Positions 1-64,000 of a DNA stretch of 64,000 nt are shown here, in pieces. Position numbers and translations under genes: made by a program. Source of the stretch: Methanoregula sp. GTDB taxonomy: Archaea > Halobacteriota > Methanomicrobia > Methanomicrobiales > Methanospirillaceae. Under the pieces are notes generated by a model. It searched no databases, had not been told where the DNA came from, and worked only from the letters and a program-made list of their open reading frames with translations. The DNA lies in assembly GCA_026625165.1 (NCBI GenBank), contig CP112999.1, forward strand, positions 372,001 through 436,000. The letters run 5' to 3'. The number at the start of each line of letters is the position of its first letter. The first letter of the stretch is position 1.

Positions 1-189
1 TGCCCGACGCAGGAAGCACGGCTCCGGCGGGGGGATGGGGAGTACAGCTGCAAGGAAATGCACCGGGCGGAATTTACAAGTTTTGCAAAGGTCATTGATG
101 AGCAGATCAATGTTGAATGCATATTTGCCCCGCCGGATCCGCACCCAAGGGACATGTTTTGCACATGGCGGTTTACCCTTGCGCCATGA
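1..189 (+). CDS. C-terminal fragment of a hypothetical protein, DUF6125-like family (truncated by window edge)
   Basis: Frame 1 is open from the first base to a TGA at 187-189 and encodes the last 62 residues of a protein. The fragment aligns by eye with the C-terminus of the complete gene at 4342-4851. Shared features are a Cys-Lys pair, a Phe-Ala-Lys motif, an acidic-Cys step, a Pro-Pro pair, and a closing Cys-x-Trp-(R/K)-Phe-Thr-Leu segment. It is therefore a paralog on the opposite strand about 4.2 kb away. No function is known from the sequence. The family resembles proteins annotated as DUF6125 or L-2-amino-thiazoline-4-carboxylate hydrolase-like, which is a loose recollection rather than a search result. 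Confidence 0.72.
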
Positions 190-507
190 CTTGCTGGAAC
201 CGCAGGACACAGAGCAATGGAACCGTCCCATGGGATGATGACATTGTCTTATTTTGAATTTTTTCATTCCTGAATCCACGTGTAAACAGGTTGTAATGGT
301 TATCTATGCCCGTGGCCGGCAGAAGGCAGGGATGTTTGGGGCATATGCCGGCATGTATGTATTCCGGCACAAGACCTGGAAATAAAAATTTTATCTTATC
401 CCGTTCTTTATGCAGGTTCACGGTGTTATTATCCTCGTCACAGGTGCACAGCTCCTGCAATGAGCCCGTTTAAAAGAGGCGGGCGCATATGGAGCCGTAC
501 CGCTCGG
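190..507. other. Intergenic stretch, no convincing gene
   Basis: The stretch lies between two convergent coding ends. A 95-codon minus-strand frame crosses it but has no recognisable domain and a Cys/His/Pro-rich, unstructured-looking composition, so it is not called. No tRNA, repeat or clear terminator was seen. Confidence 0.5.
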
Positions 508-705
508 TCACCGTATGTAGGCAATCCAGAGTATGATGATGGCTCCTAAAATAAAGGCCGGGGCAGACAGGAACAGATACGAGTCAAGGAACGCACGGAA
601 TACGATATTGACCGCTGCGAGCAACAGCCCGAGTCCTCCCCCGACCATCACTGCAGTAATCTTTTGCCTCCGTGTGAGTTTTGGGGCAAATTCAAACTCT
701 TTCAT
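508..705 (-). CDS. Small two-helix membrane protein
   Basis: A 65-residue protein with a charged N-terminus (Lys/Glu/Arg-rich, about 16 residues) followed by two hydrophobic helices at about 17-37 and 42-62. It has almost no C-terminal tail. No family was recognised. The gene points away from the dCMP deaminase gene, with about 140 bp between the two starts. The reading frame is short, so the call rests on the clean hairpin-like topology and the isolated position. It could be a small integral membrane protein typical of methanogen genomes. Confidence 0.55.
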   Translation of the reverse strand: MKEFEFAPKLTRRQKITAVMVGGGLGLLLAAVNIVFRAFLDSYLFLSAPAFILGAIIILWIAYIR

Positions 706-843
706 CTCTTAGTTCTCACTTCGCGTCATTCGCCTTAATACCCGCTGTTGTTAACATACGGTAATGACAGGAACGGGCCCGGGGTGGACGGCAATGCCGG
801 ACCATGCTTCTTTAATACACAAAGTCTGCAATAATTTTGTTGC

Positions 844-1329
844 ATGCGGACCAACAGGCACCACTATTTCCTTGACCTGGCACTGCGGTGTGCCCACCAG
901 GGCACCTGCCTGCGGCGAAACTTCGGCGCGATCATCGTGGACGAGTACAACACGATTGTATCCACTGGGTATACCGGTGCCCCCCGCAAGCAGATGGACT
1001 GTACGGAACTTAAAAAATGCTGGAGGCAGGATCACAACATCCCTTCGGGGTCAAACTACGAGAGGTGCCGGAGCGTCCACGCCGAGATGAACGCGCTCAT
1101 CCAGGCAGGCAAACAGGCGCGGGGCTGCACGCTCTACCTTGCAGGTTTTGAAGTGGATACTGACGAGCTGACCCGGATCTGGCCGTGCTTCCTCTGCTCG
1201 AAGATGATCGTGAACTCGGGTTTGACCAACGTGATCATGCGGACAGCTAAGGATGCATACCGCGAGATGGACCCTATGGTGCTGTACCAGATGAGGAGCC
1301 GGGAAGCACTCGGGGATGATGTAAAATAA
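844..1329 (+). CDS. dCMP deaminase family protein
   Basis: Zinc-dependent cytidine/deoxycytidylate deaminase fold, 161 residues. The catalytic motifs are His79-Ala-Glu81 and Pro-Cys115-x-x-Cys118, the usual zinc ligands and general base. Extra Cys residues ahead of the His-Ala-Glu motif (CTELKKC) are typical of deoxycytidylate deaminases with a second structural zinc. The predicted reaction is dCMP to dUMP, feeding thymidylate synthesis; a thymidylate synthase lies at 46451-47218 and a Dcd/Dut-family gene at 58264-58707. No Shine-Dalgarno sequence precedes the ATG and an A/T-rich TATA-like stretch lies about 27 nt upstream, so the mRNA may be leaderless. A single TGTTAACA palindrome sits at 749-756. 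Confidence 0.88.
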   Translation: MRTNRHHYFLDLALRCAHQGTCLRRNFGAIIVDEYNTIVSTGYTGAPRKQMDCTELKKCWRQDHNIPSGSNYERCRSVHAEMNALIQAGKQARGCTLYLAGFEVDTDELTRIWPCFLCSKMIVNSGLTNVIMRTAKDAYREMDPMVLYQMRSREALGDDVK

Positions 1330-1389
1330 AACGGTCTCCAATCCTGCAGATGGTGTGTTTCCTGCCATCCAAGCAGGTCTTTTTTGCCA

Positions 1390-1890
1390 TCAGTCCTTCC
1401 GGATCTCGTTATACAGCGAGACCAGCGAGAGGCTGATCAGGTTTGCCGTTGTTGCAGCGTACCACAGGAACATCTGAATCGGAGTAAGTTGGATGATCCA
1501 GCCTGACCAGAGCATAACACAGATGATCGTGAAGGTCAGCACGGTGTCAATTGCAAGGAAGACCATCGGCTGGTTCATGACCTTTCCCACCTGCGCAATC
1601 GTGCAATACTCATAAAGAGCCGGTCGGTGGATGAGGTCAAGGAGTGCCCGCCCGATATTCATAATGAGATCAGTACCTGCCCATACGATGATGAACCACC
1701 CGAAAAAACCAAGGGCGGGCGACGTAGCTGAGCCGATACGGACTGCGGTCACGCCAAAGAGCAGCTTGAAGATGCAGAACGGGATGCCGATGGAAAAGGA
1801 CAGGAAGAAAGGGCGGATGAAAAATTCCTGGATCCTGTCGGACTCCTGTTCGCATGTACTTCTTTTGGTTTCGCTGGGATTTTGGGCCAT
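1390..1890 (-). CDS. Four-helix integral membrane protein, hypothetical
   Basis: About 166 residues from the ATG at 1890. A polar N-terminus of about 25 residues is followed by four hydrophobic segments. A longer frame reaches 1947, but a TATA-like TATTATAAAG on the minus strand at 1918-1927 lies about 30 nt before the 1890 ATG, which favours 1890 and a leaderless transcript. No family was recognised and no catalytic motif is visible. The divergent neighbour at 1999 starts only 108 bp away, so the two promoters share one short region. Confidence 0.7.
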   Translation of the reverse strand: MAQNPSETKRSTCEQESDRIQEFFIRPFFLSFSIGIPFCIFKLLFGVTAVRIGSATSPALGFFGWFIIVWAGTDLIMNIGRALLDLIHRPALYEYCTIAQVGKVMNQPMVFLAIDTVLTFTIICVMLWSGWIIQLTPIQMFLWYAATTANLISLSLVSLYNEIRKD

Positions 1891-1968
1891 GGTGTCTGGA
1901 TATGATGTGTGCTGTTGCTTTATAATATCAGGGAATTTGTATATCAACCGTCCGGGGGAGCCGGATTG

Positions 1969-1978
1969 TTTTATTTAA
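1969..1978 (+). promoter_or_regulatory. TATA box for the basic protein at 1999
   Basis: TTTTATTTAA centred about 25 bp before the ATG at 1999. This is the spacing expected of an archaeal promoter giving a leaderless transcript. It supports the gene downstream being real. Confidence 0.4.
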
Positions 1979-1998
1979 GGAAGAGCGTAACTCTGTTT

Positions 1999-2286
1999 AT
2001 GGCATCCCGACTTAGGCCGGACCGCAGGCCCGGTTACCCCAAACCCAAAGCAAAGGCAAAGACCAGCCCGGATAAGGAACGTCAGCAGGAGGATGACCGG
2101 CACCACCCGATGGCCCACCCACTCCCCCACCCGAAACACAAGGCCCGGAAAAAGCCTGTACTGCCCCCCCGTCACACGACCCATCCCGAACCGTTGAGCC
2201 CGAACCAGGACCCGGGCCCGTTTGCAGACCGGCCGCGGCCGGGAAAGATCACCAAGAAAGCAATCAAAGGCCAGAAGAAGCGCTGA
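1999..2286 (+). CDS. Small, very basic Pro/Lys/Arg/His-rich protein
   Basis: 95 residues from the ATG at 1999, almost entirely Pro, Lys, Arg, His and Ala with few hydrophobic residues, and ending in a Lys/Arg cluster. It is presumably disordered and strongly cationic. A TATA-like box about 25 bp upstream supports expression. The longer frame from 1909 is rejected because its first 30 residues would overlap the promoter. No family was recognised; nucleic-acid or polyanion binding is possible from charge alone. Low complexity in a G+C-rich frame means a spurious ORF is the main alternative. Confidence 0.48.
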   Translation: MASRLRPDRRPGYPKPKAKAKTSPDKERQQEDDRHHPMAHPLPHPKHKARKKPVLPPRHTTHPEPLSPNQDPGPFADRPRPGKITKKAIKGQKKR

Positions 2287-2325
2287 ATTTTTTTAAAGTA
2301 GGGGGAGGCTTTTCCCCCCATATCA

Positions 2326-3381
2326 TTACACGCTGATATGGATGTCGATTGTTGCCTTCGGGACGGAAGTGCTGGTCTGCCGGACCAGCGAGCCGTCCTT
2401 ATAGATCGCAACCGCAAGCGGGTCTCCTGACGCTTCCTGCTTTTCCAGAGAGATATCCACGATACCGTCCCGCGCCTGTATCTGGTAGAACTGGTCGCCT
2501 GTTGCATTGACCTGCCGCAGGAACCCCCGGGCACCGACAGCGCCGACGAATGTCGCATTGGACTGGACCCGCACCCAGATACCGGACTGCGGGATTGCGA
2601 TAGCAGGGGGCGGGGTGGGGGCCGGAGTGACCGTGAACACAGGTTGTGGCTGGGTTTCAGGAACCGGGGCGGCTTGAGAAGTAACTGCACCAGCTTGCGG
2701 AACGGCGGGGGAAACGGGTGCATGCCCGGCAAACGCTGCCGGGTTCTCGTGAAGGATTACTGCGAACGTGATCATCCCGCCGAAGACTGCAACAATAACC
2801 ACGAGCAATACTGGGAATGCCCGCAACGGTACATGATCCAGTAGGCTCACAATGCGGGAATTTTTGAGGGGATCTTCCGGGCCTTTGGGCATTCGCTCCA
2901 TGACCAGGGAAATGCCCACGGGTTTTTGATCCCTGGTGATATCCGGCACTCCTTCCGGGAGGGGACCGGGCTCTGCTGCTGCTCCCGGATCGTGTGGAAG
3001 GGTTTCGGCAGGCTTCGGTGCCTGTGCCCGAACTGCCGCGATGTGCTCTTTGAGTTTTGATAGCAGCTGATCGCGTTCCCCTACCTTCTGGATACCCGGG
3101 CGCTGGAAAAAGACAAGTTCGCGCATCTGTGCATCCCCGGACGGAAGCAGGATATTCAGCGCGATGGTTGGTTCATGGAACTTGTTCTCGCCTGCGGCAG
3201 CCGAGCCGATCGTTTCGAGGCTGATCTCTGCGTGATGGACATGGTCTTTCTCGCTCTCGACCAGCACCAGCCTCATACTGGTAAGCACCACCTCGTTCCT
3301 GACACCGTTGACCACAACATCCTGTAGTGTCAGGATAATCGACTCATCACCTGCAAGGGAAAGCCCTTCCTTTGTACCCAT
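2326..3381 (-). CDS. Single-pass membrane protein with cytoplasmic beta domain and extracellular beta domain
   Basis: 351 residues. Residues 1-110 look like a compact beta-rich domain, possibly PH/GRAM-like (inference only). A Pro/Ala-rich charged linker follows, then one transmembrane helix near 190-212. A Pro/Thr-rich spacer leads to a C-terminal domain of about 90 residues that resembles a small beta sandwich with a hydrophobic, Ile-rich last strand. The arrangement suggests a cytoplasmic N-terminus and an extracellular C-terminus. No catalytic motif is seen. The gene is monocistronic by spacing. Confidence 0.7.
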   Translation of the reverse strand: MGTKEGLSLAGDESIILTLQDVVVNGVRNEVVLTSMRLVLVESEKDHVHHAEISLETIGSAAAGENKFHEPTIALNILLPSGDAQMRELVFFQRPGIQKVGERDQLLSKLKEHIAAVRAQAPKPAETLPHDPGAAAEPGPLPEGVPDITRDQKPVGISLVMERMPKGPEDPLKNSRIVSLLDHVPLRAFPVLLVVIVAVFGGMITFAVILHENPAAFAGHAPVSPAVPQAGAVTSQAAPVPETQPQPVFTVTPAPTPPPAIAIPQSGIWVRVQSNATFVGAVGARGFLRQVNATGDQFYQIQARDGIVDISLEKQEASGDPLAVAIYKDGSLVRQTSTSVPKATIDIHISV

Positions 3382-3811
3382 CGTTATTCCATACCTGTGT
3401 TATGTATTACAATAAAGGTTCACGCGGATATGAGATTTTTTATCTTTATTTGGCCCGCAGACCCTTGGAGGGATTTTTTTCCTGCACTTTCCCTGCTGTT
3501 GGGAGTAAGGGTGCCGTATCAATCCTGATGGTACATCAGCCGGCGGTTTATTCCGACGGAGATGGTATGGTCATGGTCCCCGGATCATGCGTGCGCCTGC
3601 CAGGTAAAAACGCAATTATCCCTGTGTTGTCCTGCATACATGGGAACGGGTATTAACGGTGGAAATGCATGGGAAAACCTTGTGGATTTCAAAGGGTACG
3701 GTGAAAAATACAATAGAGTTGGATAATCCTCTTTTTCCAAAAATTTTTGCGTTAAAAATCTGGCACAATCGTTAATCAGTGGCAAGCTATACGTGATAAG
3801 GGAGGAACTTC
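3382..3811. other. 430-bp intergenic region with promoters only
   Basis: The region separates divergent genes at 3381 and 3812. It is A/T-rich near both ends (for example around 3730-3755, before the thioredoxin-like gene). Short frames crossing it show no domain or ribosome-binding site and are not called. Confidence 0.4.
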
Positions 3812-4228
3812 ATGGACAAAATCATCAAGCATATCGGAGCAGCCATTTTTATTGTCGCATTGATCGCCGTTGCCTTTGTTCTTGTACAGGAATCGCTGCA
3901 ATCCCCGGCAATTGTACCGGTTGTACCAGGCACCGGAGCAGGAAACCCGCTGACCGTCTATTTCTTTTATGGCGAAGAGTGCCCGCACTGCCACATGGTC
4001 ATGCCGCTGGTCACAAACCTGTCGTCAAAATACCCTGATGCCAACATCCGGATCCTTGAGGTCTGGCACGATCAGGCAAACGCCGATCTATACACCGAGG
4101 TCAACCGGCAGCTCAAACGGGCTCCCCCCGGCGTTCCTGAGGTGGTCATCGGGGACATCATCCTTGTCGGCGATCGGGAAATCCCTGAGAAACTGGAACA
4201 GCTTATCGTCGAACGGTTAAGCAAGTAA
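3812..4228 (+). CDS. Membrane-anchored thioredoxin-like protein (CPHC)
   Basis: 138 residues. An N-terminal hydrophobic segment (about 8-27) acts as a signal anchor. A thioredoxin-like fold follows, with the redox motif Cys57-Pro-His-Cys60 after a typical beta strand, and the cis-Pro region appears as Gly-Val-Pro-Glu near residue 107. CPHC is the active-site form found in DsbA-like oxidases, so thiol-disulfide exchange outside the membrane is likely. An alternative is a glutaredoxin-like protein for metal or cofactor delivery. A Shine-Dalgarno-like GGGAGG precedes the ATG. The gene stands alone. Confidence 0.8.
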   Translation: MDKIIKHIGAAIFIVALIAVAFVLVQESLQSPAIVPVVPGTGAGNPLTVYFFYGEECPHCHMVMPLVTNLSSKYPDANIRILEVWHDQANADLYTEVNRQLKRAPPGVPEVVIGDIILVGDREIPEKLEQLIVERLSK

Positions 4229-4341
4229 ACCGCCAATTTTTTTGGGTTTTTGCAGGACATCTTCGGGGAATTTTCACTCTGGTGACTAACGGTCATATTT
4301 TTGTGGAAGAAAAATCCTGTATTGAAAAAAAAGAAGTTTCT

Positions 4342-4851
4342 TTAACCCTTTGCATGAAGGGTAAACTTCCATGCACAGTATTTTGTCCCCGGCACCGTCT
4401 CGGGCGGGCAGGAGACGCATTCGGTCCTGACACGGGGATCGATGGTTTTTGCAAAGATCGTGTATTCCACAAGCCCTACCGGTTTGCAGGGGAACGGTTG
4501 CAGCCCTTTTCGTTCCCGGGCAGCCTGCACCCGGCAGCTCTTCATGACAAGGATCAGGGTGTCTTCACCATCGCGCTGTATCTCCTGCTTGTTGATGCGG
4601 TGAGAAAGCCGGTGTGCAAGGGCGCGTTCCAGCGCGTCAATACCGCCGAATTCCGGCAGCGAGAGCCGCTTTTTTATCCGTTCCGCCTCAATTTTGGAGA
4701 ACTGCTCCCAGACATTCTTGTCAAGAGCAATCGCAGCGTCCATCCCGTACGCATCTTCAACGGCAAGGAACCATAGCCCGTCCATTGCATTCCAGTTCTT
4801 TGCCGCATCGTCAAGCTCGCGCAGGAGCGTCTCTTGATTGCACATCCTCAC
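4342..4851 (-). CDS. Hypothetical protein, DUF6125-like family (complete paralog of the left-edge gene)
   Basis: 169 residues, soluble. The N-terminal half is helical, with an acidic stretch followed by a GMDAAI segment. The C-terminal half has six Cys residues, including Cys-x-x-Cys, a Pro-Pro pair and a final Cys-x-Trp-Lys-Phe. It resembles cytosolic proteins annotated DUF6125, related to L-2-amino-thiazoline-4-carboxylic acid hydrolase; this is from memory of the family pattern. The C-terminal third matches the partial gene at 1-189 on the other strand. The conserved Cys residues suggest metal or Fe-S binding (inference). Confidence 0.68.
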   Translation of the reverse strand: MRMCNQETLLRELDDAAKNWNAMDGLWFLAVEDAYGMDAAIALDKNVWEQFSKIEAERIKKRLSLPEFGGIDALERALAHRLSHRINKQEIQRDGEDTLILVMKSCRVQAARERKGLQPFPCKPVGLVEYTIFAKTIDPRVRTECVSCPPETVPGTKYCAWKFTLHAKG

Positions 4852-4950
4852 TCATCCTCCGGTGCGATGCAGGATTACAAAAACATGACGGGGGCAGCGC
4901 ACCCCGGCCGTAATACAAAGAACTATGGCGCCACACACCGATGAGATGCT

Positions 4951-5229
4951 ATGGATACCAATACCGTGCTGCAGGTCCTCTCCGTCCTGATCGAAATCAT
5001 CGTTGCCATCGCAGGAGTACGGCTCGCCACGAAGGGAAAGAAGGTTTACGGCTGGTTTATCTCACTCACGTTTGCCCTGTACGTGGTCTTTGACCTATCC
5101 CGGCTCGAACTCCTCCCAAAAAGCGAAGCGGTCATCTCGCCCCTGTTTTTGATCGCCAGCCTCTCGATCCTGTACTCGGTCTGGCTTATCGGGTGCGAAG
5201 TCATCCCGAGCCGCAGGTATGACCTGTAA
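4951..5229 (+). CDS. Small three-helix membrane protein
   Basis: 92 residues with hydrophobic segments at about 6-24, 32-50 and 62-82, and positively charged loops (GKKVYG between the first two helices). No domain was recognised. It lies about 80 bp before the DUF2124 gene in the same direction and might be co-transcribed with it. Good topology and a complete frame support it as a real gene; the function is unknown. Confidence 0.6.
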   Translation: MDTNTVLQVLSVLIEIIVAIAGVRLATKGKKVYGWFISLTFALYVVFDLSRLELLPKSEAVISPLFLIASLSILYSVWLIGCEVIPSRRYDL

Positions 5230-5310
5230 TAACAGCGGCACCCACGCTCCTGCAACATGCATCGCCCGGCAACGTTTATCATGCCGGGTACCGGACATTC
5301 TCCTGATACC

Positions 5311-5802
5311 ATGACCCAGACAGAAACCCTGCGCGGGGTCCCCGGGATCCTGCGCCCTTTCAAGGAGTACCTCCAGAGCTCCGGCCTTGCGGAAGGCGAC
5401 CAGATCGTATATTACGGGTGCGTAGGCACCTGTACGCCGTTCGTCGAACTGCTCGCGGTTGCTGTCCGCGGGCTGAAATTCGAACAGGTCTTTGTCCCGT
5501 TCCTCAACGAGTCCAAGGCAAAGGTGATCCACAACGTCGATGACGTGGGAATGCAGGTGAGCGAAAAAGCTGCGGTGCTCCGGCCCAAGGCGCTCATCAT
5601 CATGGGCGGGCTTGCGATGCCCAATGTGCCGGTGACAAAGGAAGAGGTGCAGGACATCATCGGCAGGCACGGCGGTGCGAAGGTTATCGGCGTCTGCTTC
5701 ATGAACATGTTCGAGAAAGCCGGGTGGCTGACGGCAGTGAAGTTTGACGTGTTCATCGATGCGACAATCGATCCCGTACGCGTCGTAAAAAAATCCCCGT
5801 GA
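5311..5802 (+). CDS. DUF2124 family protein
   Basis: 163 residues from the ATG at 5311; longer starts at 5257 and 5281 would add a non-conserved, Pro-rich N-terminus. The protein matches the methanogen-specific DUF2124 family: a YYGCVGTCTPF segment near the N-terminus, an alternating beta/alpha pattern, a GGLAMP strand-turn and a GVCFMNMFEKAGW segment. The Rossmann-like layout and two Cys residues near the first loop suggest a small ligand or cofactor site, but no biochemical role is known to me. The family is found mainly in methanogens. Confidence 0.78.
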   Translation: MTQTETLRGVPGILRPFKEYLQSSGLAEGDQIVYYGCVGTCTPFVELLAVAVRGLKFEQVFVPFLNESKAKVIHNVDDVGMQVSEKAAVLRPKALIIMGGLAMPNVPVTKEEVQDIIGRHGGAKVIGVCFMNMFEKAGWLTAVKFDVFIDATIDPVRVVKKSP

Positions 5803-5869
5803 ACTGGGAGCTGCATCACAATTATCAAAAATTATAATGTTTTTCCGGGATCGAACCGGACTTTTTTTC

Positions 5870-6262
5870 CGCGCTTAAAATTTTGAGGCTGGAAATTTTT
5901 GCATATAAAAATTTTCATGGCCGGATTTTTTTGGCATTGAAATTTTTTTAACAAAAAAAATTTCTCGAGCTCAAATTTTTAAAACCAAATTTTTCGCTTT
6001 TGAAAAAAATTGCCCGGAGTTTTTCGCGATAAAATTTTTCAAGCGGCAAAATTTTTTAAGAACAAAAATTATTTTCCGGAAAAAATGGTCGTGCCCGGAA
6101 GACTGCCCTTGACGGAGACTCCTGTTTTTCCGTCCGGTTTTTCGAGCCCTCAAGCTAGAAAATTTTGGGGCTCAAAAATTTCAGAGCCCGGAATTTTCTG
6201 ATTTTAAAATTTTTTACGGCCAAAATTTTTAGCGTTCAAAACTTTTTTGCCGAAAATTTCCG
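5870..6262. repeat. Array of A/T tracts (AAAATTTT-type palindromes)
   Basis: About 15 blocks of three or more A followed by three or more T occur here, many spaced 13-18 bp, with G+C-rich spacers often containing CCGG or GAGCCC. The array lies between convergent genes (DUF2124 and frhB) and contains no gene. A-tracts at short regular spacing bend DNA, so curvature or chromatin-protein binding is plausible. Spacings were counted by eye. Confidence 0.6.
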
Positions 6263-6276
6263 GCCGTAAAACCTTT

Positions 6277-6305
6277 GGGGAGAAACCCCCAGATCCCCGT
6301 TTTTA
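6277..6305 (-). terminator. Possible terminator hairpin downstream of frhB
   Basis: GGGG (6277-6280) and CCCC (6286-6289) form a short hairpin with a five-base loop, 60-80 bp beyond the frhB stop. A run of T on the minus strand also follows the stop directly at about 6351-6359. Either U-rich stretch could end the frh transcript. Confidence 0.3.
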
Positions 6306-6359
6306 TATCTCTGCAGAATCAATAAAATACCCATTAAAAACGAATTTTCGAAAAAAAAT

Positions 6360-7286
6360 TTAGATATAGGGGTTGCGGAGAGCTTTGCCCACACCGAAGG
6401 TCTTGCGGCCTTCGAGCGTCGTCTTGTTCTTCGTGATCTTCTCGTTTGCGAGCTTGGTCACGAGTTCAAGGCCGGGTTTGACCTTCTCGATTGGCTGGGT
6501 CTCGAAGCAGCCTGCTGCGACTGCCTTTGCCCAGACACTGTCACCGATCTTGCTGCGCACAAAGACGGTGCTCCATCCATCGGGGCTGCCGACGGAACCG
6601 GTGGAGATGTCACCGAGGTTTGCAACATAGTCAAGGCAGACGTGGCAACCGGGCTGTTCGTACTTGTGGGTCACCTTGAGCGGCAGCTGGACGACCTGTC
6701 CGCGCTTGCCGTAAACCCAGAACTTGCCTTTCCCGATCTCCATCTTCTTGACGGCCTCCATCTTCATCGCTGCATGGTCTTCGACGAGCTGCAGGATGCT
6801 CTGGTACGGGAAGTTCTCCATGCAGAAGATACCCACCGCAAGAGCGATGCTTGCGCCGACATCACGGATACCGATCGGGTACAGCTGTGCCTTGCGGACA
6901 GCCTGCATCTGGCATGGGGTGCCCACGATACCGATCTTGTCAAGGCCAAAGCTCCGGGTCGCTTCCTTGATTAAGGAAACGTTCGGGCTGATGTTGTACT
7001 TGGTACCGGCAGCGGCAATCATGTCCGCCTTGGTTGTCACGATGGCCGGAATAGGTCTCCATGGCTCGATCATGTCGAAGTTGGAGTTGTCCATCATGCA
7101 TTTTGACGGGTTCTTTGCCGCAAACTCCTTGTTCGCCGCTACAATCGCTCCGTCGATGATGCCCTCATCAAGTGCAAACGCAAAGAGGGAAGAAACAATA
7201 CCTCCGTCCTGTGCATGCTTGAGAAGCTCCTTGTCGGTGCTCCGTGCTGAGACGCATGTCTTGTAGTTACCGAGTTCTGTTCCCAT
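6360..7286 (-). CDS. frhB: Coenzyme F420-reducing hydrogenase, beta subunit
   Basis: 308 residues. FrhB carries FAD, a [4Fe-4S] cluster and the F420 site, and passes electrons from the hydrogenase core to F420. Features seen: the FrhB N-terminal pattern around DGGIVSSLFAFAL, the GTPCQMQAVRK loop, and a C-terminal CHVCLDY-NLGDISTGSVGS segment for cluster and flavin binding. The ATG at 7286 is chosen because GAGGTGA sits 7 nt upstream and overlaps the frhG stop; the GTG at 7295 is part of that Shine-Dalgarno sequence. It is the last gene of frhADGB. Confidence 0.95.
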   Translation of the reverse strand: MGTELGNYKTCVSARSTDKELLKHAQDGGIVSSLFAFALDEGIIDGAIVAANKEFAAKNPSKCMMDNSNFDMIEPWRPIPAIVTTKADMIAAAGTKYNISPNVSLIKEATRSFGLDKIGIVGTPCQMQAVRKAQLYPIGIRDVGASIALAVGIFCMENFPYQSILQLVEDHAAMKMEAVKKMEIGKGKFWVYGKRGQVVQLPLKVTHKYEQPGCHVCLDYVANLGDISTGSVGSPDGWSTVFVRSKIGDSVWAKAVAAGCFETQPIEKVKPGLELVTKLANEKITKNKTTLEGRKTFGVGKALRNPYI

Positions 7287-7296
7287 TTCAATCACC

Positions 7297-8181
7297 TCAC
7301 TGAAGCGCCGCCATTATGGCCTCGTTGATCGCCTCGTACGAACCCACGACATCGAAGCTGAACCAGCTCCGCGGGCACTGGTTGTAGCACGCACCGCACT
7401 TGATGCACAGGTCGCGCTGTCCCTGGGGCTTGCCGTACTCATGGGTGATTGCACGGACCGGGCAGGCTGATGCACAGCTGCCGCATCCCATACAGAGACC
7501 CTGGTTGATGACTTCGGTCATCAGGTCGCAGAAGCATGCGGTTGTCCCTCTCTGTGCCGCCAGCATGAGCGGGGTTAAGAACTTGGTCGCCAGCTCCTTC
7601 TGTTCCTTGGTTCCCTTCAGGAGCAGGTATGCCATGACCGCGACATTCCTGATCATCTGGGGAGTTGGTGCGCATCCGGGGATGTATACGTCGACCTTGA
7701 TGATATCGCCGATCGGCAGGTATGCCTCATGTGCCGGCTGGTTCTGCTGGCCGCCGCGGCCGAACCGGGTGATGTTGCCGTAACAGGCGCAACCACCGAG
7801 TGCTACGACGACTGCTGATTTCTCACGTGTTTCCTTGATTTCTGCAACTGCAAGTTTATCATTAATACAGACTGAACCCTCAACGAACGAGACATCGACC
7901 TTCTGGATGTGCCTTGCATCTGCAAGTGTTGGCATGTACTTCAGGTCAACGTACTTGTCGAGGAGCGTTAACAGTCCTGCGTAGTTGTCTGCGAGTGCCA
8001 CAGTACAACCGGTACACCCACTCAGGTGTGTGTAGCCTACTGTAATCTTATCTGCCACAGGCTTAACCTCCTTTTTCACTTCTGCTGCTTTTTGTGCTAC
8101 ATCAGCTGGTTTCTGCGGAGCCGCAGTTTTTGGCGGTTCCTCGCTGACGTTCTTCTTGAAGACACTTGATAGTAGTCCCAT
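7297..8181 (-). CDS. frhG: Coenzyme F420-reducing hydrogenase, gamma subunit
   Basis: The iron-sulfur subunit linking the NiFe site in FrhA to FrhB. The proximal cluster Cys residues are in SGCTGCTVAL, GGCACYG and PGCAPTP, and two ferredoxin-type clusters follow in CMGCGSCASACP and CIKCGACYNQCP. From the ATG at 8181 the protein is 294 residues, with a 41-residue N-terminal Ala/Pro/Lys/Glu-rich extension that overlaps the end of frhD by 80 bp. A GTG at 8058 has a perfect AAGGAGG (8067-8073) eight bases upstream and would give a standard-length protein of 253 residues. The extension reads like a genuine linker (KTAAPQKPADVAQKAAEVKK), so 8181 is kept, but the start is unsettled. Confidence 0.93.
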   Translation of the reverse strand: MGLLSSVFKKNVSEEPPKTAAPQKPADVAQKAAEVKKEVKPVADKITVGYTHLSGCTGCTVALADNYAGLLTLLDKYVDLKYMPTLADARHIQKVDVSFVEGSVCINDKLAVAEIKETREKSAVVVALGGCACYGNITRFGRGGQQNQPAHEAYLPIGDIIKVDVYIPGCAPTPQMIRNVAVMAYLLLKGTKEQKELATKFLTPLMLAAQRGTTACFCDLMTEVINQGLCMGCGSCASACPVRAITHEYGKPQGQRDLCIKCGACYNQCPRSWFSFDVVGSYEAINEAIMAALQ

Positions 8182-8641
8182 AATTTATCCCTGCCATTTC
8201 CAGTACGAACCGTATCGTCCTGGGTATAGCGTTTGAAACTTCATCCGAGAGTCCGATCTCCATCTCGGGATCGGTGACACGCGCCGGCTGGCATCCGACG
8301 ACCGTGATATCGATGAGATCTTTTATCCGCTGGAGCGGTTCGGTCAGGTCCCATGAATGTGCGTCACGGTAACTGCCGGGGGGAAGGTCTTCCACCTTGA
8401 ACTTTGCCAAAGTCCCGGGCTTCTCGCCAAAATCCGCAATATCGATGATGATGAGCTTTTTGGTAACTTCCGGATCAAGGAGCGTAAAAATAAAGTGCGG
8501 GCCGCCAAGACCCGCATCGATTATTGTTACATTGTCGGGAAGCGAGAGCTTCTGCATCTCCTCAACCACAGCCGGGCCAAATCCGTCATCGGCAAACAGG
8601 GGGTTTCCGCACCCTGCGATCACAATCTCGGAATACAGCAT
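8102..8641 (-). CDS. frhD: F420-reducing hydrogenase maturation endopeptidase
   Basis: 179 residues, HybD/HycI-type hydrogenase protease that trims the FrhA C-terminus after nickel insertion. The GCGNPLFADDGFGP motif near residue 10 holds the first acidic nickel ligand; further family features are IIDAGLGG, IIIDIADFG and the His in DAHSWDL. The last 28 residues run through the frhG start region in another frame and look non-conserved, so the functional protein probably ends in sense near residue 150. It lies 10 bp after frhA in the frhADGB order. Confidence 0.92.
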   Translation of the reverse strand: MLYSEIVIAGCGNPLFADDGFGPAVVEEMQKLSLPDNVTIIDAGLGGPHFIFTLLDPEVTKKLIIIDIADFGEKPGTLAKFKVEDLPPGSYRDAHSWDLTEPLQRIKDLIDITVVGCQPARVTDPEMEIGLSDEVSNAIPRTIRFVLEMAGINYGTTIKCLQEERQRGTAKNCGSAETS

Positions 8642-8651
8642 TGCGGTGCTC

Positions 8652-10019
8652 TCACTGGATGAGTTTCTGGGCTACCAGCTTGTTGTCCTCATCGATCACG
8701 ATCATGTGGGTTGCACATGACACACAGGGGTCATACCCGCGCATGATCACTTCGGCAAGCTGCCAGGGTGCGCCGGTTAAGGCTGCGCTGCAGGTCGCGA
8801 AGTTCCACGTGGTTGGGACGAGCATGCTGAAGTACTGGACTTTCCAGTCCTTGACACGGGCAATGTGGACATCAGTCCCGCGCGGGGCCTCGTTGGATGC
8901 CCAGCCGAGGGAGCCGTCGCCGGTCGGGATGTGGTCTGCAACGACCTTGCCGTTGGGATCAAGTGCGTCGATGCAGTCGATCATCTCGTAGAAGCAGTCC
9001 TGGTACTCCATCTGGCGGGCAACGTTCTGGCCGCAGGTGCCTTTCTCGTCATATTTCTTGTACGTGACGAGACGTGCACGCGGGCCGACTTCGACTGGCT
9101 GGCCGTCGTACATCGGGATGCCGGTGCAGGCTTCCATCTGGGGGTTGGTCTTGGTGCCCATCTTGGTGGTGCCGCCGATCGGGTATCGTGGCTCTTCAAG
9201 GGTAATGTCCATCTCACCCATATACCAGTCATACGGCCGGGCTTCCTTGAACCGGTTGATGTCCCAGCTGGGGCACTCGTCAAGGCTTGAGCTGCCATAG
9301 AACGCATGGGTTGCCAGGTAGCCCTGGTTGTGGAAACCGAGGTCTTTGGGCATCGGAACTTTCATGCCGCCAACGTCCACGGAGTCTCTCTTGTGGTAGC
9401 TGCGGATAACCGCAATCATAAACTCTGACTGGGCGTGGGCAAGGGTAAGCCCTTCCTTTGCCAGGTCGTACATCTTGGTCTTGGCCTGCTCGGAGCAGTT
9501 CCGGTACATGCCGCCGATGCGTGTGTTGCTCGGGTGGATGCACTCGCCACCGGCAATCTGGCCAATGGTCTGCCCGATCTCACGTATCCGCTGGATCCGC
9601 TTTGCAACGGTGCGCACCGGCTCTTCTGCCGTGAACGGGTTGATCTTCGTCTCGGTGCCCGGAATATAGTAATCGGGCAGGAGCAGGATGTTGTGCAGTG
9701 CAATGCTGTGGGCACGGTTGGCCAGCTGGACGATGTGACGGAGCATCTTTGCGTCCTTGGGGATCTCGCACTTGATGGATGCTTCCATCGCCTCGGTGCC
9801 TGCCAGGTTGTGTGCAACCGGACAGATACCACAGACACGGGACGCGATCTTTGGGACCTGCTCTGGTGTCTTGCCGATGGCAAGTTTTTCAACGCCCCTC
9901 ACCGGGGTAATGGAACACCAGTTACCCTTCTCGATGATACCTGCGTCGTTAACCTTCAAGACGAGTTTTGAGTGTCCCTCATGTCTTGTGGTTGGGGAAA
10001 TCTCTACAACTTTCGACAA
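8652..10019 (-). CDS. frhA: Coenzyme F420-reducing hydrogenase, alpha (NiFe) subunit
   Basis: 455 residues, the catalytic large subunit. Nickel-iron ligands are Cys63 and Cys66 in RVCGIC and Cys432 and Cys435 in DPCVSC. The following His438 marks the FrhD cleavage site, after which 17 residues would be removed. Both ligand pairs are Cys, with no selenocysteine codon. Translation starts at a TTG (10017-10019) preceded by GAGGCGAT; the only nearby upstream ATG runs into TAA after three codons. It is the first gene of the operon and has a leader of up to about 180 nt with inverted repeats. Confidence 0.95.
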   Translation of the reverse strand: MSKVVEISPTTRHEGHSKLVLKVNDAGIIEKGNWCSITPVRGVEKLAIGKTPEQVPKIASRVCGICPVAHNLAGTEAMEASIKCEIPKDAKMLRHIVQLANRAHSIALHNILLLPDYYIPGTETKINPFTAEEPVRTVAKRIQRIREIGQTIGQIAGGECIHPSNTRIGGMYRNCSEQAKTKMYDLAKEGLTLAHAQSEFMIAVIRSYHKRDSVDVGGMKVPMPKDLGFHNQGYLATHAFYGSSSLDECPSWDINRFKEARPYDWYMGEMDITLEEPRYPIGGTTKMGTKTNPQMEACTGIPMYDGQPVEVGPRARLVTYKKYDEKGTCGQNVARQMEYQDCFYEMIDCIDALDPNGKVVADHIPTGDGSLGWASNEAPRGTDVHIARVKDWKVQYFSMLVPTTWNFATCSAALTGAPWQLAEVIMRGYDPCVSCATHMIVIDEDNKLVAQKLIQ

Positions 10020-10082
10020 TATTATCGCCTCATGTATGTTGCGTTGTTCACAGTGCTGTACAGAATTTGTATAAGATCTCTC

Positions 10083-10192
10083 ATCTCTAGAGATAATTGA
10101 CCGTACAAAGTACGTTCATGTTTATGTTATCCAATGTCTGTTATAACCCTTTTTAATCGATCCGGGGGACGCGTATTCCTGATAAAAAGGGT
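10083..10192 (-). promoter_or_regulatory. frh leader with three inverted repeats
   Basis: Three perfect inverted repeats precede frhA: ATCTCTAGAGAT at 10083-10094, CGTACAAAGTACG at 10102-10114, and a 9-bp stem ACCCTTTTT (10146-10154) with AAAAAGGGT (10184-10192). The first two are centred about 19-20 bp apart, close to two helical turns. They may be operators or RNA hairpins, depending on where transcription begins. Confidence 0.5.
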
Positions 10193-10216
10193 GATATGGA
10201 GGACATACATCAAAAC

Positions 10217-10240
10217 AAAATGTTATATAAGTTTATTTAA
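10217..10240 (-). promoter_or_regulatory. Candidate TATA box of the frh operon
   Basis: On the minus strand this reads as an A/T-rich element with TTATATAA, close to the methanogen TATA consensus. Use of it would give a leader of about 180 nt. Weaker alternatives are TTATAA near 10141-10146 and CTTATACAAA near 10066-10075, which would shorten the leader. Confidence 0.4.
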
Positions 10241-10330
10241 GGGTTGATTTTTTAATGAAATATATTCAAACACATAAAAAAAGAACATAAAAAAGAATAA
10301 AAAATCTTTACCTGTTGGCCCCCCCTCACC

Positions 10331-11350
10331 TCACTGGTTGTTCTCTGAATTGTGGAACCGCTCACCATTGAGTTCGTCAACCAGTTCGGCGATCGTCGCC
10401 CGGCGCTCCGCGTAGGCATCGTGCTGGTGGATGCTCTCCTCATTGGTCTGCTTGATGATGACCATCGAATCACCGGAAAGGTACTCGAACTCGGCGAGCA
10501 CCTTCTTTGCCATCTCCCGGACACAGTCCTCCACAAACCGTGGATTTTTGTGCGCGGCAAGCACCACATGGCTCTCGTCTCCACGCTTGAGTAGTTCGTA
10601 AATCCCTGAACTCATGGACTCTTTTAAGATTCCGATGATCTTTTCCAAGTCTACGTGCTGGTCGTCATCAGTCTCGATGCAGAGGAACCCCCTGCCCCGC
10701 TGGTTGTGCGTCGCCATCGGGACCTCGGCAAAGAACCCGTTGACCACGTCCTCGCTGACCCCAAGCGTGTGGAATACGTACATCGCCCGCTCCTTCATGA
10801 TATTCTGGGCGCATGGGCATGCCGTCATGCCGGTGACTTCCGCACCGATACTTTTCCTGACAATTGGTTCGCGGAATGTGCGGCGGGCGACCGCACGGGC
10901 ATGTACCTTGACCACCTCATGGCATGTGGTGTGGCTGACCGGTGTCTCGCGCTTGACCATAAACTCGCTGCGCATGAAGACTTCGGTCCGGTCCGCGTAC
11001 TCATGCCGGTCCAGAAGTCTGCGGGCAACGGCGCTGCAGAGATTCTCAATCTCGTTCACCTCGCCGTCGATCGCCTGCTGGAGCACCTCATCGATGACCT
11101 CAAAATTGCGGGAGAGGTTTGCCCCTTTCAGGCTCCCGGGCAGGTCGACAAAAACATCGAATGTGGAGATAAAAATGACCGGCCGTTTCTCATGCCGGGA
11201 GACCTCGACAAGTTTCTTGACGTTTTTTACCCCCACCCGGGTCAGGTTGATCCGGACATCGGGTGGGGTTGCCTGTATGTCGGGCAGTTCGCGGGCAAAT
11301 GAATTCTCAGGCTTATCGTGGGTGCGTGTGGGCGGAATAGGTGATCGCAT
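10331..11350 (-). CDS. mptA: GTP cyclohydrolase MptA (type IV, iron-dependent)
   Basis: 339 residues. MptA converts GTP to 7,8-dihydroneopterin 2',3'-cyclic phosphate, the first step of methanopterin synthesis. The FolE2/MptA family pattern is clear: LPDIQ and INLTRVGVKNVKKL at the start, ISTFDVFVDLP, the conserved Cys/His of GMTACPCAQ, and ATHNQRGRG. About 20 non-conserved residues precede the usual family start and no alternative Met is available. It is divergent from ilvC, with 99 bp between starts, and transcribed toward the frh leader. Confidence 0.93.
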   Translation of the reverse strand: MRSPIPPTRTHDKPENSFARELPDIQATPPDVRINLTRVGVKNVKKLVEVSRHEKRPVIFISTFDVFVDLPGSLKGANLSRNFEVIDEVLQQAIDGEVNEIENLCSAVARRLLDRHEYADRTEVFMRSEFMVKRETPVSHTTCHEVVKVHARAVARRTFREPIVRKSIGAEVTGMTACPCAQNIMKERAMYVFHTLGVSEDVVNGFFAEVPMATHNQRGRGFLCIETDDDQHVDLEKIIGILKESMSSGIYELLKRGDESHVVLAAHKNPRFVEDCVREMAKKVLAEFEYLSGDSMVIIKQTNEESIHQHDAYAERRATIAELVDELNGERFHNSENNQ

Positions 11351-11449
11351 CCTTGAGGTTATTTCACCAGTATTCGTGTGAACGTGTGCTGTTGAGTCTT
11401 TTTCATATAATATTTATGTGCTTTGTTGCTGATATCAAAGGGAAGTGCT

Positions 11450-12520
11450 ATGGTAAAAAAATATTATGAAGCCGATGCTGACATCGGTGCGCTGAAAGGC
11501 AGAAAAATTGCCGTGATCGGGTATGGTTCACAGGGGCGCGGGCAGTCATTAAACCTGCGCGACTCCGGGCTCGATGTCGTCATCGGGCTGCGGAAGGGGA
11601 AGAGCTGGGATGCAGCGGCAAAAGACGGGATGAAGGTGCTGCCTGTTGCCGAAGCCGTAAAGAGATCGGACGTCATCCAAATCCTTTTACCTGACGAGCA
11701 CCAGGGAGCGATCTACCGGTCGGAGATCCTGCCGAACCTTTCGGGTAACAAATGCCTGATGTTCTCTCACGGGTTCAACATCCACTTCGGGCAGATTGTC
11801 CCTCCGGAAACTGTCGATGTGATCATGGTCGCGCCCAAGGGCCCGGGCGCGATGGTGCGCCGGCAGTACGAGGACGGAAAAGGGGTTCCCGCACTGATCG
11901 CCGTCCACCAGGACTATACCGGCAAAGCCCACAAGATTGCGCTCGCGTACGCAAAGGCGATCGGCGCGACCCGTGCGGTTGTTCTCGAGACGACGTTCCG
12001 CGAAGAGACCGAGACCGACCTGTTCGGGGAGCAGGCAGTCCTCTGCGGTGGAACGACCTCGCTGGTCAAGGCAGGGTTCGAGACCCTTGTCAATGCCGGG
12101 TACTCGCCGGAGATGGCGTACCTCGAAGTGCTCCATGAACTCAAATTAATCGTCGACCTGATCTATGAGGGGGGGCTTACCAACATGCGGAAATACATCA
12201 GCAACACCGCACAGTATGGCGACCTCACCAGAGGACCCCGGGTCATCGGCCCGGAAGCTTATGTCGCGATGCAGGAGATTCTTGAGGACATCCAGACGGG
12301 GAAGTTTGCACGGGAATGGATGCTTGAGAATATGGTAAACCGCCCGGTCTTTAATGCGCTCACCAAGGCAGATGAGGAGCACCTCATCGAGGATGTCGGG
12401 CGCGAGGTACGGGCGATGATGCCCCAGTTCAGAAGGGAGCCTGCCCCAACTACGGCCACAAAGAAAGCCCCTGCGGGTACAAAAAAACCGGTCGTAAAAG
12501 CCCGTAAGCGGAAAAAATAA
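11450..12520 (+). CDS. ilvC: Ketol-acid reductoisomerase (class I) with basic C-terminal tail
   Basis: 356 residues. It catalyses the NADPH-dependent isomeroreduction in valine, leucine and isoleucine synthesis. The Rossmann motif [10 protein letters not shown] lies near the N-terminus and the C-terminal knotted domain includes [14 protein letters not shown] and [15 protein letters not shown]. The ATG at 11450 is chosen over the upstream frame start at 11423 because it gives the family N-terminus and has an AAGGGAAG-type ribosome site. Class I enzymes usually end near residue 330; here about 30 more residues rich in Lys, Ala, Pro and Thr follow. Confidence 0.94.
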
Positions 12521-12609
12521 TCTTCTATCTTCATTTTTTGCCCGGATGACAGAATTTTTTGTGATATCTTCTGGCATCTTTTTTTATTCGACGTTCCTAT
12601 AGTACCTGG

Positions 12610-13095
12610 ATGAAAATTTGCATTATCTACCATTCTGAAACCGGCAATACGCGGCACGTAGCGCAGCACCTTGCATCAGCGTGCAGCGATGTGCGGCTTA
12701 TTGAGGTGTATGACCGTGCAGACTATCTGCCCCTTACCCGGTTTTTAAGCCGGTGTAAAAAGGCGCGGGGTGAAGAGATGACCCCAATCGAACCGGTATC
12801 GATCGATGTTGCGGGTTATGATCTTCTTGTTCTGGGTTCTCCGGTCTGGGCATTCAAACCGACGCCGGTGATTCATGCCGCGATCGATTGCCTCAGAGGT
12901 TGCGAGGGCAAAGCTGTCATAGGATTTTTCACCCATGGCGGGAGGCCGGGGTCATCCGAGGAAACTTTTACCGCATGGTGCGAAAAGCGCAAAATGCAGG
13001 TGAAGGGCACGATGACGATCCATATGAAAGAGATTGAGAATGAAAAAAAGGCAAAAGAGCTCTTCACAATAGTCAGTGCCGCAGTACGCGCGTAA
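12610..13095 (+). CDS. Flavodoxin-like protein (first of a tandem pair)
   Basis: 161 residues. The phosphate loop for FMN is HSETGNT after the first beta strand, and the central GSPVWAFKPTP loop is the usual flavin-contact region. It is most likely a small electron carrier or NADPH/quinone-type reductase partner. It lies 108 bp before a clear paralog that shares LRGCEGK and the SPVW-KPTP pattern. An insert of about 25 residues after helix 1 (the Arg/Lys-rich RFLSRCKKARGEE) is present in both genes in similar form. Confidence 0.82.
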   Translation: MKICIIYHSETGNTRHVAQHLASACSDVRLIEVYDRADYLPLTRFLSRCKKARGEEMTPIEPVSIDVAGYDLLVLGSPVWAFKPTPVIHAAIDCLRGCEGKAVIGFFTHGGRPGSSEETFTAWCEKRKMQVKGTMTIHMKEIENEKKAKELFTIVSAAVRA

Positions 13096-13203
13096 AACCA
13101 CAATAAGGTGTCATGCCTGTTCCGGCCTTCTGCCGGCAACCCCTGCCGCTGCACATGACCCTGCTGCCAACCTTTTTTGTATCGCAATACTTATATCTCA
13201 GGT

Positions 13204-13686
13204 ATGTCCCGGTGTATCATCTACCACTCGCACTCCGGCGCCACCCGCCGCATTGCAAAGAAGTTAAAAGTCGCCTGCGGTGGTGATCTCATCGAAGTGA
13301 TGCCCCGGAAGAAATACAATGCGCTCACGCTGTATCTGCTTGGTGGGTATCGCGCGTTGAAGGATGCAGAGGACCCCATCGAGCAGAAAAAGATCGATGT
13401 TGCCAGGTACGACATGATTGTGCTGGGCTCGCCTGTCTGGGCGGGAAAACCGACGCCCGCAATCAACGCGGCAATTGCCGCCCTTCGCGGGTGTGAAGGC
13501 AAAACAGCGATCATCTTTGCGACCTGCAAGAGCAATCCGGGCCAGACGGTTGGCATCCTGCGGAAAAGGCTCGAGACCATGGGCATAAAGGTGATTGGGG
13601 TCTTTGTGTTCACGCAAGCTGACCGTAAAGATGGTAAGAAGCTTAACGAGCTGATCGTTTCAGTCAATGCTTCAATGACGGAATAA
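13204..13686 (+). CDS. Flavodoxin-like protein (second of a tandem pair)
   Basis: 160 residues from the ATG at 13204; a frame start at 13177 adds nine residues that fall in the promoter. It is the same fold as the upstream gene: HSHSGATRR replaces the usual phosphate-loop SxTGNT pattern, and GSPVWAGKPTP is kept. The loss of the Thr-Gly-Asn core may weaken or change FMN binding. The paralogs share the order of motifs and about the same length, so they arose by tandem duplication and then diverged. Confidence 0.8.
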   Translation: MSRCIIYHSHSGATRRIAKKLKVACGGDLIEVMPRKKYNALTLYLLGGYRALKDAEDPIEQKKIDVARYDMIVLGSPVWAGKPTPAINAAIAALRGCEGKTAIIFATCKSNPGQTVGILRKRLETMGIKVIGVFVFTQADRKDGKKLNELIVSVNASMTE

Positions 13687-13880
13687 ATCCGTTAGCCATC
13701 AACGACGGCCGTACCGGTTATTTTATGCCCGACTGCTATTATGTGAAAAATAGTTTTAAAAAATCCCTCCAAACATAACCTTGTTTTTTTGGTACTCACC
13801 TGCGGCAATATGATCACGGGGAACATACTCAGGAAAATTCAAATGAAATGAAGTTTTTCCCAAAGAAAAAACAATATTGT

Positions 13881-14759
13881 CTAGTCGGAAAAATACCTGG
13901 AAATATTTCTGAAAAACTGCATATTCAGCGATTCATGGGGCAGTCCTTTTCCTTCCCGTTTCAGTCGCTCTTTCTCGTATGGCCAGTCATAGAGGCTGGT
14001 GAACTCCATGGCCCGCTCCGGGTGGGGCATCAACCCTAAAACTTTTCCATCTTCAGATGTGATGCCGGCAATATCCATAATCGAACCATTGGGATTGGCG
14101 GGATATTCACCGTCTGCAGGGGTCAGGTCATCATGGCAGTATTGAAAAGTTATCATATTCTGTTTTTGTAAGCGTTGCAGGATTGCTTTCGAACAGAAAA
14201 AATTACCCTCCCCGTGAGCGATCGGGCAGTACATCCGTTCAATCCCCCGGGTCCAGAGATTATCAGAGACCGGTTTTAATGTAACGAACCGGCATTCCAG
14301 CACCCCCTTCCGGTTCGGTATCAGGGCGACATCACGGGTATATTTTTTATCAAACGCCGGGACAAGACCGAGGTTTGCGAGGATCTGGAACCCGTTGCAG
14401 ATTCCTAATACAAGGTTGTCTCCCTCCAGAAATTTTTCCAGGTCATCCCACAGGTTGTTTCGCACCCGGTTCGCATACGCGTTGCCCGCCCCAGTGTCGT
14501 CCCCATACGAAAAACCGCCTGGGAAAACCAGTAACCGGTAGTCCGACAACTTTGTTCTTCCTGCGATCAGGTCATTGATATGGACGATATCCGAACCCAT
14601 GCCGGCCCGGGCGAGCGCTTCCTGCGTCTCCATCTCGGAATTGATCCCGTACCCGCTCATGATGAGGGCCTTTACAACGGTCCTTGCGGGAGTGCCCGTA
14701 TCCTTTGTTTTCGGCCGACGCTGCGGGTCCTTCTTTTTACTCCCTGTCACGATTGGCAT
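13881..14759 (-). CDS. purQ: Phosphoribosylformylglycinamidine synthase, glutaminase subunit
   Basis: 292 residues from the ATG at 14759. It is a class I glutamine amidotransferase supplying ammonia to PurL in purine synthesis. The catalytic Cys lies in LGICNGFQ, and the His and Glu in GLMPHPERAM. FPGGFSYGDD is the usual PurQ oxyanion-side motif. A TTG at 14765 would overlap the purL stop, but the ATG with GGGGGT eight bases upstream is preferred. The first 30 residues are a Lys/Arg/Pro-rich extension not expected in PurQ. The gene follows purL directly. Confidence 0.93.
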   Translation of the reverse strand: MPIVTGSKKKDPQRRPKTKDTGTPARTVVKALIMSGYGINSEMETQEALARAGMGSDIVHINDLIAGRTKLSDYRLLVFPGGFSYGDDTGAGNAYANRVRNNLWDDLEKFLEGDNLVLGICNGFQILANLGLVPAFDKKYTRDVALIPNRKGVLECRFVTLKPVSDNLWTRGIERMYCPIAHGEGNFFCSKAILQRLQKQNMITFQYCHDDLTPADGEYPANPNGSIMDIAGITSEDGKVLGLMPHPERAMEFTSLYDWPYEKERLKREGKGLPHESLNMQFFRNISRYFSD

Positions 14760-14761
14760 GA

Positions 14762-17704
14762 TCAATACCCCCGGAATGGTGATTTGTAGGCATTTTCCAG
14801 TCTGTCCATTGGTGTGTCGATAAGGGTTTTTTGTGCAGCAACCCGAAAAGATGTGCCCCCCGCCGTTCCCAGCAACAGCGCGTCCGTGCCCATGACCTTC
14901 TCAAACGCCTTCCTGTTCCCCTCGAAAACCGTGACAACGAACCTGCCCAAGGATTCGGAGAAGAGATAGTAATCCGGACGCATTGCAGAAGTGATGACAA
15001 GATCCATGCCGATACGGCCCGCGATCGCGACCTTGGCAAGGGCGACTGCAAGGCCCCCATGGCTGACCGGGTGTGCAGATGCAACAAGCTCCTTCCCGAT
15101 CGCACCGGTCAACCGCTGGTACCGTGCTTTGGCTTTTTGGGCATCGAGCGCGGGGACCTTATTCCCGATGGCACCGAGGCTTGCGAAATACTCAGACCCG
15201 CCCAGTTCTTCCGATGTCTCCCCGATGACATAGATGAGGTCTCCATCGAATTTGGCGTCCATCGATACGGCGGCGGACACATCGGGATGAATGCCGATCG
15301 AGGAGATGAGCAGCGTCGGGGGCACGGAGATCTTTACCGGGTTGTTATCGGCATCGAACCCGGAGAAATCATTGAACATGCTGTCTTTGCCGGAGATGAA
15401 CGGGGTGCCAAACGCAGTGGCAAAATCATAACACCCCTGCGCAGCCTGTTTCAGCTGCCCAAGCCGTCCGGGGTCATCGGACGAGCACCAGCAGAAGTTA
15501 TCGAGGAGCGCAATTTTGTCCAGCGGGATGCCGAGCGCGACCAGCCCCCGGATGGCCGTGTCAATCCCCGCAGCCGCCATGAGGTACGGGTCGATCTCTG
15601 AATACAACGGGAACAATCCCTGCGATAATCCGACCCCCTTCTTTGACCCCAGCACGACCTTTGTCAACGAAGATGCGGTCTGCACCCGCCCTTTGCCCTG
15701 GACCGGCCCAAGGACATATCCCCCCTGCACAGTATGGTCGTACTGTGTCGAGATAAATTCCTTTGAGCAGATGTTTTTCCTCTGCAGCATAGACAAAAGC
15801 GTCTCGTCCAGCCTGGCCGGGCAAGTGACTGCCGGTTCGGGGTATGTGTTTTTTTTACAGATGGTTTTCAGGTGCTTCTTTGGAAGGCCATCGTGCAGGA
15901 ACTTTAAGTCCACGTCCATTACAACCCTGCCATGGCACTCGACGACACACCTGCCTGTATCTGTGAATGTTCCAATCACTGTTGCCTCGACATCCCTTCG
16001 CTGCATCAGGTTCATGAAGACCGCTAGGTTTTCCTGCGGGATTGCAAGGGTCATGCGTTCCTGGGATTCGGAGATCCAGATCTCCCACGGTGCCATACCG
16101 GGATATTTTAACGGTACTTTGTCAAGGGAGACGTGGCAACCATTACATTCCCTTGCCATCTCAGCAACAGAACAGGAAAGGCCGCCAGCCCCGTTATCGG
16201 TAATACTATGGTACAGTCCAAGATCCCGCGCCTCCTTGACAATGACATCGGATAACTTCTTCTGCGTGATCGGGTCTCCGATCTGGACGGCGGTCACCGG
16301 GCTCCCCGGGTCCAATGCCTCTGAGGAGAACGTGGCTCCATGGATACCGTCCTTGCCGACCCGGCCTCCCGCCATCACTATGAGGTCACCGGGTTTCGCC
16401 TGTTTTTCAAAGAGTGTCCTGTGGTGGTATTCAAGCGGCATCACCCCGACCGTGCCGGCAAAGACGAGGGGCTTACCGATGTACCGGTCATTGAAATAAC
16501 ACCATCCCTGGGGTGTGGGGATGCCCGAACAGTTGCCGCCGACACCCACTCCTCTTACCACGCCGTCAAGGATCTGGCGTGGGGAGAGAATGGGATTTAC
16601 CTTATTTTTACCCCGGAAAAGTCCCGTTTCTTTATCTGGATCCCCCATGCAGTAACCGTAATAATTGATGCAGGGTTTTGCGCCAAGGCCAAACCCGATC
16701 GTGTCACGGTTCACCCCGACGATGCCGGTCAGGGCTCCGCCGAACGGGTCAAGGGCTGACGGTGAGTTATGGGTCTCGACCTTATGGGTCACGAGGTGCT
16801 TTTCATCAAAGATGATTGCCCCGGAGTTATCCGAAAAAACCGATACACAGATGTCCCTGTCCCCCTTTTCTTTCCTGATTTTATTGGTAGCTGCCTGGAT
16901 ACAGGACTTATAGAGCCCGAGCGGGATGTCATTATCCATTGGTGATGCAAAGATCGTGTGTTTGCAGTGCTCGCTCCATGTCTGGGCGAGCGACTCGAGT
17001 TCCACATCTGTAGGATTCCTTCGTTGCCGGGAAAAATAGGTGCGGATCGCGTGAAGCTGGGCGAGGTCAAGTGCAAGCGGGCCTCTCCGCTGTCCTGTCA
17101 GTGGATCAATGATCCCCTCTTTCCCGAGCCGTGCAAGGCTCCGGTCATCAAGGTCAAGGCTCACTGTTTCTGCCGTCGGCAGTTCATGCAGGTGGACACG
17201 GGGCACGACCGGATCCATGCCCTTGTCACCGTATTCTTGCCGGGTTTTGATATGCACGCGGTTTACGAGGGGATTTGCCAGTACAGCCGCGAGCCTCTGC
17301 AGCGAAGAGGATGAAAGGTTCCCGCAGACCAGGTAGAGCTGCGAGGTATAGACTGCATCGTCCTCGCCGAAGGTTATGGAGAAATAATCCCCTATCGTCT
17401 GTTTTGCCGTTGTACCGGCATTATCGGTAACGCCCGGGAGAAATCCTACCCCAATCGCATAATCAAAATCTGCTTTTGTCGCGGTATCAATTGTATATTT
17501 CTGGACGACCGGATTGGCGAGATGTTCGCCAATCCGGATTAACTCACCATGGGTAAAATCCCGTGAGCTCATTGCAATGGTATAGGTATCGATAAGATGC
17601 AGTTTTTTGATGGGAAAACCTAAAGAGCGGATCCTGTCGGTTCTTGATTTTAACCGCGGATCGGATTTATAGCATACTTCTATCCGGTGGATAAAAGAAG
17701 TCAT
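14762..17704 (-). CDS. purL: Phosphoribosylformylglycinamidine synthase, large PurS-PurL fused form
   Basis: 980 residues from the ATG at 17704; the frame extends to 17812, but those 36 residues are not family-like. It converts FGAR to FGAM with ATP and PurQ-derived ammonia. The first 180 residues look like PurS-type domains joined to the synthase, followed by the linker motif QTWSEHCKH and two AIR-synthase-like halves ([22 protein letters not shown]). Many archaea have a PurL of about 700 residues and a separate PurS; this is the long form with a separate PurQ. The gene is divergent from aIF2-beta. Confidence 0.92.
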
Positions 17705-17860
17705 GCTCAGGAATTGGACGTAACTTACAAAATAGCTATTGCACCAAGCTGCTGCAGGGGGGAGCTCTGCGCAGGCACCAACCTGTATCCGCAATACCAC
17801 TTTGAGCTCCATGCAATGCTGGGAAAGCCTTTTTGGTGGTGCCGCCCCTTCATATATACG

Positions 17861-18475
17861 ATGACCGATCCCTATGAAAATCTCCTAAAAAAGGCATATT
17901 CGAATATTTCCGAGGTGAGTGTCTCTTCAGAACGGTTTGTTGTTCCCGAAGCCAAGGCCTATATTGAAGGCAAGACAACCGTGCTTGAAAATTTTGTCGA
18001 GATTGCCGACAAGATCCGGCGCGACCATGACCACCTGATGAAATTTTTGTTAGGCGAGCTCGGGACCTCAGGTAAGATCGATGGCAACCGTGCAATTTTC
18101 AACGGTAAGTTCGAGATCGCATTGGTCAAGGCGATCATCAAGAATTACGTGGACGATTATGTCATCTGCTCCGAGTGCGGCAGGCCGGATACAAAACTGG
18201 TCAAGGATGACCGTGTCCAGCTGCTGCGCTGCGATGCGTGCGGCGGTCACCGCCCGGTAAGGAAGCGCAAGGCACGCACCGAGCCGGTGGAAAAGAACCT
18301 TGAAGAGGGGGCGATCCTTGACCTTGAAATCCAGTCACTCTCCCGCAGGGGGGACGGGGTCGTGAAGATGGGGCGGTATATCATCTACGTGGCGAATGCA
18401 AAACCAGGCCAGCAGGTAAAAGTCAAGATCTCACGGGTCTCCGGTTCGATCGTCTTTACCGAACGGGCGGTTTAA
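17861..18475 (+). CDS. Translation initiation factor aIF2 subunit beta with TRAM domain
   Basis: 204 residues from the ATG at 17861. The longer frame from 17687 would run into the purL 5' end and is not family-like. aIF2-beta is part of the initiator-tRNA-carrying aIF2 complex. Seen: the central alpha-beta domain, the zinc ribbon CSECG and CDACGG, and after about residue 148 a C-terminal TRAM domain ([17 protein letters not shown]). The beta-TRAM fusion is known in several Methanomicrobia. TRAM domains bind RNA, so it likely adds RNA affinity. Confidence 0.9.
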
Positions 18476-18583
18476 AGTCCCGGAGTGCATCTCTTTTTTT
18501 CTCAGGAAAAATAATAAAAAAAACATCCTGAAGAAAAAAATTTTAAACTGAGTTTATGTTGTTATTAAAAAAGGGCCTGTCAC

Positions 18584-18850
18584 TTACTTTCCAAGTCCCT
18601 TGATCAGCTTATCGCAGTTCCTGGAGAGCCGCTTGCACGCATCCCGGATGACCACCATGGGATCTTTTTTGCCTTTGGTGGTGACGAGGAGTTCCGGCTC
18701 CGAAAACTGGAACTCAATGATATATTTTGCGACGTCAACGGAAGGGTCGCGGAGGATCTCATCGGTGAGGGCGTTCATGAAGGTATGTCCTTCACCCTGA
18801 ACGAGGAGACGTGCCTTGTTACTCTCCAGCTCGAGTACTTTTACAATCAT
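18584..18850 (-). CDS. rpoL: DNA-directed RNA polymerase subunit L
   Basis: 88 residues from the ATG at 18850, the small Rpb11-like subunit that pairs with RpoD in polymerase assembly. The family pattern is visible in GEGHTFMNALTDEILRDP near residue 20 and in the C-terminal helix with its Cys-Lys-Arg-Leu. The frame extends to 18982, but the extra N-terminus is not RpoL-like. The gene stands alone between aIF2-beta and the MBL gene. Confidence 0.93.
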   Translation of the reverse strand: MIVKVLELESNKARLLVQGEGHTFMNALTDEILRDPSVDVAKYIIEFQFSEPELLVTTKGKKDPMVVIRDACKRLSRNCDKLIKGLGK

Positions 18851-18947
18851 GCACCTATGTTTGGGGAGCTGAAAACTATTAATGTATGGGTGGGGATGGG
18901 GAAGGTGGGCGGTGCAGTCCGTGGCAGGGGAAGTTATCGGCAACTCT

Positions 18948-19667
18948 TCAGAACGTGAAGGTCTCGAAGTCTCTGCCAACATTGGGAAGATCCCATGAGA
19001 TCATGTGGCTCACGTGCACGCACCTGAACTCCTGTGGCTTTAAGTCCTGTGCGAGCGTGCAGGCATCAAGGTAGTTCATGTGCTTGTGGATCCTGACATC
19101 CGACGGGACGAGGGCATCGATGAGCAGGAGGTCAAGGTCGTATAACAAATCGAGGCTTTTTTTCGGGATATCGGCGTTGGTGTCCGAGGTGAATCCGATC
19201 CGCGCCCCGTTACATTCAACGAGCATGCCACATGTGTATGCCGGGGGATGTTTAACCATAAAAGGGGTGATGGAGCACCCGGCAATAGTGAACTGTTCGT
19301 ACGGGTTGACCGGGTGCTTTTCAAATGAAAGGAACCTGAACACTTCGGCACAGTAGGAGAGCACCGGCGGGGCGGCATACACCGGCGGCACTTCCTGCAC
19401 ACGGTAGAATTCACCGAACCCAATGAAGTGATCGTAGTGCCCATGGGTCCAGATCACCGCATCGATCTTCGGAGAACCGTTGAGGAGGAGCTGCTGCCGG
19501 AGGTCGGGGGAAGTGTCGATAAGGATGTAGGCACCGTCATGCTCAAGGAGAAGGGACGTCCGAAGGCGCATCTCTCCTGTCTCACGGGCACGGGTGCACT
19601 GGGGGCAGGAGCACCCGACCTTCGGTGTGCCGATCGCATCGCCGGTGCCAAGAAGGGTCAGTTTCAT
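18948..19667 (-). CDS. MBL-fold metal-dependent hydrolase (PhnP-like)
   Basis: About 239 residues. The metallo-beta-lactamase motif is THGHYDH near residue 76, with a further His in VKHPP and the Asp in TSDTNAD. An N-terminal LGTGDAIGTPKVGCSCPQC segment matches PhnP-like phosphodiesterases, which carry an extra zinc site. The likely reaction is hydrolysis of a cyclic or diester phosphate; the exact substrate is unknown. The start at 19667 is preferred over 19673. It is the second gene of a pair with the AAA ATPase, with stop and start nearly touching, so co-expression is likely. Confidence 0.83.
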   Translation of the reverse strand: MKLTLLGTGDAIGTPKVGCSCPQCTRARETGEMRLRTSLLLEHDGAYILIDTSPDLRQQLLLNGSPKIDAVIWTHGHYDHFIGFGEFYRVQEVPPVYAAPPVLSYCAEVFRFLSFEKHPVNPYEQFTIAGCSITPFMVKHPPAYTCGMLVECNGARIGFTSDTNADIPKKSLDLLYDLDLLLIDALVPSDVRIHKHMNYLDACTLAQDLKPQEFRCVHVSHMISWDLPNVGRDFETFTF

Positions 19668-19669
19668 GC

Positions 19670-20944
19670 TCACAGCCAGTTCATCCGCTGGATTGCATCC
19701 CGGTTCTTCACCATCATGATGCCCTTTTCGATATCGGCGCGGTCGATTGCCTCCCTGCGGTCCATAAGCGCCGAGAGTATCGCCTCTTTAATCATCAGGC
19801 GAAGGTCGGCGCCGGAGAACCCCTCAGTCTCCTCCGCAAGCTCCGAATAATCGCAGGTGCAGTCGATGGATGCAGTCACCTTCTTTAAGATCTCCCTGCG
19901 CATCTCTTCCCCCGGGAGGGAGAACTGCACCACCTCATCAAACCGCCGCCATGCCGCCTGATCAAGCAGCTGGGGGTGGTTGGTTGCAGCGATCAGGAGC
20001 ACACCGTTTTTCACAAGGCTGATGCGATCGATGTTTTTTAACAGCGAATTCACTGCCCGTTTCATCGCACCGTGGTCATCGGTGACCCGGCTCTTTGCCA
20101 CAAAGTCGAATTCGTCAATGAACAGGATCGATGGCGAGAGTTTTTTTGCAAGCTCAAAGATGCGGTCGATATTCTTTGAGGTTTCCCCGAGATACTGTGA
20201 AGTGACCATCGAGAGCCGGACTTCAAGGACGGGCATATGCAGGGTCCGGGACATCGCAAGGGAAAGCGATGTCTTGCCGGTTCCCGGTGGACCGACAAAG
20301 AGGAGTTTGCCTACCTCGTAGATACGGTGCTGGTGCAGAAAGTCCTGGTGCTCAATTGCATGCCGGATCTTCGTTATGATCCGGGTCTGGTCGGAGGTGC
20401 AGACCAGGTCGTCCATCTTCTGTTCCACTTCATCAGGTGAACTGACAATCACTAGGTCAAGCGCTGTGCGCAGCTTTTCGTCTTCCGCGATGAGCTTCGA
20501 GATCCGGGTATCGAGAAATGCCCGGGTATCTTCAAATAGGGGGTTTGCCTTCCGGACTGCTTCATAAGAGACTCCGACCGAATCGATCTTTTCGAAATAG
20601 AACGCAAGCGCGGGGTTTTTTTCGATCAGCGACCTGCCCCCCTGCCGGAGGAACCAGAGGGCTGCGGGTTCCAGCGTTGTAAGTTTTAATCGCTGCCCGA
20701 ACTCTTCGAAGCTGACAAAGGGGTTGCCCTCCATCTTTGTGTGGGCGTCGGTGATCCCCAACGAGCGTTTGAGCATCCCTTCGCTGACCGAGACCGGGCG
20801 CTTGATGCCCGGTGCGCCTGACGAGGTAAAAATTTCCCGGCACATTGGAGTCAGGTCATTGATATCGAGTTCCGGGTGCCGGTTGAAGATATCGGCAGTC
20901 AGGACGATTTCCATGACATGTAAGCGGTCAGCATCTCCGGACAT
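19670..20944 (-). CDS. AAA family ATPase
   Basis: About 424 residues. Residues 1-190 form a helical N-terminal region with no recognised domain. The AAA core has Walker A GPPGTGKTS, Walker B ILFIDEFD, sensor-1 ATNHP and the arginine-finger region AAWRRFDE. The lid ends with GFSGADLRLMIKEA. It most resembles single-ring remodelling ATPases. The start is uncertain: ATG at 20944 or 20914; a TATA-like ATTATATTTATA lies just upstream at about 20950-20962, which would suit the inner start. It is followed at once by the MBL gene. Confidence 0.85.
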   Translation of the reverse strand: MSGDADRLHVMEIVLTADIFNRHPELDINDLTPMCREIFTSSGAPGIKRPVSVSEGMLKRSLGITDAHTKMEGNPFVSFEEFGQRLKLTTLEPAALWFLRQGGRSLIEKNPALAFYFEKIDSVGVSYEAVRKANPLFEDTRAFLDTRISKLIAEDEKLRTALDLVIVSSPDEVEQKMDDLVCTSDQTRIITKIRHAIEHQDFLHQHRIYEVGKLLFVGPPGTGKTSLSLAMSRTLHMPVLEVRLSMVTSQYLGETSKNIDRIFELAKKLSPSILFIDEFDFVAKSRVTDDHGAMKRAVNSLLKNIDRISLVKNGVLLIAATNHPQLLDQAAWRRFDEVVQFSLPGEEMRREILKKVTASIDCTCDYSELAEETEGFSGADLRLMIKEAILSALMDRREAIDRADIEKGIMMVKNRDAIQRMNWL

Positions 20945-20988
20945 GGTTGTAACTATAAATATAATCCCCAAAATGGCATAAGGTTATC

Positions 20989-21867
20989 TCAACGGGTGGT
21001 CACGATGCACCCGTCGCCGGTAACGATCAGGGTGTGTTCGTGCTGGGAGACCAGCGACCCCGGAATGTCCGCAAGGACGGGATATACATGCAGGTGCCCG
21101 CTTCTTACCAGCCCGGGGAGTACAATATCGGCTTTTTTGTCCGGCAGCCAGCGCCTTGCAAACGGGAGCCCGCGCCGGTCACGGACATGTTCGATCACCG
21201 CCCGTCCGGAAGGAACGCGGACTGGTTTTGTCGAGATCTGCTGGTAGATCTCTTTTCTCGCCCGCTCCCCGACACGCCCGCTCCCGGTGCTTGCGAACGG
21301 TTCGATGGCAAATACCATCCCCTCTTCGAGCACGACGCCTCCCGGCACCCTGATGTTGGGGATCGTAGGTGGGCGGTGGATAACGTACCGGTCGAGCCCA
21401 TGCCCGGTCAGGTTGGAGACGGGGTGGTATCCCCTGCTCTCGATCTCATGCTGGATCGCAGCCCCGACTTCCCCGGCAGGCACACCGGGGCGCACGGCTG
21501 CGACTGCATGCTCCAGCGCCTGGAACGATGCCTCGATGAGTTTTGCATGGGAACCGAGATCTACAGTGGTCGCAGTATCGGCGATAAAGCCGTCAATGTG
21601 GACGCCAAGATCAAGTTTTGCGACATCGCCCCTGGCAAAGACCCTGTCATCGATGGCCGACGCGGTGTCATGGGCGGCGTCCTCGTTTAAGGAAAGGTTC
21701 AGCGGGAATGCGAGGCCTGCGCCTGCTTCAAAAACCCGGGCTTCGACCGACTCGATGACCTCTGCGTAGGAAGCACCGATACGGATACTCCCTGCCCCTT
21801 CCCGGAGGATCCGTGCCGCGATCTCCCCCGCCTGCCGGTACATATCAAATGTCGCGTCATCCATCAT
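20989..21867 (-). CDS. map: Methionine aminopeptidase, type II
   Basis: 292 residues. It removes N-terminal Met from nascent proteins. The five metal ligands are visible in order: Asp in KLDLGVH, Asp in IADTATT, His in GHGLDRY, Glu in FAIEPF and Glu in QHEHTLIV. The insertion between the second and third motifs marks type II (archaeal/eukaryotic). It overlaps the upstream peptidase gene by 4 bp (21864-21867), so translation is coupled. Confidence 0.94.
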   Translation of the reverse strand: MMDDATFDMYRQAGEIAARILREGAGSIRIGASYAEVIESVEARVFEAGAGLAFPLNLSLNEDAAHDTASAIDDRVFARGDVAKLDLGVHIDGFIADTATTVDLGSHAKLIEASFQALEHAVAAVRPGVPAGEVGAAIQHEIESRGYHPVSNLTGHGLDRYVIHRPPTIPNIRVPGGVVLEEGMVFAIEPFASTGSGRVGERARKEIYQQISTKPVRVPSGRAVIEHVRDRRGLPFARRWLPDKKADIVLPGLVRSGHLHVYPVLADIPGSLVSQHEHTLIVTGDGCIVTTR

Positions 21868-23033
21868 ATCACGAGGTCCCGTGAATATTTTGTAAACCGC
21901 GTAAAGCCCTTTTTCGTGACCACCCCGATATCTTCCAACCGCACTCCACCAACATCCGGGTAATACAGCCCGGGTTCAACCGTGATGACATTACCTGCGG
22001 TAAGCCGGGTTCCCGAGAGGCCTAGCGACGGGGGTTCATGTACCTCAAGCCCGATTCCATGCCCAAGGTTATGCACAAATCCGGTTGTCGCGCTGCCGTA
22101 CCCGTGGTCTTTGAAAAAATCGACCACTCTCTGGTGGACGTCCAGACCGGATACTCCCTCGCGGATCTCCCTGACTGCCAGATCCTGGGCCTCACATACC
22201 ACCGCATGCATATCCAGCACTTTTGCACCGGGTTTCCCTTTCGAAACGGTCCGGGTCATATCGGAGAAATAGCCTGAACGGTCGTCCCGCGGGAATATGT
22301 CCAGCACAATTGGCTGGCGGGCTCTCAGCACACCAGTTCCCATGCAGTGTGGGATCGCCGAATCCTCGCCGCAGGACACGATGGTATCCTTTGCACTGCA
22401 GCCACATTTGATCAGAAGAGCATGCATCGCAGCTCTCACCCGCTCAGATGTGAGCGGTTTTCCACCGGATACAAGGATGCCTTTTCTCACGGTCGACCCC
22501 TTGATTAAGTTTATGCCAAGATCGATTGCCGACCCGGTGACCCGCTGCACTTTTTTTATCGCTCCGATCTCCGCCCGGCTCTTGACAGCCCGCATCGATT
22601 GAAGCGCGGTGTCGTCAACAATGAGTTCAACGGATCCCTGCAGTGCCCGGGCGAGCGCGAGGGGAAATTTCGGCGGGACGAGAATTTTTCCCTGCAACTG
22701 CCCTGTGATCATCCGTGCCGTCGCCTGCCACGGGTCTTTTTCTGTTTTCAGGATCTCAAACATGCCTGCCTGCGCCCGGGTCATTACTGCTGCTTTGGAC
22801 TCCAGCACTGCGCGGGGGTGCTCCATCTGGGAGATGATGATGGTGCCGCGCCGCCCCGGTTTTTTAAAATAGATGAACGGGTCGTTTGTCGTAAACCCGG
22901 AAAGGTACCTCATGTCAGCGTCTTCAGAAGAGGCGTATATGAGGTAGGCATCGGCACCGCTTATCCTGACTGCATTGTCCAGTGCATCCATTGTACCTGA
23001 TATGTGCCCTGAAACGTCAAGTACTTTTATCAT
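21864..23033 (-). CDS. M24-family aminopeptidase (Xaa-Pro type)
   Basis: 389 residues (375 if the inner ATG at 22991 is used). The N-terminal creatinase-like domain is followed by a pita-bread catalytic domain with ligands Asp in VLDIFPRDD, Asp in SDMTRT, His in LGHGIGLEVHE, and Glu residues in VEPGLY and RLEDIGVV. It probably cleaves Xaa-Pro peptides and is paired with map. The 5' end is crowded: the divergent gene starts 18 bp from 23033, whereas the inner ATG at 22991 has AGGT upstream and would leave 60 bp. Confidence 0.88.
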   Translation of the reverse strand: MIKVLDVSGHISGTMDALDNAVRISGADAYLIYASSEDADMRYLSGFTTNDPFIYFKKPGRRGTIIISQMEHPRAVLESKAAVMTRAQAGMFEILKTEKDPWQATARMITGQLQGKILVPPKFPLALARALQGSVELIVDDTALQSMRAVKSRAEIGAIKKVQRVTGSAIDLGINLIKGSTVRKGILVSGGKPLTSERVRAAMHALLIKCGCSAKDTIVSCGEDSAIPHCMGTGVLRARQPIVLDIFPRDDRSGYFSDMTRTVSKGKPGAKVLDMHAVVCEAQDLAVREIREGVSGLDVHQRVVDFFKDHGYGSATTGFVHNLGHGIGLEVHEPPSLGLSGTRLTAGNVITVEPGLYYPDVGGVRLEDIGVVTKKGFTRFTKYSRDLVI

Positions 23034-23051
23034 GGAGGTGACGTATGAGTA

Positions 23052-23309
23052 ATGGATGCTATCACAAAAGAGCAGTTCCGGTGGAAATTCTACCGGCTGG
23101 CACTCCAGCTGAACGCGGTCATTTTTTTAGCTGCGCTTACCGTGATGGCCGTATTCATCGCCCCGGAACCGTACCGTATCCTGCTGGTACTGGCGATGAC
23201 GGCGCTTGTGGCATACCTGGCGATTTCCTTCCGGAAGAAATACCGGGAAACCCAGGCGTGGCTGTATGAACATGCGGACCAGGGAAAAACCAGCGAAAAT
23301 CCACCATGA
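23052..23309 (+). CDS. Small two-helix membrane protein
   Basis: 85 residues. Two hydrophobic helices at about 20-38 and 43-58 are flanked by charged ends, with an acidic and Lys-rich C-terminus. GGAGGTG at 23034-23040 lies 11 nt before the ATG at 23052. It is divergent from the Xaa-Pro peptidase and 19 bp before the next HTH gene in the same direction, so the two are likely co-transcribed. Function unknown. Confidence 0.62.
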   Translation: MDAITKEQFRWKFYRLALQLNAVIFLAALTVMAVFIAPEPYRILLVLAMTALVAYLAISFRKKYRETQAWLYEHADQGKTSENPP

Positions 23310-23328
23310 CCGGAGGTATCTTTTCTGC

Positions 23329-23640
23329 ATGCTTAAGAAAATGAAAGACGAGGTCGAATTATTAAGCCGGCATATTGAAGTGGCACGGGCAGTTGTCGAG
23401 TTCCAGCCGATCGGGATCATGAAACTCTCCGAGTTCCTCACCCTCCCTTCCCACCGGATCCGGTATTCCCTGCACGTGCTCGAGCAGATGGGTTATATCC
23501 GGGCATCTCCGGACGGGGCGGTTGCGACACCCCAGGCATCGGAGCTGCTTGCACATCTTGACGAGGATCTAAACGACCTCATCGGGTTGTTGAACGATAT
23601 GAAAAAGACAAATTCAAAATCATTAAAAAAAATGCATTGA
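23329..23640 (+). CDS. Winged-helix DNA-binding protein
   Basis: 103 residues from the ATG at 23329, preceded by GGAGGT. A winged-helix pattern runs through residues 15-80: MKLSEFLTLPSHRIRYSLHVL as helix-turn-helix, then MGYIRASPDGAVAT as the wing. Short helices at both ends may dimerise. It likely regulates transcription, target unknown. It sits after the small membrane protein, a common arrangement for a sensor-regulator pair, but no sensory motif is visible in either. Confidence 0.7.
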   Translation: MLKKMKDEVELLSRHIEVARAVVEFQPIGIMKLSEFLTLPSHRIRYSLHVLEQMGYIRASPDGAVATPQASELLAHLDEDLNDLIGLLNDMKKTNSKSLKKMH

Positions 23641-23784
23641 GCTGCCGCCATCAATATGTCGGTCCAACTGTCCTAAAACTATTAAACTGACAGTTACGTC
23701 CCCTTGTTCAGTCACGTGTCGTTATCAGCCCGATAGCTACCTTTAAAAAGCCCCAAAAAGAATCATATAAGGCACAGCAAGACT

Positions 23785-23857
23785 GCCGCCATAACTCAGT
23801 TGGTAGAGTGGCTGGCTGTTAACCAGCATGTCACAGGTTCGAGTCCTGTTGGCGGCG
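23785..23857 (+). tRNA. tRNA-Asn (GTT)
   Basis: Cloverleaf with acceptor GCCGCCA/TGGCGGC, anticodon stem GCTGG/CCAGC, loop CTGTTAA with GTT at 23818-23820, and T-loop TTCGAGT. The discriminator is G at 23857 and no CCA is encoded. It lies 4 bp before the next tRNA. Confidence 0.95.
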
Positions 23858-23861
23858 TTAT

Positions 23862-23936
23862 GGGCCCGTAGCTCAGTCCGGTTAGAGCGCCCGGCTCATA
23901 ACCGGGCGGTCATGCGTTCGAATCGCATCGGGCCCA
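23862..23936 (+). tRNA. tRNA with CAT anticodon, probably tRNA-Ile2
   Basis: Acceptor GGGCCCG/CGGGCCC, anticodon stem CCCGG/CCGGG with loop CTCATAA, T-arm ATGCG/CGCAT, discriminator A. The acceptor stem, anticodon stem, T-arm and discriminator are identical to tRNA-Ile(GAT) at 36706-36779, so this is more likely the AUA-decoding isoleucine tRNA (agmatidine-modified CAU) than elongator Met. Confidence 0.85.
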
Positions 23937-23998
23937 TTTTTTTTATTATGAATTTTAATTCGCAACCTTTTCAATGACCAAAGTTCAAAGCAAGCATT

Positions 23999-25027
23999 AT
24001 GAAGTGCCCGGTCTGCGAGATGGACTGTGTGAAGTCTGCAAAGGACATCCTCGCATCACTCCCGACAATTTTTCTACCCTGTGCAGAGTGCAACGCCCGC
24101 GTCCTTGATAAACGTGTCCCTCTTCCTGATCTCTCCTACGGCCTGCCCTGCTCCTGCGGAAAACGGTTCATCGACGAAGTCTTTGCACACATGTATGTCA
24201 TCATGGTGGAACAGGGAGACCTGAAACCCACAGACCCGCTCATCGCAGTAGGGACGCCGCTTGTCAACCCGGGCTATGCAATGGAACGCCCCCCGTTCCT
24301 CCCGGAGAAATCCCTTGTCCTGCTTTCCCCCCGGGTCACCAAACCGGCCGCGGATATTTTGATAAAAGACGTGCCGGAGCTGCGAGGTGTCGTAAAGTCT
24401 GACAATTTCACGCCCGGTATTGCCGATCCCGATCTCAACTCGGTTCCAAAAGTGTATGATCTTCTCGCAGGCTGCGATGTCAGGGCGGATGTCTTTCCCT
24501 TATGGACCGGCCCGCTTGTAATGTATAAACAACAGTCGCTGATCCATATAGAATTCCCCCGGGGCAACGACCTGAAAATCCGTGCTGTTGAAAAGCGTGT
24601 CGGCAAACCGCCTGTTAAGGATTTTGTTGACGCATGTTCCGGCGCCGGGACGCTGGGCCTCACGGCAGCATGCATGGGCGTCCCCCACGTGGTCATGAAC
24701 GACGCATGGTATGCATCGGCATTCTGGTCAGCGTTCAACCTCGAAGTGAACCGGGACTACCTCAAACTCAACAAGATAAAGATATACGAGCAGTACCAGG
24801 ATATGCAGAAGCACCCGGTCGCAAAGGAACCTCTAAAAATCGCGGAGACCGAGGGAGAGCAGGTCATTGAAGTCTATCAGGGCGACTTCAGGTTGTTACA
24901 CAGGGTATTGCCAGCGGGCAGCCCACTGACCGCGATCGATATTTTCGATAAAAATGACAAAGAGAAGATCGACTCGATCCAGAAAGAATGGCTGGAAAAA
25001 GTGGGCGGCGAGGTTTTCATCCCTTAA
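23999..25027 (+). CDS. Zinc-ribbon protein with methyltransferase-like domain, hypothetical
   Basis: 342 residues. The N-terminus has Cys pairs CPVCEMDC, CAEC and CSCG that would form one or two zinc ribbons. From about residue 205 a SAM-binding-like Rossmann pattern appears: FVDACSGAGTLGL resembles motif I of class I methyltransferases, followed by an acidic strand end in VVMNDAWY. No catalytic NPPY or DPPY motif was seen, so the target is unclear. It could be a methanogen-specific RNA or protein methyltransferase. It lies between the tRNA pair and the 7S RNA. Confidence 0.72.
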   Translation: MKCPVCEMDCVKSAKDILASLPTIFLPCAECNARVLDKRVPLPDLSYGLPCSCGKRFIDEVFAHMYVIMVEQGDLKPTDPLIAVGTPLVNPGYAMERPPFLPEKSLVLLSPRVTKPAADILIKDVPELRGVVKSDNFTPGIADPDLNSVPKVYDLLAGCDVRADVFPLWTGPLVMYKQQSLIHIEFPRGNDLKIRAVEKRVGKPPVKDFVDACSGAGTLGLTAACMGVPHVVMNDAWYASAFWSAFNLEVNRDYLKLNKIKIYEQYQDMQKHPVAKEPLKIAETEGEQVIEVYQGDFRLLHRVLPAGSPLTAIDIFDKNDKEKIDSIQKEWLEKVGGEVFIP

Positions 25028-25124
25028 AACCCTTTAAGTTCCCGTAATCCGGTAAAAGTCCATCATTGAAAAAGGGAGCCCCGCAGGTACAAAGCCTTTT
25101 TTCCCGCAATTGACAAAGGTATAT

Positions 25125-25431
25125 GGGGACTAGCCCGGGTGGTTCGGCGTCACCTGTAACCTGAAACCGTCGGTATGCCGGGGGCGAAGTTTGACCGAGG
25201 CTGCAACGACCTGCTGGAACCGGTATGTCCTGACTGTGAAACCTCGTCCCATGAGGTCGATGGACAGGGATTAAAATTCCGGAGGGAATGGCAACCTGTT
25301 GCTGCGGGGACCGGTTCAGGCCCGGAAGGGAGCAGACTTACCGTAGACATCCGGCGCCCATGGGGTAACGGGGCAGAGGATGGATGTGCTGGTGAAAGCA
25401 GTAACGTACAGTCGACCGATAACGCGTCCCC
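25125..25431 (+). ncRNA. Signal recognition particle 7S RNA
   Basis: About 307 nt. Helix 1 is formed by GGGGAC (25125-25130) with GTCCCC (25426-25431). The helix 8 signature reads CAGG-CCCGGAAGGG-AGCAG (around 25318-25335), with the GGAA tetraloop and asymmetric loop that bind SRP54. The size fits archaeal SRP RNA. A long reading frame across it (from 25175) is an artefact. Confidence 0.95.
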
Positions 25432-25444
25432 ATTTACGATTATT

Positions 25445-26410
25445 ATGTCCAAAGTGACCATTGTCGGTGCAACAGGAAATGTCGGGAGTTACGCTGCTCA
25501 CGCGATATCAATCATCCCGCATGTTCACGAGATCCTGCTGTACGGTCGGGAGGGGCGCGATGCCCTGCTCAAGGGTATCACCCAGGATTTTGTAGATTCG
25601 TTTGCAGCACGGGGTACCGATATCCAGATCAACTGGACGACGAATTTAAAGGACGCTGCAGGATCTGATGTGGTCGTAATTTCCACAGGTACGCCCCGCA
25701 CGCCCGGGCAGGACCGGCTTGACCTTGCCTTAGGCAATGCCAGAATCATTGCGCCGCTTGCCCAGACTATCGGTGTAGTTGCACCGGAATCCAAGATCCT
25801 TGTAGTTACCAACCCGGTCGATGTAATGACCTGCGTTGCGCTCAAGTACTCCGGCATGAAGCCCAATCAGGTGTTCGGACTGGGTACGCACCTTGACTCG
25901 ATGCGCCTGAAATCACTCATTGCATCCTATTTCAAGGTACATGTCAGCGAAGTGCATACCCGCATCATCGGCGAACATGGCGAGAGCATGGTGCCGCTCT
26001 GGTCTGCGACAACGATCGGGGGGATCAAGATCTCCAACCTGCCTGCATTCTCGCATCTCCCGGTAAAGGATTTCATTACGTCTGTCAAATGCAGCGGCGA
26101 GGCGATCATCAAGAACAAAGGGTCAACGGTCTATGGGCCCGGTGAAGCGATTGCATCTTTAGTAAAAACAGTGCTCGGAGACGAGAACCGCATCCTGACC
26201 GTTTCGGCATATATTAAAAGCGAGGTGCATGATATCGGCGATATATGCATCGGTGTACCGGCGCGGGTAAACCGCAGCGGTGTATTCCCGGTGACGATAC
26301 GTATCGACGAATCCGAGGTCATCGCGTTCCGCGAATCTGTCGAAAAGATACGGACCAGTACCAAGCAGGTTTTTTCTGCACTTGAAGAGGATCCCGGTCT
26401 ATCCAAGTAA
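25445..26410 (+). CDS. mdh: Malate dehydrogenase (lactate/malate dehydrogenase family)
   Basis: 321 residues from the ATG at 25445. The NAD(P) site is GATGNVGSYAA. Substrate-binding Arg residues and the catalytic His are in GTPRTPGQDR, NPVDVMT and IIGEHGESMVP. The predicted reaction is malate to oxaloacetate, part of the incomplete TCA pathway used for biosynthesis. The start lies 13 bp after the 3' end of the 7S RNA and has no Shine-Dalgarno sequence, so transcription may read through the RNA gene or begin just before the ATG. An L-lactate role cannot be excluded. Confidence 0.9.
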   Translation: MSKVTIVGATGNVGSYAAHAISIIPHVHEILLYGREGRDALLKGITQDFVDSFAARGTDIQINWTTNLKDAAGSDVVVISTGTPRTPGQDRLDLALGNARIIAPLAQTIGVVAPESKILVVTNPVDVMTCVALKYSGMKPNQVFGLGTHLDSMRLKSLIASYFKVHVSEVHTRIIGEHGESMVPLWSATTIGGIKISNLPAFSHLPVKDFITSVKCSGEAIIKNKGSTVYGPGEAIASLVKTVLGDENRILTVSAYIKSEVHDIGDICIGVPARVNRSGVFPVTIRIDESEVIAFRESVEKIRTSTKQVFSALEEDPGLSK

Positions 26411-26470
26411 AAATCAGGTATAACAGATAAAAAGTTATAAAAAAATAATAATGCTGGGTTAATAACTACT

Positions 26471-26728
26471 TTACATCAGGGTAACTTCAATAATCTCTGC
26501 CCGCTCGACACCGGCAACTTCTGAAAGCGAACGTTCGATCGCATCGGTTTCGCCACCGGCATCATTGATGACCGCTGCAAGCTTGATTGCTTTTAATCCA
26601 AATCCTATCGGTTCTTCCTTGATGTCCTGGATGCCGGGTAGTTTCTCTTTAAGAGCGGTTTTGAGTTTCTCTAAGTCGACCTCGGGTGATTCTGGCATTA
26701 CCCGTGCGATGACTGCGACGCTGCCCAT
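26471..26728 (-). CDS. Translation elongation factor aEF1-beta
   Basis: 85 residues, the guanine-exchange factor for aEF1-alpha. The full family pattern is present: VAVIARVMPESPEVDLEKL at the N-terminus, KEEPIGFGLKAI in the middle, and a final strand region GVERAEIIEV. The gene is complete at the usual family size. It follows a 53-residue zinc-ribbon gene by 4 bp, the usual arrangement in archaea. Confidence 0.95.
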   Translation of the reverse strand: MGSVAVIARVMPESPEVDLEKLKTALKEKLPGIQDIKEEPIGFGLKAIKLAAVINDAGGETDAIERSLSEVAGVERAEIIEVTLM

Positions 26729-26732
26729 AACC

Positions 26733-26894
26733 TTACGGTCCCCCGAATCCGCATTTCAGGCAGATATAGGGGATGCTCTGCTCCCTGCACCGGTAACACC
26801 GTCTGATCTCAAAACCACACGCCGGGCACCCGAATTTTGTTGCCCCCTCTTCTGCAAGCGGAGCGTTGCAGGATGTACATTTTTTATTTTCCAT
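26733..26894 (-). CDS. Small zinc-ribbon protein (COG2888 type), upstream of aEF1-beta
   Basis: A 53-residue frame beginning MENKKCTSC and ending LKCGFGGP, with four Cys-x-x-Cys pairs: CTSC, CPAC, CYRC and CLKC. This matches the archaeal HVO_2753-like RNA-binding zinc-ribbon family, which is usually found directly before aEF1-beta. GGTGAG lies about 10 nt before the ATG. Stop and next start are 4 bp apart, so the two genes are co-transcribed. The frame is short and easy to miss. Confidence 0.92.
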   Translation of the reverse strand: MENKKCTSCNAPLAEEGATKFGCPACGFEIRRCYRCREQSIPYICLKCGFGGP

Positions 26895-27034
26895 GGATAT
26901 GCTCACCATCGGTTCCTATACTATGTAACCTGATTACCATTAAAAGATTGCATCGGGCCGGCCGTCTCTCTTGAATGGATGCTGCAGGCGGATATCGCCA
27001 GTTTATAAAGCCGGCACTTATAAACGGTGTTAAT

Positions 27035-28699
27035 ATGCTCCGGCTGGTTGCCTCCCTCTTCCTGTTGTTGTGTGTTGTCCAGTGCGGTGCCGTCCGTATC
27101 ATCGAGTTTTGTCCTGACCCGTACCTCTACAATGATGCAGATGAATACCTCGTAATATACGGTACCGGATCGCTCGATGGAATTACGGTATCGGATGGTG
27201 AAGGCGGGTTTCGATTCCCTCCCGGGACGATCATCAACGGAAAACTCACAATTGCAAGAGATGCAATCGCTTTTTGTAAAACGCATAACAGGATGCCCGA
27301 TTACGAATGGTACGACTATTCACCTGTGGTCCCCGATGTGATATCGGGCGATAAACTCAGGATGGCTAATTCCCGGGACGAACTTATGGTCTACGACCAT
27401 GGGACGCTTATCCAGACCGTATCATGGCCAAAGGATATCAAACCCCGCGAGGGACAGGTGCATTACCTTGAAGACGGGGTTTGGGACAAGCGCCCGCTGA
27501 TGCTCGGGCAGTCCCGGTTTTCAACAAAAACATACAAAAATATTACCGTCACCACGTTTGTCTCTCCTGACAACTCAAACAAAGTATTTTTACAGGCAGT
27601 TGCATCTGCAAACCGGACCGTTCATGTCAATGTGTATGAATTCTCAAGCCAGGTAATGGCACATGCACTCAATGGTGCACACGAACGCGGGGCAGATGTC
27701 ATCATCCTTGTTGAAGGGGGCCCGGTCGGGGGAATCAGTCCTGAGGAGAAAACGGCACTCTGGATGATGAACCAGAGCGGGATCCCTGTCTACCAGATGA
27801 CCTCGGCTGGTGGAGAGAAAGCACCCTACCGGTTTGACCATGCAAAATATGTGGTCATTGACAACCGTGCTGTCCTTCTCACCAGCGAGAATTTCAAGGC
27901 CAGCGGATTTCCCCCGGAAGGGATAAGAGGCAACCGGGGCTGGGGCGTATATCTTGAAGATACAGAGACCGCTCAATATTTTGAAGATGTTTTTCTTTCC
28001 GATATCCAAGCCCCCGGTTCGATCCCGATTGCCGGAACACCGGGTGCATCTGAATCTCCCTCTACTGTTCCTTATACCCCCGAATTCTCTCCCCGGCGAT
28101 TTACGGGTGCAACGGTTACCCCGGTCCTTGCGCCCGATACAAGTTACCTGATCCTTGACCTCCTGAACAGTGCGCAGGAAACGATTGATATCGAGCAGGC
28201 CTATATAACAAACGAATCTGCCTTCACCCTGAATCCGTATCTTGCAACTGCCATCAATGCGTCCCGGCGCGGGGTCCACGTAAGGATCCTGCTTGATGCG
28301 TATTGGTATAATGTTGAAGACGAGAAAGACAACGACGAGATGGCAGCGCTCATAAACCATATCGGTATCATCGAAAAAATCCCGCTGGAGGCACGGTGCG
28401 CCGATCTCGAATCAAACAATCTGGAGAAGGTCCACAATAAGGGAGTGATCGTGGATAACCAGAGCGTGCTTGTTTCCAGCATCAACTGGAACAGCAACTC
28501 CCCAAATTTCAACCGGGAAGCCGGGGTCATCATCGAACACCCGGGAGCCGCTCAGTATTTTAAGGAAATATTTGAGGACGACTGGCAACCGGTAAGGTAT
28601 GCCCCTGTCCGGAATTTCGATTATCTCAAAATCGCTGGGTTAATTGCGGTTTTTGCAGGACTTATCGCACTCTTTTTATGGAGACGACAGAGAATATGA
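27035..28699 (+). CDS. Secreted phospholipase D-like protein with two HKD motifs
   Basis: 554 residues from the ATG at 27035; a TATA box about 27 bp upstream and an A/T-rich start fit a leaderless mRNA. A signal peptide (about 1-20) leads into a beta-rich N-terminal domain resembling a lamin-tail-type fold (IIEFCPDPYLYNDADEYLVIY). Two PLD domains follow, with HKD motifs HAKYVVID and HNKGVIVD, each followed by Asn/Ser residues. A C-terminal transmembrane helix and short basic tail anchor it. It is likely an extracellular nuclease or phosphodiesterase; lipid hydrolysis is also possible. Confidence 0.85.
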   Translation: MLRLVASLFLLLCVVQCGAVRIIEFCPDPYLYNDADEYLVIYGTGSLDGITVSDGEGGFRFPPGTIINGKLTIARDAIAFCKTHNRMPDYEWYDYSPVVPDVISGDKLRMANSRDELMVYDHGTLIQTVSWPKDIKPREGQVHYLEDGVWDKRPLMLGQSRFSTKTYKNITVTTFVSPDNSNKVFLQAVASANRTVHVNVYEFSSQVMAHALNGAHERGADVIILVEGGPVGGISPEEKTALWMMNQSGIPVYQMTSAGGEKAPYRFDHAKYVVIDNRAVLLTSENFKASGFPPEGIRGNRGWGVYLEDTETAQYFEDVFLSDIQAPGSIPIAGTPGASESPSTVPYTPEFSPRRFTGATVTPVLAPDTSYLILDLLNSAQETIDIEQAYITNESAFTLNPYLATAINASRRGVHVRILLDAYWYNVEDEKDNDEMAALINHIGIIEKIPLEARCADLESNNLEKVHNKGVIVDNQSVLVSSINWNSNSPNFNREAGVIIEHPGAAQYFKEIFEDDWQPVRYAPVRNFDYLKIAGLIAVFAGLIALFLWRRQRI

Positions 28700-28743
28700 G
28701 AGACGGGTCAAATATAAATCATCGGTAAGGAAAAAACCAGAAT

Positions 28744-29061
28744 TTACATCCTGTCAAATTTCTTCTTTGCACATTTGCAGACATCGCAGATATTGATGTC
28801 GCTGTCCCCTGTATCAACCGCAATCGCCCAGCGGTCTATGACTGCGCTGATCTCGGAAGAGAACTGCACTTCGCTGCTCCCCCGCTTTCTGCTGACATAC
28901 TGGGAGATCGCCGCTCTTGTTACTCCCAGCCTTCGTGCAGCCTCACTCTGGGACAGCCCGCGCACATGTATTAACCGGGAAACCATCTCGGCACGCATAC
29001 TGGGGAGCATCTTGCGCACCAGCGCATCGCAGTGGATGAGCAGGCAGGGTTCGTGGTTCAT
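28744..29061 (-). CDS. HTH-type transcriptional regulator with Cys-rich C-terminus
   Basis: 105 residues. A Cro/C1-type helix-turn-helix spans about 36-58 (LSQSEAARRLGVTRAAISQYV). The C-terminus holds CDVCKC, a possible metal or Fe-S site, plus Cys6 and Cys11 near the N-terminus. It resembles the archaeal COG2522 regulators. It overlaps the 3' end of the upstream wHTH gene by 4 bp, so the two regulators form one operon. Confidence 0.82.
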   Translation of the reverse strand: MNHEPCLLIHCDALVRKMLPSMRAEMVSRLIHVRGLSQSEAARRLGVTRAAISQYVSRKRGSSEVQFSSEISAVIDRWAIAVDTGDSDINICDVCKCAKKKFDRM

Positions 29062-29303
29062 GCGCAGGCTTTAGGAGTCTCACTGGATTGCCGGGGCCGG
29101 TTCTGGTAGATGATCTGCCTTGCATCCCTGAAGTTGAATTTCTCGATGATCATCTGGCGTTCTTTTAATTTTTTCAGGGCATAACGCACCGTGCGGGGGG
29201 CAAGGTTACTCTTCTTGACAAGATCCTTGTGCGTCATCGCCCCGCCTGTATCCAGGATTGTGAATACCGTCCTTGATGAGGGTGGCAGTGTTGCGGAATA
29301 CAT
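29058..29303 (-). CDS. Winged-helix transcriptional regulator (MarR/ArsR-like)
   Basis: 81 residues. A winged HTH runs from about residue 10 to 70: MTHKDLVKKSNLAPRTVRY as the recognition region and MIIEKFNFRDARQIIYQ as the wing. It overlaps the next regulator gene by 4 bp. Two TGTTAACA palindromes directly upstream (29312-29328) are a natural autoregulation site. Confidence 0.8.
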   Translation of the reverse strand: MYSATLPPSSRTVFTILDTGGAMTHKDLVKKSNLAPRTVRYALKKLKERQMIIEKFNFRDARQIIYQNRPRQSSETPKACA

Positions 29304-29311
29304 GATCGTGT

Positions 29312-29328
29312 TGTTAACACTGTTAACA
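29312..29328. promoter_or_regulatory. Double TGTTAACA palindrome before the wHTH regulator
   Basis: TGTTAACA (29312-29319) and TGTTAACA (29321-29328) are separated by one base, so the centres are 9 bp apart. The site lies 9 bp before the regulator start and about 46 bp before the OB-fold gene, and could control both. Confidence 0.5.
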
Positions 29329-29374
29329 TATCAATGTATCGCTGATTTATACTTCCAATTGTGAATTGCTATTG

Positions 29375-29749
29375 ATGTTCGAACGTCAGGAACGGCTGGC
29401 TCTCCTGATACTGGTTGCTGTGACAATCACCGTGGTTGCCGCTCATATGGCCCTTGAGAATGTGGGGAAGGGTCCTTTTGCCACCCCGTTCACCGAAAAG
29501 TCCAGTGACGGGGAACTTGTATACCTGTCGGGAATGGTTGACCATCTTGTTCTTACAAAGAACGGGGGTCACCTGGTTATGCAGGTAGAAAACACATCTG
29601 TTTTTATTCCTGGCCAGGTTGCTTCAGGAATGACTGTGCGCAGCGGGGATAATATCTCTGTGAGGGGGATCGTCCAGACTTACCAGGGAAAAAAGGAAGT
29701 GGTTGTCCGGTCAGGATCCGACATATCCTTCCTGCAGGAACATTCCTGA
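29375..29749 (+). CDS. Membrane-anchored OB-fold protein
   Basis: 124 residues from the ATG at 29375; a TTG at 29366 adds three residues. One N-terminal membrane segment (about 9-28) is followed by an OB-fold-like beta barrel: ELVYLSGMVDHLVLTKNGGHLVM, then GDNISVRGIVQTYQGKKEVVV. OB-fold proteins of this sort bind nucleic acid or oligosaccharides; here the domain is predicted to be outside the cell. It diverges from the wHTH regulator. Confidence 0.68.
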   Translation: MFERQERLALLILVAVTITVVAAHMALENVGKGPFATPFTEKSSDGELVYLSGMVDHLVLTKNGGHLVMQVENTSVFIPGQVASGMTVRSGDNISVRGIVQTYQGKKEVVVRSGSDISFLQEHS

Positions 29750-29848
29750 TTAAAAGGAAATAATCTTTGTCTCATGCGAATAATCATGGTAAAAAGACAC
29801 ATACAACCTTTCAAAACTTTTTTTATCTGAAGATGCAACATTAAGCCT

Positions 29849-30415
29849 ATGAAACAGATTTTTGGGGCTCTTCTTGTGATTGCTGTCATCGGCCTCGTTC
29901 TGGTTGCCGGATGCACCAGTACGGCGCCGCAGACATCCCCGGCAACATCATCCGGAGGTACCGGAGCACAGCAGGCAACAACAATCGCAACAACGGCACC
30001 GGTTAATGCAGCCACTACTGCAGTCTCTGCGGGAAGGGTTATTATCAATGAGAAGATCAACCTGCCGTCAACAACAGCAAAAAAATATGTTTTAGAGGAT
30101 TACGGGTTCCAGTATATTTATCCAAAGGACAGCTTTACCATCTCCATTGACTCTGACAAACCGGTGAACGTCCTTGTCATCGATAAGGGAGATGATCTCA
30201 AGTTTCCGGTTGTCACCCCGGCATGGAATACGGACTTAAGAAAAGACCAGTGGGATTACAGCCCGGTCATACCTGTATTCAGCCAGAGCAATGTACTGAA
30301 AAAAGACATGACATTCACAATAAAAGAAAAGAGCAAGTACATTATTATCATCGACCCGCGGTATAATGGCAGCAATGACGAAGTCCACTTTAATATTAAA
30401 GTGACGAAAAATTAA
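29849..30415 (+). CDS. Secreted lipoprotein with beta-rich C-terminal domain
   Basis: 188 residues. The signal peptide ends in a lipobox LVAGC at about 18-22, followed by a Thr/Ser/Ala-rich spacer of about 40 residues and a beta-rich domain. The domain has no catalytic motif and resembles small surface beta sandwiches in methanogens. It probably sits on the outer face of the membrane. Its stop codon overlaps that of the convergent HEAT-repeat gene. Confidence 0.78.
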   Translation: MKQIFGALLVIAVIGLVLVAGCTSTAPQTSPATSSGGTGAQQATTIATTAPVNAATTAVSAGRVIINEKINLPSTTAKKYVLEDYGFQYIYPKDSFTISIDSDKPVNVLVIDKGDDLKFPVVTPAWNTDLRKDQWDYSPVIPVFSQSNVLKKDMTFTIKEKSKYIIIIDPRYNGSNDEVHFNIKVTKN

Positions 30416-30984
30416 TTTTTTAGGGCCTGTTGCGTTGTTATGGGGGGTTGCACCGGCCCACTCTTTTTCAGTATACTGAGTGCCGTTCTCGCAGCAACCC
30501 TGACATCCTCATCCTTATCCAAAAGGAGGTTGTTGAGCGGGTTGACTGCCCGGGTGTCACCCAGTCGTCCCAGTGCCCATGCAGCATCCTTTCGGACTCT
30601 GGGTTTTGGATCGTTGAGCGTTTCGATCAACGGTCCGACTGCCCGGAGGTCACCGAGTTTTCCCAGCGCCCAAGCGGCCCCGGTCCGCACCCATTTATTC
30701 TCGTTTTTCAGCAATGCAATCAGGGGCTCAACCGCCCGTTTATCGCCGAGCTTTCCGAGCGATTTTGCGGCGAGCCACTGGACATCTACATAAGGGTCAT
30801 TGAGGGCAGCAAGGAGCGGTTCAACCGCGGATTCATCTCCGTGATCCCCGAGCGCTTCCGCAGCTTTCCACCGGGAGTCAAGGTACGGGCTTTTTAATAA
30901 CGTGATATATGCATTTGCCAGTTGTTTCCTGCGCTCTTTTACCTGTTCCGGGTCCTCCACGAGCTCCGGTTCCTGCTCCCCCAT
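30412..30984 (-). CDS. HEAT-repeat protein
   Basis: 190 residues with about four to five PBS-lyase-type HEAT repeats of 31 residues. Each carries the AA-x-A-L-G-x-G-D-x-x-A-V-x-P-L pattern, such as WKAAEALGDHGDESAVEPL and AAWALGKLGDLRAVGPL. An acidic N-terminus and a short tail flank them. It likely serves as a protein-protein scaffold; no enzyme motif is present. It converges on the lipoprotein gene with overlapping stop codons (30412-30415). Confidence 0.85.
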   Translation of the reverse strand: MGEQEPELVEDPEQVKERRKQLANAYITLLKSPYLDSRWKAAEALGDHGDESAVEPLLAALNDPYVDVQWLAAKSLGKLGDKRAVEPLIALLKNENKWVRTGAAWALGKLGDLRAVGPLIETLNDPKPRVRKDAAWALGRLGDTRAVNPLNNLLLDKDEDVRVAARTALSILKKSGPVQPPITTQQALKN

Positions 30985-31088
30985 TTATCATCCCCGATAG
31001 CCCTCAATTTGCGATGGAGTATTATTAATCTTTCTTACTTCTCTTCAAAATGGCATGATGGCGGGTTTTAATAAAAAAACATGCCGTA

Positions 31089-31928
31089 TTACTTTTTCAA
31101 TGGCATTATCTCAAGATGTACGGGTATATTTTTCACCGAATGAGTCAATGCACCGATACTGATCACATCGACATCGAGAGCCGCATACTCGACAATTGTG
31201 CTGACATCAATGCCACCTGATATCTCAACAATCACATTGTCACGCAGACCTTTCTGTGTCAATGCATCAAGGGAATCCTGTACCTGCCGGGGAGTCATGT
31301 TGTCAAACATGATAATATCCGATCCTGATTGCGCTGCCCGCACCGCATCTTCACGGGTTTCCACCTCGACCTCGATTTTGTAACAGCGTGAGCGGGATTG
31401 TGCGAGCGCGATCGCCTCATCAAGGCTTACAATCGCAAGATGGTTGTCTTTTATAAGAATACCATCGCTCAGATTTGACCGGTGGGTGTCACCGCCTCCG
31501 AGGGATACTGCTTTTTTGTCAAGTTCGCGAAACCCCGGGCAGGTCTTGCGGGTCGCTGCCACCCGGCACGACGAATTTACGCGGTGCACCAGTTCTGCAA
31601 ATTCTCTTGTTGTAGTGGCGATCCCGCTCATCCGCCCGATAATATTGAGTGCTGTGCGTTCAACAAGCAGGATCTTTTTTGCAGGCCCGTGCAGGGTCAT
31701 GAGCGTATCCCCGCGGCGAACCAGTGAACCGTCGGGGATAAGCTCGTCCACCCCCACCTCAAAATACCGGAACAGTGCGGATGCCTCGCTGAGTCCGGCA
31801 ATTACAGCAGGCTGCTCGGCACTGATCCGGGCATTGCATCCGATATCCGGAATGATGGTTTCAGAGGTCACATCACCAAAAGGAGCATCTTCCCGGATTA
31901 AATTCAACAGATAATCAATGCTTACCAT
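31089..31928 (-). CDS. nadC: Quinolinate phosphoribosyltransferase (decarboxylating)
   Basis: 279 residues. It makes nicotinate mononucleotide from quinolinate and PRPP in NAD synthesis. The family motifs are complete: EDAPFGDVTSE near the start, VERTALNIIGRMSGIAT, ATRKTCPGFRELDKKAV, GGGDTHRSNLSDGILIKDNH, and the C-terminal EISGGI and ISIGALTHS. Residues Arg, His and Lys of the active site are present. It is in the same operon as nadX, 53 bp downstream. Confidence 0.94.
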   Translation of the reverse strand: MVSIDYLLNLIREDAPFGDVTSETIIPDIGCNARISAEQPAVIAGLSEASALFRYFEVGVDELIPDGSLVRRGDTLMTLHGPAKKILLVERTALNIIGRMSGIATTTREFAELVHRVNSSCRVAATRKTCPGFRELDKKAVSLGGGDTHRSNLSDGILIKDNHLAIVSLDEAIALAQSRSRCYKIEVEVETREDAVRAAQSGSDIIMFDNMTPRQVQDSLDALTQKGLRDNVIVEISGGIDVSTIVEYAALDVDVISIGALTHSVKNIPVHLEIMPLKK

Positions 31929-31981
31929 GGGAATTCAATCCTGAACCACGCAGTCGCTCTCGTTTTGGAAATTCGCGCATA

Positions 31982-32740
31982 TCATGTACCGACAACGATC
32001 GGGTCTTCCAGTCCCTGCAACAGCGAGAGGATTGAGAGGGCGGCAAGGTAGCTTGTCGCGGGATTATCAGGGCTTGGCACATTGGTCACCCGGATGCAGC
32101 TCTCGCCAAAGTCGCCTTCAAAAATGACTTCGTGGATGTTACGGTCGATGGCGGGATCAACCCAGAGTTCAACGTCTACATCTCTGCCAGCGGCAAGGCT
32201 CATGGCAACCGACACATTAACGTTCTTGGGGAACGCCTTGATGCATTCGTGTGCTTTTCCGGAAAAGATGATTCGGCGCTCCTTTGCCTCGACCCCAAGC
32301 GATGCGGGGCTTTTTATTGTCCGTAAGAGCAGTTTTTTTACCGGTGAAATCCGTCCCACCTTGAGGTTGTCAAGGCCAAAGATCGCACCGCTGGGAATAT
32401 AGATCCGTTTACCGTTGTGCCTCGCAGATTCCCGGAGCTCGTCCCTGAATAATGGATCTGCAAGAGCCCCCACGCTCATGATGACAAGGTCTTTTTTATG
32501 TTCAAGGACCTCAATTGCATAGTGTCTTACCGCATTCACCGAAGCTGCCTCTACAACGAGATCAAAATCTTTGGAAATAAATGACTCAAAATCCTTATAT
32601 GCCCGGCCCGTAGTGATCATTTCAAGTTCCTTTGCCCGTTCAAAAAGAGTATCAAAGAGGGCGACGATACTGATTCCATCGGCATGGTTTGCTATTATGT
32701 GCCCGATATTGCCACAGCCGATCAGGCCGATCTTGATCAT
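31982..32740 (-). CDS. nadX: L-aspartate dehydrogenase
   Basis: 252 residues. NAD(P)-dependent oxidation of aspartate gives iminoaspartate, the first step of NAD synthesis in archaea lacking NadB. The Rossmann loop is GLIGCGNIGHIIA; EAASVNAVRHYA, PSGAIFGLDNLK and the C-terminal NPATSYLAALSIL segment are family hallmarks. It lies just upstream of nadC. A nadA gene is not in the window. Confidence 0.93.
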   Translation of the reverse strand: MIKIGLIGCGNIGHIIANHADGISIVALFDTLFERAKELEMITTGRAYKDFESFISKDFDLVVEAASVNAVRHYAIEVLEHKKDLVIMSVGALADPLFRDELRESARHNGKRIYIPSGAIFGLDNLKVGRISPVKKLLLRTIKSPASLGVEAKERRIIFSGKAHECIKAFPKNVNVSVAMSLAAGRDVDVELWVDPAIDRNIHEVIFEGDFGESCIRVTNVPSPDNPATSYLAALSILSLLQGLEDPIVVGT

Positions 32741-32879
32741 TCTTGGTCTCCGTAAAAATTAAAATTTTTAGGTCATTCTCAATCTTTGGTTCAATATTTG
32801 TTTAATTAGGAGGATAGAGCCTTTAAATTCTTCTGTAGCACTGGCATGCCCTTTTATTTTGGATTGAACGCAATTGAAG

Positions 32880-33977
32880 TCAATTGATTTTTAAATGAGA
32901 ATATGACCATTTGTTTTCGATGATGAACCAACAATAACCGATTATACAACAGATTCCTATAGCAAACAAAGCTCCCGCGATGTGAATTACTATTACGAAA
33001 AGATCTGTCAGGGGTAACAAATCCGAAAGCGGATAAATAATATATTTTAAAATTATTTTATCAATAAAAAGGAAATAAAACATCTGAACAAGAAAAATAT
33101 GCCATGACGCCTTACCTGCATTTTCGACCATTCGGTATATCCTGGTCTCTGTTTTTTTTGGAAGGAAATACAGGCCAGAAATGGCTAACAACAGGGTCCA
33201 AAAGTACGCCGGGGTATGAAACATTCCATTATAGGCATTGAAATCGGTGAAAGAGGAAAGCAGCGGGGTGTAACAAACCATTAAAAGATATGTGAAACTA
33301 AAAACACAACCGAAAATTATCCATATGCGGGGGCGTTTTGTTGATGTCACCATCCATACTCCCAGTGCTCCTGCAAACAAGTAAGGAAGGTACAGCACGG
33401 AAGAGATGCTCCGCGGGACCCCGAAAATGAACATGAAAAAATCCATGAGCATGCCCAGTACGAATGCAAGGATAATCATCAAATCCGGATTGCGAAGTGC
33501 AAAGAGGTAAAGAAGAGGAATTACGATTACACTCTGGAGGATAACTGGAACAAAATATGCTCCCCACCCGGATCCTCCCCAGATGAAATTTGACATGAGC
33601 GATAGGAGGTTGAATTGAGAATGAAAAAATACAATAAGAAGTATGATCTGAATCAGCCAATACAGTGCATAGGGTTTCAAGAGTCTTTTAAATCGTCTGG
33701 ATAATATGGTCAGGTCAAAACATTGTCCGAGAGTACTGGCACCACGTCTTTTATAAGCATACGCTCCAGTAAAGCCGGCGATGAGGATGAGAAGGGGAAC
33801 AGCATGCCAGATATGGAAGGGAGCTCCTAACAAAAGATAAATACTCTCTTTCCACACGTGGAGAAAAACAACTGCAATTATGGCATATCCCTTAAGTAAA
33901 TCAATTTGTGTTAGGTGCTCTGGCAGGTGCCCTGTAACTGTCGCCACATTGTCCTTGGTTGATTTTTGTTTTTTCAT
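32880..33977 (-). CDS. Acyltransferase-3 family membrane protein (paralog of 39749-40852)
   Basis: 365 residues with about ten transmembrane helices. The first helix region reads QIDLLKGYAIIAVVFLHVW, the acyltransferase-3 pattern with a conserved His thought to be catalytic. These enzymes acylate sugars or other surface molecules. The gene is noticeably richer in A+T codons than its neighbours. The paralog at 39749-40852 shares FLHVW/LHHTL, VPLLILIAGFTG-YAY, ALGVW and GKASWHIFLVQM. Candidate substrates are S-layer glycans or polar lipids, by inference. Confidence 0.82.
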   Translation of the reverse strand: MKKQKSTKDNVATVTGHLPEHLTQIDLLKGYAIIAVVFLHVWKESIYLLLGAPFHIWHAVPLLILIAGFTGAYAYKRRGASTLGQCFDLTILSRRFKRLLKPYALYWLIQIILLIVFFHSQFNLLSLMSNFIWGGSGWGAYFVPVILQSVIVIPLLYLFALRNPDLMIILAFVLGMLMDFFMFIFGVPRSISSVLYLPYLFAGALGVWMVTSTKRPRIWIIFGCVFSFTYLLMVCYTPLLSSFTDFNAYNGMFHTPAYFWTLLLAISGLYFLPKKTETRIYRMVENAGKASWHIFLVQMFYFLFIDKIILKYIIYPLSDLLPLTDLFVIVIHIAGALFAIGICCIIGYCWFIIENKWSYSHLKIN

Positions 33978-34174
33978 GGTATTGGCGGCACTTTTGTCAT
34001 TTCATTATTAACAGATTACTGATATTGTTAGTCAATTGGAATTCTGATCACTGTGTTTATATACGAATCTTGTTGGCGCTCTCATTAATCCTCTCCAGGA
34101 TTTTTTATAGGCTCATGTGATATCTATAATAAAAGAGATCCCATGTGAGGAATGAAGACATATCAGGAAAATTC

Positions 34175-35422
34175 ATGGTAATATCAGATTTTTTGCATCT
34201 AGTCGGAAAACGGGTCTATATAGAGACATACGGGTGCCGGTATAATTTCGGGGACACATCAAAACTGCAGGGAATCCTCAAATATCAGGGCTGCACCCTT
34301 GTGCAGTCTGATGAAGATGCTGAAGCAGTGATCATCAACACCTGCACGGTTGTCGCAGCTACCGAACGGCGGATGCTGCGGCGGATGTCGCGGTTCCGGG
34401 ACCATGACCTCTATGTGACCGGCTGTATGTCCGTCGTCCAGCGGGAAGCAATCCTTGCAGTCTGCACGCCAAAATTTATCTCTCCTGGATCTGTCCACGA
34501 AAAGTACTGTAGTCTGGGGACGGTCAGCAGTTGTCCCTCGGGGATTATCCAGATCGCACAAGGGTGTTTTGGACACTGTTCATATTGCATTGCACGGGTC
34601 GCCCGCGGACCACTGAAAAGTTTTCCCGAACAAGAGATCCTTGAACGGATCCGTGCATCGGTCACTTCGGGAGCAGCAGAGATCCAGCTGACCGCACAGG
34701 ACGTGAGTGCTTACGGACAGGACACCGGAACGTCACTGGCGCAGTTGCTAAACGGGATTGACGAAGTTCCCGGTACATATTTCGTACGGGTTGGCATGAT
34801 GAACCCAGTATCGGTCATCAAAATTCTTGATGACCTTATCGATGCTTTTGCGATCAAAAAAATATTCAGGTTCATTCATGTCCCGGTACAGTCAGGCTCG
34901 GATCGCATCCTTGAGGGGATGGGCAGGGAATACACGTGTGAAGACTTTGAGTTCATTATTGCTGCGTTCAGGAAAAAATATCCTGAGATTACAGTGGCTA
35001 CGGATATGATTGTCGGATTTCCCGGTGAGACTGAAGAGGATTTTTTAAAATCCCTCGAACTCCTTGACAGGGTCCGTCCGGATAAGGTGAATGTTACACG
35101 GTTTTCAAAACGCCCTCATACCTGCGATTTTTCTGTAAAGGAAGTGCCCGAATCAATAAAAAAAGCCCGCTCCCGGATCATGAATGCCCGTTCCGAACAG
35201 ATCTATCATACGAAAAATGGTGCGTTCATTGGCCGGGCAGTCCCATTCATCGTGACGGAACGGATCCGGACAGGTTCAGTCATGGCCCGGACTCCTTCGT
35301 ATGTAGGCGTTGTCCTGAATGAAGACCTCCCCATCGGGTTTACGGGCCACGCTGTCATCGGGAAGGAACACACGTATTTTTTTTCCGGGGAATATCGCGT
35401 GGATCGCACGGGCGACCGATGA
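34175..35422 (+). CDS. tRNA t6A37 methylthiotransferase (e-MtaB family), radical SAM
   Basis: 415 residues from the ATG at 34175; a GTG at 34145 gives a longer N-terminus. The methylthiotransferase domain has cluster Cys residues in ETYGCRYN, INTCTV and VTGCMS. The radical SAM cluster is GCFGHCSYC, and the C-terminal TRAM-like region runs from about 350. It would convert t6A37 to ms2t6A37. The family also contains MiaB-like enzymes, but the archaeal members are usually e-MtaB. It stands alone, after an A/T-rich promoter region. Confidence 0.87.
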   Translation: MVISDFLHLVGKRVYIETYGCRYNFGDTSKLQGILKYQGCTLVQSDEDAEAVIINTCTVVAATERRMLRRMSRFRDHDLYVTGCMSVVQREAILAVCTPKFISPGSVHEKYCSLGTVSSCPSGIIQIAQGCFGHCSYCIARVARGPLKSFPEQEILERIRASVTSGAAEIQLTAQDVSAYGQDTGTSLAQLLNGIDEVPGTYFVRVGMMNPVSVIKILDDLIDAFAIKKIFRFIHVPVQSGSDRILEGMGREYTCEDFEFIIAAFRKKYPEITVATDMIVGFPGETEEDFLKSLELLDRVRPDKVNVTRFSKRPHTCDFSVKEVPESIKKARSRIMNARSEQIYHTKNGAFIGRAVPFIVTERIRTGSVMARTPSYVGVVLNEDLPIGFTGHAVIGKEHTYFFSGEYRVDRTGDR

Positions 35423-35606
35423 TCGGGATATTTGCGCCCATAGATAACATCTGCCGGAAAAACATGCCCTAGCACTCCCGATTGTCGCACGTTAAACCCC
35501 CCCTGCCCCCCACGTCTGCCAATAACAATCCGCTGTTGCGCGTGCTTATTATCGCCAAATGCCAATGGTACTTATCCTATGAAGATATTTTCAGGGCGGC
35601 CATCAC

Positions 35607-36137
35607 ATGGACGAGATTGAAACCGGCTTTGAGAAGATTTTGAAAAAAATCGAAGATTTGAAGGGCAAAGAGGCAGGAATCGTTGAAAAAATCAAAAAGA
35701 ACGATGCAGCGCTTCTTGAACGGATGGCACAATCTGCGGTTCCTGTTGTGAAATCCATCGGCCTTGCGATGCTTGAGAAAGGAAAACAGGACACAAAAGG
35801 GGAGATCTACAATCCGAATTATTATCCAAAAAAGATGATTATTTTGGGAAAAACAGATCCTTCACCGTTCCGCCCGGATGATACGACAAAAAAGGTCACC
35901 GACCAGTTCTGTGTCCTTTCCGAAGAAGGAAAATTTTACGAGCTGATGTACAGCACGGATGGGTTTTTGACAGATTCATACCTCAACCCGATCGATGCCG
36001 GTGAAGCTCTCCAGCACTACGGGTACGATGCCATGTACATGCTCTACCAGGCAATGCATGATTATCTCAGGGGCGAAGAGGCACTCATCGAAGCTCTTCA
36101 AAAAACCCTGACTTATGTATTCCCAAACACATCGTAA
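35607..36137 (+). CDS. Hypothetical protein with N-terminal coiled coil
   Basis: 176 residues. The first 50 residues form a Lys/Glu-rich amphipathic helix likely to be a coiled coil. The rest is alpha/beta with a Tyr-rich block (PNYYPKKMIILGKTDPSPFRPDD) and a helical C-terminus containing HYGYDAMYMLYQ. No catalytic motif, metal site or membrane segment is visible. The frame is complete with typical codon use, so the gene is real, but the function is unknown. Confidence 0.65.
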   Translation: MDEIETGFEKILKKIEDLKGKEAGIVEKIKKNDAALLERMAQSAVPVVKSIGLAMLEKGKQDTKGEIYNPNYYPKKMIILGKTDPSPFRPDDTTKKVTDQFCVLSEEGKFYELMYSTDGFLTDSYLNPIDAGEALQHYGYDAMYMLYQAMHDYLRGEEALIEALQKTLTYVFPNTS

Positions 36138-36159
36138 GAAATCAGATGGTGCTCCCGTA

Positions 36160-36639
36160 TCATTTCCATCTAAAAAGCGGGATCACCGGCTTTAAAAGGT
36201 CGTCATCACTTTTTCCAAGAGCTGATAACCTGAATGTCTGGGAATATGCACGCCCCTGTGAATTCTGGTAATCTGCCGTTGCTTTTGCCTCGCTGATCAT
36301 TTCAGGGAGCGGGTATTCATATTTATCGTCGGCGGCAAGCGCAGGGATATCAAATTCAATGTTGAGCGGGACGATTGCCACATGTATTTTTTCTGCACTA
36401 TCGTTTCCCTTGTTGGCGACAATAATGTTCTTTGCATTATCTGAAAGGAAGATGCTGATTTCCGGGAGGAATCGCGTGTCCTGCATGATAAAAAACGACA
36501 TGCCGAGCGCGACTAGTAAAATTGCTGCCATCCCGCTGAAGTAGAGATCATTAAAAACATAGAGATCGACAAAAAAGATAATTGCAAAGAGCAGTGATCC
36601 TGCTGCGATGATGAATTTAAATTGCCTGTCCATATCCAA
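36160..36639 (-). CDS. Two-helix membrane protein with extracellular or cytoplasmic beta domain
   Basis: 159 residues. Two hydrophobic segments at about 8-29 and 33-51 form a hairpin, followed by a beta-rich domain of about 105 residues with no Cys. The domain shows an immunoglobulin-like alternation (FLSDNAKNIIVANKGNDS, then AIVPLNIEFDIP). No family was recognised. It is adjacent to but divergent from the downstream tRNA-Ile region and converges on the coiled-coil gene. Confidence 0.65.
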   Translation of the reverse strand: MDMDRQFKFIIAAGSLLFAIIFFVDLYVFNDLYFSGMAAILLVALGMSFFIMQDTRFLPEISIFLSDNAKNIIVANKGNDSAEKIHVAIVPLNIEFDIPALAADDKYEYPLPEMISEAKATADYQNSQGRAYSQTFRLSALGKSDDDLLKPVIPLFRWK

Positions 36640-36705
36640 TGATTTGGGTTTCTGATCTATATCAAAATAAGGGAAATGAAGCGTGCGAAAAATAAAAAGA
36701 TAGAA

Positions 36706-36779
36706 TGGGCCCGATGCGATTCGAACGCATGACCTCCCGGTTATCAGCCGGGCGCACCACCGGGCTATGCTACGGGCCC
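36706..36779 (-). tRNA. tRNA-Ile (GAT)
   Basis: Minus-strand cloverleaf of 74 nt: acceptor GGGCCCG/CGGGCCC, anticodon loop CTGATAA with GAT (36743-36745), T-loop TTCGAAT, discriminator A. Its acceptor, anticodon stem and T-arm are identical to the CAT tRNA at 23862-23936. Confidence 0.95.
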
Positions 36780-36913
36780 AAAAAAATTCCTTAAATTTAC
36801 CCTAATTAGTATCCCATCAGAGTTTTTATAGGTTGTGAATTCCCTGTCACGAGCTCGTTAAATACATAGTCACAAAGAATCTCAGGATAAAGTGAAGAGC
36901 AGGATCTGGGATC

Positions 36914-38683
36914 ATGGAACGACAATATCTCCTTGGAAATGAAGCGATCGCCCATGCTTGTCTGGAAGCTCCCGTGGATTTTGTCAGCGGGTATCCCGGG
37001 ACACCCTCGTCAGAGGTGATCGATGTGCTCCGCTCCCGGCAGGAACGTGCGTATTACATCGAGTGGTCGACCAACGAGAAGGTGGCGCTGGAAAACGCCC
37101 TTGCCGCAGCATGGTGCGGGCTGCGTGCGCTCTGCACAATGAAGCACGTCGGGCTTAATGTGGCTGCCGATCCCCTGATGACAAGCGCTTACACCGGTGT
37201 GACGGGCGGGCTTGTGATCATGAGCGCGGATGATCCGTTTGCCCATAGTTCACAGAATGAACAGGACAGCCGGTGCTATGCCCGTTTCGCACGTGTGCCG
37301 TGCCTTGATCCGGCAACAATCCAGGAAGCGCACGATATGGTCCGCGATGCGTTTGCCCTCTCCGAGGAGTTTTCCCTTCCTGTGATATTCCGCCCCACTA
37401 CGCGCATCTGCCATTCCAAAGGAGATGTTGCGCTTGGCCCGATCGTGGCATCCCAGCGGAAGGGCGAATTCAAAAAAGACCCCAGACAGTATGTGGTTAT
37501 CCCAGCACATACCCGGATCCTTCATAAAAAACTGAATGAAAAACAGCCTGCAATAAAAAAACGGCTCGTTGAACTTGGATATAATACATATTCAGTGAGG
37601 GGGAAGACTGCAGTTATCGCGAGCGGGATCGCCGTAACCTATGTGCAGGAACTCATCCCCGAAGGCATTTCCTTCATGAAGATCGGTGCCTACCCGATCG
37701 ATGAAAGCTGGCTGTCTGGTTTTGTCCGGCAGCACGACACGGTGCTGGTCATCGAGGAACTCGCACCCGAAATCGAGGAGCAGGTCCTGCAGGTCGCCGG
37801 AATTGTAAACGTCCTTGGCAAGAAGAACGGTTACGTTCCCTATGAAGGTGAATTGTCCCTTTCTGCTGTCGCCGCAATCATGGTGAAAGCAGGTTCCATC
37901 CCTGCAATTCCTTATCCGGCAGTAAGCCCTGTCCAGGACCTGCCGTTGCGCCCGCCGATCCTCTGTGCGGGCTGTCTCCACCGGGCTGCGTTTTATGCGA
38001 TCAAGCGTGTTTTTAAGGATGCGGTTTACCCAAGCGATATCGGCTGCTACACATTAGGGCTCCAGCTCGGTGTTGTTGATACCACCATCTGCATGGGAGC
38101 TTCGATCACCGTTTCAAGCGGCATCGCACATTCCGGTGAACCCCGTGATATTATCTGTACAATCGGGGACTCCACGTTCCTGCATACAGGCATCCAGGGC
38201 CTGATGAACGCGGTCTATAACGGGGCGGACATTACAGTCGTAATCCTTGATAACCGGATTACCGCGATGACCGGGCACCAGCCGAACCCGAATACCGGAG
38301 TGACTGCGTGCGGTATCGCGAGCCATCCGGTATCGCTCGATGCAGTCTGTCGCGCCTGCGGGGTAACATTTGTTGAAACTGTTGACCCGTACGACATCAC
38401 CGGTATGATGAATGTGCTTAAGGAAGCCCAGTCACGCAAAGGAGTGAAGGTGGTCATCGCAAAACAGCAGTGCGTGATCATGGCAAAACGGGGTGGCGTG
38501 AAACGGGGTCGATACATGGTGGACGCAGAGATATGCACCGGCTGCGGTACCTGTGTACGGTACGGGTGCCCGGCGATCGAGATGGCCGGCGAGAAAGCGC
38601 GGATCACCGACCTGTGCAGCGGGTGCGCAGTATGTGCACAGCTCTGCCCGACAGGGGCGATTGTACGGGAGGGAAAGAAATGA
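36914..38683 (+). CDS. iorA: Indolepyruvate ferredoxin oxidoreductase, alpha subunit
   Basis: 589 residues. With IorB it oxidises aryl-2-oxo acids to aryl-CoA with ferredoxin, and can run in reverse for aromatic amino-acid synthesis. It has an N-terminal pyrimidine-binding domain (SGYPGTPSSEV), a TPP-binding domain (GCYTLG, IGDSTFLHTGI) and two C-terminal [4Fe-4S] motifs, CTGCGTCVRYGCP and CSGCAVCAQLCP. Its stop overlaps the iorB start as ATGA. The promoter region follows the tRNA-Ile gene. Confidence 0.94.
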   Translation: MERQYLLGNEAIAHACLEAPVDFVSGYPGTPSSEVIDVLRSRQERAYYIEWSTNEKVALENALAAAWCGLRALCTMKHVGLNVAADPLMTSAYTGVTGGLVIMSADDPFAHSSQNEQDSRCYARFARVPCLDPATIQEAHDMVRDAFALSEEFSLPVIFRPTTRICHSKGDVALGPIVASQRKGEFKKDPRQYVVIPAHTRILHKKLNEKQPAIKKRLVELGYNTYSVRGKTAVIASGIAVTYVQELIPEGISFMKIGAYPIDESWLSGFVRQHDTVLVIEELAPEIEEQVLQVAGIVNVLGKKNGYVPYEGELSLSAVAAIMVKAGSIPAIPYPAVSPVQDLPLRPPILCAGCLHRAAFYAIKRVFKDAVYPSDIGCYTLGLQLGVVDTTICMGASITVSSGIAHSGEPRDIICTIGDSTFLHTGIQGLMNAVYNGADITVVILDNRITAMTGHQPNPNTGVTACGIASHPVSLDAVCRACGVTFVETVDPYDITGMMNVLKEAQSRKGVKVVIAKQQCVIMAKRGGVKRGRYMVDAEICTGCGTCVRYGCPAIEMAGEKARITDLCSGCAVCAQLCPTGAIVREGKK

Positions 38684-39264
38684 AGAGCAGTTTTGATATC
38701 CTGATGGTCGGGATCGGTGGTCAGGGGACGATCCTTGCGTCCAATATCATCGGGCAGGCGTGCCTGCTGGAAAACAGGAGGGTGAAGGGTGCCGAGACCC
38801 ATGGGATGGCGCAGCGCGGCGGGTCCGTGGAGAGCCATATCAGGATCGACGGGAAGTTCGGGCCGCTTATTGCCCCCGGGCAGGCAGACATCCTGCTCTC
38901 CTTTGACCTTCTGGAAGCGCTGCGGTATTCCCATTACCTGAAAGCAGGAGGGACGATGGTGCTCAACCGCCACCTTGTGCTGCCGACATCTGTCTACATG
39001 CAGAAGATCGAGGCACCCACAGAAGAGGGTATCATCGCCGCACTCGGCCGGTTCAGGCTTTGCATCCTAGATGCCGACCGGATCGCACAGGAAGCAGGGA
39101 GCCCCCTGTCCCAGAATGTCGTGATGCTTGGAGCCGCATCCCGTATGATCCCGCTAAAACCGGAATCGCTGCTCTCTGCCGTGAAAAATCTCGTCCCAAA
39201 AAAGACCATTGAGATCAATGCCCGTGCATTTGAGATGGGCAGGGAATCCGGCAGCAGTTGCTGA
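38680..39264 (+). CDS. iorB: Indolepyruvate ferredoxin oxidoreductase, beta subunit
   Basis: 194 residues from the ATG at 38680, which overlaps the iorA stop (ATGA) so translation is coupled. The gamma-domain fold carries GIGGQGTILASNIIGQA, EATHGMAQRGGSVESHIR-type motif (here AETHGMAQRGG) and DADRIAQEAGSP. The frame continues upstream inside iorA to 38470, but that part is a shadow. IorB completes the oxidoreductase. Confidence 0.94.
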   Translation: MKSSFDILMVGIGGQGTILASNIIGQACLLENRRVKGAETHGMAQRGGSVESHIRIDGKFGPLIAPGQADILLSFDLLEALRYSHYLKAGGTMVLNRHLVLPTSVYMQKIEAPTEEGIIAALGRFRLCILDADRIAQEAGSPLSQNVVMLGAASRMIPLKPESLLSAVKNLVPKKTIEINARAFEMGRESGSSC

Positions 39265-39748
39265 TTGTGCAAATGCAGGGTGCAGTGTCCCGGAAGTGAG
39301 AATATACCCGAATGTAACCCGAATGTCGAGCCCGGTTTAAGTTCAACTTCCGGATGGACATCACCGTGTTCAACAAGTGATTTCACGTAAGGAGTATAAC
39401 CGGGAATCCGGTTGGGTGACCATTTATACCAGACAACAATGACCTGGCTTAGTTTACAACGATAAAGATATGTGTGTTTGTAAAAAAAACACGAAATGAT
39501 TATGGGATTGATGAAAATTTTCAGGATTTGGCCGAGCAGCATCTTTTTTTAAAAATCTATTTTTATCCACCTAAACGATTATAGCGTAACATCAGTATTG
39601 CCTGCCCCAGCATTCCACCTGTCGATACCCTTATTTTATTGACAACTCCATTCCCGCGTAATAACGAGTATGATAAAACAGAAAATGCTTATCAAAATGG
39701 ATATACCAGACCACAACAAACCTTGTTCGAAAAGTTAACGGTGGCACT
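39265..39748. other. 484-bp intergenic region, A/T-rich toward the acyltransferase gene
   Basis: A minus-strand frame of 182 codons overlaps it but is mostly a shadow of iorB and is not called. The last 200 bp are A/T-rich and hold the promoter of the acyltransferase at 39749. No RNA gene was seen. Confidence 0.4.
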
Positions 39749-40852
39749 ATGAAAAAACGGACGCCCGTGAGATCAATACCCACCGAAAAACAAATATCAC
39801 TGCCAGAACGATTGGTCGAGATCGATCTGCTTAAGGGAATGGCAATAATTGCGGTCGTTCTCCACCATACTTTGTCAGTGAGCATCCTGCTCGCTATCGG
39901 CGCTCCATTTTATATCTACCATTCGGTTCCGCTTCTCATTCTTATCGCAGGTTTTACCGGGACATACGCGTATATGCGACGTAATTATACGACAATTAGT
40001 CAGTGTTACGATGCTGGACTGTTATACCGGCGGTTCAGGAGGTTAATTATACCCTATGTTATGATTTTTTTGCTGCAGATTGCCATTATCCACATTATTT
40101 TCCACAATTCCTTCGATATGGGGTCGCTTGTTTACAGTTTCCTGACCGGGGGTTACGGGTTAGGGGCATACTTCGTGCCAGTTATTATCCAGTCCATCCT
40201 CATCGTTCCCATCCTGTATCTCCTGGCACTGCGAAATCCTTATGCCATGCTGGTTGGAGCATTTGTTTTTGATCTTGCCATGGAATACCTCGCTTATATT
40301 TCGGTAATCCCGTTAGAATTATACTATGTGCTCTATGCACAGTTTCTTTTTGCAGGAGCTCTGGGTGTCTGGCTTGCATTATCTGCGAGACGCCTGACAC
40401 TCTGGATCGCTATATTGGGATTTTTTAGTGCTGTTTATATCTGGATTACCTATTATACACAATTATTCACACCGTTTTTTGAGACTAATATTGTCGGGGT
40501 GATATCCCAGGCACCCGCGTATTTCTGGACATGTATCCTTGCACTGACAGGTTTAATGTTTCTCCCAAAAAAAGCGGAAACGTGGTTTTACCGGGGCCTC
40601 GCAAATGTGGGAAAAGCGTCCTGGCACATTTTTCTGGTACAGATGACATTCTTTTTCCTGTGGCAGCCGCTTGCAGAAAAGGTTCTGTTCCCTTTTTACA
40701 ATCTTTTTCCAACGGCCATCAGTTTTGTCGGCATTAGTCTGATTGCATTGGTTACTATCACAATCTGTTCAGGAACCGGGTATTTGTGGTATGTGTTCGA
40801 ATCTTCCTGGACAAATTCCGGTAAACCAAAAAGGAAAACTCCCTCGCAATGA
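39749..40852 (+). CDS. Acyltransferase-3 family membrane protein (paralog of 32880-33977)
   Basis: 367 residues, about ten transmembrane helices. The first helix region EIDLLKGMAIIAVVLHHTL carries the putative catalytic His pair. It shares ordered motifs with the gene at 32880-33977, including VPLLILIAGFTG, GLGAYFVPVIIQS and GKASWHIFLVQM, with a basic C-terminal tail. Both copies are A/T-rich. The role is likely acylation of a surface glycan or lipid. GTTAACGGTGG precedes the ATG. Confidence 0.83.
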   Translation: MKKRTPVRSIPTEKQISLPERLVEIDLLKGMAIIAVVLHHTLSVSILLAIGAPFYIYHSVPLLILIAGFTGTYAYMRRNYTTISQCYDAGLLYRRFRRLIIPYVMIFLLQIAIIHIIFHNSFDMGSLVYSFLTGGYGLGAYFVPVIIQSILIVPILYLLALRNPYAMLVGAFVFDLAMEYLAYISVIPLELYYVLYAQFLFAGALGVWLALSARRLTLWIAILGFFSAVYIWITYYTQLFTPFFETNIVGVISQAPAYFWTCILALTGLMFLPKKAETWFYRGLANVGKASWHIFLVQMTFFFLWQPLAEKVLFPFYNLFPTAISFVGISLIALVTITICSGTGYLWYVFESSWTNSGKPKRKTPSQ

Positions 40853-40982
40853 TTTTTTTAACATAGTGTGGCCCCGGGTTGCCTGATGTATCTCTGTCGG
40901 CCGAGTGAATCGGTAACCTATGTGTTGAGTTATTCCAAATACCGAAAAATGATATCCGGAAATACTAAAAAAAATCTTAAGA

Positions 40983-41066
40983 CGCTGAGGGGGGGAATTG
41001 AACCCCCGAGGGGCAAATGCCCCACAGGCTTTCCAGGCCTGCGCCCTACCGCTAGACTACCTCAGC
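40983..41066 (-). tRNA. tRNA-Ser (GGA)
   Basis: 84-nt class II tRNA on the minus strand with a long variable arm (GTGGGGCATTTGCCCC). Acceptor GCTGAGG/CCTCAGC, anticodon loop CTGGAAA with GGA (41032-41034), discriminator G. Confidence 0.95.
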
Positions 41067-41125
41067 AAAAAGGTATCCTAACTCTTGGTCGTGAATTTTT
41101 TTAATGCTATCCTTTATACAGCGTC

Positions 41126-42061
41126 TCAATCCTGTTTTGTCCGATCATTTTTCTTCTTCCAGCCCCGCGGGTAGGTGCCGGGTTTTAAAAATACTGCGGT
41201 AGGGGCGATAACAAGTCCCGGTTTTCCAATACTCCCTTCCGATGAAGAGACAAGAGCTCTGCCAAGGCCGACAAACTCATTTTTGCGGGATAGTACCGCA
41301 ACCGTATCACCTTTCTTAAAGTTGTCACACCGCATGATACCGACCCCGGCAAGTCTGGCACCATGACATACGGCATCGACTGCACGGTCATGGATCACAA
41401 CATTCGGAAGGTCCGGTACCGAGGCATCAACGGATAGTATCATCGCACCAAGCGCCCCGTAATCCCCTCCCGCAGCACGCGAACAGGCATCGCTTAGGTC
41501 ATGAAGTGTGTATGCTTTTTGCTCGTCGAACGGTCCTGAGCGTGTCCGCCGGAGCTCCTGCATGTGCGCCCCGACACCGAGTGCAAGCCCCATGTGGTGG
41601 CAGAGTGAACGTATGTACGTGCCCGCATCGCAGTGCACTTTAAAGAGGACGAGCCGTTGTTCATACCCGAGGATACGGATGGAATGAATAGTACGGATCC
41701 GCAATGAACGTTTCACTGCGCTCTTTTTTGGCGGGCGCTGGTAGACCTTTCCGGTGAACTCAAGTGCCATTTGATCTGCCTGCTCCGGGGGGACATCGCC
41801 GTGGAGCCGCATCAGGCAGATGTATTCCTTGTCATGCATGAGAAGGTGCGGGGCGAGCCGGACGGCATTTCCAAGCATTACAAGCAGCACCCCGGATACC
41901 TGTGGGTCGAGGGTCCCGGAGTGGCCGACATTGCACCCGAGCATCCTGCCTACCCATGCAGCCACCTGGTGGCTTGACGGGCCTTTCGGTTTGTCGATGA
42001 CAATCATGCCGGACCCGCTCCAAATGGCAGGACGCTCCATTCCCTGCCCATCTTCCTGCAT
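41126..42061 (-). CDS. cbf5: Pseudouridine synthase Cbf5 (archaeal TruB family)
   Basis: 311 residues. The catalytic Asp lies in SGTLDPQVSGVL (GTLDP motif). DKPKGPSSHQV, KSAVKR and the C-terminal PUA domain (GDTVAVLSRKNEFVGLGRALV) are family features. Cbf5 is the catalytic subunit of H/ACA ribonucleoproteins that pseudouridylate rRNA and tRNA. The start overlaps the hemD stop by one base, so the two genes are co-transcribed. A possible alternative is stand-alone tRNA U55 activity. Confidence 0.92.
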   Translation of the reverse strand: MQEDGQGMERPAIWSGSGMIVIDKPKGPSSHQVAAWVGRMLGCNVGHSGTLDPQVSGVLLVMLGNAVRLAPHLLMHDKEYICLMRLHGDVPPEQADQMALEFTGKVYQRPPKKSAVKRSLRIRTIHSIRILGYEQRLVLFKVHCDAGTYIRSLCHHMGLALGVGAHMQELRRTRSGPFDEQKAYTLHDLSDACSRAAGGDYGALGAMILSVDASVPDLPNVVIHDRAVDAVCHGARLAGVGIMRCDNFKKGDTVAVLSRKNEFVGLGRALVSSSEGSIGKPGLVIAPTAVFLKPGTYPRGWKKKNDRTKQD

Positions 42062-42747
42062 CAGTTCTCCTTCTTTTTCAGGTATGAGTTGAATGCCTCA
42101 AGCGTACCTTCCAGTGATCCGTCACCGACAACGGCTGGCACCATTCCCTTCATGTGCATTGCTGCTGCCGTGACTTCCCCGATTGCCATGACAAGGAGCC
42201 CTTCGCGTGGAGTCCACACTGCCTTTGCATGCGACATGGCGCTCGTGAAGAGCACTGCATCCGCACCATTAAGGGGCAGGGGCTGGCCGGTTGGTTCGAG
42301 TGAATAACACCTGAACTCGTGTGCGATCCCTCCGGCAGCTGCAATCGCGCCGAGCAGATCGGGGTTCGGGACGTCAGCACGGGGAATCCCGATATGTTTA
42401 CCTCCTATCCATGCACCAAGATACGGGACAAAGTCCCGGGAATAAAAACTTGGGAGGGTTTCGCACTCGATCTCATAGCTCCGGAGCTCTTTTGCCGTCT
42501 GCGGGCCGATTGCGATCACCCGTGGGAACCGGTTGAGAAGCGGTGCGATAATCTTTGCCGGCAGGGCGCTGGTGAAGAACAGGCAGTCAAAGTCCCCCCG
42601 TTCAACCGCTTCGGCAAATGCGGTGACTGCACCCTGCTTCACTTCCGAAACAAGCGGGTGGACACTGTAGCACACATGCCCGTATTTTGCACACCGTGCC
42701 GCATCGCTCCCCTCTTTTCCCGCAAGGCGCGTGACCGCGATCTTCAT
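42061..42747 (-). CDS. hemD: Uroporphyrinogen-III synthase
   Basis: About 228 residues from the ATG at 42747; a second ATG at 42759 adds four residues. HemD closes hydroxymethylbilane to uroporphyrinogen III, the precursor of F430, cobamides and heme-like cofactors. The two-domain fold is visible, with LFFTSALPA, VIAIGPQTAKEL, GIPRADVPNPDL and AVLFTSAMSHAKA. It is upstream of and overlapping cbf5 by one base. Confidence 0.88.
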   Translation of the reverse strand: MKIAVTRLAGKEGSDAARCAKYGHVCYSVHPLVSEVKQGAVTAFAEAVERGDFDCLFFTSALPAKIIAPLLNRFPRVIAIGPQTAKELRSYEIECETLPSFYSRDFVPYLGAWIGGKHIGIPRADVPNPDLLGAIAAAGGIAHEFRCYSLEPTGQPLPLNGADAVLFTSAMSHAKAVWTPREGLLVMAIGEVTAAAMHMKGMVPAVVGDGSLEGTLEAFNSYLKKKEN

Positions 42748-42827
42748 ACAAAGGATCATTGCCCCAAATAGGATATGACTGTATCCATTTCGGTTCCTTT
42801 ATCACTCCTGTACCAAACATCTGATCA

Positions 42828-44042
42828 ATGATTGAGATCCTCGTGGGTGTAGGGTTGGGGGTTGCACTGGGCACCTTGAGCGGGATACTCCCGGGCATCC
42901 ATGCCAATACGCTCGCGGGAGTCCTTCTGAGCCTGCAGGTCGCCATCCTTCCTGTTATCGGCCCCCTTGCGCTTGCCGCAACAATGTTTGCAGCCCTTAT
43001 CACCCACACCTTTGTCGATGCCATCCCGACAACCTTTCTCGGGATCCCTGATGCGGACACTGCACTTGCGGTACTCCCCGCCCATGCACTCTGTCTTGAA
43101 GGAAACGGAGAAGAGGCCGTGCGCATTGCCGCACTGGGGAGTGCATGCGCGATGATCATCGCTGTGCCGCTGTCGGTGCTCTGTTATTTTTTCCTCCCGG
43201 CACTCCAGCCCTTCTTTGACTGGGGGATCGGGTTGATCCTTGTCGCCGTGATCGGGTATATGATCGTGACCAGCGAATCGCCCGGGTGGGCGCTTGCGCT
43301 GTTTGGGATATCCGGCATCCTTGGGATATTTACCCTCCACTACGGATTTCTTGGCTGGCATTCCCTTGGTGGCACAAGCGCACTGCTTATGCCCCTTCTC
43401 ACCGGCCTGTTCGGGATCTCGGTCCTTCTGGTGGCATCGCAGGGTATAATGCCGGCCCAGAAATTCAACGGCATCGCTCTTGAGCCCGGATCCGTGGCCC
43501 GGGGTTCAGCGATCGGGACGGTTGCCGGTATCGCGGTAGGCTGGCTGCCCGGGCTCTCAAATGCGACCGCAAACGGGGTGCTGGCATCGGTCATCGGGTA
43601 TGATAAGGACCGCCGGTCGTATATCCTTGCGACAAGCGCGGCGAACACAGCCAATGCGTTTATCGGGCTTGCAGCGCTCTTTGCCCTCTCAAGGATGCGC
43701 AACGGCGTCATGGTGGCGCTCTCCGGGATCCCGCTTCCTCCGGCAAGTGCCTTATTTGTTGCCGGGGTGGTCGCAGCCTGTGCTGCTTATGTGATCACCG
43801 TGACCCTTTCGCGTTCTGCACACCGGCTTGGCGGGATTGAGGGGCGGTGGCTGAACAGCGCGGTGATCGTGTTTGTTGCTGCAATATGTCTTTTGTTGAC
43901 CGGGCCGTTTGGGATTTTTATCCTCCTTCTTGCAACCCTTACAGGGCTGGTGCCGCATATGGTCAATGTCCCGAGGATGTACTGCATGGGAGCGGTGATG
44001 CTGCCGGTGATGCTCTATTCGTTTGGGATCGGGGGGATCTGA
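42828..44042 (+). CDS. TctA-like membrane transporter (DUF112 family)
   Basis: 404 residues with about ten to twelve transmembrane helices. The N-terminal GTLSGILPGIHANTLAGVL and the inverted repeat GWLPGLSNATANGVLA are the two signature loops of tripartite tricarboxylate transporter permeases. In archaea these COG1784 proteins are usually encoded alone, without the periplasmic binding protein, so the substrate is unknown. It diverges from hemD, with 80 bp between starts. Confidence 0.85.
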   Translation: MIEILVGVGLGVALGTLSGILPGIHANTLAGVLLSLQVAILPVIGPLALAATMFAALITHTFVDAIPTTFLGIPDADTALAVLPAHALCLEGNGEEAVRIAALGSACAMIIAVPLSVLCYFFLPALQPFFDWGIGLILVAVIGYMIVTSESPGWALALFGISGILGIFTLHYGFLGWHSLGGTSALLMPLLTGLFGISVLLVASQGIMPAQKFNGIALEPGSVARGSAIGTVAGIAVGWLPGLSNATANGVLASVIGYDKDRRSYILATSAANTANAFIGLAALFALSRMRNGVMVALSGIPLPPASALFVAGVVAACAAYVITVTLSRSAHRLGGIEGRWLNSAVIVFVAAICLLLTGPFGIFILLLATLTGLVPHMVNVPRMYCMGAVMLPVMLYSFGIGGI

Positions 44043-44084
44043 TCGCGCCCCCATTGGTTTATACCTCACACTTGCCAAGATTTT

Positions 44085-44945
44085 ATGATGCAGTCCTGCT
44101 GGTTTGGAGATATCGGGGATGGGACATGCAGACCCTGCACCGGGAATGCACAGGCCCTTGCTGAACGTGTCATAACACTTCATACCAGCATGGAACAATA
44201 CGTCCCTTTTGACTGGAAAGCGGCGCTGGACTGCGGTTTCTGCCGCGACCGTGCCGATTACCTCTCGCAACTGCGCACAGTGTGCATGCTCATCGCCGAG
44301 ATGAAGATCCGGGAAAAGTACCGGAGCCGGGATACCGAACTGCTCCAGATGACAAGGACGCTGGATGAACTCGACACGGTCATCAACCTGCTCACCGAAC
44401 GTGTGGTGGAATGGCACCAGATCCGGCAGCCGTCGTTCTCCCGGAAATACCGCAGGACGCCTGCGCCCTCCATTGTCAGGATGATTGCGCGGCGTAGCGG
44501 GGGCGGGCTCGGCAGGGTGACGGGCGATATTGAGCGCCTGTCTGAAACCCGCACCGTGCTTGCACGCGAGGTGTCGGCGCGGGCGGACGAGGTCATGCCG
44601 AACTGCAGCGCCCTTATCGGGGGGCTGGTTGCCGCCCGGCTCCTCCTGCAGGCAGGTGGCTTGGAGCCGCTGGCACGATTACCGGGAAGTGCGATACAGG
44701 TGCTTGGTGCACGGACTGCGCTCTTCTCCCACCTCCGTTCCCATACGCCGGCACCCAAACATGGCATCATATTCCAGCACCGCCGTGTTCATAATGCACC
44801 ACGGGAGTTACGGGGAAAAGTCGCCCGCGTGCTTGCCGCAAAGCTTGCAATCGCCGCCCGCCTGGATTTTTATCGGGGTGTCACAGACCCCGCATTTCTT
44901 GAACAGGCACAGGCGCGCATCGACACTGCCGGTGAGGTACCATGA
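44085..44945 (+). CDS. Nop5/Nop56-related protein, short form
   Basis: 286 residues. The C-terminal Nop domain is clear, with GSAIQVLGARTALFSHLR and the helical RNA-binding region to about 270. The middle is a coiled-coil-like region. The N-terminal fibrillarin-binding part is only about 60 residues, instead of the usual 120 or more. It assembles C/D box sRNPs with fibrillarin and L7Ae. A TATA-like TTTATACC about 25 bp upstream suggests a leaderless mRNA. Its stop overlaps the fibrillarin start. Confidence 0.85.
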   Translation: MMQSCWFGDIGDGTCRPCTGNAQALAERVITLHTSMEQYVPFDWKAALDCGFCRDRADYLSQLRTVCMLIAEMKIREKYRSRDTELLQMTRTLDELDTVINLLTERVVEWHQIRQPSFSRKYRRTPAPSIVRMIARRSGGGLGRVTGDIERLSETRTVLAREVSARADEVMPNCSALIGGLVAARLLLQAGGLEPLARLPGSAIQVLGARTALFSHLRSHTPAPKHGIIFQHRRVHNAPRELRGKVARVLAAKLAIAARLDFYRGVTDPAFLEQAQARIDTAGEVP

Positions 44946-45544
44946 TCTGGATGGACGGGGTCCTTGTTTCGCGGGGGGAGGGGGGTGTCTACGGCGAACG
45001 GATGCTTGGCGATGCCCGCATATGGGACCCGTACCGGAGCAAACTCTCCGCGCTCTTCTATCTAGGAAAAGGTATCGAACTCGGAAAGGATATGCGGGTG
45101 CTCTACCTCGGCGCCGCCCATGGGACGACCGTCTCCCACGTCGCCGATTACACGGACGTGGTGTATGCTGTCGAATTTGCACCACGCCCGATGCAGGATC
45201 TCCTTGAAGTCGCGCGCCGGAGAGCAAATGTGGTGCCGATCATGGCGGATGCTGCACAACCAGACCAGTATGCCCCGCTGCTTGAACAGGTCGACCTCCT
45301 GTACCAGGATGTTGCCCAGCCCGATCAGGCGGCAATAGCACTGCGGAACCGAATTTTTTTAAAACCCGGGGGTACACTCCTCATCATGCTCAAAACACGG
45401 AGTGTTGATACCCGCAGGGAGCCGGCTCTCGTGTTTGACGATACCGTGTCAAAGCTTGGTCTGGGGGGATTGACCGTTAAGGACAGCACATGGCTTGCAC
45501 CGTACCATCATGATCATGCCGCGATCATCTGCGTAAAACAATAA
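44942..45544 (+). CDS. flpA: Fibrillarin-like rRNA/tRNA 2'-O-methyltransferase
   Basis: 200 residues. The SAM-binding motif is LYLGAAHGTTVSHVAD, followed by VYAVEFAPRPMQDLLEVARRR, the DVAQPDQA region, and the catalytic Lys in LIMLKTRSVD. It is the C/D box sRNP methyltransferase that acts with Nop5. It overlaps nop5 by 4 bp (ATGA), so the two are translationally coupled. Confidence 0.93.
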   Translation: MIWMDGVLVSRGEGGVYGERMLGDARIWDPYRSKLSALFYLGKGIELGKDMRVLYLGAAHGTTVSHVADYTDVVYAVEFAPRPMQDLLEVARRRANVVPIMADAAQPDQYAPLLEQVDLLYQDVAQPDQAAIALRNRIFLKPGGTLLIMLKTRSVDTRREPALVFDDTVSKLGLGGLTVKDSTWLAPYHHDHAAIICVKQ

Positions 45545-45559
45545 ATAATACGTGATTTT

Positions 45560-46279
45560 ATGAACGGAATATTCAGGATCTCACCAACCGGCCCTCTGCC
45601 CCTCATCACGATCATCCTGCTCATCGGGCTGTTTATCCTTATTATCCCACTGCTTATCCTTGGTCTTGCCGGTGCAGCGTTCAGCAGGCTCGGGTTCTCG
45701 TGGATTGAGGCGACTGCCGTCATTCTCCTGATGCTTCTGGGAAGTTTTGTGAATATCCCAATCTGGACGTTTCGCGGTTCCAGGCAAATAACAGACACAG
45801 GAACACCAGTCGTGTTTGATGCATTCACCGGCGAACCGGTGCCTGATGACCGGCTGTCAACCGGGCTGTTCCTCAACCTTGGCGGTGCGGTGATCCCGTC
45901 TGCCGTTACTTTGTTTTTACTCTATCAGTTCCACCATTTGGCAGGGGAATCGCTGCTCCTGCAGGTGTGTGCTGCAATTATTATTGTCGCAACCATAACC
46001 GGGGTTTCAACAAGGGTCATACCCGCGTATGGCATCCGTGCACCGATCCTCATTCCCGCAGTTTCTGCAATTGTATCCGGGATCCTTCTGACTGGCAACA
46101 TCGGGCTTTCCGCCGCCGTTGTCGCATTTGCAGGAGGTACTATGGGAATACTTGTTGGCGCTACCCTTTCTGCAATCAATGCAATCAGAAAAACCGGCAT
46201 TCCGTCGGTCAGTATCGGAGGAACCGGGATGTTTTGGGCGGTCTTTTTCTGCGGGCTCCTTGCTGCGCTGATTGCTTAA
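45560..46279 (+). CDS. DUF1614 family membrane protein
   Basis: 239 residues with about seven transmembrane helices. The DUF1614 pattern includes AAFSRLGFSWIEATAVILLMLLGSFVNIPI and SRVIPAYGIRAPILIPA-type (here STRVIPAYGIRAP), with a long central loop. The function is unknown. It lies 15 bp after fibrillarin and may be expressed with it. Confidence 0.82.
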   Translation: MNGIFRISPTGPLPLITIILLIGLFILIIPLLILGLAGAAFSRLGFSWIEATAVILLMLLGSFVNIPIWTFRGSRQITDTGTPVVFDAFTGEPVPDDRLSTGLFLNLGGAVIPSAVTLFLLYQFHHLAGESLLLQVCAAIIIVATITGVSTRVIPAYGIRAPILIPAVSAIVSGILLTGNIGLSAAVVAFAGGTMGILVGATLSAINAIRKTGIPSVSIGGTGMFWAVFFCGLLAALIA

Positions 46280-46320
46280 AAAAGCCGGAACTCTGGAATT
46301 TGTGGGATTATAAAAAGGGA

Positions 46321-46393
<73 letters not shown>

Positions 46394-46450
46394 TTGTGCC
46401 CCTCAATTTTCGTGCTGTTGATTAATTAACCTGACGGACATTTCGCGCCA

Positions 46451-47218
46451 TCATACCGCTGTTGCCCTCTTGCACCCGTTGCAGGCACGGCATACCTCTG
46501 CAACCGGCTGGATGAGCGCCCCTTTGCCGCAGAACGGTTCGATGTCGTTTACATCCCTGAGGTAGTAAATATGCGGGACAAGGGAGATATGGGTGTAAGT
46601 CCCGCACGGCACCCCGAGATGGCCGGAGATGAATTTCTGGAGCTGGACAAGTGCGTACATGTTGGCGCCCGCGGCGGTGAGCATGTCGTTGCTCCGGAAC
46701 ACCACCCGCATGTGTAGTTTACATGACGATAATACATTATCGTCATGGAGTTTCATGGGCGCCCCGTCACGCAGCACGCACTGGACGAGCTGGAGGCACG
46801 GGCAGTCATCGAGCTGCTCATCGATCACCGGGTTCCATGTTAATGCAATTGCCCGCCGGCTATTTTTGGATGTTTTGAGTTTTTCGATAATATAGGCGAT
46901 CTGGTCAACATGGACGTCTTTTCCCTGGCTTGTGAGCCTTTCCCCCCAGTCAAAGAGACGGCCGTGATAATCATATTCAAACGATGCTTTTGAACCCTGC
47001 AGCAGGTCACGGGCATACTGTTCCACGAACCTCTGCTGGAACCGGGAGTGCGGGCTCACCACCGGCTCTGCAAGCGGGGTGTCCACCTGCATTGCTACTT
47101 CTTCGAACTCGATGGTTGCCTCGTCATCCTCTGTCCGGAGCACCCACCCCTTCTCGAGGATCATTTTGACTACCTGTTCGTGCGCTTTGCCGATCGAGGG
47201 TGCCCGGATCAGTCTCAT
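46451..47218 (-). CDS. Thymidylate synthase (archaeal ThyA family)
   Basis: 255 residues. The catalytic Cys is in DDCPCLQLVQC, and SSCKLHMRVVFRSNDMLTAAGANMYALVQL covers the dUMP-binding Asp/Asn region of the family. Archaeal members use methylene-tetrahydromethanopterin-type donors. It makes dTMP from the dUMP supplied by the dCMP deaminase at 844 and the Dcd/Dut-family gene at 58264. A C-terminal Cys-x-x-Cys (CRACNGC) is an addition not typical of bacterial ThyA. Confidence 0.87.
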   Translation of the reverse strand: MRLIRAPSIGKAHEQVVKMILEKGWVLRTEDDEATIEFEEVAMQVDTPLAEPVVSPHSRFQQRFVEQYARDLLQGSKASFEYDYHGRLFDWGERLTSQGKDVHVDQIAYIIEKLKTSKNSRRAIALTWNPVIDEQLDDCPCLQLVQCVLRDGAPMKLHDDNVLSSCKLHMRVVFRSNDMLTAAGANMYALVQLQKFISGHLGVPCGTYTHISLVPHIYYLRDVNDIEPFCGKGALIQPVAEVCRACNGCKRATAV

Positions 47219-48661
47219 GCATAATCATGGGAAGGTGGTTGCATGTAAACGTGTTGAAATCAAACAAATAGAAAAAGGCGGTATGAAATTAGTCCTTTTG
47301 CCTTTTTCATTAAGCCTTCCATGCTGCTTTGCGGCATGGCACGCCCTGAAGAAATGGTCAGGCATTCCATTCGTAACGCCTTTTTGGCTCTGGCTGACAT
47401 CCCGAAAAATTCCGATGGTTTCTTCTTTTCCCAAAATCCCGTACCGCGGCAGGTGAAACTGGGGATTTTCCAGCAACTGTCTTTGGGTGATCCATTATCC
47501 GGTGTCACCTGCTTTATTGTCGGGCAGGGGGGTCGGAGGGGGTCACGCAGGTACAATCGCAGACCGCTCCACCAGTTCTTCCGGAAGACTCAACCACCCG
47601 ATTTTTCAGGAAGCACCGGTGATAAAATGCGGTTGAATATTGCTGAACAGGGGGTGTTTGCAGCGGGAGGCAGGCCCCCCTCCCCCACCAAAAAAAGTGG
47701 TGCGACCCCCCTTTACCCCCCATGTTTTTTGGCCCTGTTTTTTTTATGGTTTTACGACAGGGAAAGTGGGTGCGTACTCAACCTGACAACCGGGGGGGGT
47801 CATGTGGGTACATGCCAATCTCAACGGGGGCAGTCCTGAGAAGAATTCACCGGAATGCACACAGTCAACTATGGGTTTTTCTTTTTTCCTTTATCGGCAA
47901 CGTCGGAGTGTCATTTAGTCTATATGAGCCGAGGACGGTTGAAAACTGACTGACCGACGACCCCCGACCCCGTCCCCTGTGAGAATGCGAGCACCCCCTT
48001 CATGTGCGCCGCTTCGTCAGGGCGCACGGGGGGGAGGGGTTTATCGACGGACGTTCAGAGAATGAGGTACTGAATTTTTCACAGTCAACTGTTTGAAACC
48101 ATCAGAATTCTTCGTGTTCCCCCCGTATCATGGGGAACCTCCCGATGCTTTTTTTGTAAATGCCGGCTCTTTGGCAGCGAGATAAAAACCACGAGAATAA
48201 CCTGTATTATCTTAAAAAATGATGAAGACCTCCTCTGTTCCGGTAACTGGCAGGGATGCAACAGAACCTGAAAAATCAAGATCAATAAATCATAAACCAA
48301 TGGATCTGGCAGTCATGATCCAAAAAAACCGGATGAACACAAAGATACATTAAATAAATTATAATATGCGCGTAACATACCATCATATTGTATTATGTAC
48401 TACAGGCCGACCAAACCGGACGGCTTCAATTTCACCTGCCTGAAAACAATTTTAATCGCCCCGATCAGGAAAAAGGGCTCATTTTATCGTTGAATTCCCC
48501 CGAAAAAACGACCACAAAGGATATATCAGCTCTTTTACAAATATTCAGTCATATTCCGTGTGAAACGGAGTATCGGGCTCGTAGAACGGTTATTCGGCAT
48601 CTGTCGAATCCCATGTTCGCGGCTTGGAATGTATGATGTAACGAATTGGAGGAAAAAACAA
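47219..48661. other. 1.4-kb gene-poor region with C/G runs, a strong hairpin and a repeated 11-mer
   Basis: Several short frames occur on both strands but none has a recognisable domain or ribosome site. Long C or G runs (near 47680-47720 and 47960-48040) alternate with A/T-rich DNA. A perfect 7-bp hairpin, GTGCGCC (48004-48010) with GGCGCAC (48021-48027), is flanked by C and G runs. CACAGTCAACT occurs twice, at 47860-47870 and 48080-48090. The 3' end holds the S-layer promoter region. It may be a degenerate or RNA-encoding region. Confidence 0.5.
48356..48367 (+). promoter_or_regulatory. Candidate TATA element before the S-layer gene
   Basis: AAATTATAATATG near 48357-48369 resembles an archaeal TATA box. 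Use of it would give a leader of almost 300 nt to the S-layer ATG at 48662. Transcripts of S-layer genes often carry long leaders, but this site has not been tested. Confidence 0.3.
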
Positions 48662-51600
48662 ATGACTAAGCGATTAACCATTACACTGGTTGCGCTCGTG
48701 TTGTTCGTGCTGCTCGCAGTTATGCCGGCATCGGCAATTGCTGCGAACCCGGCAACAGGACTGTACAACGGTTCCGTTTTACGGCCCTATCCTATGAACC
48801 TAACACCCGCTGTCGCAACCGTGTTTATTGGAGAAGACCAGTTGAATGCAACCCCAATCTTCGGGTATTTGAACTCACCAGGAACAGGTGACTATCAGAT
48901 TTCAACTGTCAAGAACATGAAGATCGGCTGGTGGGCACCAGGTACTTTCAGCTACCCGAACAACCCGTCAGCGGTCATCGATATGGGACCACGGTACGCG
49001 AACTTCTACGTGAGCCCCACCGATTTCGGCCCCTATCTTGGAACCTGGTACTGTCTGACTCCAGCCAATATTGCGGATGGTCCGGCATTCGTTGTTGCCG
49101 ATCCCTCTCAGACAATCGCAGCAATCGACGTTGCGGCGAACAATGGCCAGGGACAGGACATGACCGGCAAGTCAGTTGTCCGTGGAACTGTCCTTACGGT
49201 GAAGGTTGACACAAACCTTGCATCATTCACCACAGCCAACACACGCGGCAACAACATTACCGCTATGAACGTAAGCAGCGGTATGACCTACTGGAGAAAC
49301 TTTACCGGGGTCTTAACACCTATACAGTTCGAAGCTCCATTTACGGCCTTATGCTGGTCACAAAATGGAGGAGCCATCAGAGGTCCGCCAACGGCATATG
49401 ATACCATTGGAACAGCAGCCTCGATCTGGCAGGTTTCGAATGGGACAACCATAAGGACGACCTTTGGTAACTACTCGGCACCGATACAGACCTGGTACTT
49501 CAATAACACTGACCCCGCAATAGGCTCGACATCAGCCAGCTCAGCAACATCCGATGCATATTGCAGTCAAAACATTACCAGTGCGCCAGGAGTTTGTCCA
49601 TTCGCTGTGACTCCCCCCGCGGTTACTATCCCAGCCAATATCGTACAAACCATACCGGCAGCAGCCACTGATGGTTTCATCACGATCAAGCTGAAGGACG
49701 AATCCGGACAGGTACAGTCACGGGTATTTACCAACGCAGTACCCCAGACTGATATCACGATCATCAACCGGTGGGTCAACACCCAGCCATGGTACCTTGG
49801 AACCTTTACCGGCAACAACGGACTTGTTGCAATCGGATGGAACACCGGTGCTCTCGATCTGGGAACCGGCATGGCATACTATCCGGCAGGAACCTACACG
49901 CTCTGGACCGAGTCCACGCTCAGCCGTATGAAGGACAACTACAAGCTCGGCGGCGCTGACTACACAGGAAAGACCATTTCCGCGTCCGGTACCGTCACAC
50001 TTGTCTCCGATACGGTAAAGATCGAAGCGAACAAGGAATCGGTCGTCCGCAGCAAGCCATTCTCGGTTACCATCACCGGCAGACCCCTCACAACCTACTG
50101 GGTATGGGTGAAGGGCACATCCAGTATGTCCGGCGCATTCGACAACCAGCCGCCGATGTCAGGCCTGTTCCAGACCGCGGTCTACAACGACACGCCCAAC
50201 GGGCAGAACAACTATCCGCTCGGTCAATACGTGGGCGAGAACTTCGTCAACCGTGTCCTGTGTGCACCGGCTAACCAGCCAGGCAGTGATGTTGCAGCCG
50301 ATCCAACGATCTACAACCGCACACGCTACTACGTCCTGATCAACACGTCTTCGTCAGGTACACGAACCGTTCAGTTCGAAACCACAAACTGGACCAAGGC
50401 ACAGACGTACACGATCCGTGTAGAGCGCGACACCTCTGTAGGAAACCAGGGAACCAATCCGTTGGTCAACCCGGTTGCAGCCCAGCGCATCTACAGGTCA
50501 GATGAGGTTGATGTAAAGGTCGAGAAGGGTGCAGTTACCATCACTGCAGCCGGTGACCAGAGCTACTACCTCGGAGAAGAGATCAAGTTCTCCGGTACCA
50601 ACACCGAATCCCAGACGACATTCCTCTTCATCACCGGTCCGAACCTGAACACTCAGGGTTCAAGTTTCACACGCACCGGAGACCAGGACATTCGCAGGAC
50701 ACGTATTGACGGAGTCGCAACTGACGCCAGAGATCAGGTTGCAGGCGACTATATGCAGAGACCCGTCAACGCCGACAACACCTGGGACTGGAAGTGGGGA
50801 ACCGCCAACTGGGCACTCGATGCAGGAACCTACACGGTCTATGCAGTGAGCGGACCGCACAATGCAAACAACCTTGCAAATGTTGCCTATGGCACGGTCT
50901 CGATCATCATCAAGAAACCGTTCGTCTCGGCAACCGCGTCCCAGTCGACAGTCGCACAGGGTGACAAGTTATTCATCACCGGTACGGCTGAGGGCAAGCC
51001 GCAGCAGGGCATTGCAATCTGGATCCTCGGAAAGAACTATGCACTACGTGTCACTGAATCAGTGAACTCTGATGCTTCGTTCTCATACGAGGTCACCACC
51101 GCAACAACCACGCTCATGGATGCCGGCCAGTACTTCGTTGTCGTCCAGCACCCGATGCAGAACCAGCAGTTCGATATCGACATGTGTCCAGTCGTTGCCC
51201 CGGCAGTAAGATCTACACAGGTCTGTAACTTACAGCAGGCTACTACAACTACTGGTCAACAGATCTTCCAGCTTCTCGGAGCAGGAAGCCTGCAGGGCAC
51301 CGATGCAGCTGAGGCACTCGTCCAGGGAATCAACACCGCGAACGTCGATGATACCTACACGAAACTCGTGTTCCTGGTAGAGGTCCCGAACATCCGGATT
51401 GACCCGATCGGCGACAGGCATGTTGGCGACAAGTTCACCATCACCGCAACCACGAACCTTGCAGTCGACGACGAAGTCCAGATGACCGTCGTTTCATCAT
51501 CATTCAAGCCAACCCAGAAGAGCCAGAGCGGAGAGTTCAGTGGCGCATCAGGTACGGTCAAAGTCACCAAGGGTGACACCGGTCTGAACAAGATCTCATT

Positions 51601-51892
51601 CGATGTGGACGCATCCACATTCAAACCGGATGAGTACATTGTTACAGCCAACCGTGTCCTCCAGCCGCCCGCAACCGCAACTGCACTGTTCAACGTCCTT
51701 GAGGGCGCTGCCCCAACCGCAGTCCCGACAGCCGTTAGCACAACTGCAGCCCCGACTCAGGTCACAACCGCAGCCCCGACCGAAGTGCCGACAGCTGCAC
51801 CAACCAAGACCCCGACACAGCCCGGGTTTGGTGCACTTGTAGCCCTGATTGGTCTCGGCGCCGTTGCGTTCTTTGTCGTCCGCAGGCACTGA
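48662..51892 (+). CDS. S-layer glycoprotein with PGF-type C-terminal sorting signal
   Basis: 1076 residues from the ATG at 48662, with GGAGG upstream. The signal peptide is about 1-27. The body is a series of beta domains rich in Asn, Thr and Ser with many N-glycosylation sequons. A Thr/Pro/Ala-rich stretch (PTQVTTAAPTEVPTAAP) ends in PGFGALVAL and a hydrophobic helix plus Arg-Arg-His, the archaeosortase PGF-CTERM type. It is the main cell-surface protein of this type of methanogen. The frame from 48560 is too long. Confidence 0.9.
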   Translation: MTKRLTITLVALVLFVLLAVMPASAIAANPATGLYNGSVLRPYPMNLTPAVATVFIGEDQLNATPIFGYLNSPGTGDYQISTVKNMKIGWWAPGTFSYPNNPSAVIDMGPRYANFYVSPTDFGPYLGTWYCLTPANIADGPAFVVADPSQTIAAIDVAANNGQGQDMTGKSVVRGTVLTVKVDTNLASFTTANTRGNNITAMNVSSGMTYWRNFTGVLTPIQFEAPFTALCWSQNGGAIRGPPTAYDTIGTAASIWQVSNGTTIRTTFGNYSAPIQTWYFNNTDPAIGSTSASSATSDAYCSQNITSAPGVCPFAVTPPAVTIPANIVQTIPAAATDGFITIKLKDESGQVQSRVFTNAVPQTDITIINRWVNTQPWYLGTFTGNNGLVAIGWNTGALDLGTGMAYYPAGTYTLWTESTLSRMKDNYKLGGADYTGKTISASGTVTLVSDTVKIEANKESVVRSKPFSVTITGRPLTTYWVWVKGTSSMSGAFDNQPPMSGLFQTAVYNDTPNGQNNYPLGQYVGENFVNRVLCAPANQPGSDVAADPTIYNRTRYYVLINTSSSGTRTVQFETTNWTKAQTYTIRVERDTSVGNQGTNPLVNPVAAQRIYRSDEVDVKVEKGAVTITAAGDQSYYLGEEIKFSGTNTESQTTFLFITGPNLNTQGSSFTRTGDQDIRRTRIDGVATDARDQVAGDYMQRPVNADNTWDWKWGTANWALDAGTYTVYAVSGPHNANNLANVAYGTVSIIIKKPFVSATASQSTVAQGDKLFITGTAEGKPQQGIAIWILGKNYALRVTESVNSDASFSYEVTTATTTLMDAGQYFVVVQHPMQNQQFDIDMCPVVAPAVRSTQVCNLQQATTTTGQQIFQLLGAGSLQGTDAAEALVQGINTANVDDTYTKLVFLVEVPNIRIDPIGDRHVGDKFTITATTNLAVDDEVQMTVVSSSFKPTQKSQSGEFSGASGTVKVTKGDTGLNKISFDVDASTFKPDEYIVTANRVLQPPATATALFNVLEGAAPTAVPTAVSTTAAPTQVTTAAPTEVPTAAPTKTPTQPGFGALVALIGLGAVAFFVVRRH

Positions 51893-52075
51893 ACTAAAAA
51901 ACCAAACATCTCTTTTTTTTGGATCCCTTTAAACCGAAGGCTTATTGCGCCTTTTTTTGTATCTTGTATCCTCTGTTCCCTCCTGCTTTTAGTTCAGGCA
52001 AGAGCATTTAAGGCAAGACCTCAAAATCTCCCGTAAAAGATAGTGTTTATTTCCCGGGACAGGGAGGTAGGATCT

Positions 52076-53605
52076 GTGGTAAAGTTCAGTGCAAAAGTCC
52101 TTGATATTGCAAAACGTGGTGTATTGCTCAACCGGCTCGATGCCCGCAACATTGGTGTTCTCGATGGTGACCGCGTCCAGGTAATCAACCTGGCAAATGG
52201 TGTATCAGTTACAGCCTTTGTTGATACAACAATCACTATCGCAGAGCAGGGTACCGTGGGTATTTATCGAATTACCAACGACAAGCTTGGCTTAAAAGAT
52301 GGTGACGGCGGCATCGAAATACGGGAAGCAGGCAGACCTGCATCCCTTGAGTATATAAAAAAGAAGATGGATGGCAGCAGGCTGACAAAAGAAGAGATGA
52401 ATGTCATTATAAAAGATGTGGTAAACGATGACATCTCTTCTGCTGAGCTCACCGCGTTCATCACCGCGTCTTATATCAACCCGCTCGACATGGACGAAGT
52501 TGAACATCTCACGAGAGCCATGGTGGATACTGGCGAGCAGATCAAATTTGCGTCCAAACCGATAGTGGATAAGCACTCAATAGGTGGAGTACCAGGGAAT
52601 AAGATCTCACTTTTAGTCGTCCCAATCATTGCAGCAAGCGGGCTTAAGATACCAAAAACCAGTTCCCGTGCAATCACCGGTGCAGGTGGCACTGCCGATC
52701 TCATGGAAGTCCTTGCGTTTGTAGAATTCACTGCAAGCGAAGTCCAGCAGATGACAGAGAAGGTAGGAGCCGTGATTGTCTGGGGTGGTGCGACAAATAT
52801 CGCACCTGCAGATGATCGCATCATCATCCAGGAATATCCATTCAGGATTGATGCACGGGGGCAGATGCTTGCCAGCGTCATGGCAAAGAAGTATGCCGTC
52901 GGAGCAAATCTGGTAATAATCGATATTCCCGTTGGCCAGCACACGAAGGTACCTTCCATGCAGGATGGCCGGAAACTTGCCCGGGAGTTTATCGAACTGG
53001 GCGAACGGCTCAATATGCGCGTGGAATGCGCTCTCACGTACGGGGATATCCCTGTAGGTTACAGCATCGGCCCGAAACTGGAGGTAATAGAAGCCCTGCG
53101 TGTCCTCGAAGGCGCCACGGAACCAAATTCATTTATCCAGAAAAGCGTCTCGCTTGCCGGAATAGCATTAGAAATGTCAGGAAAAGCCGCACAGGGAACC
53201 GGGGCATCAATGGCACAGGAGCTCCTCACCAGAGGAAAGGCGCTGGAAAAGTTCAAGAAGATCATCGAGATCCAGGGGGGCGATCCATCCATAAAATCCG
53301 GTGACATCACGCCCGGTGAACACCAGTTTGTCATTCACGCCCCAACTTCAGGTTACGTAATTGAGATGAACAACAAGTCCTTAATCACCCTCGCCCGGAT
53401 AGCAGGAGCTCCCCATGATCGCGGAGCCGGGATACTCCTCCATGCCAAGAAAGGCAAGATGATCAAGACAGGAGAACCATTGTTCACCATCTATGCCGAC
53501 CGGAGCTGGCGCCTGCAGAAAGCCATTGAAGAAGGGCGAAGGCTGATGCCGGTGCTTGTGGAAGGGATGCTCCTTGACCGTGTCCCGTCAGGCCGGTCAT
53601 TTTGA
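52076..53605 (+). CDS. deoA: AMP phosphorylase
   Basis: 509 residues from the GTG at 52076, with GGGAGGT eight bases upstream; a frame start at 52043 is less likely. It phosphorolyses AMP (and CMP, UMP) to adenine plus ribose 1,5-bisphosphate in the archaeal nucleotide-salvage pathway that ends in RubisCO type III. The nucleoside-phosphorylase motifs are [30 protein letters not shown] and [16 protein letters not shown]. The C-terminal pyrimidine-phosphorylase domain is present. Confidence 0.94.
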
Positions 53606-53645
53606 ACCGATGCGCTCAAATATGAGCAGGGGTGGATATTTACCT

Positions 53646-55034
53646 ATGAATAAGCATCTGTTTCGTTTCCTTTTTGCTCTGCTGTTCGCATTCCTTCTTT
53701 GCGGAGCGGTACAGGCAACGATTCTCGAGCTCACCGTGCTCGACAATGTGGATAACACCTCGGTCTCCCATGCTACGGTCTTTGTTGATGGCTCAAACGT
53801 TGGAAGGACCAACAACATTGGCCAGTATTATATCACGCGTTCGGAGACCAACGACATCATGCTCCGTGTTTCGATGTCAGGGTTCGATGACTGGTCGAGC
53901 GTCGTGAAGAGTAATGTTACGTCCCTTACAGTCAACCTCATCCGGAAGAGCTTAAAGCTCAATGTCAATGTGCATGACAGCGATACGCTCTCGCCGATCC
54001 CAGATGCAGAGATAATCATCACTGCAGAGAATACCACATCAGCCCATAAAACGGATGCAAGTGGAACAGCAATGTTCAATGTAATGGGTGCAACCCTCTA
54101 TGCCATCGAAATCAGGTCCACGAATTATCAGACCCGTACCGGGACCGTCGAGATCAGTTCTTCAGATGTTTCAGTTCAATATGCCCTCATGTCGGGAAAC
54201 CGTTTCTCGTTTGTCGTAAAGGATCAGGATGATTTCCCAATCGAGAATGCTGAGGTCAGGATTGATAATGTCCTTGCAGGAAAAACAGATCCCCGTGGAA
54301 TCCTGACAACGAAGGTGGGGCGGGGGAAAACCTATACCATTGAAGTTAAAAAAGACGGGTACCAGCCATATGTCATCACACGGTCGATTTCAGATACAGA
54401 TGAATTGCTCACTGTGGCGATGTCAAAGGCACCAGTCGGGGCGTTCATTTATGTCGTGGATGAATCAAAATCCCCGGTAAATGATGCGGATGTGTACCTT
54501 AATGGCGAACGGGCCGGGTCAACGAACCAGTACGGGCGGTACATGCTCTCCAATGTTGTAGTAGGCAGTTTTACCGTTGAAGTAAGAAAGAACGGTCTTG
54601 TGACAACCCAGAAACAGATTAACGTTACCAAACAGGGTGATGAATTTACTCTTGAACTGCCCTTTGAAACGGTTGACCTGAAGGTCTTTGTTCAGGATAA
54701 AGATCAAAAGGTGGTCCCTGACGCAGCAATTCTCGTCAATAATGATAAACGGGGAGTCACCGATGATCACGGACAGATTATCACAAAAGTGAAACTGAAT
54801 TCTGTATATAATGTTTCTGCAGTCAAGGAGGGATACCAGTCACAATCCGTTCAAAAAGAGATCAAACAAAGCAATGAAACGCCAACACTGACACTCACTT
54901 TGGAAAAGAACCTTGACTGGGGTTTCATCGGGCTTGTGGTTGCCGGTGCATTGGGTGTGCTGTTGATCTTCGGAATAATCAGGATCGGGCGTTCAAAGAA
55001 ACGCCATCACATAATAAGAAGGAATGAAATTTAA
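53646..55034 (+). CDS. Surface protein of repeated carboxypeptidase-regulatory-like domains, C-terminally anchored
   Basis: 462 residues from the ATG at 53646. A signal peptide (about 1-24) precedes five beta-sandwich repeats of about 80 residues, each of the PEGA or carboxypeptidase regulatory-like kind. Repeating pattern: a valine-rich strand, a DAEV-(I/V)-N segment, a G-T(D/N)-x-x-G turn, then a YT(I/V)EVKKxGY strand. A transmembrane helix near 430-450 and a basic tail anchor it. It begins 40 bp after deoA and sits between the S-layer and VWA genes. Confidence 0.83.
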   Translation: MNKHLFRFLFALLFAFLLCGAVQATILELTVLDNVDNTSVSHATVFVDGSNVGRTNNIGQYYITRSETNDIMLRVSMSGFDDWSSVVKSNVTSLTVNLIRKSLKLNVNVHDSDTLSPIPDAEIIITAENTTSAHKTDASGTAMFNVMGATLYAIEIRSTNYQTRTGTVEISSSDVSVQYALMSGNRFSFVVKDQDDFPIENAEVRIDNVLAGKTDPRGILTTKVGRGKTYTIEVKKDGYQPYVITRSISDTDELLTVAMSKAPVGAFIYVVDESKSPVNDADVYLNGERAGSTNQYGRYMLSNVVVGSFTVEVRKNGLVTTQKQINVTKQGDEFTLELPFETVDLKVFVQDKDQKVVPDAAILVNNDKRGVTDDHGQIITKVKLNSVYNVSAVKEGYQSQSVQKEIKQSNETPTLTLTLEKNLDWGFIGLVVAGALGVLLIFGIIRIGRSKKRHHIIRRNEI

Positions 55035-55112
55035 CCGATTTTCAATTTTATCCATTAATTTTTGTTATTATTCAATTTAAGTCTCAAATTTTGCTTTTTT
55101 TTTAAAAGAAAA

Positions 55113-55121
55113 TTATATATA
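55113..55121 (+). promoter_or_regulatory. TATA box of the VWA surface protein
   Basis: TTATATATA about 30 bp before the ATG at 55151, the spacing of a leaderless archaeal promoter. The surrounding DNA is A/T-rich. Confidence 0.5.
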
Positions 55122-55150
55122 GTGGTGAAGTAAATTACTCACTCTGAGTG

Positions 55151-58120
55151 ATGGGTATGTCCGGATGGAAGATACAATTATTGATTATTGGATTCATTCT
55201 GCTCATTGGCACTGCATCAGCAGTGATACCAACCAAAATCACCATAACCAGCAGTGCTGATTCGGATAGTCATAATGGGTGGCTCGTTGCCAACGGGGCC
55301 GACCAGACAACAATTACCATTAAGGTCGAGAACAATTCCCTCAGTCCTCCCCCTGTGCTGGAACCGGTCAGCCTCGCAAACGTGATTGTATCTGTTGATC
55401 CACTCTTTGGATCCCTGACTGATACAAACCTGGTGACAAATCCCTTAGGGGAAGCAACAACAATATTCACGACAAACAAGACTTCCACAGATGCCCTTGA
55501 ACTAAATGTTACGGCATTCAATGCGGATGGTCAGATATGGGCAATAAAATTGATAAAAATCGATCATGATCAGGCATATTACGTATATTTCAGTTATGAG
55601 GACGAGGTGATCATCGATCAGACAACGCCTTTTATTGTCACATTGAGAGACCGGTGGGGAAACCCAGTTGATAATAAGAACCCCAATAAAATCCACACTG
55701 CCAGATTTCACATTTATCCACCCCCCGGGGGACTTGGCAACGGCGGGCTGAAAAATGCAACAACAGGATATCTTCCGGAAATTTCTGATATAACTGATAT
55801 AACCGGTAATATTTCATTAACAGCGAAAGTTGACACGGTTGCCGGCGAGAATAATATCTGGATGGAACGTATTGAAAGCGTACCTGACCAGTATCCTTTC
55901 ATTGTCGGGATTGCTGAGAGTGTTCCATTCTCCATCGATCAGGTATTTGATCCCACGGCAGTCCCCAATCCCTTTGTCCCGGCAGATAACGATAAAAAAT
56001 TTACCATAAAATATACCCTTCATGACCAGTTCGGCAACCCGGCGGGAAATCAATCCGTATATATCTACACATCACTAGGGGAGAACCTTGGCAACATCAC
56101 GACCAATTCGGTTGGAGAAATATGGGTAACGTACGGGCCGAGAAGCACAAGTGTTAACGCAAACATTACTGCAATTGCGCTTGCCAACACATCAGTCAGC
56201 TGTTTTAAAACCGTTGAGTTCAGGAGCACTGAACCGATAATGATGCTTGTATCGGCAAATCCTGAGACAATGCCGAGTCTCGATGTAAAGAGTGACATGG
56301 TAGCAGATATCAAAGCGAAGGTGATGGATATCAGCGGAAATCCAGTCGCCGGACAAACTGTGACATTTATAATGGGTGCACCAGCCTATGATGGAACCTA
56401 CAATATTACCGGATTGCCATCCCTGCTGTCAGCAAGTGCCTTAACTGATGCCGATGGATACGGGACGGTACAGTTCGTACCAGGGTCATTTTCAACAGAC
56501 CCGAGTGCCCTCCACTATAGCGAAACTGCGACAGGCAGTGTAGTAATTACAGCTACGTGGACTCCCCCCAACAGTACAACCCAAACCCAAACGGTGACGG
56601 TTTACTGGAAGAACTACCCGTATCTCAGTGTAAAGACATATGTCGTTCCCCAGAGTGTGGCGCTCAACGAAACGTTTGATGTCACCATCGAGCTCTATGG
56701 CGACGGCTATAAAATGGTGCAACACCCGATTGATGTGATGCTCACCTTTGACAGGTCCGGGAGCATGGCAGGGACAAAGCTCACCGATGCCAAGACTGCC
56801 TCGAAATCCTTTATTGACCAGATGAATGCAACCCGTGATAAAGTTGGGCTCTATGCATATAGTGATACATTTCTCTTGAGAAATTCACTCACAAGTGCGT
56901 TTGCCTCTGTAAAAACTAATATTGATGCATTGACCGCAAGTGGTTATACGGGAACCAGGAGAGCACTCAAGGAGTCGATCGATAATGTCATTGCCAACCG
57001 CAACCCGGATCCCGAATCTGTACAGGCTGTAATTCTTATGACAGATGGTGAGTATAACTATTATGGATGCCCGCTTGCACGGGGAATAGGGTACACACCA
57101 ACATATGCTTGGACAAGCACGTATACCAACAGGCACACTTGGATCAACGGATTGGGTGGAACAACCGGAGGTACAGGGAACCCGAATCTGTTCACTCAGC
57201 AGAATATGTCAATCTATGCACGAGATAATAACATCAGGGTTTATTCGATCTCGTTTGGGAGCGGAATCACACCGGGTTCGGTTACGTGGAACACTTTAGA
57301 GGTCCTCTCTAATGCAACCGGGGCGAAACATTTCCATGCAGCAACCGGTGCTGACCTGCTGGATATGTATACCCTGATCGCCGGGGAGCTGAAAACGTCT
57401 GCAGGCGTGAACACCACAATGGAATTGAAATTTGACAATGTGTCCATTAATAACGTTTCTGTTCCCGGAGGCAATGCATTCAACTATACCTATGTTCCTG
57501 GAATATCCACCCATATCACCAATAATTCATATGACGGGACCATCGATCAGACTGCTGACTGGATGGACGACCAAAACCTCTACTTTGATATCGGCACTGT
57601 GCACCTGGAGGAATATTGGAGGGGAACATTCAGGCTCAGGGCGATTTATGCCCAAGGGGGCAATGTCAATATCTTTGGTGACAACTCCATCATCAGCTTC
57701 AATAACAATGAAGCGACCCTGAAAATGCCCCTGACATGGGTGACCATCATCCCAAACCTCACAAACATAGGGATCAATTCCACCACTCTTGACGTGTCCA
57801 ATCTCCAATCCACAGCTCCCGGAGTCATCAAGGATTTCATCCCGCTCCAGTGGGAGATCAATTATGATGGCAACGAGACGGTGACCGAACGGATCTCATA
57901 TTCAAATAATGGCGGACTTACATGGGTGCTTTTCGATACAAACTACATCACCAAAGGTACCTTTACTGATTACTCCAGCCTGGACGTCCGTCTGCTGCCT
58001 CCCGGTGAATACTGGATCCGGGTGGATGCAAGCGCCCCAGATGCACCCAATGACCGGGAGACCCTTATTGCCCCGGTTACAGTTGGAACTGCCGGGCGTT
58101 CCTATATCAAACTCGAATAA
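55151..58120 (+). CDS. Large secreted VWA protein with Ig-like (invasin-type) domains
   Basis: 989 residues from the ATG at 55151. The signal peptide is about 1-24. Four or so tandem beta-sandwich repeats, each with an A-D-G-x-T-N-x-x-G-x-A-type turn (Big-1/invasin-like), cover about 25-500. A von Willebrand A domain follows, with the MIDAS motif Asp534-Arg-Ser-Gly-Ser and the second Thr/Asp region VILMTDGEYNY. More beta domains make up the rest. No C-terminal anchor was seen, so it may attach to the S-layer. It is likely adhesive or structural and metal-dependent. Confidence 0.87.
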   Translation: MGMSGWKIQLLIIGFILLIGTASAVIPTKITITSSADSDSHNGWLVANGADQTTITIKVENNSLSPPPVLEPVSLANVIVSVDPLFGSLTDTNLVTNPLGEATTIFTTNKTSTDALELNVTAFNADGQIWAIKLIKIDHDQAYYVYFSYEDEVIIDQTTPFIVTLRDRWGNPVDNKNPNKIHTARFHIYPPPGGLGNGGLKNATTGYLPEISDITDITGNISLTAKVDTVAGENNIWMERIESVPDQYPFIVGIAESVPFSIDQVFDPTAVPNPFVPADNDKKFTIKYTLHDQFGNPAGNQSVYIYTSLGENLGNITTNSVGEIWVTYGPRSTSVNANITAIALANTSVSCFKTVEFRSTEPIMMLVSANPETMPSLDVKSDMVADIKAKVMDISGNPVAGQTVTFIMGAPAYDGTYNITGLPSLLSASALTDADGYGTVQFVPGSFSTDPSALHYSETATGSVVITATWTPPNSTTQTQTVTVYWKNYPYLSVKTYVVPQSVALNETFDVTIELYGDGYKMVQHPIDVMLTFDRSGSMAGTKLTDAKTASKSFIDQMNATRDKVGLYAYSDTFLLRNSLTSAFASVKTNIDALTASGYTGTRRALKESIDNVIANRNPDPESVQAVILMTDGEYNYYGCPLARGIGYTPTYAWTSTYTNRHTWINGLGGTTGGTGNPNLFTQQNMSIYARDNNIRVYSISFGSGITPGSVTWNTLEVLSNATGAKHFHAATGADLLDMYTLIAGELKTSAGVNTTMELKFDNVSINNVSVPGGNAFNYTYVPGISTHITNNSYDGTIDQTADWMDDQNLYFDIGTVHLEEYWRGTFRLRAIYAQGGNVNIFGDNSIISFNNNEATLKMPLTWVTIIPNLTNIGINSTTLDVSNLQSTAPGVIKDFIPLQWEINYDGNETVTERISYSNNGGLTWVLFDTNYITKGTFTDYSSLDVRLLPPGEYWIRVDASAPDAPNDRETLIAPVTVGTAGRSYIKLE

Positions 58121-58136
58121 TTTTTATAAAAACGAG

Positions 58137-58208
58137 CGGACCCAGCGGGAATCGAACCCGCGTCCTTGGGTCCGAAGCCCAAGAGGATATCCTCTACCCC
58201 ATGGATCC
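58137..58208 (-). tRNA. tRNA-Arg (TCG)
   Basis: 72-nt cloverleaf on the minus strand: acceptor GGATCCA/TGGGTCC with one G-T pair, anticodon loop CTTCGGA with TCG (58173-58175), T-loop TTCGATT, discriminator G. Confidence 0.93.
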
Positions 58209-58263
58209 TTCTGCATCGTTTCTCATCAAAAGTTATTAAGCGTTTTCTCCCATATTCTATTGA

Positions 58264-58707
58264 ATGATCCTCTCCGGTACTGAAATGCGCAACCGCCTTG
58301 GGGACAACTGTCTGCAGGGGAATCTGGTGATACGACCCTACAGTGACGATTGCCAGCAACCCGCTTCATATGATCTCCGTGCGAGTGACAATGTCATCCT
58401 TCATAAGGGCGCCTGTACACTCGTTTCCAGTCTGGAATGGGTGGAATTATCAGGAGATCTGGCCGGAACGCTCCGTTGCCGGTCATCACTGGGACGGAAG
58501 GGCATACTGCTCGGTGCTGGTTTCGTAGACCCCGGCTTTCGGGGGCAGCTGACGTTGTGCCTGACAAATTTAGGAACTGCAGATCTGGAGATTCACCGGA
58601 ATGAACGTATAGTACAGATGGTCCTTCACGAAGTAAGGGGGGGGACCCGGCTCTACAATGGTCGTTATCAGGACAGCAAAGGAGTTGTGGGGGCGCACCA
58701 ATCATGA
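58264..58707 (+). CDS. dcd: dCTP deaminase/dUTPase family protein lacking the deaminase Glu
   Basis: 147 residues, shorter than the usual 190-205. The trimer-forming motifs are present: SYDLRASD, GTLRCRSSLGRKG and AGFVDPGFRG with the catalytic-type Asp89. In dCTP deaminases the next strand reads I-T-L-E, with Glu as the deamination residue; here it is LTLC with Cys99 at that place. This argues for dUTPase-like activity (dUTP to dUMP) rather than deamination, or an inactive form. It overlaps nrpR by 4 bp, so the pair is co-translated. Confidence 0.8.
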   Translation: MILSGTEMRNRLGDNCLQGNLVIRPYSDDCQQPASYDLRASDNVILHKGACTLVSSLEWVELSGDLAGTLRCRSSLGRKGILLGAGFVDPGFRGQLTLCLTNLGTADLEIHRNERIVQMVLHEVRGGTRLYNGRYQDSKGVVGAHQS

Positions 58708-59654
58708 TTCGTACCGAGCGGAAATATATCGAGATTCTGAGAATTTTAAAGGAGCACCGGGATCCTGTCGGGGCAAAGCGGCTCTCGGAACTGATGGCGG
58801 AACGCGGGTTCATCCTGAGCGACCGTGCGGTTCAGTATTATCTCAGTTATCTCGATACGATGGGTTTTACGGAAAAGATCGGCAACCAGGGCAGGGTACT
58901 GACTCCGGCAGGATTCCAGGAGACCGATAATGCACTTGTCGATGACCGCATTGGTTTTATAATCTCAAAGCTCGAGCGTCTGGCATACCGAAGCACATTT
59001 GATCCTGTAACCGGGACCGGAGATGTAGCGTACAACCTTTCGGTTGTTCCTGAAGGATCGCTGGACCGCATCCGTGCAGCTTTTGACGAGGTTATAAAAA
59101 CTGGATGCGGTTTCTTTTCCTCATATCGAATTATCGACCGTGACCCGCGGATTCCTGATGGCTTTGTGGGGCTTATCACAATCTGCAGCATCTCGATGGA
59201 TGGCGTCTTTCAACGGAACGGAGTCCCGGTAAAGATGGCGTACGGGGGAAGGCTTGAGATTATCCACGGGACACCAAGACGGTTTGTTGACCTGATCGGT
59301 TATCGGGGGACAACCATTGATCCGCTCGAACTGTTCATATCTTCAGGACTCACATCGGTCAACAGCTACTGCAGAACAGGGACGGGTATTGCGCTCGCCA
59401 ACGTGCGCGAAGTTCCTGCATCTTCGCAGAACCAGGTACAGGAGATCATCGGGCAGATGAACAAGTCGGGTTTTATTTTTCCTGTGAAGATGGGAAACCC
59501 GGTATTCAACCTTCCGCACAACCCATACCGGCTCTCGATTGTTGCGTTCAGTGGTCTTAACTTCATCGGCAACGTAGTGGAGCAGGGGTTCGAAATCAAA
59601 ACCGAGATTGGTGCCGGGAATATCCCGTTTGCCAGAGTGATGGAGACGAACTGA
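58704..59654 (+). CDS. nrpR: Nitrogen regulator NrpR, single-domain type
   Basis: 316 residues. A winged HTH (about 1-65) with KRLSELMAERGFILSDRAVQYYL is followed by one NrpR regulatory (DUF128) domain with GRLEIIHGTPRRFVDLIGYRGT and SGLTSVNSYCRTGTG. NrpR represses nitrogen-assimilation genes and releases them when 2-oxoglutarate is high. The single regulatory domain is the NrpRI type of Methanosarcinales, which works with a separate second protein. It overlaps the dcd-family gene (ATGA) and its stop abuts the stop of the convergent FtsZ-like gene. Confidence 0.88.
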   Translation: MIRTERKYIEILRILKEHRDPVGAKRLSELMAERGFILSDRAVQYYLSYLDTMGFTEKIGNQGRVLTPAGFQETDNALVDDRIGFIISKLERLAYRSTFDPVTGTGDVAYNLSVVPEGSLDRIRAAFDEVIKTGCGFFSSYRIIDRDPRIPDGFVGLITICSISMDGVFQRNGVPVKMAYGGRLEIIHGTPRRFVDLIGYRGTTIDPLELFISSGLTSVNSYCRTGTGIALANVREVPASSQNQVQEIIGQMNKSGFIFPVKMGNPVFNLPHNPYRLSIVAFSGLNFIGNVVEQGFEIKTEIGAGNIPFARVMETN

Positions 59655-61844
59655 TCATCTTACCCAGCTGGCATCATCGTCACCAGACCCTTTTTTTCCC
59701 TGTTTTTTTGATGATAGCTCGTTTTCCTTTGGCCGTCCGGCAAGTTTGATGTCCGAAACAATGTCATCTTTTTCTCTGGACTCCCGTTCGCGATGAAGGT
59801 TTGTATGCAGGAGTGCATCATCCCTGACAACCTGCGGAATATCTTTTAACTTGAATATCTCCTGCTCAAAGATCCCATCTTTTTTTCGGGTGGGAGCCTG
59901 CCGGATCCAGTCATCGATACTAACGGTCTGATCGTTTTGCGGGGTTTCTGCACCGGACTCGCGGTCTTTTTGAGAGGTCTTATTCTCAGGAACCTTATTG
60001 TCGTGGGATGCCTCATCACCCTTTTTTTGAAGCACGATTTTTTTTGAGTCCTGCTTTTTATGGATCACATGACGTGAACCCGGGACCGGATCAGTTTTTT
60101 TTGGAGCCGCCTTATCAGCATCACTTGTCATGGGCTGATTTGAGGCCGCACCTGTTTCCGGTATTTTCCGGAGATGCCGATCCAGTTTTGTGTCCCGTCC
60201 TGTTATTGCCATCAACCGCTGCTTCTGCAGTTCCTTCTCAATCTTTTTTCGCTCCTGCTCTTTGAGTCTGGCACGGTCATCCAGAGACACCGGAATTTTA
60301 TCCGGCAAATGGGGTGATTGCTGGGAAGCAAGTATCTTTTTTACAGGTATTGGCGCTCCTTTATCAGATGCCGGAATGGTGCCTTTAACCGGAGTCATCT
60401 CATATGGTTTATTAATGATTAAACGGCGCTGGCGCTGGACGGTTACCGGCTTGGTTTTTATTGGTTCTGGACGAGATCCCTCCACGGAATCCCTTGAATG
60501 CAGTGATGGGGGGGAAACTTCCTCAGATTTATCCGGTATTTTGTTTTTAGGAACGGAGATCATCTCGTCCCTGAGAACTGACGACCGGTGAGCCGTACCG
60601 GATGAAGCTGCAACAGGCCCTTTGCCGGAATTCTCACTGCTGACCGCAATTTCACCGGGTGACTGTTCCGCTTCAAGGTGTTGATTATACTGGGTGCGGA
60701 TCTCTTTGATCTCCGAGATACGTGGAATATTTTCAAGCCCGGTCAGCATAATGATGATCGCAACAAATCTGGTGCTGGTCACCGGATAGTCGCCGGATCT
60801 CGTCTCAAGTCCGGCAATGCTGCGGTCGATCCATTTACGCACGGTCATATATCCTTTGAGGGAAAGCTCATGGGAGGGTCCCGCGATCAGCACGAGGGCT
60901 TTATGTGCGCTGGTCAGATCACAGGGCGTGGAGATCTCATGGTAGATTGCCTGCTTAGCCAGTTCCACGATCCTCGAGGCTCTCTTCTGGTGCTCATCGG
61001 CAAAAAAACCGGTCGGACGCAATTTCGAAAGAAAATCCAGGGGGTTTTGGGGGATTTGTTCAACGGCATATCCAATGGTGATAAAACCCATACCCTTCAT
61101 CGTATTCAGGACTTCACCGGAATCAAGGACCACTTCTGCCAGTTCAATCCCCCCGTCCGCTTTAAATTCCCCTGCCCGGAGTATGAGGCTGATCCTCCTG
61201 ACAATGGCATCATTGAGCAGGGAGTACATCTTCTGAACCGGGGATAGTACCCGGTCCGGCTTTTTTTTGAACCCCAATCGTGCTGCAAACTCCTCATCCT
61301 CATGCGCAAGGGTTTTCTGCTTGGATTTGATCTTTTTGTACCATGTCTCGTTATCAAAGAGGATTATCCCGTCAAGCATGGGAGACAGCATTTCAATATC
61401 GTCTGCAGCTTTTGCTGAGCATTGCTCCCCCTCAGAAAGGCATGGCAGCGTGACAAGCCCGAAGATCGGCTCCACCATCGAAGAACGAAGCGCTGCAATA
61501 ATATGGGATGCAGAGTCAACAATCGCGCCCCCCAGCCCGGCACAGATAAATATTGCATCGGTTTCACCCGTTGCCATTGTCTGGACGCGTGCAGTCACCT
61601 CTGCAATGTCAATGGTTGCTGATGTCCCGGTATCCGGAGAGTCCTGCGGACTGGTGATGTCGATGGGAGGGAAATAAATCTTGGACGATTCTGGAAGCCC
61701 GGTGAGTTGTGAGAGGCTGTCGGAATCGACGTCGACAGCAAGCGCCTGAACGCACACCACCTTGCTGCTCCGACGGTCTGTGCGGTAGAGCACATCCACA
61801 ATTCTCCCCCCTGCCCCGCCAAGGCCAATCGCCAGGATCCGCAT
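59655..61844 (-). CDS. Divergent FtsZ/tubulin-superfamily protein with long charged tail
   Basis: 729 residues. Residues 1-390 follow the tubulin/FtsZ GTPase domain: IGLGGAGGRIVD (7-17), VDVDSDSL, and LVTLPCLSEG...DDIEMLSPMLDGIILFDN, which matches the FtsZ helix-strand after loop T4. The tubulin signature GGGTGTG is replaced by GLGGAIVDS (103-111). The T7 catalytic NxDxxD is read as GIELAEV (232-238), with Glu in place of both Asp. From about 390 a Lys/Glu/Ser/Pro-rich, probably disordered tail of about 340 residues follows. It is not canonical FtsZ1, FtsZ2 or CetZ. Confidence 0.85.
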   Translation of the reverse strand: MRILAIGLGGAGGRIVDVLYRTDRRSSKVVCVQALAVDVDSDSLSQLTGLPESSKIYFPPIDITSPQDSPDTGTSATIDIAEVTARVQTMATGETDAIFICAGLGGAIVDSASHIIAALRSSMVEPIFGLVTLPCLSEGEQCSAKAADDIEMLSPMLDGIILFDNETWYKKIKSKQKTLAHEDEEFAARLGFKKKPDRVLSPVQKMYSLLNDAIVRRISLILRAGEFKADGGIELAEVVLDSGEVLNTMKGMGFITIGYAVEQIPQNPLDFLSKLRPTGFFADEHQKRASRIVELAKQAIYHEISTPCDLTSAHKALVLIAGPSHELSLKGYMTVRKWIDRSIAGLETRSGDYPVTSTRFVAIIIMLTGLENIPRISEIKEIRTQYNQHLEAEQSPGEIAVSSENSGKGPVAASSGTAHRSSVLRDEMISVPKNKIPDKSEEVSPPSLHSRDSVEGSRPEPIKTKPVTVQRQRRLIINKPYEMTPVKGTIPASDKGAPIPVKKILASQQSPHLPDKIPVSLDDRARLKEQERKKIEKELQKQRLMAITGRDTKLDRHLRKIPETGAASNQPMTSDADKAAPKKTDPVPGSRHVIHKKQDSKKIVLQKKGDEASHDNKVPENKTSQKDRESGAETPQNDQTVSIDDWIRQAPTRKKDGIFEQEIFKLKDIPQVVRDDALLHTNLHRERESREKDDIVSDIKLAGRPKENELSSKKQGKKGSGDDDASWVR

Positions 61845-62225
61845 ATCAGACGCCGCTTATGGTACTGGTAAATTTACCCGAATTTCGTGTTAAATTATTG
61901 GTTGGTATTAGTTCAATATCTTATAGGATTTGACATCGGGATTTAATGTTTCGATCAGGCCGGAGTCAAAAGGTATTAAAAGGATTACTGCAGCCCGGAA
62001 CATGAGAAAAATTAATTTTATACGATCGGTCAAATAACCTTCAAACTTCCTATCGAACCATGAAATCTTCCTGCGTTCATCTCCGATACAACGATCGAAT
62101 TAAAAAATCCGACAAGAAAATCAGGCCTTTTTGTCTGATTTGACCATAATCAAGCGCCACATACAAAATTAAATGATAATTTATTTAAGTGCGTGTACGG
62201 TAATACTCCATGAGGTGAACTAGCC
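61845..62225. other. 381-bp intergenic region with mer promoter
   Basis: Divergent region between the FtsZ-like gene and mer. A 7-bp inverted repeat, AAATCAG (62118-62124) with CTGATTT (62135-62141), lies 50 bp before the mer TATA box. The rest is A/T-rich with no gene. Confidence 0.45.
62177..62218 (+). promoter_or_regulatory. Promoter and ribosome site of mer
   Basis: A TATA-like TTTATTTAAG at about 62181-62190 lies 40 bp before the TTG start and GAGGTGA at 62212-62218 is the ribosome-binding site. This implies a leader of about 16 nt with a strong Shine-Dalgarno sequence. Confidence 0.5.
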
Positions 62226-63212
62226 TTGTCATATGGAATTGAATTTGTCCCAGGAAATGTCAATGTGAAGCAAGTTGTCAACTTCTGCAAACTTGCAGAG
62301 TCTAAGGACATCGACTTCGCATGGATCACAAACCACTACAACAACCGCCACTGCTACCCCACCCTCGCCGCAATCGCGCAGGCAACATCGACCCTGAAGA
62401 TGGGTCCGGGTATCATGAACTCATTTACCGACACTCCCGCCGCAATGGCATCCTTCTTCTGCACACTCAACGAAATCTCTGACGGGCGTGCAGTCCTCGG
62501 TATCGGCCCCGGTGACCTCTCGACGCTCCCGAAGCTTGCGATCAACGCTGAAAAGCCGGTTGCCCGCCTCGAGGAGGCAGTCATACAGATCCGGAAGCTC
62601 TGTGCCGGTGAGGAAGTTAAAAAGTCCGGTATGAAGTTCTTCGATTACGATGGTGCCAAGCTTACCGGTGTCAACCTGCCAGGCAAGAAAGGAGTGCCAA
62701 TTTACATTGGTGCACAGGGACCTAAGGTTCTTGAACTCGCCGGAAAAGTCGGTGACGGTGCACTGATCAACGCATCCAACCCCAAGGACTTCCAGATCGC
62801 CATCCCGATCATCAAGAAGGCAAGCGATGCAGCAGGCAAGAAGACCTTTGATGTCGGTGCATACACTGCGATGTCGATCGACCAGAGCGAGAAGAAGGCA
62901 CGCAATGCTGCAAAGATTGTTGCAGCATTCATCGCAGCCGGCTCCCCGCCGGAACTGCTCACCCGTCATGGTCTTGACCTCAACAATGTCGCAAAGATCA
63001 AGGCGGCACTCGGAAAGTTCGACTTCAAGACGGTCGGAGAACTTGTCGGAGACAAGGAGATTGATGCATTCACCATTGCAGGAACTCCTGAAATGGTCAA
63101 GGCAAAGTGCGCAGACCTCACCAAGGCCGGCGTCACCCAGATCATCTTCGGTTCACCACTCGGTCCCGACATGACCAACTCCATCCGCCTCCTCGGCAAG
63201 TACGTTGTATAA
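62226..63212 (+). CDS. mer: 5,10-methylenetetrahydromethanopterin reductase
   Basis: 328 residues. Mer reduces methylene-H4MPT to methyl-H4MPT with F420H2, a step of CO2-reducing methanogenesis. It is a bacterial luciferase-like (alpha/beta)8 barrel: SYGIEFVPG at the start, ATSTLKMGPGIMNSFTDTPA, GRAVLGIGPGDLSTL and PIYIGAQGPKVLELAG. The start is TTG at 62226 with GAGGTGA eight bases upstream; the nearby ATG at 62233 is out of frame. Electrons would come from F420H2 made by the frh hydrogenase. Confidence 0.96.
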   Translation: MSYGIEFVPGNVNVKQVVNFCKLAESKDIDFAWITNHYNNRHCYPTLAAIAQATSTLKMGPGIMNSFTDTPAAMASFFCTLNEISDGRAVLGIGPGDLSTLPKLAINAEKPVARLEEAVIQIRKLCAGEEVKKSGMKFFDYDGAKLTGVNLPGKKGVPIYIGAQGPKVLELAGKVGDGALINASNPKDFQIAIPIIKKASDAAGKKTFDVGAYTAMSIDQSEKKARNAAKIVAAFIAAGSPPELLTRHGLDLNNVAKIKAALGKFDFKTVGELVGDKEIDAFTIAGTPEMVKAKCADLTKAGVTQIIFGSPLGPDMTNSIRLLGKYVV

Positions 63213-63362
63213 TCTTATTGTACAACCTGCCGGATCGGCTGCAGGGCGATACTGCCAATCATGGTAATATCCCCCAATCTTTTTTATTTCTTTGAAAAAT
63301 TCCAAGGCAATTACATGAAAAATGCTATCTTGATATCGGACGATAACAGAAGATGAGAGGAC

Positions 63363-64000
63363 ATGTTTACGGTTCGGGAGATTCCCGTCATGGGAGGGGG
63401 AATACTGCAGGAACGAAAAGAACTGTATACCGGGCTCCGGTGCAAAATAAGCCCTGAACGATTAAAACGCCATATCAACCTGTCTGTTCACGTGCCTGCT
63501 GATTCTGCCGGTTGCCCGTTCTGCCCCGATCAAGTCCTGGCCGTTACACCTACATTCTCTGATAAAAAACGTGTAATTAAAGGTGAGAGTGTCACCTTCC
63601 CCAATCTCTTCCCGTTTGCCCAGTGGCATACCGTTACGGTGATAACTAAGGCCCACACTGTCCTTGAATTCTCGCATCGCCAGATTGCCGATGCTCTCTC
63701 AGCACAGATCGAGACCCTCCGGCGTTTCGATGGATACCCAAGCATCAACTGGAATTTTTTACCATCAGCCGGAGCCAGTCTCGTACACCCCCATATGCAG
63801 GCACTCTCTGACAGGCGCCCGTCAGCGATTGCAGAACGGTACCTCAGTGCAAGCAAGCGCTACCGCAGCACCCATGGCGAATCGTACTGGGAGGCTGTCA
63901 GAAGACAGGAACGAGGTTCGGAAAGGTACCTTTTTGGGGATGAGATCCTCTGGCACGCCCACGCGGTCCCGTTGGGCGAAAAAGAGGTGCGTGGGATCCT
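63363..64000 (+). CDS. Galactose-1-phosphate uridylyltransferase-like protein (truncated by window edge)
   Basis: At least 212 residues, open to the right edge. The zinc-type CPFCPD pattern appears near residue 57, and the HIT-like active site GASLVHPHMQAL carries the nucleophilic His in HPH-x-Q. This fits GalT-family enzymes, which transfer nucleotidyl groups between sugar phosphates. The ATG at 63363 has GAGAGGAC upstream. It follows mer after a T-rich terminator region. The substrate may differ from galactose. Confidence 0.82.
   Translation, partial: MFTVREIPVMGGGILQERKELYTGLRCKISPERLKRHINLSVHVPADSAGCPFCPDQVLAVTPTFSDKKRVIKGESVTFPNLFPFAQWHTVTVITKAHTVLEFSHRQIADALSAQIETLRRFDGYPSINWNFLPSAGASLVHPHMQALSDRRPSAIAERYLSASKRYRSTHGESYWEAVRRQERGSERYLFGDEILWHAHAVPLGEKEVRGI

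What the first reader, a model, noticed from the sequence alone, without database searches (positions are those of the whole stretch)
23862..23936. CAT-anticodon tRNA that shares its acceptor, anticodon stem and T-arm with tRNA-Ile(GAT)
Acceptor GGGCCCG, anticodon stem CCCGG, T-arm ATGCG and discriminator A are identical in the two tRNAs. Elongator tRNA-Met would not be expected to match tRNA-Ile in all of these. The gene is therefore likely the AUA-decoding tRNA-Ile2, modified by TiaS with agmatidine, and would be mislabelled as Met by anticodon alone.
Basis: partly seen in the sequence, partly recalled or inferred. Interest (0 to 1): 0.5.

Follow-up and report, generated by a model that had tools for sequence, protein, structure and literature searches.

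The report
Ordinary archaeal AUA-reading isoleucine tRNA
The gene looks like a methionine tRNA by its anticodon but is almost certainly the standard archaeal isoleucine tRNA for the codon AUA; it matters for correct annotation and is otherwise ordinary.

Summary
The CAT tRNA at 23862-23936 (+) matches the one tRNA-Ile(GAT) found in the genome at all 35 compared positions (acceptor, anticodon stem, T-stem, discriminator), the best of 561 tRNA pairs; it matches elongator tRNA-Met at 19 and initiator at 13. With the anticodon masked it scores 58.2 bits on an Ile(GAT) profile, 19.0 on elongator Met and 1.5 on initiator Met. Two other CAT tRNAs were found in the single-contig genome: an intron-containing elongator Met and an initiator. 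No Ile(TAT) was found. A TiaS gene and a pyruvoyl arginine decarboxylase are present; no TilS match reaches its family cut-off. AUA is used (141 of 1099 Ile codons in 35 long window ORFs). This is tRNA-Ile2, most likely with agmatidine at position 34, a known kind; orthologues were found in 29 of 31 genomes. In passing: the elongator tRNA-Met genes examined in this order lack the canonical T-loop.

The parts
23862..23936 (+). tRNA-Ile2(CAT), AUA-decoding isoleucine tRNA; labelled tRNA-Met(cat) by ARAGORN
   Evidence: RF00005 70.7 bits; 35/35 stem and discriminator match to Ile(GAT); anticodon-masked profile scores 58.2 Ile / 19.0 Met-e / 1.5 Met-i
23897..23899 (+). anticodon CAT; C34 at 23897 is the predicted agmatidine site
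   Evidence: CTCATAA anticodon loop at G000:C1:395895-395901 = window 23895-23901; modification inferred
23785..23857 (+). tRNA-Asn(GTT) directly upstream, 4 bases from the Ile2 gene
   Evidence: a tRNA-Asn lies on the same strand within 1.3 kb upstream in 20 of 29 Ile2 loci (19 of 28, plus the own genome)
23937..23944 (+). run of 8 T directly after the discriminator, possible terminator
   Evidence: sequence; function inferred
36706..36779 (-). tRNA-Ile(GAT), the AUU/AUC-decoding isoacceptor used for comparison

Best explanation
The gene is tRNA-Ile2(CAU). Its transcript is recognised by TiaS, which joins agmatine to C34. The agmatidine then stops MetRS from charging it, lets IleRS charge it, and makes the anticodon pair with AUA rather than AUG. 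Shown here: the gene set found, the isotype class, presence of the tiaS and arginine decarboxylase genes, use of AUA. Inferred from published work on other archaea: modification, charging and decoding.
For: Best match among the genome's tRNAs compared is Ile(GAT), 35/35. Anticodon-masked profiles built without this genome prefer Ile over both Met classes in this gene and in 29 of 29 orthologues (own gene included), margin 20.2-46.3 bits. Three CAT tRNAs found: initiator with A1-U72 and a GGG/CCC anticodon stem, elongator with a 36-nt intron, and this one. No Ile(TAT) among the 44 Rfam matches, also at E<=10, and no further Ile-like match in the own genome. C4-G69, C29-G41 and U12-A23 in 29 of 29 orthologues; PMC9976931 (passages) prints C4-G69, C29-G41 and a U12 pair (as U12-G23) as minor Ile determinants in E. 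coli. TiaS_FLD E 1.5e-41; 417-aa ORF matching A. fulgidus TiaS 3amt at E 9.6e-102 (species recalled). ArgDC E 5.3e-61. TiaS_FLD in 30 of 31 genomes. AUA 141 of 1099 Ile codons.
Against: The TiaS ORF scores 401.6 bits on NCBIfam NF040849, below that model's cut-off of 600. G008 has the tRNA but no TiaS_FLD match (85% complete draft). No RNA or charging data. The genome-wide Rfam search did not list tRNA-Trp or tRNA-Tyr, so an intron-containing Ile(TAT) could in principle be missed.
Confidence: 0.98

Rival explanations
1. The gene is a second elongator tRNA-Met, as ARAGORN labels it, and resembles tRNA-Ile by chance or by a recent anticodon change.
For: The anticodon in the gene is CAT.
Against: 19 of 35 stem and discriminator positions match the elongator against 35 of 35 for Ile; 19.0 against 58.2 bits with the anticodon masked; the class is kept in 29 of 31 genomes, and TiaS_FLD in 30 of 31; AUA would be left without a tRNA among those found.
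Confidence: 0.01
2. The gene is a recent copy or gene-conversion product of tRNA-Ile(GAT) with a mutated anticodon, not an established Ile2.
For: Identical acceptor, anticodon stem and T-stem; the two genes lie 12.8 kb apart on opposite strands, and genes 8.6-14.7 kb apart on opposite strands are seen in 13 of the 25 genomes in which both were found.
Against: Orthologues in 29 genomes of 20 genera; the D-stem pair 12-23 is U-A in 29 of 29 Ile2 and A-U in 25 of 25 Ile(GAT); the T-stem of Ile(GAT) changes (ATGAG, ATGTG) in genomes whose Ile2 stays ATGCG. This is against ongoing conversion of the whole gene; conversion of parts long ago is not excluded. No tree was built.
Confidence: 0.01

Closest known systems
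Archaeal tRNA-Ile2(CAU) with agmatidine (Haloarcula marismortui, Archaeoglobus fulgidus, Methanococcus maripaludis)
   Same: CAT gene with Ile-type body, three CAT classes per genome, TiaS present, no Ile(UAU) found; PMC7668247 passages report agmatidine in M. maripaludis tRNA-Ile(CAU), PMC6313347 passages name A. fulgidus and H. marismortui
   Different: No functional difference found. The stem identity to Ile(GAT) is complete here; it is not complete in 21 of 25 relatives, so it is a likeness of this lineage and not a new feature
Bacterial tRNA-Ile2(CAU) with lysidine (TilS)
   Same: Same decoding solution with a modified C34 (PMC11938285 passages)
   Different: Different enzyme family; the only TilS-like hit in this genome (44.5 bits, cut-off 93.6) scores higher as NcsA (203.4 bits, itself below its cut-off of 500) and passes TIGR00269
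tRNA-Ile(UAU) of Nanoarchaeum and Korarchaeum
   Same: Reads AUA
   Different: Other anticodon; not found here. The exception is described in PMC8450103 passages

Membership tests
archaeal tRNA-Ile2(CAU) | CAT anticodon in a full class I cloverleaf | tested here: met
archaeal tRNA-Ile2(CAU) | Isotype body of Ile, not Met, independent of the anticodon | tested here: met
   anticodon-masked profile scores; stem identity
archaeal tRNA-Ile2(CAU) | Separate initiator and elongator tRNA-Met in the genome | tested here: met
archaeal tRNA-Ile2(CAU) | tiaS in the genome | tested here: met
   PF08489 over its cut-off; PDB 3amt E 9.6e-102; but the NCBIfam TiaS model is matched below its cut-off (401.6 of 600)
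archaeal tRNA-Ile2(CAU) | No tRNA-Ile(UAU) | tested here: inconclusive
   none among the 44 Rfam matches and no further Ile-like match; a gene with a long intron could be missed, as tRNA-Trp was
archaeal tRNA-Ile2(CAU) | Agmatidine at C34 | not testable with these tools
   needs RNA mass spectrometry
archaeal tRNA-Ile2(CAU) | Isoleucine charging and AUA reading | not testable with these tools
   needs charging and ribosome-binding assays
elongator tRNA-Met | Met-e body | tested here: not met
   19.0 bits against 58.2 for Ile
initiator tRNA-Met | A1-U72 and three G-C pairs at the foot of the anticodon stem (recalled; A1-U72 is also named for eukaryotes in PMC8450103 passages) | tested here: not met
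   G1-C72 and stem CCCGG; the initiator of this genome is L015

The most novel reading that the evidence does not exclude
The three CAT tRNAs of this order are kept apart by more than the anticodon: a fixed U12-A23 pair marks Ile2 against A12-U23 in Ile(GAT), and the elongator tRNA-Met carries a non-canonical T-loop (U54-G58, A54-U58 or C54-A58) that could act as a barrier to wrong modification or wrong charging.
Probability: 0.1. Interest if true: 0.45.

Novelty: already known. Interest (0 to 1): 0.12.

Why it matters
It corrects a label that anticodon-only tools get wrong: counted as Met, the genome seems to have two elongator tRNA-Met genes and no tRNA for AUA. PMC6000648 (passages) reports a raised copy number of elongator tRNA-Met in archaea and itself suggests the agmatidine tRNA as a cause.

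Tried and rejected
A family query of one codon, made by mistake, failed. A sigma-70 pattern scan around the tRNA gave nothing usable; such patterns do not apply to archaea. The ORF 3' of the tRNA (23999-25027) matched no NCBIfam family at E<=0.001. Gene conversion with Ile(GAT) was considered because the two genes are neighbours in many relatives and set aside; no tree was built. A lysidine pathway was considered and rejected. The first stem comparison misplaced the anticodon stem in tRNAs with a four-base variable region and is replaced. A first T-loop script had a wrong acceptor offset and is replaced. Literature searches for the elongator T-loop (10 of 13 and 10 of 18 papers listed) showed general reviews by title; in the passages seen of PMC7912444 no such elongator case appears. 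That is no proof that it is unreported.

Full report
What is there. The window lies at 372001-436000 of a 2,174,862-base single-contig genome. At 23862-23936 (+) there is a complete class I tRNA with anticodon CAT, four bases after a tRNA-Asn(GTT) and followed by eight T. tRNA-Ile(GAT) lies at 36706-36779 on the other strand.

Is the likeness more than chance. I compared acceptor, anticodon stem, T-stem and discriminator (35 positions) among 34 class I tRNAs of the genome. Left out before the count: nine Ser and Leu tRNAs (long variable arm) and one intron-containing gene that ARAGORN reads as Asn; the elongator intron was removed. The CAT gene and Ile(GAT) agree at 35 of 35, the top of 561 pairs. 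The next for the CAT gene is Lys(TTT) at 25; elongator Met has 19 and initiator Met 13. Pairs of different amino acids without this gene: 501, mean 15.7, s.d. 3.9, maximum 30 (one search was an earlier run with a parsing fault in tRNAs with a four-base variable region).

Isotype without the anticodon. From 31 genomes (this one and 30 relatives) I had 29 orthologues of the gene, 25 Ile(GAT), 24 mature elongator and 30 initiator tRNAs, masked positions 34-36 and built profiles without the own genome. The own gene scores 58.2 on Ile(GAT), 19.0 on elongator Met, 1.5 on initiator Met. All 29 orthologues prefer Ile over both Met classes, by 20.2 to 46.3 bits. The own-class profile gives 80.3, but that is circular and I do not count it. 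These are sequence profiles of my own, not the tRNAscan-SE models.

What the likeness means. In 25 genomes with both genes in hand the acceptor is identical in 18, the anticodon stem in 21, the T-stem in 11, and all three in 4. Constant in 29 of 29 Ile2 are C4-G69, C29-G41 and U12-A23; Ile(GAT) has A12-U23 in 25 of 25. PMC9976931 (passages) lists C4-G69, U12-G23 (as printed) and C29-G41 as minor Ile determinants in E. coli. Two of 31 genomes gave no Ile2 orthologue: G009 (no match) and G007 (only a tRNA-Lys); both are drafts of 73-76% completeness.

Neighbourhood. Ile2 and Ile(GAT) lie 8.6-14.7 kb apart on opposite strands in 13 of the 25 genomes; in 4 (G010, G021, G022, G026) they are far apart on one contig, and in 8 they are on different contigs, so that the distance is unknown. 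A tRNA-Asn stands within 1.3 kb upstream of Ile2 on the same strand in 20 of 29 (and the own genome).

The rest of the decoding set. Three CAT tRNAs were found: this gene; an initiator at G000:C1:2099944-2100018 with A1-U72 and a GGG/CCC anticodon stem; an elongator at 1411694-1411803 with a 36-base intron after position 37. An intron in Met(CAU) is known elsewhere: PMC7668247 (passages) says that in M. maripaludis and P. furiosus only Met(CAU) and Trp(CCA) tRNAs are transcribed with introns. No Ile(TAT) was found among the 44 Rfam matches, also at E<=10. That search did not list tRNA-Trp or tRNA-Tyr, so genes with introns can escape it. A search with this tRNA found only itself, Ile(GAT) and Lys(TTT) in the own genome, which argues against a hidden Ile-like gene. 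AUA is in use: 141 of 1099 Ile codons in 35 mechanical ORFs of at least 200 codons in the window, present in 31 of them (ORFs not checked as genes).

Enzymes. A 417-aa ORF (G000:C1:181041-182294, minus strand) holds a TiaS_FLD match at 1.5e-41 and matches TiaS chain 3amt over residues 12-413 at 9.6e-102, with the CTTY motif kept (that the first T of it is the autophosphorylated Thr18, and that 3amt is from A. fulgidus, is recalled and not from a call). NCBIfam's TiaS model gives 401.6 bits, under its cut-off of 600, which I read as a strict cut-off and not as absence. A pyruvoyl arginine decarboxylase, the expected source of agmatine, is present. The only TilS-like hit is below cut-off, scores higher as NcsA (also below that model's cut-off) and passes TIGR00269. 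TiaS_FLD is found in 30 of 31 genomes, missing in G008, an 85% complete draft that does have the tRNA.

Known or new. tRNAscan-SE 2.0 (PMC8450103, passages) describes this problem, three classes of CAT tRNA, and separates them in archaea with an estimated 0.4% (1 of 217 genomes) misclassified. The mechanism is summarised in PMC11938285 (passages). This gene is an ordinary member. The score is low for that reason.

Side observation. The elongator tRNA-Met of this genome has T-loop ATCGTAA, so A54 and U58 in place of U54-A58. In 24 of 25 relatives' loci resolved the loops are TTCGGAT 17, ATCGTAA 6, CTCGATT 1 (own genome included). In a phylum sample 72 of 146 genomes matched a 14-base anticodon-arm pattern; 70 of the 72 places were read and 69 resolved: the own order (f1-f6) has 0 canonical of 32, family f18 0 of 8, f24 0 of 1, f9 0 of 2, but f7 25 of 25 and f21 1 of 1. 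The other 74 genomes were not examined, and the patterns favour elongators like this one. Ile2 keeps TTCRA in 29 of 29 and Ile(GAT) in 25 of 25. PMC7668247 (passages) states that U54/A58 can always form in the tRNAs of three archaea. I have no test of function.

Noticed in passing
G000:C1:1411694-1411803 (L038); L076-L100, L157-L275, L276-L345: Elongator tRNA-Met of this order lacks the canonical T-loop (U54-U55-C56-R57-A58): 0 of 32 resolved genomes of the order in a phylum sample, mostly TTCGGAT or ATCGTAA, while 25 of 25 genomes of family f7 are canonical.
   Followed up: partly
window 23785-23936 and 36706-36779: Ile2 and Ile(GAT) lie 8.6-14.7 kb apart on opposite strands in 13 of 25 genomes in which both were found (far apart in 4, on different contigs in 8); a tRNA-Asn is upstream of Ile2 within 1.3 kb in 20 of 29 (and own genome).
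   Followed up: partly
L024:1378-1485 (own genome): ARAGORN reads an intron-containing gene as Asn(gtt); by eye the anticodon arm fits tRNA-Tyr(GTA) with an intron after position 37.
   Followed up: no
G005:C58:665-739 and G005:C19:23626-23700: One draft relative has two 99% Ile2 copies on two contigs, one close to a contig end; probably assembly duplication.
   Followed up: no
window 25123-25433: Archaeal SRP RNA, 173.5 bits, about 1.2 kb downstream of the tRNA.
   Followed up: no

Follow-up and report, generated by a model that had tools for sequence, protein, structure and literature searches.

The window analysed here, a stretch of 64,000 nucleotides from Methanoregula sp. (Methanomicrobiales), contains a minus-strand open reading frame at 61844-59655 that encodes a protein of 729 amino acids. 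An initial annotation of this DNA had reported the frame without naming its strand. The frame does exist, with its ATG at 61844 and its stop codon at 59655-59657, and the ATG matches the start in an alignment of 38 orthologs. We call the gene pseudo-CetZ, a label coined here for a degenerate CetZ paralog. The protein consists of a tubulin-fold core (residues 1-390, 60675-61844) and a disordered charged tail (residues 391-729, 59658-60674); all parts of the protein described below are likewise on the minus strand.

Profile searches, which had been suggested in the initial annotation, gave a CetZ_C (PF21011) score of 141.4 bits (cut-off 21.6) for approximately residues 203-383 (60696-61238), while the Pfam Tubulin GTPase domain scored just 42.7 bits. 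The NCBIfam ftsZ equivalog TIGR00065 stayed far below its cut-off (47.1 bits, cut-off 295.2), which rules out a generic FtsZ. The Tubulin_2 FtsZ-like membrane-remodelling system of Makarova and Koonin was also rejected (PF13809, 13 bits, cut-off 27). The latter idea had been prompted by a VWA protein at 55148-58117, which carries Ig-like domains (it is presumably secreted) and is present at just 22 of 80 loci. By sequence, Haloferax CetZ1 (4b46) is the best match among solved chains. When the core was modelled with AF2 (pLDDT 83.9, pTM 0.84), the model retrieved CetZ1 (4b46, TM 0.86 by target length), CetZ2 and Methanosaeta CetZ as the top PDB folds in Foldseek, in agreement with the tubulin-superfamily fold that had been proposed. 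Pseudo-CetZ is a CetZ-related protein of the tubulin superfamily and not a generic FtsZ, an affiliation absent from the initial annotation. It is an ancient CetZ paralog, and we class it as CetZ-derived rather than as a canonical CetZ because it lacks the T4 G-box, the T2 Asn and the T3 GHGxGxDN sequence.

The Haloferax volcanii proteins CetZ1 and CetZ2 (4b46, 4b45) share with pseudo-CetZ the fold, the CetZ_C domain and the T7 Asp and Glu, their E218 corresponding to E244 of pseudo-CetZ. However, their G-box is still of the GGGTGSG type, and they bind GDP or GTPgammaS, whereas pseudo-CetZ has degenerate T2, T3 and T4 loops and an extra tail of 339 residues. The third-best structural match, the CetZ of Methanothrix (Methanosaeta) thermophila (3zid), is 17% identical to pseudo-CetZ; the sampled proteins of family f8 retain a GGTGSS-type loop.

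To describe the nucleotide loops, we compared 101 Methanomicrobiales orthologs with 54 canonical CetZs, adding four FtsZs in the T7 alignment. The T1 glycine loop (GLGGAGGR, residues 7-14, 61803-61826), whose IGLGGAGG start had been correctly noted, is kept in part: G7, G9 and G12 occur in 99% of orthologs, and the canonical Q10 and K14 are lost. The T2 loop (residues 36-41, 61722-61739) has D-x-D in place of the canonical N-T/S-A. D38 is found in 99/101 orthologs and D40 in 88/101, as against N and A in 54/54 canonical CetZs each. The T3 region (residues 58-78, 61611-61673) lacks the canonical GHGVGAD block, and G65, H66, G67, G69, D71 and N72 are retained in just 0-15% of orthologs. Neither the T2 nor the T3 loss had been noticed in the initial annotation.

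The T4 G-box (residues 103-113, 61506-61538) reads GLGGAIVDSAS, where GLGGGTGSGGA/SP is canonical. The initial annotation had correctly placed GLGGAIVDS at residues 103-111 and recognized a degenerate nucleotide loop. The GLGG half is nearly invariant, and the second half (G-T-G-S-G-G) is lost in every one of the 101 orthologs, with Thr at 2%, Ser at 3% and the last Gly at 0%. In place of the Thr, most orthologs have M or L, and D110 is present in 67/101. Both D38 and D110 would put acidic residues near the phosphate positions. The T5 P-E-G and the T6 Asn are retained. The ortholog alignment shows that the GTP-phosphate-binding residues of T2, T3 and T4 are lost order-wide in Methanomicrobiales.

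The T7 loop presents a different picture from the one originally drawn. It had been read as GIELAEV, with both catalytic Asp replaced by Glu, which is a register error. When aligned with the canonical CetZs and FtsZs, the NxDxxD position corresponds to V-L-D241-S-G-E244, part of a segment (VLDSGEVLNT, residues 239-248, 61101-61130) that covers the loop and the start of H8. The first Asp is kept in 99/101 orthologs and the Glu in 98/101; Glu is also the norm for the second T7 acid in canonical CetZs (54/54; D215 and E218 in their numbering). Thus, rather than being altered, T7 is of the ordinary CetZ type and is the best-conserved part of the protein. Residues that are invariant in canonical CetZs are retained at 25/78 positions in residues 1-175 and at 34/66 from H7 onward. 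Among six close relatives, dN/dS is 0.026 in the T7 region (residues 226-250), 0.055 in the C-domain and 0.12 in the core N-domain, and higher in T3 (0.21), T4 (0.26) and the tail (0.28), all of these figures being approximate since dS is near saturation. These rates and the ortholog conservation show strong constraint on the C-terminal domain and on the CetZ-type activating loop T7. Because some 100 orthologs share the degenerate pattern and dN/dS is low, the pattern is not a matter of chance.

An ortholog occurs in 74/81 Methanomicrobiales genomes; the seven that lack it are 62-88% complete, and every genome of the order that is at least 90% complete has it. Those close relatives that carry names are mostly from Methanoregula (66-89% identity). 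At least two CetZ_C genes are present in 45/45 Methanomicrobiales genomes listed in our survey of the phylum. The genome studied here has four tubulin-superfamily genes, namely two FtsZs, pseudo-CetZ and a canonical CetZ (L003) that the initial annotation had not taken into account and that has GLGGGTGSGGSP. Four genomes of family f6 (G053, G058, G063 and G078) carry three CetZ_C genes apiece, not two.

Outside Methanomicrobiales, families f9 and f31 contain a second CetZ-like protein that is shorter (approximately 300-340 amino acids) and has lost the G-box (e.g. SLESDF). We infer from its two CetZ types that f9 is Archaeoglobaceae. This Archaeoglobales-type degenerate paralog retains two T7 acids and co-occurs with a canonical CetZ. 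In one f31 genome (G263; L175, 3987-6308), the degenerate gene lies roughly 110 bp upstream of the canonical gene, in tandem on the same strand. In a phylogenetic tree, the Methanomicrobiales group is monophyletic (100/99), as are the Archaeoglobales-type group (100/100) and the canonical CetZ clade (98/94), and the tree does not fix the branching order of the three. All 14 Archaeoglobales-type proteins score above the canonical profile with the pseudo-CetZ profile. A single origin of the two degenerate groups is favoured by these HMM scores, although the tree does not settle the matter.

Brown and Duggin previously named a group of “non-Halobacteria-like CetZ” in Methanomicrobiales and Archaeoglobales (PMC9856176). 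By description this is the same group as pseudo-CetZ, a second deep-branching CetZ per genome in these orders. Their 2023 CetZ phylogeny thus already shows the clade, and functional pairs were proposed, but the group is handled simply as CetZ, and the main text mentions neither the loss of the T2, T3 and T4 loops and the retention of T7 nor the long tail and the C-terminal peptide (PMC9856176). The parts of a 2023 paper on FtsZ and tubulin evolution that were available to us do not mention a lost GTP site either (PMC9871819). A report of this loss was found in neither source to this extent, and it may be noted in supplements or in subscription literature. The papers on pseudo-tubulins and ARC3 that were accessible to us yielded no usable parallel. 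Brown and Duggin also assign a Methanosarcinales CetZ to the non-Halobacteria-like group (PMC9856176). By contrast, the f8 proteins examined, which are presumably of that type, retain GGTGSS in their G-box, and the canonical CetZ profile gives them the higher score. In L188-L191 of this family, the box reads SASGGTGSSF(T/S)P and differs from that of canonical CetZ as well as from that of pseudo-CetZ.

The long charged tail proposed in the initial annotation is confirmed. Its approximately 339 residues have a net charge of +11 and consist to 77% of K, R, E, D, S, P, Q, T, N, G and A. A full-length AF2 model, which is poor for the core because of a shallow alignment and was used solely to judge disorder in the tail, predicts a disordered tail (pLDDT below 50 at residues 395-520, 557-642 and 649-729), with a charged helix as the main exception (residues 522-548, 60201-60281, containing ...QERKKIEKELQKQR..., pLDDT up to 89). 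The initial annotation had also raised the conservation of tail length among orthologs as a question. Orthologs are indeed widespread, but tail length is very uneven: some genera of the same family have only a few residues, and the longest tails exceed 700. Four short segments are conserved. The first is RDEMI (residues 425-429, 60558-60572), in which D426 and M428 reach at least 90% in 22 full-length relatives and DEMI occurs in 33 long tails. The others are the helix (I535, E536, L539, Q540, Q542 and R543), DDALLHTNL (residues 675-683, 59796-59822; D675 and L683) and the C-terminus. The tails of several family f2 proteins (L028, L032, L034, L036 and L039) have several repeats of the type (R/K)PKELLSGGVKI, possibly multivalent docking sites.

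The C-terminal peptide, DDDASWVR (residues 722-729, 59658-59681), resembles FtsZ C-terminal domains and had escaped the initial annotation. An ending of W[ILVM] plus 0-1 residue is found in 54/72 complete long-tailed orthologs, in 0/25 short-tailed orthologs and in 14/2141 neighbouring ORFs (0.65%), some of which are spurious. A pattern search of the genome itself gave pseudo-CetZ and two other sites only, about as many as a reversed-pattern control. The motif is not an artefact of antisense overlap with nrpR, as it also occurs with a zero or positive gap and without nrpR. In the same genomes, FtsZ1 ends in (E/D)IDFL(K/R) or EIDFMK, and FtsZ2 in LLEWVG, LIDFIR, LVDWVM and similar sequences. 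A scoring matrix built from these FtsZ ends, with the 99th background percentile as threshold, was exceeded by 37/72 long tails, 2/1440 internal tail windows and 14/56 canonical CetZs. The tail had been called unlike that of FtsZ, which is true of the long linker, but the layout of core, disordered linker and C-terminal aromatic peptide is FtsZ-like.

Archaeal FtsZ1 and FtsZ2 likewise have a core, a linker and a short C-terminal peptide with an aromatic and then a hydrophobic residue, and SepF binds this C-terminal region of the archaeal FtsZs around a GID motif (PMC8178401). Pseudo-CetZ orthologs that end in GIDWIT or GITWI resemble this motif. However, the FtsZs keep their GTP site, their linker is much shorter than that of pseudo-CetZ, and some pseudo-CetZ orthologs lack the peptide. 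The end of the protein studied here, ASWVR, lacks the GID core, which is present in some orthologs only. SepF is single-copy in 31/31 genomes checked. The C-terminal Trp is missing in 16/72 long-tailed orthologs and in every short-tailed one, which excludes SepF binding as the core function. Tethering to SepF through the tail end is a possibility that we regard as rather doubtful.

The near order-wide presence of pseudo-CetZ beside a normal CetZ suggests a helper role, in which it would cap or anchor the filaments of CetZ instead of building its own. We know of essentially no established function for CetZ outside haloarchaea. The retained residues and the co-occurrence of the two genes are consistent with a partner whose T7 face docks on canonical CetZ and which serves as a cap, turnover factor or adaptor, a reading to which we give a little under an even chance. 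The pocket of pseudo-CetZ itself would be unable to bind and hydrolyse GTP in the manner of CetZ. Its intact T7 face would dock on the GTP-bearing face of canonical CetZ, and its Asp and Glu could trigger GTP hydrolysis in this partner. Since the opposite face would carry no nucleotide, the filament would be ended or modified there. In long-tailed species, the disordered tail would be a flexible tether. Its end may bind an envelope anchor, SepF or a similar one, in the way that FtsZ C-terminal peptides do, and so link CetZ polymers to the membrane or the division site. Several observations count against this proposal. Residues of T1, the P, E and G of T5 and the N of T6 are retained, so that a nucleotide or another ligand may still bind. 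Moreover, a quarter of canonical CetZs also pass the FtsZ-end matrix, and the peptide of the protein studied here has no GID.

If pseudo-CetZ is a pseudo-GTPase, annotations that name it an FtsZ or a CetZ GTPase mislead, and if it offers an activating face only, the “functional pair” suggested earlier takes on a concrete, testable form, as a mechanism that controls a tubulin-type filament. In a broader and distinctly more speculative form, the docking proposal describes an order-wide two-part CetZ cytoskeleton, with a related form in Archaeoglobaceae. In this system, a GTP-binding CetZ would be accompanied by an obligate pseudo-GTPase that gives a T7 face only, sets filament ends and turnover and is tethered by its tail to SepF. 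A dedicated cap or adaptor would then have evolved from the filament subunit itself, and the FtsZ-like peptide would tie CetZ to the division machinery.

Alternatively, T1, T5 and T6 of pseudo-CetZ might belong to a rebuilt pocket that still binds GTP or another ligand, and the protein might act as an ordinary divergent CetZ in cell shape or the envelope. The conserved T1 glycines, T5 P-E-G, T6 Asn and GLGG half of the G-box fit this explanation, as does the treatment of the group in the literature simply as CetZ (PMC9856176). Nevertheless, the G-box Thr, Ser and last glycines, the T2 Asn and the entire T3 block are lost in nearly every ortholog, and a nearly invariant D38 occupies the position of a phosphate-binding Asn; we consider a rebuilt pocket improbable, though worth keeping in mind. 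A self-polymerising, nucleotide-free stable scaffold, close to the static filament envisaged in the initial annotation, is unlikely. The complete tubulin fold and the strongly conserved C-terminal domain would suit it, and the retained T7 would be merely structural. A purely structural T7, however, need not keep its Asp and Glu at 97-98% when the faces at T3 and T4 are drifting, a homopolymer would be expected to keep both contact faces, and co-presence with canonical CetZ would be a coincidence.

A divergent FtsZ that works directly in the division ring is very unlikely: the layout and the C-terminal peptide are FtsZ-like, but the TIGR00065 score is low, the core clusters with CetZ, and the same genome already has canonical FtsZ1 and FtsZ2. 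Decay of the gene can be practically dismissed, for despite a degenerate active site and faster evolution of T3 and T4, the gene is intact in almost every genome of the order, its dN/dS is far below 1, 38 diverse orthologs share invariant residues, and the canonical G-box is lost in all 101 Methanomicrobiales orthologs. The initial annotation had considered a degraded copy whose orthologs keep GGGTGTG, but no ortholog does.

The genes dcd and nrpR (downstream) and mer (upstream) are syntenic with pseudo-CetZ at most of 80 loci. The neighbourhood had been taken to argue for a new role, which is a weak argument: these conserved neighbours are all on the opposite strand and are therefore uninformative on function, and an operon was rejected for the same reason. 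At 59652-59657, nrpR (plus strand) and pseudo-CetZ end in stop codons that abut with no spacer. In many genomes of the order these convergent genes lie 0-10 bp apart, and in some they overlap by approximately 17 bp. Further away, at 48560-58120, a DUF3821 protein with a PGF-CTERM anchor is followed by a thymidine/AMP-phosphorylase-like gene, a CarboxypepD_reg/PEGA protein and a VWA/Ig-like protein, which are likely cell-surface genes.
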